NCBI GenBank assembly: GCA_017456685.1
Contig: JAFTIV010000201.1
Location: forward strand, 1-13,841
Source of the DNA: Clostridia bacterium
Lineage (GTDB): Bacteria > Bacillota > Clostridia > Oscillospirales > CAG-272
Length of the DNA: 13,841 bases
Direction of reading: 5' to 3'
Positions 1 through 13,841 of the stretch are shown here, one piece after another. A model generated the notes under the pieces. It was given only the letters and a program-made list of their open reading frames with translations, searched no databases and was not told the origin of the DNA. The position numbers and the translations under genes are program-made. Each line of letters begins with the position of its first letter. The first letter of the stretch is position 1.

Positions 1-1036
1 CTGCGCCAATGGTAAGAGGTGCACTTAGGTTGACCCCTGTGCCCACAAACACATCATCTGCTATTTTTATTTCGAAGGTTTTTCTTCCATCATAGTTAAT
101 TGTATGAACATTTGCGCCTATAAATCCGCGCGCGCCAATTTCGGTGTCTGTTATTGTACAATGCTCGTAAATTTTACTTCCTGCACCAACCGTTACGCTC
201 TTTAATTTAGTATATGAGCCAACGCGCGAGCCTGTGAGAAGGTGACACGAGCCACTCAGGTGGCAAAGCGGACCTATTTCAACATCCTTTTCTATTGTAG
301 AGGCATAAACGAAGCTACTGTCAACAACGCAATTGTCGCAAACGATAGAGCCCGAAACCACCGAGCTTGGACCTATCATACAGCCCTTACCAACGACACT
401 GTGTCCACAAATTTGGGTATTTGGTAAAATAACCGTTCCCTCGCCAATTGTAGCCACAGGGGAGACCATAACGCCATCTCTTAGGTCGATTTTAACTCCG
501 CTTTCGCAAAGATAATCAAGAAATTCCTCTCTGTATCTCTCGCGACGGCGAATATATTCCGTCTTGCTTGCAGGGGTTGCAATCTCTATTCCAAAGCTCT
601 TTGTTTCACAGGTTGCGCCACAATTGCCAATCATACTAATGAAATCATATGGCGACGAAACCGTGTCCTCGATAAGCATTTTTCCTGTGCCAACTGTCGC
701 GTAAAGCCCCTTAATCGAGCCTATTGTTGCATACGCAAGGTCGTGCGAGCTTACATAAAACAGCGCATCCTCAATGCACTCCCTTTGTGCCAAAAACGCG
801 AGGGGGTGTGTGAATATAATCATATCCTCAATGTCACAATCAAGCTCTGTTGAAACGCCCTCAAGGGTGTATGCCGCAGAGCGAACAATCTCATAATCAA
901 GCTTTAGGTGCTTGATTGCATCGCTAAACTTACGATAGGTATGCTCATAAAGCGGAGAAAAGAACAGTGTATCCTTGTCAACGCTTAAAAACTCCTGCTC
1001 CTGAGCCCTGCAAATTACTATAAAAGCCTTCTTCAT
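1..1036 (-). CDS. GlmU-like acetyltransferase with degenerate nucleotidyltransferase half (partial, 3' end off window)
   Basis: An open frame runs from ATG at 1036-1034 to the left edge (345 codons, no stop), so the C-terminus is missing. From about residue 185 it has the GlmU pattern: a basic linker helix (YIRRRERYREEFLDYL), a DLRDGVMVSP-like entry, then hexapeptide repeats of a left-handed beta helix (IGEGTVILPN, IGPSSVV). Near the edge comes an NYDGRKTFEIKIADDVFVG stretch resembling the GlmU acetyl-transfer region. Known role: CoA-dependent acetylation of glucosamine-1-phosphate, a cytoplasmic step to UDP-GlcNAc. The first ~185 residues are odd: a GlmU pyrophosphorylase starts with LxAGxGTRM, whereas this begins MKKAFIVICRAQEQEF, and the metal-binding YGD region reads like FTHPLAF. 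The uridylyltransferase half is therefore probably inactive or repurposed. RBS AGAGG lies 8 nt upstream of the ATG. Family call good; exact activity uncertain. Confidence 0.82.
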   Translation of the reverse strand, partial: MKKAFIVICRAQEQEFLSVDKDTLFFSPLYEHTYRKFSDAIKHLKLDYEIVRSAAYTLEGVSTELDCDIEDMIIFTHPLAFLAQRECIEDALFYVSSHDLAYATIGSIKGLYATVGTGKMLIEDTVSSPYDFISMIGNCGATCETKSFGIEIATPASKTEYIRRRERYREEFLDYLCESGVKIDLRDGVMVSPVATIGEGTVILPNTQICGHSVVGKGCMIGPSSVVSGSIVCDNCVVDSSFVYASTIEKDVEIGPLCHLSGSCHLLTGSRVGSYTKLKSVTVGAGSKIYEHCTITDTEIGARGFIGANVHTINYDGRKTFEIKIADDVFVGTGVNLSAPLTIGA

Positions 1037-1089
1037 TTAAAAACCTCTTTTTTGCTTACTTGCTTGTATTTTTACTTACATTCGGGTAA

Positions 1090-1118
1090 ATTATACCACA
1101 TTTTAAATCCAAGTGCAA
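1090..1118 (-). promoter_or_regulatory. Promoter of the GlmU-like gene
   Basis: On the minus strand, -35 TTGCAC (1118-1113) and -10 TATAAT (1095-1090) are separated by 17 nt, with a TG one base before the -10 (extended -10). It points at the gene starting at 1036. Confidence 0.75.
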
Positions 1119-1147
1119 GAGCAAAATCCATTTTGGTACTTTACAAA

Positions 1148-1174
1148 TTGATATTTTTGTGTTATTATTATAAT
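1148..1174 (+). promoter_or_regulatory. Candidate promoter of the gdpP operon
   Basis: TTGATA (1148-1153) and TATAAT (1169-1174) with a short 15-nt spacer; overlapping TAATAA at 1171 would give 17 nt. It is the best match upstream of gdpP in a very AT-rich stretch, so the exact boxes are uncertain. Confidence 0.5.
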
Positions 1175-1196
1175 AATATATAAATCACGCAACCCA

Positions 1197-1216
1197 CGCG
1201 CCTTAATATGGGCGCG
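1197..1216 (+). other. Leader hairpin before gdpP
   Basis: CGCGCC (1197-1202) pairs with GGCGCG (1211-1216) around an 8-nt loop in the 5' leader, ending 10 nt before the gdpP Shine-Dalgarno sequence AGGGAGG. There is no T-run, so it is not a terminator. It could affect mRNA stability or translation; function unknown. Confidence 0.4.
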
Positions 1217-1239
1217 ATAATCCTTAGGGAGGTAAATAT

Positions 1240-3249
1240 ATGTACGAAAAGAAAAGGAAAAGCTCCGCATACAGAATTCTTGCGGAAATTATATGCCTTG
1301 CACTCGGTGTAGGCTCTGGCGCGCTTGGCGTTTTTTGGGCGCTAAGACAGCCACAGGATTGGCTACTTATTGATATTACCCTTGCGGTTTGTGTAGTCGC
1401 ACTCGGCACCTTTGCGCTTCTTGGCTTTTCTGTTATTGAAAGAAAGCGCCTTGTTCGTCTGCCAAGCGGACCCGTGCTCGGCTCTATTATGTACGATGTT
1501 ATAAACACCGCGCCCGAGCCTGCGCTCATATGCGATGAAAACAAAAAAATCATTTGGTTTAACCGCTATGCTCAGGTTGTTTCGGGGCAAACGGGCTCGC
1601 TTCTTGGCACTCGCTTAAGCGTGCTTATGCCTAACCCCTTACCCGACGAGGGCGACAAGGAGCGCGAGCTTATAACCGTGCTTGGAGACAACACCTACTC
1701 TGTAGATGTCACCAAAATCCGCTCTGACGGAAAAATCTACAATCTGCTTTTGTTCCGCAATATTACTAAGCAGGCGCGACTTGAGCAGTATGTAAAGGAC
1801 GAGGAAAAGGCAATTGCCTATGTTATCGTCGATAACCTTGACGAGCTTACACAGTTCGAGCAGGAGAATTACCGCGAGGCTGCGGCAAAGATTGAAACGA
1901 CCCTTCGTGATTGGGTCGCTGATGTTGACGGAATGATTAAGGAATACGAAAAGGACAAGTATCTTATCCTCTTTAAGAACGAAAACCTTGACCGCTTCGT
2001 GAACGAGAAATTCTCAATTATTGATAAGATTAGAAATCTTAATGTTTCGGGCACCTCTATTCCCCTTACAATCTCTATGGGTGTTTCTAAGGTGCAGGGC
2101 TCACTTGCCGACAAGGAAAAGGCTGCTCATATCGCCCTTGATATGGCGCTTCAGCGCGGTGGTGACCAGGTTGTTGTAAAGTACGATGATAATACCCTGT
2201 TCTTTGGTGGTAAGACAAGCACCATTCACAAGAGAACGAAGGTGCGCGCACGCGTTGCGGCTCACCGCCTTGCGGGCTATATGGCATCTGCCTCAAATGT
2301 TATTATTATGGGACATAAGTTCCCCGACTATGACGCATTCGGTGCGAGCGTTGGTATTGCCCGCCTCGCTATGTTCTGCGGAGTTAAGGTTAATATCGTA
2401 ACCGACCCAAAGAACCCAAATATCAAGCGCTGTCTTAAGCATTTTGAAAGCTTCGATGCCGAATACAAGGGACTTTTCGTTGATGCATCGAGAGGCATGG
2501 ACCTTATCAAGTCCGAAACCCTTCTTGTTATCGTCGATGTAAATAACCCCGATATGTTCGAGTCAATCGACATATATAACAATGTATATAACACGGTTAT
2601 TGTGGACCACCACAGAAAAACCGCCGAGAGCGAGCGTCCCTTGCTCATCGAGTATATCGACCCTGCCTCATCAAGCGCGAGCGAGCTTGTGTCCGAAATG
2701 CTTGAGCAGGCACTCCCACCTCAAACCCTTGAAAGGGTAGAGGCAAATATGCTCCTTGCGGGCATCTCGCTTGATACTAAGCAGTTCACCAAGGGCGCAG
2801 GCACAAAGACCTACGCGGCTGCGGTATATCTTCTTGGAAACAACGCCTCGTACGAGGACATTCAGGACCTATTTAAGACCAGCATAGTTGACTATCGTCA
2901 AATCTCCAAGTTCGGTCAAAAGGTCGAAATTTACAGAAACAGTATGGCTATTGCCGTCAACTTTGAGGTTGGCGACAAGAATGCGGATAGAACCCTTGCT
3001 GCACAGGTTGCGGACAATCTTCTTATGGTTGAAAATGTTTCCGCCTCGTTTGCCCTTATGCAAATTGAGGACACTATTCACATTTCTGCGCGCTCAAACG
3101 GAACTGTCAATGTTCAGCTCATTCTTGAACAGCTCAAGGGTGGCGGACGCTATGACTCTGCGGGCGCACAATTAAAGAGCGCGTCTATTCAGCAGGCTCT
3201 TATGAAGCTTAAGGACGCAATCGACAGCCAAATCAACGCGGAGGGATAA
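1240..3249 (+). CDS. gdpP: GdpP-type cyclic-di-AMP phosphodiesterase (TM-PAS-degenerate GGDEF-DHH-DHHA1)
   Basis: 669 residues, the usual GdpP length and architecture. Two membrane helices (about 13-34 and 42-64) are followed by a PAS-like region (about 84-170), a degenerate GGDEF domain (about 190-305, no GGDEF motif) and DHH-DHHA1 domains. Catalytic motifs are visible: [12 protein letters not shown] (357-368), DVNNPD (~433-438), VDHH (455-458) and GISLDTKQF (~508-516). In GdpP the DHH domain hydrolyses c-di-AMP to pApA on the cytoplasmic side; PAS and GGDEF modulate it. The DHHA1 glycine motif reads GGGRYDSAG, with Arg where family members commonly have His. ATG at 1240 has AGGGAGG at a good distance. 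First gene of an operon with rplI (4-nt gap) and dnaB, a common Firmicute arrangement. Confidence 0.95.
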
Positions 3250-3253
3250 TTTT

Positions 3254-3703
3254 ATGAAGGTTGTATTATTACAGGATGTAAAGGGTCAAGGAAAGGCTAA
3301 CGATGTTATAAATGTGTCCGACGGCTACGCAAGAAACTTCCTTTTCCCAAGAAAATTAGCTATTGTTGCCGATGCAAAGGCGCTTGCCGAGGTTAAGAGC
3401 AAGAAGGAGTCGGCTCAGCATAAACCAGATGTAGAAAGAGCAAACGCAAGGGAGCTTGCGTCCAAGCTAAACGAGGCAAAGGTTGTAATCACAGCCGATG
3501 CGGGCAAGGACGGCAGATTTTACGGTGCTGTCACCTCAAAGGACATTGCCGAGGCGCTCAAGGCACAGCTTAAGCTTGAGGTTGATAAGAGAAAAATCGA
3601 GCTTGATGCTCCCATCAAGGCGTTTGGCACATATATGGTAAGCGTTAAGCTCTATCAAGAGGTATCAGCTAAGCTTACAGTTCAGGTAACGGAGAAGAAA
3701 TAA
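3254..3703 (+). CDS. rplI: 50S ribosomal protein bL9
   Basis: 149 residues, the normal bL9 length. The N-terminal RNA-binding domain carries the family signature: [19 protein letters not shown], then [17 protein letters not shown] charged connecting helix follows (about 40-75, [14 protein letters not shown] onward), then the C-terminal domain with [17 protein letters not shown]. bL9 binds 23S rRNA near the L1 stalk and helps maintain reading frame. It starts 4 nt after gdpP; its TAA overlaps the dnaB ATG (TAATG), so translation is probably coupled. Confidence 0.97.
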
Positions 3704-5073
3704 TGGACGCACTACAAAGAAAGATGCCCTTTTCTCTTGATGCCGTGCAGTCGGTTTTAGGCGCGGTTTTAAGCGACCCTAAAAGGATTGCCGAGGTGTC
3801 GGAGCTTCTAAGGCCTGATGATTTTTATATCGAGGAGCATCAGCGCATTTTCGAGATAATGCTCAATTTCAATATTGAAAATAAGCCCCTCGACCTTGTA
3901 ACAGTTTTAAACGAGCTTGTCAGCCGTGGCGTATATGCCGACCAAGCAGAGGCGCGCTCGTACATAAAGGTGCTTGCAGAGACACTCCCCTCGGCACAAA
4001 ATGCCAAGGACTATGCAAAAATCGTACACGATAAGAGCATTTTAAGAAGGCTTATAGAGGCTGCTGACGACATTCAACGCGCCGCGTTTACCGAGGGCGA
4101 GGAGGTTGCTCACATTGTCGATTTTGCGGAGCAAAAGATTTTTGACATCGCAGGAAATAACGAGCGCCACGATTTTACACACATAAGCACGGTTATTGAG
4201 GATGCGCTTAAGGGACTTAGCCTTCTTAAAAACGGACCTACAGAGGAAACTATCGGTATTCAAACAGGATTTTCCGACCTTGATAAACAGCTTGTCGGTC
4301 TTGGCAAGGGTAACCTTATTATCGTCGGCGCGCGTCCTGGTGTTGGTAAGACCTCATTTGCACTAAATATCGCCACAAGTGTCGCTAAACGCACCAAAAA
4401 GGCTGTTTGCATTTTCTCTCTCGAGATGCAGAACGAGGAGCTTGTAAAGCGTATGCTTTCTGCTGAGGCTATGGTTGACTCACAGAATTTGCGTACAGGT
4501 GCGCTCACTCAAACAGAGTGGGACAATCTTGCAATGACCTCGGCAATCCTTGCTGAAACGGACATTTATGTCGACGATACCTCTGCTATCTCGCTTACCG
4601 CGATGAAGGCAAAGCTTCGCAGAATTAAAAACCTTGGCTTAGTTGTAGTTGACTATCTACAGCTTATGAACCCAGAGAGCCGTAAGGGTAACGAGCAAAG
4701 CCGTGTAAATCAAATCGGCGAAATCTCGCGTGGACTTAAGATTTTGGCTAAGGAGCTTCGCGTACCCGTTATCTGTCTTTCACAGCTTTCTCGTACAAGT
4801 GAGAAGGAAAAGGAAAGAAAGCCTATGCTTAGTGACCTTCGTGAGTCGGGCTCAATTGAGCAGGATGCCGATATGGTTATTTTCCTCTCTCGTGACTACT
4901 ATGGCACCGACCCCGAGAAGAAGAACCTTGTCGATGTTATCGTTGCAAAGAACCGTCACGGCTCAACAGGCACAGTTTCGATGAGCTGGCTCGGTCAATA
5001 CACCAAGTTTTCTACTCTCGATAAGGAAACCGCACTTCGCTTCGGCTTGAATATGCCAAACGAGGAGCACTAA
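3703..5073 (+). CDS. dnaB: Replicative DNA helicase DnaB
   Basis: 456 residues, full length and without an intein. The N-terminal helical domain (about 8-110) carries the typical AVQSVLGAVLSDP and RPDDFYIEEHQRIF segments. A linker helix follows, then the RecA-like ATPase: Walker A GARPGVGKTS (209-218), the FSLEM segment (~238-242), Walker B VVVDYLQLM (314-322) and the DLRESGSIEQDAD motif (378-390). It unwinds DNA at the replication fork as a hexamer and works with primase. Last gene of the housekeeping operon; no closely linked downstream gene, and the next gene has its own promoter. Confidence 0.97.
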   Translation: MDALQRKMPFSLDAVQSVLGAVLSDPKRIAEVSELLRPDDFYIEEHQRIFEIMLNFNIENKPLDLVTVLNELVSRGVYADQAEARSYIKVLAETLPSAQNAKDYAKIVHDKSILRRLIEAADDIQRAAFTEGEEVAHIVDFAEQKIFDIAGNNERHDFTHISTVIEDALKGLSLLKNGPTEETIGIQTGFSDLDKQLVGLGKGNLIIVGARPGVGKTSFALNIATSVAKRTKKAVCIFSLEMQNEELVKRMLSAEAMVDSQNLRTGALTQTEWDNLAMTSAILAETDIYVDDTSAISLTAMKAKLRRIKNLGLVVVDYLQLMNPESRKGNEQSRVNQIGEISRGLKILAKELRVPVICLSQLSRTSEKEKERKPMLSDLRESGSIEQDADMVIFLSRDYYGTDPEKKNLVDVIVAKNRHGSTGTVSMSWLGQYTKFSTLDKETALRFGLNMPNEEH

Positions 5074-5082
5074 AAATAACAA

Positions 5083-5102
5083 AAAGCGCCTTATGGCGCT
5101 TT
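5083..5102. terminator. Hairpin after dnaB (possible terminator)
   Basis: AAAGCGCC (5083-5090), loop TTAT, GGCGCTTT (5095-5102), 10 nt after the dnaB stop. On the plus strand the stem ends in only three T before CCCC, so termination may be weak. On the minus strand the stem is followed by a better T-run. Probably the end of the gdpP-rplI-dnaB transcript. Confidence 0.5.
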
Positions 5103-5213
5103 CCCCATAGGCTAAAAGCTCACAAACCTTGCTCTTAGACGAGCTTTTGGTGCTTAAGCGGCGCAGCTCAACACGTGCAAAAACGCTAAAAAGCAGTTTC
5201 TTTTTTGCGCTTT

Positions 5214-5237
5214 TAAGTAACTTTCGCTTATTACTTA
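5214..5237. promoter_or_regulatory. Inverted repeat upstream of the TIR operon -35 box (candidate operator)
   Basis: TAAGTAA (5214-5220), 10-nt spacer, TTACTTA (5231-5237): perfect 7-nt arms ending 1 nt before the -35 box. The placement fits an operator for a dimeric regulator, but no regulator gene is in the operon. A second, looser pair (AGCAGTTT 5192-5199 and AAACTGCT 5243-5250) overlaps the -35. Inference only. Confidence 0.35.
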
Positions 5238-5238
5238 C

Positions 5239-5267
5239 TTGAAAACTGCTAATCGCTATGATATAAT
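5239..5267 (+). promoter_or_regulatory. Promoter of the TIR-LRR-CutA operon
   Basis: TTGAAA (5239-5244), 17-nt spacer, TATAAT (5262-5267), with TG at 5259-5260 giving an extended -10. Expected start of transcription is near 5274, leaving a ~24-nt leader with the RBS TAGGAG at 5287-5292. The operon can thus be expressed independently of dnaB. Confidence 0.8.
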
Positions 5268-5297
5268 TATAATGACTTTAATAATTTAGGAGCAAAT

Positions 5298-6875
5298 ATG
5301 CCTGTTTTTGAAAATTTTCTAAGTTATCGTAGGCAAGAAACTTTGTTAGAGGTTAAAAACATTTACGACTCCTTAAGGAATAGGGGGTTGTCGGTATTTT
5401 GTGATATTTACACTCTTAACAATGGTAATTTTGATGAAAATTTAATAAAATATATAAACACCTGTACAAATTATATTCTGGTTATTAATAATCGTTCACT
5501 CGATAGGTGTAGTAACGAGGGGGACTGGCTTTATCGCGAAATAAACCAAGCCCTACAAATGAAAAAGAATATAATTATCGTATTCGTTGGTGAAGTCGAT
5601 TTTCACAACTTGCCTTCATCTATATCGGAGCTTCAATATAAAAACGGTCTTAAGTTTGATATAATGTATTACGATGCCTTTGTAGAAGATTTAATTACAA
5701 GGTTTATCGTTCAGCCCGATGATTGGGAGCGTTCTACCTCAAGCGATTTTGTTATAAACGATGGAGAGCTTGTAAGCTATAAAGGCGCCTCGAAAACGAT
5801 AGTTATTCCCGAAGAGGTTGAAAAAATAGGAGCATTTGCCTTTAAGGACAATACTACAATTAGAGAAATCAAGTTTAACGATAAGCTCAAAGAAATAGGC
5901 GAGTCAGCATTTGAAAGGTGTTTTTCGCTTGTTCATATAGAGCTTCCTAAAACGCTTGTAAAGCTTGATAAAAGGGCTTTTGCTCGCTGTTACGGATTAG
6001 TGGGTATTGTTCTTAACGACAATCTAGAAAGCATCGGCGAAGAGTGCTTTGTTTTTTGCACGAGTCTAAAACTGTTCACGCTTAACGAAAAGGCAAAGCA
6101 CATTGACGGCTCAGCGTTCAACGGTTGTGATTTATTAAGTAAAATTTTGGTGGATACAGGCAACACAAGCTATCAATCTATTGACGACATTTTATATAAT
6201 AGCCAAAACAAAGCTCTCGTTAGATGTCCGCCAAATTACCAAAAGCACTTCGTTTTAATGCCCAACGGATACGAAAACATCGGGGTATGCGCGTTTTCAA
6301 AGTGCGTTAATGTTAGCGAAATAATAATTTCTAAAAGTGTGGTTAGCATCGACAAGCTTGCATTTGAGGATTGTAGAGGAGTTTGCTCAATTACTCTTCC
6401 CGACAGCATTAAAAGCGTTGACGCGTCTGCATTTAAAGGATGGAAAAGAAATCAAGAAATCATCGTAAGCGATGCTTTTGATAAAGCCCTTTACAGTCAA
6501 ATTGACAGCTCAATTGAAGAGTATAATCATATTAGCGAGATCGTATCCTCTAAATACATTTTAGTTAAAACGACCTTTGAGGCCGAAACCGAGGCTGTCA
6601 AGCTCGCAAGGGCGTTGCTTGAAAAAAACCTTATCGTGTCGGGGCAAATTTCGAGACTTCGTTCAATATATTCGTGGGATGGTAAAATTTGTGATGAAAA
6701 CGAATTTGAGCTTTCCTGTATAACAAGGGGAGATAAGTATCCTGAAATTGAATTGTTTATAAATTCTCACCACTCGTTTGAGCTTTGTGAGCTTATGACA
6801 ATTCCTATAGAAAATACCCCGCCAAAATTTGGCGAGTGGATCACTAGCTACGTAAATAAAGGAGAGAAAATATGA
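5298..6875 (+). CDS. TIR domain - BspA-type leucine-rich repeats - CutA-like domain protein
   Basis: 525 residues, no signal peptide or membrane helix, so cytoplasmic. Residues 1-~140 are a TIR domain: FLSYRRQ (7-13), LSVFCDIYTL (31-40), ILVINNRS (60-67), then DWLYREINQAL with W77xxxE81, E81 matching the NADase glutamate of catalytic TIRs. About 165-391 holds eight 23-residue BspA-like (LRR_5) repeats in blocks of five and three, pattern IGxxAFxxCxxLxxIxLPxxLxx. Residues 418-517 are a diverged CutA1-like domain (ILVKTTFEAE, IYSWDGKI, HHSFELCEL); the usual AACV is replaced by VSGQ, so its ligand site may differ. Start set by TAGGAG 6 nt upstream. Overlaps the next gene by 4 nt (ATGA). Inference: LRRs sense, TIR consumes NAD+ or makes a signal, CutA oligomerises. 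More AT-rich than its neighbours, suggesting transfer. Domain calls are firm; function is hypothetical. Confidence 0.88.
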   Translation: MPVFENFLSYRRQETLLEVKNIYDSLRNRGLSVFCDIYTLNNGNFDENLIKYINTCTNYILVINNRSLDRCSNEGDWLYREINQALQMKKNIIIVFVGEVDFHNLPSSISELQYKNGLKFDIMYYDAFVEDLITRFIVQPDDWERSTSSDFVINDGELVSYKGASKTIVIPEEVEKIGAFAFKDNTTIREIKFNDKLKEIGESAFERCFSLVHIELPKTLVKLDKRAFARCYGLVGIVLNDNLESIGEECFVFCTSLKLFTLNEKAKHIDGSAFNGCDLLSKILVDTGNTSYQSIDDILYNSQNKALVRCPPNYQKHFVLMPNGYENIGVCAFSKCVNVSEIIISKSVVSIDKLAFEDCRGVCSITLPDSIKSVDASAFKGWKRNQEIIVSDAFDKALYSQIDSSIEEYNHISEIVSSKYILVKTTFEAETEAVKLARALLEKNLIVSGQISRLRSIYSWDGKICDENEFELSCITRGDKYPEIELFINSHHSFELCELMTIPIENTPPKFGEWITSYVNKGEKI

Positions 6876-7474
6876 TAGGTGTCGTTGGTGAAATTTTATT
6901 AAAATATACTTATAATGGCAAAATTTACGAGGAAATTATAGATTTGCATGGTATAGAAGGGTTTGCTCTAAAGGCTAATAGCAAGGTTAAATTCATCGTT
7001 GACAGCATTGATTATATTGAAGATACGATATACGGTGTGGAGCTTTCAAATGGTGACGATTGTTTATATATCAGTGGCAACGAGCCAACGGCTTTTGAAA
7101 TATTAGCCGAAAACATTAGTGGTAGTATGGAGTTGGTGTTTATGTCGAAAAACAAATTTTTAGAAGAAAATTATGCAATAGTTATAACTACGACAAATCA
7201 AGAAAATTCAAAAGAAATAGCAAAGGCTCTAGTTTCAAGCAAATTAGCCGCTTGTGTACAAATGACCGAAATTGATAGTGTGTACGAGTGGAAGGGTGAA
7301 ATTTGTTTTGACAAAGAGGTTTTAATGCTTATTAAAACTAAAGATAATTTATTTGATGAAGTAAAAAGCGAAATCGAAAGGGTGCACAACTACGAACTTC
7401 CTGAAATAATAAAAGTCAAAATTGATGATGGTAATGAGGAGTATTTGAAATGGATATCAAGATTGACCAAATAA
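6872..7474 (+). CDS. Unknown N-terminal domain fused to CutA1 domain
   Basis: 200 residues. Residues 1-~95 form a probably beta-rich domain I do not recognise (VGEILLKYTYNGKIYEEI near the start). Residues ~101-197 are a canonical CutA1 domain: YAIVITTT (101-108), KLAACVQ (114-120), VYEWKGEI (127-134), VHNYELPEII (171-180), YLKWI (191-195). CutA1 proteins are small, very stable trimers linked to divalent-cation tolerance in E. coli; their biochemical role is unsettled. Ordinary CutA1 is ~105-115 residues with no such N-terminal domain. ATG at 6872 overlaps the previous TGA and has AAAGGAG 7 nt upstream. Met91 (7142) could allow a short CutA-only product, with GGAG about 11 nt before it; uncertain. 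Its CutA domain is closer to consensus than that of the TIR protein, so the two are not a simple recent duplication. Confidence 0.85.
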   Translation: MIGVVGEILLKYTYNGKIYEEIIDLHGIEGFALKANSKVKFIVDSIDYIEDTIYGVELSNGDDCLYISGNEPTAFEILAENISGSMELVFMSKNKFLEENYAIVITTTNQENSKEIAKALVSSKLAACVQMTEIDSVYEWKGEICFDKEVLMLIKTKDNLFDEVKSEIERVHNYELPEIIKVKIDDGNEEYLKWISRLTK

Positions 7475-7782
7475 AGAATTTTAAGATTGAAGTGTTCGTG
7501 CCCGTTGACTCAAAAAATGTAGTTTTAGCAGCAATTAGACGGCTAAAAGTAGGTAAAATTGGAAATTACTATAATTGCATTACGATAACTGAAGTAAAAG
7601 CCTCTTGGACAGCAAACGAAAACGCCCACCCATATTTAGGTGAGGCAGGCGAAAACTATGAGGCAGATGAGATCAAAATAGAAACTCGTTGTAAGGCTGA
7701 AGAGCTTGATGAATTAATTATAGCCATCAAAAAGGCTCATCCGTATGAAGAAGTGTGCATAAACATTATACCTTTGCTTTAA
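7450..7782 (+). CDS. Stand-alone NIF3/YqfO insert-type CutA/PII-like protein
   Basis: 110 residues matching the domain inserted in NIF3/YqfO metal-centre proteins (stand-alone versions are grouped, from memory, as COG3323): EVFVP (14-18), GKIGNYYNC (35-43), AHPYLGEAGENYEADE (59-74), IETR (77-80), KKAHPYEE (94-101). The flanking NIF3 metal-binding halves are absent. This domain has the ferredoxin-like PII/CutA fold and forms trimers in known structures. The ATG at 7450 overlaps the previous gene by 25 nt; GAGGAG at 7436-7441, 8 nt upstream, supports this start and suggests coupled translation. Third protein in a row with a CutA/PII-type domain, probably part of the same complex or sensing the same kind of ligand. 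Function unknown. Confidence 0.85.
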   Translation: MDIKIDQIKNFKIEVFVPVDSKNVVLAAIRRLKVGKIGNYYNCITITEVKASWTANENAHPYLGEAGENYEADEIKIETRCKAEELDELIIAIKKAHPYEEVCINIIPLL

Positions 7783-7915
7783 TTGCATATCATTTTAGCC
7801 CTATGGTAAAAAATAAATTCTTAATCTTATATTTATGAACAAGAAAAGCCCACCATATCTCGCGTTTTGCAAGATTTAGAGGACTATGCTTGCCGCGGAC
7901 TAAAAGCCATAAGTG

Positions 7916-7937
7916 AAGCGCCATTTGGCGCTTTTTT
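7916..7937 (+). terminator. Terminator of the TIR-CutA operon
   Basis: AAGCGCC (7916-7922), loop ATTT, GGCGCTT (7927-7933), with the T-run reaching 7937. About 130 nt after the last stop codon. The stem is nearly the same as the hairpin after dnaB at 5083-5102. Confidence 0.75.
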
Positions 7938-7941
7938 GTTT

Positions 7942-8210
7942 GCCTTTTTAATGAAATCCACGCGACGCATTGATTCGTGCCTTTTTAATGAATTGCGGAC
8001 ACAGTCCGCATCAATTGTCGTGTGCACTCTCGTTCGCATATCTAACTAATATGGAACGGAGCGGAACGAGCGAGAATTCATGAGGCATAGCCTCAATTCA
8101 TGCGCCACAGGTGCAATTCATGGAGCGAAGCCAATCCCTCCACCGCATAGCGGTCCACCTCCGCACAAGGCATACCCACAAGGGGCACCTTTCACAAAGG
8201 AGGCGAAGGG
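7942..8210. repeat. Hairpin-mosaic intergenic repeat
   Basis: 7783-8238 has no supported gene; most of it is this composite. A 14-nt direct repeat GCCTTTTTAATGAA occurs at 7942 and 7979. Then small hairpins follow: GCGGAC/GTCCGC (7995-8009), GAGGC/GCCTC (8082-8094), GCGCC/GGTGC with one G-T pair (8102-8114), and CCGC/GCGG (8143-8153). The middle units repeat every 20 nt with the linker AATTCATG. The right part (AATCCCTCC-hairpin-CCACCTCC at 8133-8162, then a CACCTTT/AAAGGAGG stem at ~8186-8203) shares its layout with 13437-13482. This resembles dispersed palindromic repeats of gut Clostridia, but that is recollection; genome copy number is needed. Confidence 0.6.
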
Positions 8211-8238
8211 AAAATTAATTGCAAAATGGTCTGCTCAA

Positions 8239-9012
8239 CTATTTCACGCGCACGATTTCTGCGGGTCTTGCGACATTTACATCAACCGAGGCGTAGCCGT
8301 GGCGGTCAAGTGCGTCCCTGTGTGCGCTAAACGCGATTTCAGGGGCGTTGTTTTCCTTGCTCAGGTGGGCAAGGGTTATGCTTTCAGTGCCATTTTTAGC
8401 AAGGAATAAGGAGAGCTCTGCGCTGTCCTCATTTGCCAAGTGACCTGTGTCTGCTAAAATTCTATGCTTTAAAAACTCGGGATACGGTCCTGCCACAAGC
8501 AAAAACTTGTCGTGATTTGACTCAATAATTGCGGTTTTACAGCCACAGAGTGAGCATTTTATCTCCTCGGTGATATGCCCCATATCCGTTGCTATGCCAA
8601 GCCTCTCGCCCTCACACTCGATTATATAGCCGACATTCTGTGCGCTATCGTGAGGAATTTCGAACGAGCGAAGCGATAAAGACCCAACCCTGTGCTCATA
8701 ATGCACCTCGTGGCTTATCGCAAAGCGAGAGGTAAACGAGCCATTATAAGCCACCCTTGTGTACGATGGGGCGGTTATGTGTATCGGGATTTGATATTTC
8801 TTTGAAATAATTTCAAGACCGCTCGTGTGGTCGCTATGCTCGTGAGTTACAAAAATCGCGCTTATGCGCCTTAGCGAGCTTCCTATAAGCGACAACGCCT
8901 TCTCAATCGCGCCCGCACTCTTACCCGCATCTATTAAAATCTCGTCCTCGCCATTTTTTATGTAAATGCAATTTCCGCTTGAGCCCGAGAAAAGCGTGTA
9001 TGCCTCTATCAT
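8239..9012 (-). CDS. walJ: WalJ/YycJ-family MBL-fold metallo-hydrolase
   Basis: 257 residues, the usual family length. Metallo-beta-lactamase fold: FSGSSGNCIYI (8-18), LIDAG (26-30), the metal motif THEHSDH (56-62), EIPHDSAQNVGY, ATDMGH and the family-typical ESNHD and GHLANEDSA segments. YycJ/WalJ is conserved in Firmicutes and has been linked to cell-wall/division coordination (WalRK context) and to nuclease activity; here it is not next to walRK. RBS AGAAGGGA lies about 6 nt before the ATG at 9012. Transcribed toward the TIR operon; no clear terminator after its TAG, and the hairpin mosaic begins within ~30 nt. Confidence 0.9.
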   Translation of the reverse strand: MIEAYTLFSGSSGNCIYIKNGEDEILIDAGKSAGAIEKALSLIGSSLRRISAIFVTHEHSDHTSGLEIISKKYQIPIHITAPSYTRVAYNGSFTSRFAISHEVHYEHRVGSLSLRSFEIPHDSAQNVGYIIECEGERLGIATDMGHITEEIKCSLCGCKTAIIESNHDKFLLVAGPYPEFLKHRILADTGHLANEDSAELSLFLAKNGTESITLAHLSKENNAPEIAFSAHRDALDRHGYASVDVNVARPAEIVRVK

Positions 9013-9067
9013 TTGCGTCCCTTCTGCACACCTCTGTGCCTTTTGAATATACTAATCCTTGAGCCGA

Positions 9068-9082
9068 GGGGCTTTTTGCCCC
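9068..9082. other. Small hairpin in the walJ leader
   Basis: GGGGC (9068-9072), five T, GCCCC (9078-9082). It lies between the walJ promoter and start codon. No T-run follows in the walJ direction, so it is not a terminator. Role unknown. Confidence 0.3.
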
Positions 9083-9093
9083 CTTTGCAAAGT

Positions 9094-9122
9094 CTTATAT
9101 ATTTTAGCACACTATTTGACAA
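9094..9122 (-). promoter_or_regulatory. Promoter of walJ
   Basis: Minus-strand -35 TTGTCA (9122-9117) and -10 TATAAG (9099-9094) with a 17-nt spacer, giving a leader of roughly 75 nt before the walJ ATG. Confidence 0.65.
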
Positions 9123-9126
9123 ATAG
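9112..9126. promoter_or_regulatory. 15-bp palindrome over the walJ -35 box (candidate operator)
   Basis: CTATTTG-A-CAAATAG, a perfect 7-1-7 palindrome containing the walJ -35 hexamer. It is also about 40 nt upstream of the divergent promoter at 9164. Placement suits a repressor site; no regulator can be named. Confidence 0.4.
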
Positions 9127-9163
9127 CAAGGATTTTTTGACTTATCAAAATCACTAATATGTC

Positions 9164-9193
9164 TTGACATATATATTTAATATATGATATACT
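9164..9193 (+). promoter_or_regulatory. Promoter of the secreted-protein/membrane-protein operon
   Basis: Consensus -35 TTGACA (9164-9169), 18-nt spacer, -10 TATACT (9188-9193) preceded by TG at 9185-9186 (extended -10). It drives the gene at 9233. Confidence 0.8.
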
Positions 9194-9232
9194 TACTCTG
9201 TACTATTATAAAAGGGAGGATTTATTATCATT

Positions 9233-10225
9233 ATGAAAAAGTACATTGCATTCATTGTGGCTCTCGTACTTCTCGTAGCTGCTATTTTTGTTCCCCAAGC
9301 ATCTGCTAACGGTGTTAAGGCAGGCAAGGGCGATGGCGATAGTGACGAGTTCGAGGACCTCAAGGACCTTCAAAAGATGGACCTTGATGATGGCGCTACC
9401 TTCTACATCTCTGGCGAAAGAAGCTTTAGCATCTCGTCAAGCCAAAAGGGCTCACAAAGCTCAAGCAAGGGAGTTGTTGTATTCAATGCTGAGTGGTATG
9501 TGACCAGCAAGGCACAATACATCGTTTGTGATGCAACAATTTATGAGTTCTCATCAATGGAGGACGACAACTACGACATCGAATATTCTGGCGCTGAGGC
9601 ATCAAGCATTTCATTTGAAATCTTTGAAAGCTCAAAGAAGGAGCTTATTAGAATTAACAAATTCGATGCTGTTCCAACCGTGTACGACCAAACCGCTGTT
9701 GCTCTTTACCTTGGCAAATGGGTAGAGGACGATGCTGATTTTATTGGCATTGCTGATTTGGCTTGGGATTACGCTGACCTTGTTGAGGAGGCTACGGGTC
9801 TTGCTATGGAGGTTCTCTACACCGACGAGGACGACTGGGATGAGAGCGGAAAGAAGCTCACCCTTGACGAGGACTATGTTGAAGAGGTTGCAATCGAGCT
9901 TCTCGGCTCTGTAAACGAGGATGACGACGAGTACAAGGGCAAGGTTCAGCTAAGCTTCGCTGACAAGGACGCACCAAAGATTTCCGTTTCTGTAAAGGCT
10001 AACTTCGCCGACGAGGACGAAAGCGGAAAGGTTGACTACAAGAGTGGTGCTAACTACGCAATCTACGAGCTCGTTTTGACAAATGTTGATAACACCGATA
10101 TCGACGAAAGCATTGACAAAAAGGACATCATCACCGAAAAGGAAATGAAAAAGGCTCTCAAGAACACTGGTCTTTGGGACAAATACATTGATGTAGATGA
10201 CGACGAAGAGGAGGATGATGAATAA
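9233..10225 (+). CDS. Acidic secreted or surface protein, unknown function
   Basis: 330 residues. An N-terminal signal peptide is plain: [19 protein letters not shown], then QASANG with a likely signal peptidase I site after ASA (~residue 25); there is no lipobox cysteine. The mature part is rich in Asp and Glu, has a Ser-rich stretch (about 66-79, [14 protein letters not shown]) and ends in a nearly pure acidic tail ([11 protein letters not shown]). No enzyme motif recognised; the acidic tail might bind cations. The ATG at 9233 has GGGAGG ending 13 nt upstream, unusually far, yet no nearer ATG, GTG or TTG start is in frame and the signal peptide supports this one. The TAA overlaps the next ATG by one base (TAATG), so the two products probably act together at the envelope. 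Confidence 0.85.
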
Positions 10226-11586
10226 TGACTAAAATTAAAGGCTTCTTGCTTAGATTTAGAAAAACAATTACATCCTTCGCTATGGCAGGCACATGTGCTG
10301 TTGCTATCGTGCTCACCGCGTTCTGCTACATATTCGGTATGTTCGAGCAAACCGGCTCGGGTGTTACAATATTTGATTCCGTTGGAAAGATTTTTGATAT
10401 TTTCCAAGGCATCTCACTCGCATCAGTATCAAGCGCACTCTTTGGCGTGCTTCACATTCTTGTGCTTGTTGCCTTCGTTAAGGCAATTATCTCTGTTGTT
10501 AAAAGCGCTATAAAGCTTGTAAAGCTCTTTATCGCAAGGGACGAGGCTGAAACGGCTCGCTATGCTTCTCTTATAAGAGAAGGCCTTCTTAGCGTTTTGA
10601 CAGGCTATGCACTCTTTGCAATCCTTGGCAAAACACTTTTGGGTGTAAATCTCACAACCTACGCTGTTGTAACTCTTGTATTCCTTATCATTGCATATGT
10701 TGTTTCAACTGTATCTGCAATGTTCGCAAACGACGATGGCTTGCCATCACTCTCATACATCATCGTTGAGAGCGCAAGACTTATAGTTGCTCCTATTCTC
10801 ACCTGCGTTATCTTTAAGTACATCGTTCAAAGCAATCTTATCTTGAACGCATTCAATAAGATTATGGCAGTTATCTTCTCACTTGAGAACCTCACCGATA
10901 AGGATGTCGCTGACGAGCTTCTCTTTGTAAGAAATATCTACTACGCGGTTGGTGAAGCAATTCTTGCTATCATTCTTACAGTTCTCTTTATTAAGCTTTG
11001 CATCTCCGTTATTGAGAGCCTCTCAAAGGAGTCACCCTCATATGTTGATTTCAAGGCTAAGCCAGCAAATGGCTTTAAGGGAATTGCTATCGTTTCCTGC
11101 GTGTTCATCGTTATTAGATTTGTAGTTAATAACTTCATCTTCGAAAAGCATATGACCGACGAGGTTGGCGCAATGATTCAAAACCTCTTCGCTTCATCAA
11201 GAAACGACCTTATTCCACTCGCGCTTATCGGCTTTGCAGGCTTCGCACTTCTCAAGGTTGCATTCGATAAGGACGCAACTCCTGACTCCTACTACGAGTC
11301 ACTCTATGTGACCGAGCCAGAGGCTGAGGAAGCACCCGTTGCCGAGGAAGCTCCTGTTGACGAGCAAGCTCCTGTTGCTGAGGAAGCTCCCGTTGCCGAG
11401 GAAGCTCCTGTTGCTGAAGAGGCACCTGTAGCAGAAGAAGCTCCCGTTGCAGAAGAGGCACCTGTTGCCGAGGAAGCTCCTGTAGCTGAGGAAGCACCCG
11501 CACCTGCTCCAAAGTTCTGCCCTAATTGTGGTACACCTGTAACAGCAGGCGCAAAATTCTGCGCATCCTGCGGAAGCAAGCTATAA
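10225..11586 (+). CDS. Polytopic membrane protein with PAVEE-type repeat linker and C-terminal zinc ribbon
   Basis: 453 residues. About eight hydrophobic segments span residues ~15-360 (e.g. [77 protein letters not shown]). A low-complexity linker of nine six-residue APVAEE-like units (about 370-423) follows, then a double-CxxC zinc ribbon at the extreme C-terminus ([20 protein letters not shown]). Such terminal zinc ribbons are common in Firmicute membrane proteins and are presumed cytoplasmic. No transporter family recognised. It starts at the one-base overlap with the secreted-protein gene, with GAGGAGG just upstream; a strong terminator follows. A role with its partner in envelope biology is inference. 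Confidence 0.85.
11332..11493 (+). repeat. Coding 18-bp repeat (nine APVAEE-type units)
   Basis: Nine consecutive 18-bp units encoding APVAEE, the second changed to APVDEQ, then APAPAP. Units differ by synonymous codons (GCT/GCA, CCT/CCC, GAG/GAA), so the array is not freshly expanded although length variation between strains is likely. It forms an acidic Pro-rich spacer before the zinc ribbon. Confidence 0.9.
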
Positions 11587-11590
11587 AACA

Positions 11591-11619
11591 AAAAGCACCG
11601 AGCAATCGGTGCTTTTTTT
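11591..11619 (+). terminator. Rho-independent terminator of the membrane-protein operon
   Basis: AAAAGCACCGA (11591-11601), GCAA tetraloop, TCGGTGC (11606-11612), then seven T. Begins 4 nt after the stop codon. Confidence 0.95.
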
Positions 11620-11625
11620 ATGCGA

Positions 11626-11716
11626 AATGGCGGGGAAGCCCCCCGCGGGCAAAAAGAATGGCGGGGAAGCCCCCGCGGGCAAAAAGAATGGCAGGGAAGC
11701 CCCCGCGGGCAAAAAG
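11626..11716. repeat. GC-rich 30-bp tandem repeat, three copies plus a fragment
   Basis: Copies at 11626-11656 (31 bp, one extra C), 11657-11686 and 11687-11716, then a degenerate AGTGGCAAGAAAAG at 11717-11730. Each unit holds a GCGGGG-AAG-CCCCGC hairpin and ends CGGGCAAAAAG. It lies between two converging terminators. Frames through it give short basic repeats but have no supported start. Confidence 0.85.
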
Positions 11717-11723
11717 AGTGGCA

Positions 11724-11742
11724 AGAAAAGAGCGAGGCGCTC
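11724..11742 (-). terminator. Terminator of the minus-strand small gene
   Basis: On the minus strand: GAGCG (11742-11738), loop CCT, CGCTC (11734-11730), then TTTTCT. It begins 5 nt after the stop of the gene at 11748-12110. Confidence 0.6.
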
Positions 11743-11747
11743 CTCAT

Positions 11748-12110
11748 TTACTTGTCTGTTGGAGCACTTGGCACCTCGCTTCTTACACCTTGGTTTTCGG
11801 CATTGACCTCGGTGTTGGGGGATGATGCGCCACCGCTTGCACCATAGTCAAAGACTTTATCCTTCATCAAGCTGTGTTGCTCCCGAGCACCGACCTTGGA
11901 GTATAAAGCTACACCATCGTCTGGGGCGAGGCGAGAGATTGCATTAAGCGCCTTATAGCCGTTTTTGACAGGCGGGGCATAGGACATTGTATTTTCGCAC
12001 GCGAGATTTTCCTGCACCGCGCCCTTGGTTGGGAACGGGTCACTTGTTGGCAAGCCGACAGCATCTCTAATTTTATCTTCCTTTGATTTAGTAAATCTAT
12101 TTATTTTCAT
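11748..12110 (-). CDS. Small hypothetical protein
   Basis: 120 residues, no family recognised. The N-terminus is basic (MKINRFTKSKEDKIRD); the rest is polar, rich in Ser, Ala, Pro and Gly, with no membrane segment or signal peptide, and ends in a low-complexity tail (residues ~90-120). In favour of a real gene: a promoter-like pair upstream, an AGGG ribosome binding site about 5 nt before the ATG, and a hairpin plus T-run right after the stop. Against: weak RBS and unremarkable composition. Convergent with the membrane-protein operon and divergent from perR. Confidence 0.55.
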   Translation of the reverse strand: MKINRFTKSKEDKIRDAVGLPTSDPFPTKGAVQENLACENTMSYAPPVKNGYKALNAISRLAPDDGVALYSKVGAREQHSLMKDKVFDYGASGGASSPNTEVNAENQGVRSEVPSAPTDK

Positions 12111-12156
12111 ATATTAACCCTATATCTTATAAAAAATCTATTCATTAGTAGTATTA

Positions 12157-12185
12157 GTAATATAAATTGAATATATATAAGTCAA
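12157..12185 (-). promoter_or_regulatory. Candidate promoter of the small hypothetical gene
   Basis: Minus-strand TTGACT (12185-12180) with TATTAC 17 nt on (12162-12157), or TATATT at 15 nt (12164-12159). The region is very AT-rich, so chance matches are likely. Confidence 0.4.
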
Positions 12186-12222
12186 AAAATGGTAATTTTT
12201 TAAAAAAGCTCAAAAAATGTCG

Positions 12223-12306
12223 AAAAACGCACCAAAAAACATCATTTTAACCGCTTGTCAAGCGGAGCTTCGGCTATTTTGCAAAAACGAAAAAGGTGCG
12301 TTTTTT
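12223..12306. other. Structured intergenic locus: long-range stem enclosing two hairpins
   Basis: 12111-12433 holds no gene. This part has an outer 11-nt inverted repeat AAAAACGCACC (12223-12233) / GGTGCGTTTTT (12295-12305). Inside are the palindrome CCGCTTG-T-CAAGCGG (12251-12265) and, directly after it, AGC-TTCG-GCT (12266-12275), a UUCG-type tetraloop. Both outer flanks are T-rich when transcribed away. It could be a small RNA with terminator-like ends or a miniature repeat; no family recognised and no promoter clearly assigned. Confidence 0.4.
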
Positions 12307-12317
12307 ACTGCTTTGAA

Positions 12318-12337
12318 AAAATTTTTCGAAAAATTTT
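12318..12337. other. 20-bp perfect AT palindrome upstream of the perR promoter
   Basis: AAAATTTTTC-GAAAAATTTT ends 10 nt before the -35 of the perR promoter. Its A/T tracts would suit an UP element or a curved regulatory site. Function is inference. Confidence 0.35.
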
Positions 12338-12347
12338 AAAAAACCTA

Positions 12348-12376
12348 TTGACAAATTAACTACTCTCTGTTAAAAT
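12348..12376 (+). promoter_or_regulatory. Promoter of perR-rubrerythrin
   Basis: Consensus TTGACA (12348-12353), 17-nt spacer, TAAAAT (12371-12376). Transcription should start near 12383, inside the palindromic operator. It is the only clear promoter before both genes. Confidence 0.85.
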
Positions 12377-12381
12377 GATAA

Positions 12382-12396
12382 CAGTAATCATTACTG
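12382..12396. promoter_or_regulatory. Fur/PerR-type operator (7-1-7 palindrome)
   Basis: CAGTAAT-C-ATTACTG, a perfect 7-1-7 palindrome over the expected start site. The core TAAT-N-ATTA matches the core of the B. subtilis PerR box (TTATAAT-N-ATTATAA); the outer bases differ. Nearby, AAATGATAACAG (12373-12384) recurs as AAATGATTACAG (12409-12420), overlapping the region before the RBS. Together these suggest autoregulation by the encoded regulator. Confidence 0.7.
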
Positions 12397-12433
12397 ATAA
12401 CAAAAATCAAATGATTACAGAGAGGAGATAACA

Positions 12434-12817
12434 ATGAGGAATTCGCATCAAAGAGATGCAATTCTTGCTTACCTTCAATCAAAGAGGGCGCATGTGAGCG
12501 CAACCGAGGTTTACGATGCGGTAAGAGAGCAAATACCGAACATAAGCCTTGGAACAGTTTACAGAAATCTTGGTCAGCTTGTTGAGCTTGGGAAAATCAT
12601 CACGGTGGAAACCCAAGACAAGTTCGTTTATTACGACGGCTATACCAAGCCACACACGCACTTTGTGTGTAGAGGCTGTAAGCAAATCTTCGATTTTGAG
12701 TACAAGACCACTCCACCGAGCGAAATAACGGGTGAGGGCTTCGAAATCGAGAGTGAAAGGACAGTTTATTACGGACTGTGCAGGAATTGCACCGAGGATG
12801 CCCTCGAGGGCAAATAG
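12434..12817 (+). CDS. perR: PerR-type peroxide-responsive Fur-family repressor
   Basis: 127 residues. Winged-helix DNA-binding half (VSATEVYDAV, then SLGTVYRNLGQL at 38-49), then the metal-binding dimerisation half. Aligning by eye to B. subtilis PerR, the regulatory ligands all seem present: H20 (for H37), D68 (D85), H74 and H76 (H91, H93) and D87 (D104); Asp rather than Glu at the last site favours PerR over Fur. The structural zinc site is C79/C82 and C116/C119. PerR loses DNA binding when H2O2 oxidises its Fe-bound histidines. The N-terminus is shorter than in B. subtilis PerR (145 residues). RBS GAGGAG precedes the ATG. The downstream rubrerythrin, a typical PerR target, supports the call; Zur or Fur is less likely. 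Confidence 0.85.
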   Translation: MRNSHQRDAILAYLQSKRAHVSATEVYDAVREQIPNISLGTVYRNLGQLVELGKIITVETQDKFVYYDGYTKPHTHFVCRGCKQIFDFEYKTTPPSEITGEGFEIESERTVYYGLCRNCTEDALEGK

Positions 12818-12885
12818 TAGCAGCTTGTGACTGCACGAAAATCTAAATAAAAAATTTAAATAAATCTAAAAAAGAGGTAAAAGTT

Positions 12886-13431
12886 ATGAAAAAGTTTGTA
12901 TGTTCAGTTTGCGGTTATGTTCACGAGGGAGATAGCGCACCAGAGAGATGCCCACAATGCAAGGTTCCAGGAGAGAAGTTCACAGAAATGGCTGAGGACA
13001 GAGTATGGGCAGCGGAGCATGTAGTAGGCGTAGCTCAAGGCGCAAGAGAGGACATTATTGAGGACCTTCGCGCTAACTATATGGGTGAGTGCACAGAGGT
13101 AGGTATGTACCTTGCAATGGCAAGAGTAGCACACAGAGAGGGCTATCCAGAGATAGGTCTTTACTGGGAGAAGGCAGCTTGGGAGGAAGCAGAGCACGCA
13201 GCAAAGTTTGCAGAGCTCCTTGGCGAGGTAGTAACCGACTCAACAAAGAAGAACCTCGAGATGAGAGTTGAGGCAGAAAACGGCGCAACCGCAGGCAAGT
13301 TCGACCTTGCAAAGCGCGCAAAGGAGCTAAACCTTGACGCCATCCACGACACCGTTCACGAAATGGCTCGCGACGAGGCAAGACACGGAAAAGCTTTCGA
13401 AGGTTTGTTAAATCGTTATTTTAAGAAGTAA
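12886..13431 (+). CDS. Reverse rubrerythrin (N-terminal rubredoxin domain)
   Basis: 181 residues. The rubredoxin Fe(Cys)4 domain comes first (C6, C9, C22, C25; [12 protein letters not shown] and RCPQC), then the four-helix di-iron domain: the GECTE helix (~E68), EEAEH (E101/H104) and DEARH (E164/H167). This order is the reverse of classical rubrerythrin and matches clostridial reverse rubrerythrins, cytoplasmic peroxide/oxygen reductases fed by NADH-dependent electron transfer and repressed by PerR. RBS AGAGG lies 8 nt upstream. The 68-nt gap after perR shows no convincing promoter, so co-transcription is likely. Odd: the last 14 codons (from GGA at 13387) switch from the C/G-ending codons of the body to AT-rich synonyms, and a second copy of this C-terminus lies downstream at 13485. 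Confidence 0.93.
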
Positions 13432-13436
13432 TAAAC

Positions 13437-13482
13437 AATCCCTCCGTCGCTTACGCGACACCTCCCTTTGCACAAAGGAGGC
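13437..13482. repeat. Double-hairpin intergenic repeat after rubrerythrin
   Basis: AATCCCTCC, then hairpin GTCGC-TTAC-GCGAC (13446-13459), then CACCTCCCTTTG/CAAAGGAGG forming a second stem with one bulged C. It shares the AATCCCTCC-hairpin-CACCTCC layout and the ACAAAGGAGGCG end with 8133-8205. Probably a dispersed element copy; the left end is 6 nt past the rubrerythrin stop. Confidence 0.65.
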
Positions 13483-13484
13483 GG

Positions 13485-13526
13485 GGCAAGGCATTTGAGG
13501 GACTTCTCAATCGATATTTCAAATAA
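13485..13526 (+). pseudogene. Displaced C-terminus of a rubrerythrin gene
   Basis: 13485-13526 reads [13 protein letters not shown] then TAA, identical in protein to residues 168-180 of the intact rubrerythrin ending at 13431. Eleven of thirteen codons differ, all synonymously (13 of 39 bases). The matching frame stops abruptly at the repeat element's right edge. It is either the remnant of a tandem second rubrerythrin or the original tail of the present gene, pushed away by an insertion that supplied a new tail. Confidence 0.75.
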
Positions 13527-13540
13527 TTGAGAGCCAATAA

Positions 13541-13651
13541 GCGTCGTTCTTCTGTGTTGCTCCTCGCTGGCGACCGTCGTCGTACGCTATGTACGTCTTA
13601 GTCCGCCATCTGCGGTGCGCCTTGAACAACTTGCTTCTTGACACTCAAGAA
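13541..13651. repeat. Repeat-like non-coding block with two hairpins
   Basis: Contains CGTAC-GCTAT-GTACG (13581-13595) and TTCTTG-ACACT-CAAGAA (13635-13651) in a GC-richer stretch with no plausible start and RBS on either strand. 13432-13828 as a whole holds no complete gene. I suspect a dispersed element, from general resemblance only. Confidence 0.35.
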
Positions 13652-13670
13652 ATATGATTTATGATTTTAC

Positions 13671-13699
13671 AAAAAGGGCAGAGAAATCTGCCCTTTTTT
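13671..13699 (+). terminator. Rho-independent terminator
   Basis: AAAAAGGGCAGA (13671-13682), GAAA tetraloop, TCTGCCC (13687-13693), then six T. Likely ends the perR-rubrerythrin transcript, 240 nt after the rubrerythrin stop; the displaced tail and repeats would be in its 3' region. Confidence 0.92.
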
Positions 13700-13713
13700 G
13701 TTGTAAAAAGAAT

Positions 13714-13734
13714 ACCACGCGATAGTCGCGTGGT
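13714..13734. other. Perfect 9-bp hairpin (possible mobile-element end)
   Basis: ACCACGCGA (13714-13722), loop TAG, TCGCGTGGT (13726-13734), with no T-run. It lies 95 nt before a start codon. The layout resembles the subterminal hairpin of IS200/IS605-type left ends, but the gene is cut off, so this is tentative. Confidence 0.35.
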
Positions 13735-13759
13735 TCAGTAGAGGTTAACCGATGAGGAA

Positions 13760-13824
13760 AAATCCTCCGTATGTGATATAATTAGAAAGACCTGCCAGTC
13801 AAGCAAAAAACATACGGAGGATTT
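13760..13824. repeat. 15-bp inverted repeat covering the RBS of the next gene
   Basis: AAATCCTCCGTATGT (13760-13774) and ACATACGGAGGATTT (13810-13824), perfect arms with a 35-nt spacer. The right arm contains the Shine-Dalgarno CGGAGG of the gene at 13829. In a transcript entering from upstream the arms would pair and hide the RBS. Confidence 0.7.
13774..13782 (+). promoter_or_regulatory. Extended -10 promoter before the last gene
   Basis: TG-A-TATAAT (13774-13782), no good -35 at the right distance. A transcript from here starts near 13789, after the left arm of the inverted repeat, so only read-through RNA would form the RBS-hiding stem. Confidence 0.45.
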
Positions 13825-13828
13825 ATCT

Positions 13829-13841
13829 ATGAAGAAAGAAG
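13829..13841 (+). CDS. Start of a gene cut by the window end
   Basis: ATG at 13829 with CGGAGG (13815-13820) 8 nt upstream, reading MKKE before the window ends. Product cannot be identified. The upstream hairpin and RBS-covering repeat would fit a transposase gene, but nothing in four codons proves it. Confidence 0.5.

Follow-up and report, generated by a model that had tools for sequence, protein, structure and literature searches.

What might a TIR domain, an array of LRRs, and three domains of the PII superfamily accomplish together in a single bacterial operon? The question is raised by a three-gene cassette of an uncultured Clostridia bacterium, known from one locus in a draft genome (contig JAFTIV010000201.1 of assembly GCA_017456685.1). 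The window refers throughout to the entire stretch of 13,841 nucleotides that was analyzed, and all coordinates are numbered from its first position.

Gene organization and insertion site

The cassette comprises three overlapping open reading frames on the forward strand, all of them intact and all confirmed in position by an ORF check. They are designated P1 (5298..6875, 525 residues), P2 (6872..7474, 200 residues), and P3 (7450..7782, 110 residues). P1 and P2 overlap by 4 nt (ATGA) and P2 and P3 by 25 nt, and Shine-Dalgarno-like sequences can be seen by eye upstream of all three starts. A promoter-like site of the extended -10 type, TTGAAA-17-TATAAT with TG, is located at 5239..5267 (+), 30 nt upstream of the P1 start, and agrees with the consensus at 11 of 12 positions. 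Downstream of P3 there is a terminator-like hairpin followed by a T-run (7915..7934, +), and a hairpin of the same kind after dnaB (5081..5104, no strand assigned) is 89% identical to it over 19 nt. The original prediction of an overlapping operon with its own promoter and terminator thus stands with respect to the overlaps and to the presence of both signals, but the promoter, while the best such site of the region, belongs to a class that barely exceeds shuffled sequence (12 found; shuffle mean 10.0, sd 2.7). Terminator-like sites in the region number nine against a shuffle mean of 3.1. Neither a non-coding RNA, at the gathering threshold, nor a tRNA was found in the window.

The cassette is flanked by dnaB and a gene encoding a metallo-beta-lactamase fold. 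In G961, the nearest relative as judged by dnaB, the same two genes are separated by only 32 bp, and this empty site contains, by eye, a single hairpin. The G+C content of the cassette is 32-39% as compared to 46-51% for the adjoining genes, and the corresponding third-position values are 0.27-0.40 and 0.49-0.54. Because the cassette is AT-rich and the site between the same flanking genes is empty in the nearest relative, it was probably acquired horizontally as one unit. A defence island or prophage setting, which had been suggested as something to look for, is not visible beside the cassette, where the neighbors are housekeeping-type genes.

An origin from a prophage or plasmid was considered and set aside. 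P1 searched against plasmids (26 records) and phages (19 records) found no stretch that spanned 80% of the query; most of the matches listed fell in the LRR region. No near match to the cassette DNA was found among plasmids, nor was a relative found in viral contigs with the P1 query, two gene patterns, and two TIR alignments. P3 is matched distantly by 14 records among plasmids and three among phages; the two plasmid neighborhoods that were read both lack a TIR annotation. Against PHROGs, P1 gave two matches (LRR region), P2 one weak match (CutA region), and P3 none.

Architecture of the three proteins

P1 is composed of an N-terminal TIR domain (5298..5741, +), eight BspA-type LRRs (5790..6437, +), and a divergent CutA1 domain (6552..6851, +). 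All three are recognized by Pfam above cut-off, namely TIR_2 with an E-value of 2e-8 (35.2 bits; cut-off 28), LRR_5 with 6.5e-40, and CutA1 with 4.1e-22 (78.3 bits; cut-off 22.4). In a search of PDB sequences the TIR domain matches SARM1 over its whole length with an E-value of 8.6e-15, and at E <= 0.001 its relatives are the SARM1/TIR-1 NAD hydrolases and no others; these carry different domains beside the TIR from the LRR and CutA regions of P1. Glu 81 (E81), within the motif DWLYREI, aligns with the glutamate of the SARM1 sequence DWVHKEI, which we take to be the catalytic glutamate of that enzyme. Indeed, Asp 76, Trp 77, and Glu 81 are invariant in all 18 of the aligned TIR domains (P1 together with 17 relatives picked from 29 loci), in keeping with the earlier designation of Glu 81 as the putative catalytic residue.

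There are 12 AF/CF pairs in P1, of which eight are in register at positions 181, 204, 227, 250, 273, 332, 355, and 378, with a spacing of 23 residues save for one step of 59. In the CutA domain the canonical LAAC reads LIVS, and the proline of the HxYExP motif is replaced by a cysteine. The CutA fold was matched in the model, which was built with CutA rows.

P2 contains a canonical CutA1 domain at residues 103-196 (PF03091, 4.1e-34, 116.8 bits; cut-off 22.4), and its model, again built with CutA rows, has as its best Foldseek match 1uku (E-value 7.2e-9). The score with the NCBIfam CutA1 equivalog model is 109.9, which is below the cut-off of 120. To this canonical domain P2 adds an N-terminal region, domain X (6872..7165, +), for which there is no Pfam match above cut-off and nothing under an E-value of 0.4 among PDB sequences. 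About eight strands are predicted for it, but a pLDDT of 37-56 in blocks of ten residues is too low to establish its fold. The sole other match to domain X in 394 genomes (E-value 8.6e-4 per genome) is at chance level, and the gene concerned resembles phage baseplate J. A recent tandem duplication giving rise to the CutA domains of P1 and P2 was also considered; the tree lends it no support, and the P1 branch is very long and unsure in its placement.

P3 is a free-standing PII-like protein of the YqfO/NIF3-insert type. Residues 12-109 of its 110 match the PII-like insert of Bacillus cereus YqfO (2gx8) with an E-value of 6e-14, and the insert of Staphylococcus aureus SA1388 is matched at 5e-5. 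The only Pfam match is to CutA1, below threshold at 18.9 bits (cut-off 22.4). A protein of similar length from another genome of the same order is 46% identical over 99 residues. Flanking NIF3 domains gave no match up to an E-value of 1, and P3 is therefore not a DUF34/NIF3 protein proper. Single-domain YqfO proteins of this sort have been described (COG3323-type proteins, DUF34 subgroups D and E, and Pseudomonas syringae YqfO03), according to PMC8469502 and PMC6321441. Derivation of P3 from the NIF3 protein of the host is unsupported: within its own genome P3 matches only itself, and where the genus has strong NIF3 matches, they lie in frames of ∼243-278 residues, with no space for the insert. 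A weaker NIF3 match lies inside a 601-residue frame of the genome that carries the cassette.

The composition that had been proposed for each of the three proteins is accordingly upheld by the profile, PDB, and repeat analyses, as is the assignment of all three CutA/PII domains to families of trimer-forming character. With regard to comparison by structure, the CutA folds were recovered but the TIR fold was not.

Distribution in other genomes

Of 394 other genomes searched from the host family, 28 contain relatives of the P1 TIR domain, the best of which is 42% identical. The C-termini of these relatives are very varied: within the stretches examined, four of 27 carry LRRs and none carries CutA. 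CutA1 itself is rare in the family (three of 195 other genomes, or four of 196 when this one is included) and in the genus (one of 29), and relatives of P3 are absent from all 126 other family members searched (one of 127 including this genome). Given this rarity outside of the cassette, the occurrence of three PII-superfamily domains in one operon argues, from gene content, for a joint function.

Recurrence of the three-gene set elsewhere had been named beforehand as the test of the original prediction, and the outcome was unfavorable: no second copy was found in the genomes searched by samples or strict patterns, so that the word "system" depends on a single locus of a draft assembly. Nor was an LRR-CutA fusion found elsewhere by such searches. 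A pattern for this fusion in genome contigs returned seven stretches, comprising five canonical CutA1 genes, two stretches without a CutA gene, and zero fusions. None of the other YqfO-type genes adjoins a TIR gene within the stretch examined.

Comparison with known systems

P1 has a TIR domain in common with TIR defence systems such as Thoeris and CBASS TIR-SAVED. PADLOC returned three matches, all of them weak (best 3.9e-6) and all confined to the TIR stretch. The Thoeris ThsB model aligns with residues 7-93 only (E-value 7.9e-5), the CBASS TIR-SAVED model with residues 6-64 only, and the NCBIfam TIR models score far under their cut-offs (ThcB4, 21.4 bits versus 220). Thoeris calls for a ThsA partner, CBASS for a CD-NTase with SAVED or STING, and NLR/STAND proteins for an NTPase. 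No match to ThsA, CD-NTase, SAVED, or STING was found among the nine window proteins scanned, and none to an NTPase (NB-ARC, NACHT) in P1 up to an E-value of 1, so that by sequence the cassette would belong to none of these classes.

Among the closest known counterparts of P1 are two bacterial TIR-LRR proteins, L124:4993-7566 and L125:4517-6817, which likewise have an N-terminal TIR_2 domain and a C-terminal LRR_5 array. Unlike P1 they lack a CutA domain above threshold, and unlike the cassette they have no CutA or YqfO-type gene within their 14 kb stretches. TIR-NB and TIR-LRR proteins are named together for two bacterial species in PMC7145615. Both the fusion of TIR to LRR and the YqfO protein that stands alone are already known, and it is their combination with CutA that appears to be new: in agreement with the original prediction, no described system with this set was matched in PADLOC, in NCBIfam, or in the literature searched.

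The closest functional parallel found, by analogy, is het-B of Podospora anserina, in which BH, a HET + HAD + lectin-fold protein, and BP, a PII-like protein, are encoded side by side (PMC10890737). In this fungus the TIR-like HET protein and its adjacent PII-like partner determine cell death, and in the Pezizomycotina about 5% of PII-like genes belong to adjacent HET/PII-like pairs of this kind, 89 in all. As in P1, one protein joins an N-terminal TIR-related death domain to a C-terminal recognition module, and its gene adjoins that of a small, PII-like partner that determines activation. The differences are considerable. The fungal effector contains HET rather than a TIR proper, lectin instead of LRR, and no fused CutA domain; it has one PII-like partner rather than two; and BP and P3 are likened through their description as PII-like, not through sequence. 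Neither HET (PF06985) nor the lectin fold is matched in P1 up to an E-value of 1.

Proposed mechanism and alternatives

The reading we favor, although at somewhat less than an even chance, is that the cassette is a horizontally acquired unit encoding a TIR NADase effector, with CutA/PII-type trimers governing its assembly or oligomeric state. The proteins are presumably cytoplasmic. The degenerate CutA-like domain of P1 and the canonical CutA1 of P2 would form homo- or hetero-trimers, which may keep the TIR domains apart or draw them together. P3 or P2 might sense a small ligand, for which adenine nucleotides and products of the TIR itself, for instance ADP-ribose, are possible candidates. The LRRs could bind a protein partner or trigger. 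Upon triggering, the clustered TIR domains would cleave NAD+ via Glu 81, leading to cell arrest or death, possibly in defence.

Several points count against this trimer-gated TIR, first among them that a single copy of the set is known. The GG that follows SYRR in most of the TIR relatives is absent from P1. Residues 1-140 of the P1 model have a pLDDT of 29-57, with the TIR fold not recovered, which is attributed to too few aligned TIR rows. No defence genes were seen adjoining the cassette. TIR relatives without CutA or PII-type neighbors are common within the stretches examined, which suggests that this TIR family does not in general need such partners. Finally, direct binding of the partners has not been demonstrated even for het-B in the fungus.

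P1 may alternatively be a TIR toxin restrained by P2 and P3, which would cap its CutA domain until an invader causes their loss or titrates them and so releases the TIR; in that case the LRRs would serve as a tether, not as a sensor. Small downstream genes that share the fold of the P1 C-terminal domain, and that are perhaps translationally coupled since they overlap, would suit such an arrangement, as would acquisition of the cassette. It is nevertheless unlikely: the P1 gene precedes those of its partners, and P2 and P3 come from widespread families of their own, whereas most antitoxins do not.

An unlikely explanation as well is a signaling or metabolic-sensing unit devoid of NADase killing, with the TIR and LRRs as a scaffold and the CutA/PII trimers as sensors of metal or nucleotide status. 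The varied C-termini of the TIR relatives would accord with it, as would the roles considered in the literature for CutA1 and the YqfO domain, namely metal tolerance, the carrying of small molecules, or regulation. It has to contend with the intact glutamate and Asp-Trp neighborhood of P1, although this glutamate is not always paired with reported activity, according to PMC7075850.

Less likely still is a lineage-specific coincidence, whereby TIR-LRR and CutA/YqfO genes were gained separately, the CutA fusion is a rare accident, and there is no joint function. The lack of a second copy in the genomes searched would then be expected, as would a tree in which the long-branched CutA domain of P1 is not resolved as sister to that of P2. 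Overlaps at both gene junctions, a shared low G+C content, and three intact frames speak otherwise, and a chance meeting in one operon of three domains of the PII superfamily that are individually rare in the family is unlikely. A very improbable reading is that the TIR protein targets a eukaryotic host. PMC7075850 raises this function for certain TIR domains of microbial pathogens, but no secretion gene was recognized among the window proteins scanned, and the CutA/PII partners would have no part to play.

To return to the trimer-gated TIR, its fullest form is put forward only tentatively: a bacterial TIR death effector with a degenerate CutA domain of its own would be gated by PII/CutA trimers, to which the partner genes contribute a canonical CutA and a PII-like sensor of the YqfO type, and the trimers would read either an adenine nucleotide or what the TIR itself produces. 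The combination of TIR, LRR, and CutA/PII-type domains, of which the searches made here found no other instance, recalls a fungal self-recognition system. CutA1 and the YqfO insert domain are both widespread, and PMC8469502 describes their ligands and roles as under-defined. A cassette with a TIR bearing the putative catalytic glutamate offers a direct read-out, namely NAD+ loss and growth arrest, of what such trimers sense. If the proposal is correct, the cassette would give bacteria an equivalent of the fungal HET/PII-like pair and, taken with het-B, would suggest that the pairing of a TIR-like death domain with a PII-like trimer arose, or was kept, across kingdoms.

Domain Architecture of P1, P2, and P3

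P1 (5298-6875; 525 residues) is a multidomain protein in which TIR_2, LRR_5, and CutA1 each score above the Pfam cut-off, and in P2 (6872-7474; 200 residues) CutA1 spans residues 103-196. The domains originally read in these two proteins are thus borne out by Pfam. Eight of the 12 AF/CF pairs in P1 fall in register with a 23-residue period, interrupted by one 59-residue break, and so the eight LRRs first counted stand. P3 (7450-7782; 110 residues) scores under the cut-off for CutA1; its residues 12-109 align with the PII-like insert of Bacillus cereus YqfO (2gx8, 6e-14), in keeping with its original assignment, and it also aligns with that of Staphylococcus aureus SA1388. The latter insert forms trimeric lids (PMC1779786). 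A protein of comparable length from a different genome of the order shares 46% identity with P3 over 99 residues. YqfO-type proteins that stand alone have been described before (PMC8469502; PMC6321441), among them one of 103 residues from P. syringae (PMC6321441).

The CutA1 domain of P2 retains the LAAC and HxYExPE motifs. In the P1 copy, LIVS replaces LAAC, and a cysteine replaces the proline of HxYExP. A tree of 36 CutA domains gives P1 a branch of 2.25 changes per column and does not join it to P2, the placement of such a long branch being unsure. The P1 copy would seem to be less an ordinary CutA1 than a version suited to partner binding or structure. Domain X of P2 has a weak match (38% over 56 residues) in a gene resembling phage baseplate J (L123, 1117-2586, from genome G093), which is at chance level given the number of genomes searched.

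Gene Layout and Neighborhood

The cassette is flanked by dnaB (3703-5073) on its 5' side and by a convergent metallo-β-lactamase-fold gene (8239-9012, minus strand) on its 3' side. Between them lie the three genes, which overlap as had been described, by ATGA at P1/P2 and by 25 nt at P2/P3; by eye, a Shine-Dalgarno-like sequence precedes all three starts. As for the promoter and terminator originally noted, an extended -10 site that agrees with the consensus at 11 of 12 positions has its end 30 nt upstream of P1, and P3 is followed by a hairpin and T-run. Promoter-like sites as a class are barely enriched (12 versus a shuffle mean of 10.0), and thus only the position of the best site supports a P1 promoter.

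Pfam identifies gdpP, dnaB, and the lactamase-fold gene as near neighbors, to which we add a gene presumed from its sequence to be rplI. No defense island is visible among these four, and nothing in this analysis shows phage defense. Upstream of rplI-dnaB lies the GdpP-type c-di-AMP phosphodiesterase (1240-3249; GGDEF_GdpP, DHH, DHHA1). Its substrate is a ligand of some PII-like proteins; the gdpP-rplI-dnaB order is common in Bacillota, however, and the proximity of gdpP to the cassette is therefore probably chance. Against the anti-Pycsar family Apyc1 the lactamase-fold gene scores 17.7 bits, far below the cut-off of 50, and this match probably reflects only a common fold. The intergenic stretch at 7935-8238 contains short palindromes, and the rest of the genome holds just short, weak pieces similar to it. 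At 9233-11586, two adjacent genes encode an acidic, probably secreted protein and a membrane protein. The second contains a run of VAEEAP repeats and, at its C-terminus, a zinc ribbon, which is the only Pfam family over cut-off in either.

Probable Acquisition of the Cassette

The cassette was probably acquired. In 500-base windows its G+C content is 32-39% versus 46-51% for adjoining genes, and its third-position G+C is 0.27-0.40 versus 0.49 for rplI and dnaB and 0.54 for the lactamase-fold gene. In G961, the nearest relative by dnaB (79% identity; lactamase-fold gene, 78%), the two flanking genes are separated by 32 bp containing, by eye, a single hairpin. In the window, one hairpin lies at each flank of the cassette, the two being 89% alike over 19 nt. 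The stretch 3' of dnaB was compared in 14 of the 28 other genus genomes, and P1, P2, and P3 gave no match in any of the 14 (E ≤ 0.001). Only in G961 are dnaB and the lactamase-fold gene side by side, and the empty site accordingly rests on one genome. In another (G027) the lactamase-fold gene lies ~3.6 kb further from dnaB; in the remainder other genes follow dnaB or the stretch ends early.

Relatives of the Individual Components

At E ≤ 0.001, the P1 TIR domain has relatives in 29 of 395 family genomes including this one (28/394 others). The best is 42% identical, and no close P1 ortholog was therefore found. Twenty-nine of the 43 other places were taken as loci, and 27 re-matched TIR at 1e-4. 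P1-like LRRs are present in four of the 27 and CutA in none within the stretches compared, where some long frames are cut by stretch ends. Two relatives available in full (857 and 766 residues) are TIR_2 + LRR_5 proteins by Pfam, with no CutA or YqfO-type match within 14 kb. TIR-LRR is therefore a known kind; TIR-NB and TIR-LRR are named for two bacterial species in PMC7145615. Many members of this TIR family (L092-L120) share the start FISYRRxGG, and their C-termini are highly varied: LRR, RCC1-like repeats, TPR-like, membrane helices, and methyltransferase-like, as read by eye with two LRR cases checked by Pfam. No relative was found in viral contigs. Near the dnaB site of a genome of the same genus (G956), L075 (1-790) encodes a TIR-like protein (FLCYRGEG...), after which comes a methyltransferase-like part; L093 and L098 appear by eye to be similarly built.

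CutA1 matches (PF03091, E ≤ 0.001; overlapping taxon sets, this genome counted each time) occur in 1/29 genus, 4/196 family, 20/394 order, and 35/398 phylum genomes, counts that understate P3-type genes since PF03091 fails to detect P3 itself. P3 relatives were found in one of 127 family genomes, namely this one. The 19 other positive genomes of the order comprise three with full-length CutA1 and 16 with weak matches, 15 of which also match P3, the majority in short YqfO-type frames. In L015 (850-1653) and L023 (691-1647) the weak matches are YqfO-type domains ending longer frames with different N-terminal parts, which we take to resemble YaiI/DUF188-type and LOG-type proteins, respectively; these are possibly further fusions of the PII-like domain. 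Throughout the four taxon sets no CutA1 match besides P1 lies in an open frame longer than 376 residues, and no TIR surrounds the six canonical CutA1 genes inspected (three family, three order). Elsewhere in this genome (contig C14, 15132-15806), a weaker NIF3-family match lies in a 601-residue open frame; the same type in the genus measures ~224-295 residues.

A Single Known Locus

The original prediction looked to co-occurrence of the set in other genomes, and none was seen in those searched. Among the loci compared at E ≤ 1e-4 (some overlapping, most spanning just 1.5 kb each side), TIR is present in 40, P3-type in 31, and CutA-type in 59; TIR accompanies CutA or P3 in only three, all pieces of the window. 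In the genome contigs searched, CutA with a YqfO-type gene after it, sought as an exact-codon pattern, had no match, and an LRR-then-CutA pattern returned seven stretches, none a fusion; the window was the sole positive control for both patterns, which may detect diverged relatives poorly. The draft genome (1.43 Mb, 208 contigs, one of them the entire window) is 63.7% complete, and parts sited elsewhere in it may thus be missing.

The original reading knew of no described system with this set, and the papers listed by full-text literature searches, many journals lying outside their coverage, include no bacterial set pairing CutA or PII-like proteins with TIR. The word CutA is absent from the main text of two TIR surveys (PMC7075850; PMC13142454). 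A fungal parallel is described in PMC10890737. At het-B of Podospora anserina, a protein with a TIR-related HET domain and a C-terminal lectin fold, together with an adjacent small PII-like protein, determines incompatibility cell death; direct binding between the partners is not demonstrated in that work. In Pezizomycotina 89 PII-like genes (~5%) directly adjoin HET genes, and the best outside hits of the fungal proteins are gammaproteobacterial PII-like proteins, in particular of the Pseudomonas order (PMC10890737).

Possible Function

The original interpretation, in which LRRs sense, TIR acts, and CutA/PII-type trimers assemble or gate, is partly supported by the domains and the overlapping genes and weakened by the single locus and the lack of a visible defense island. 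A poison-antidote arrangement is unlikely, and a scaffold or metabolite-signaling role without killing is improbable to the same degree. Coincidence is slightly less probable still, and a host-directed protein is very improbable. The architecture, apparently undescribed, combines known parts and has been seen at a single locus. Our tentative preference is for an acquired TIR effector whose LRRs would serve in recognition and which CutA-type trimers would assemble or hold, with a PII-like sensor as the third component.
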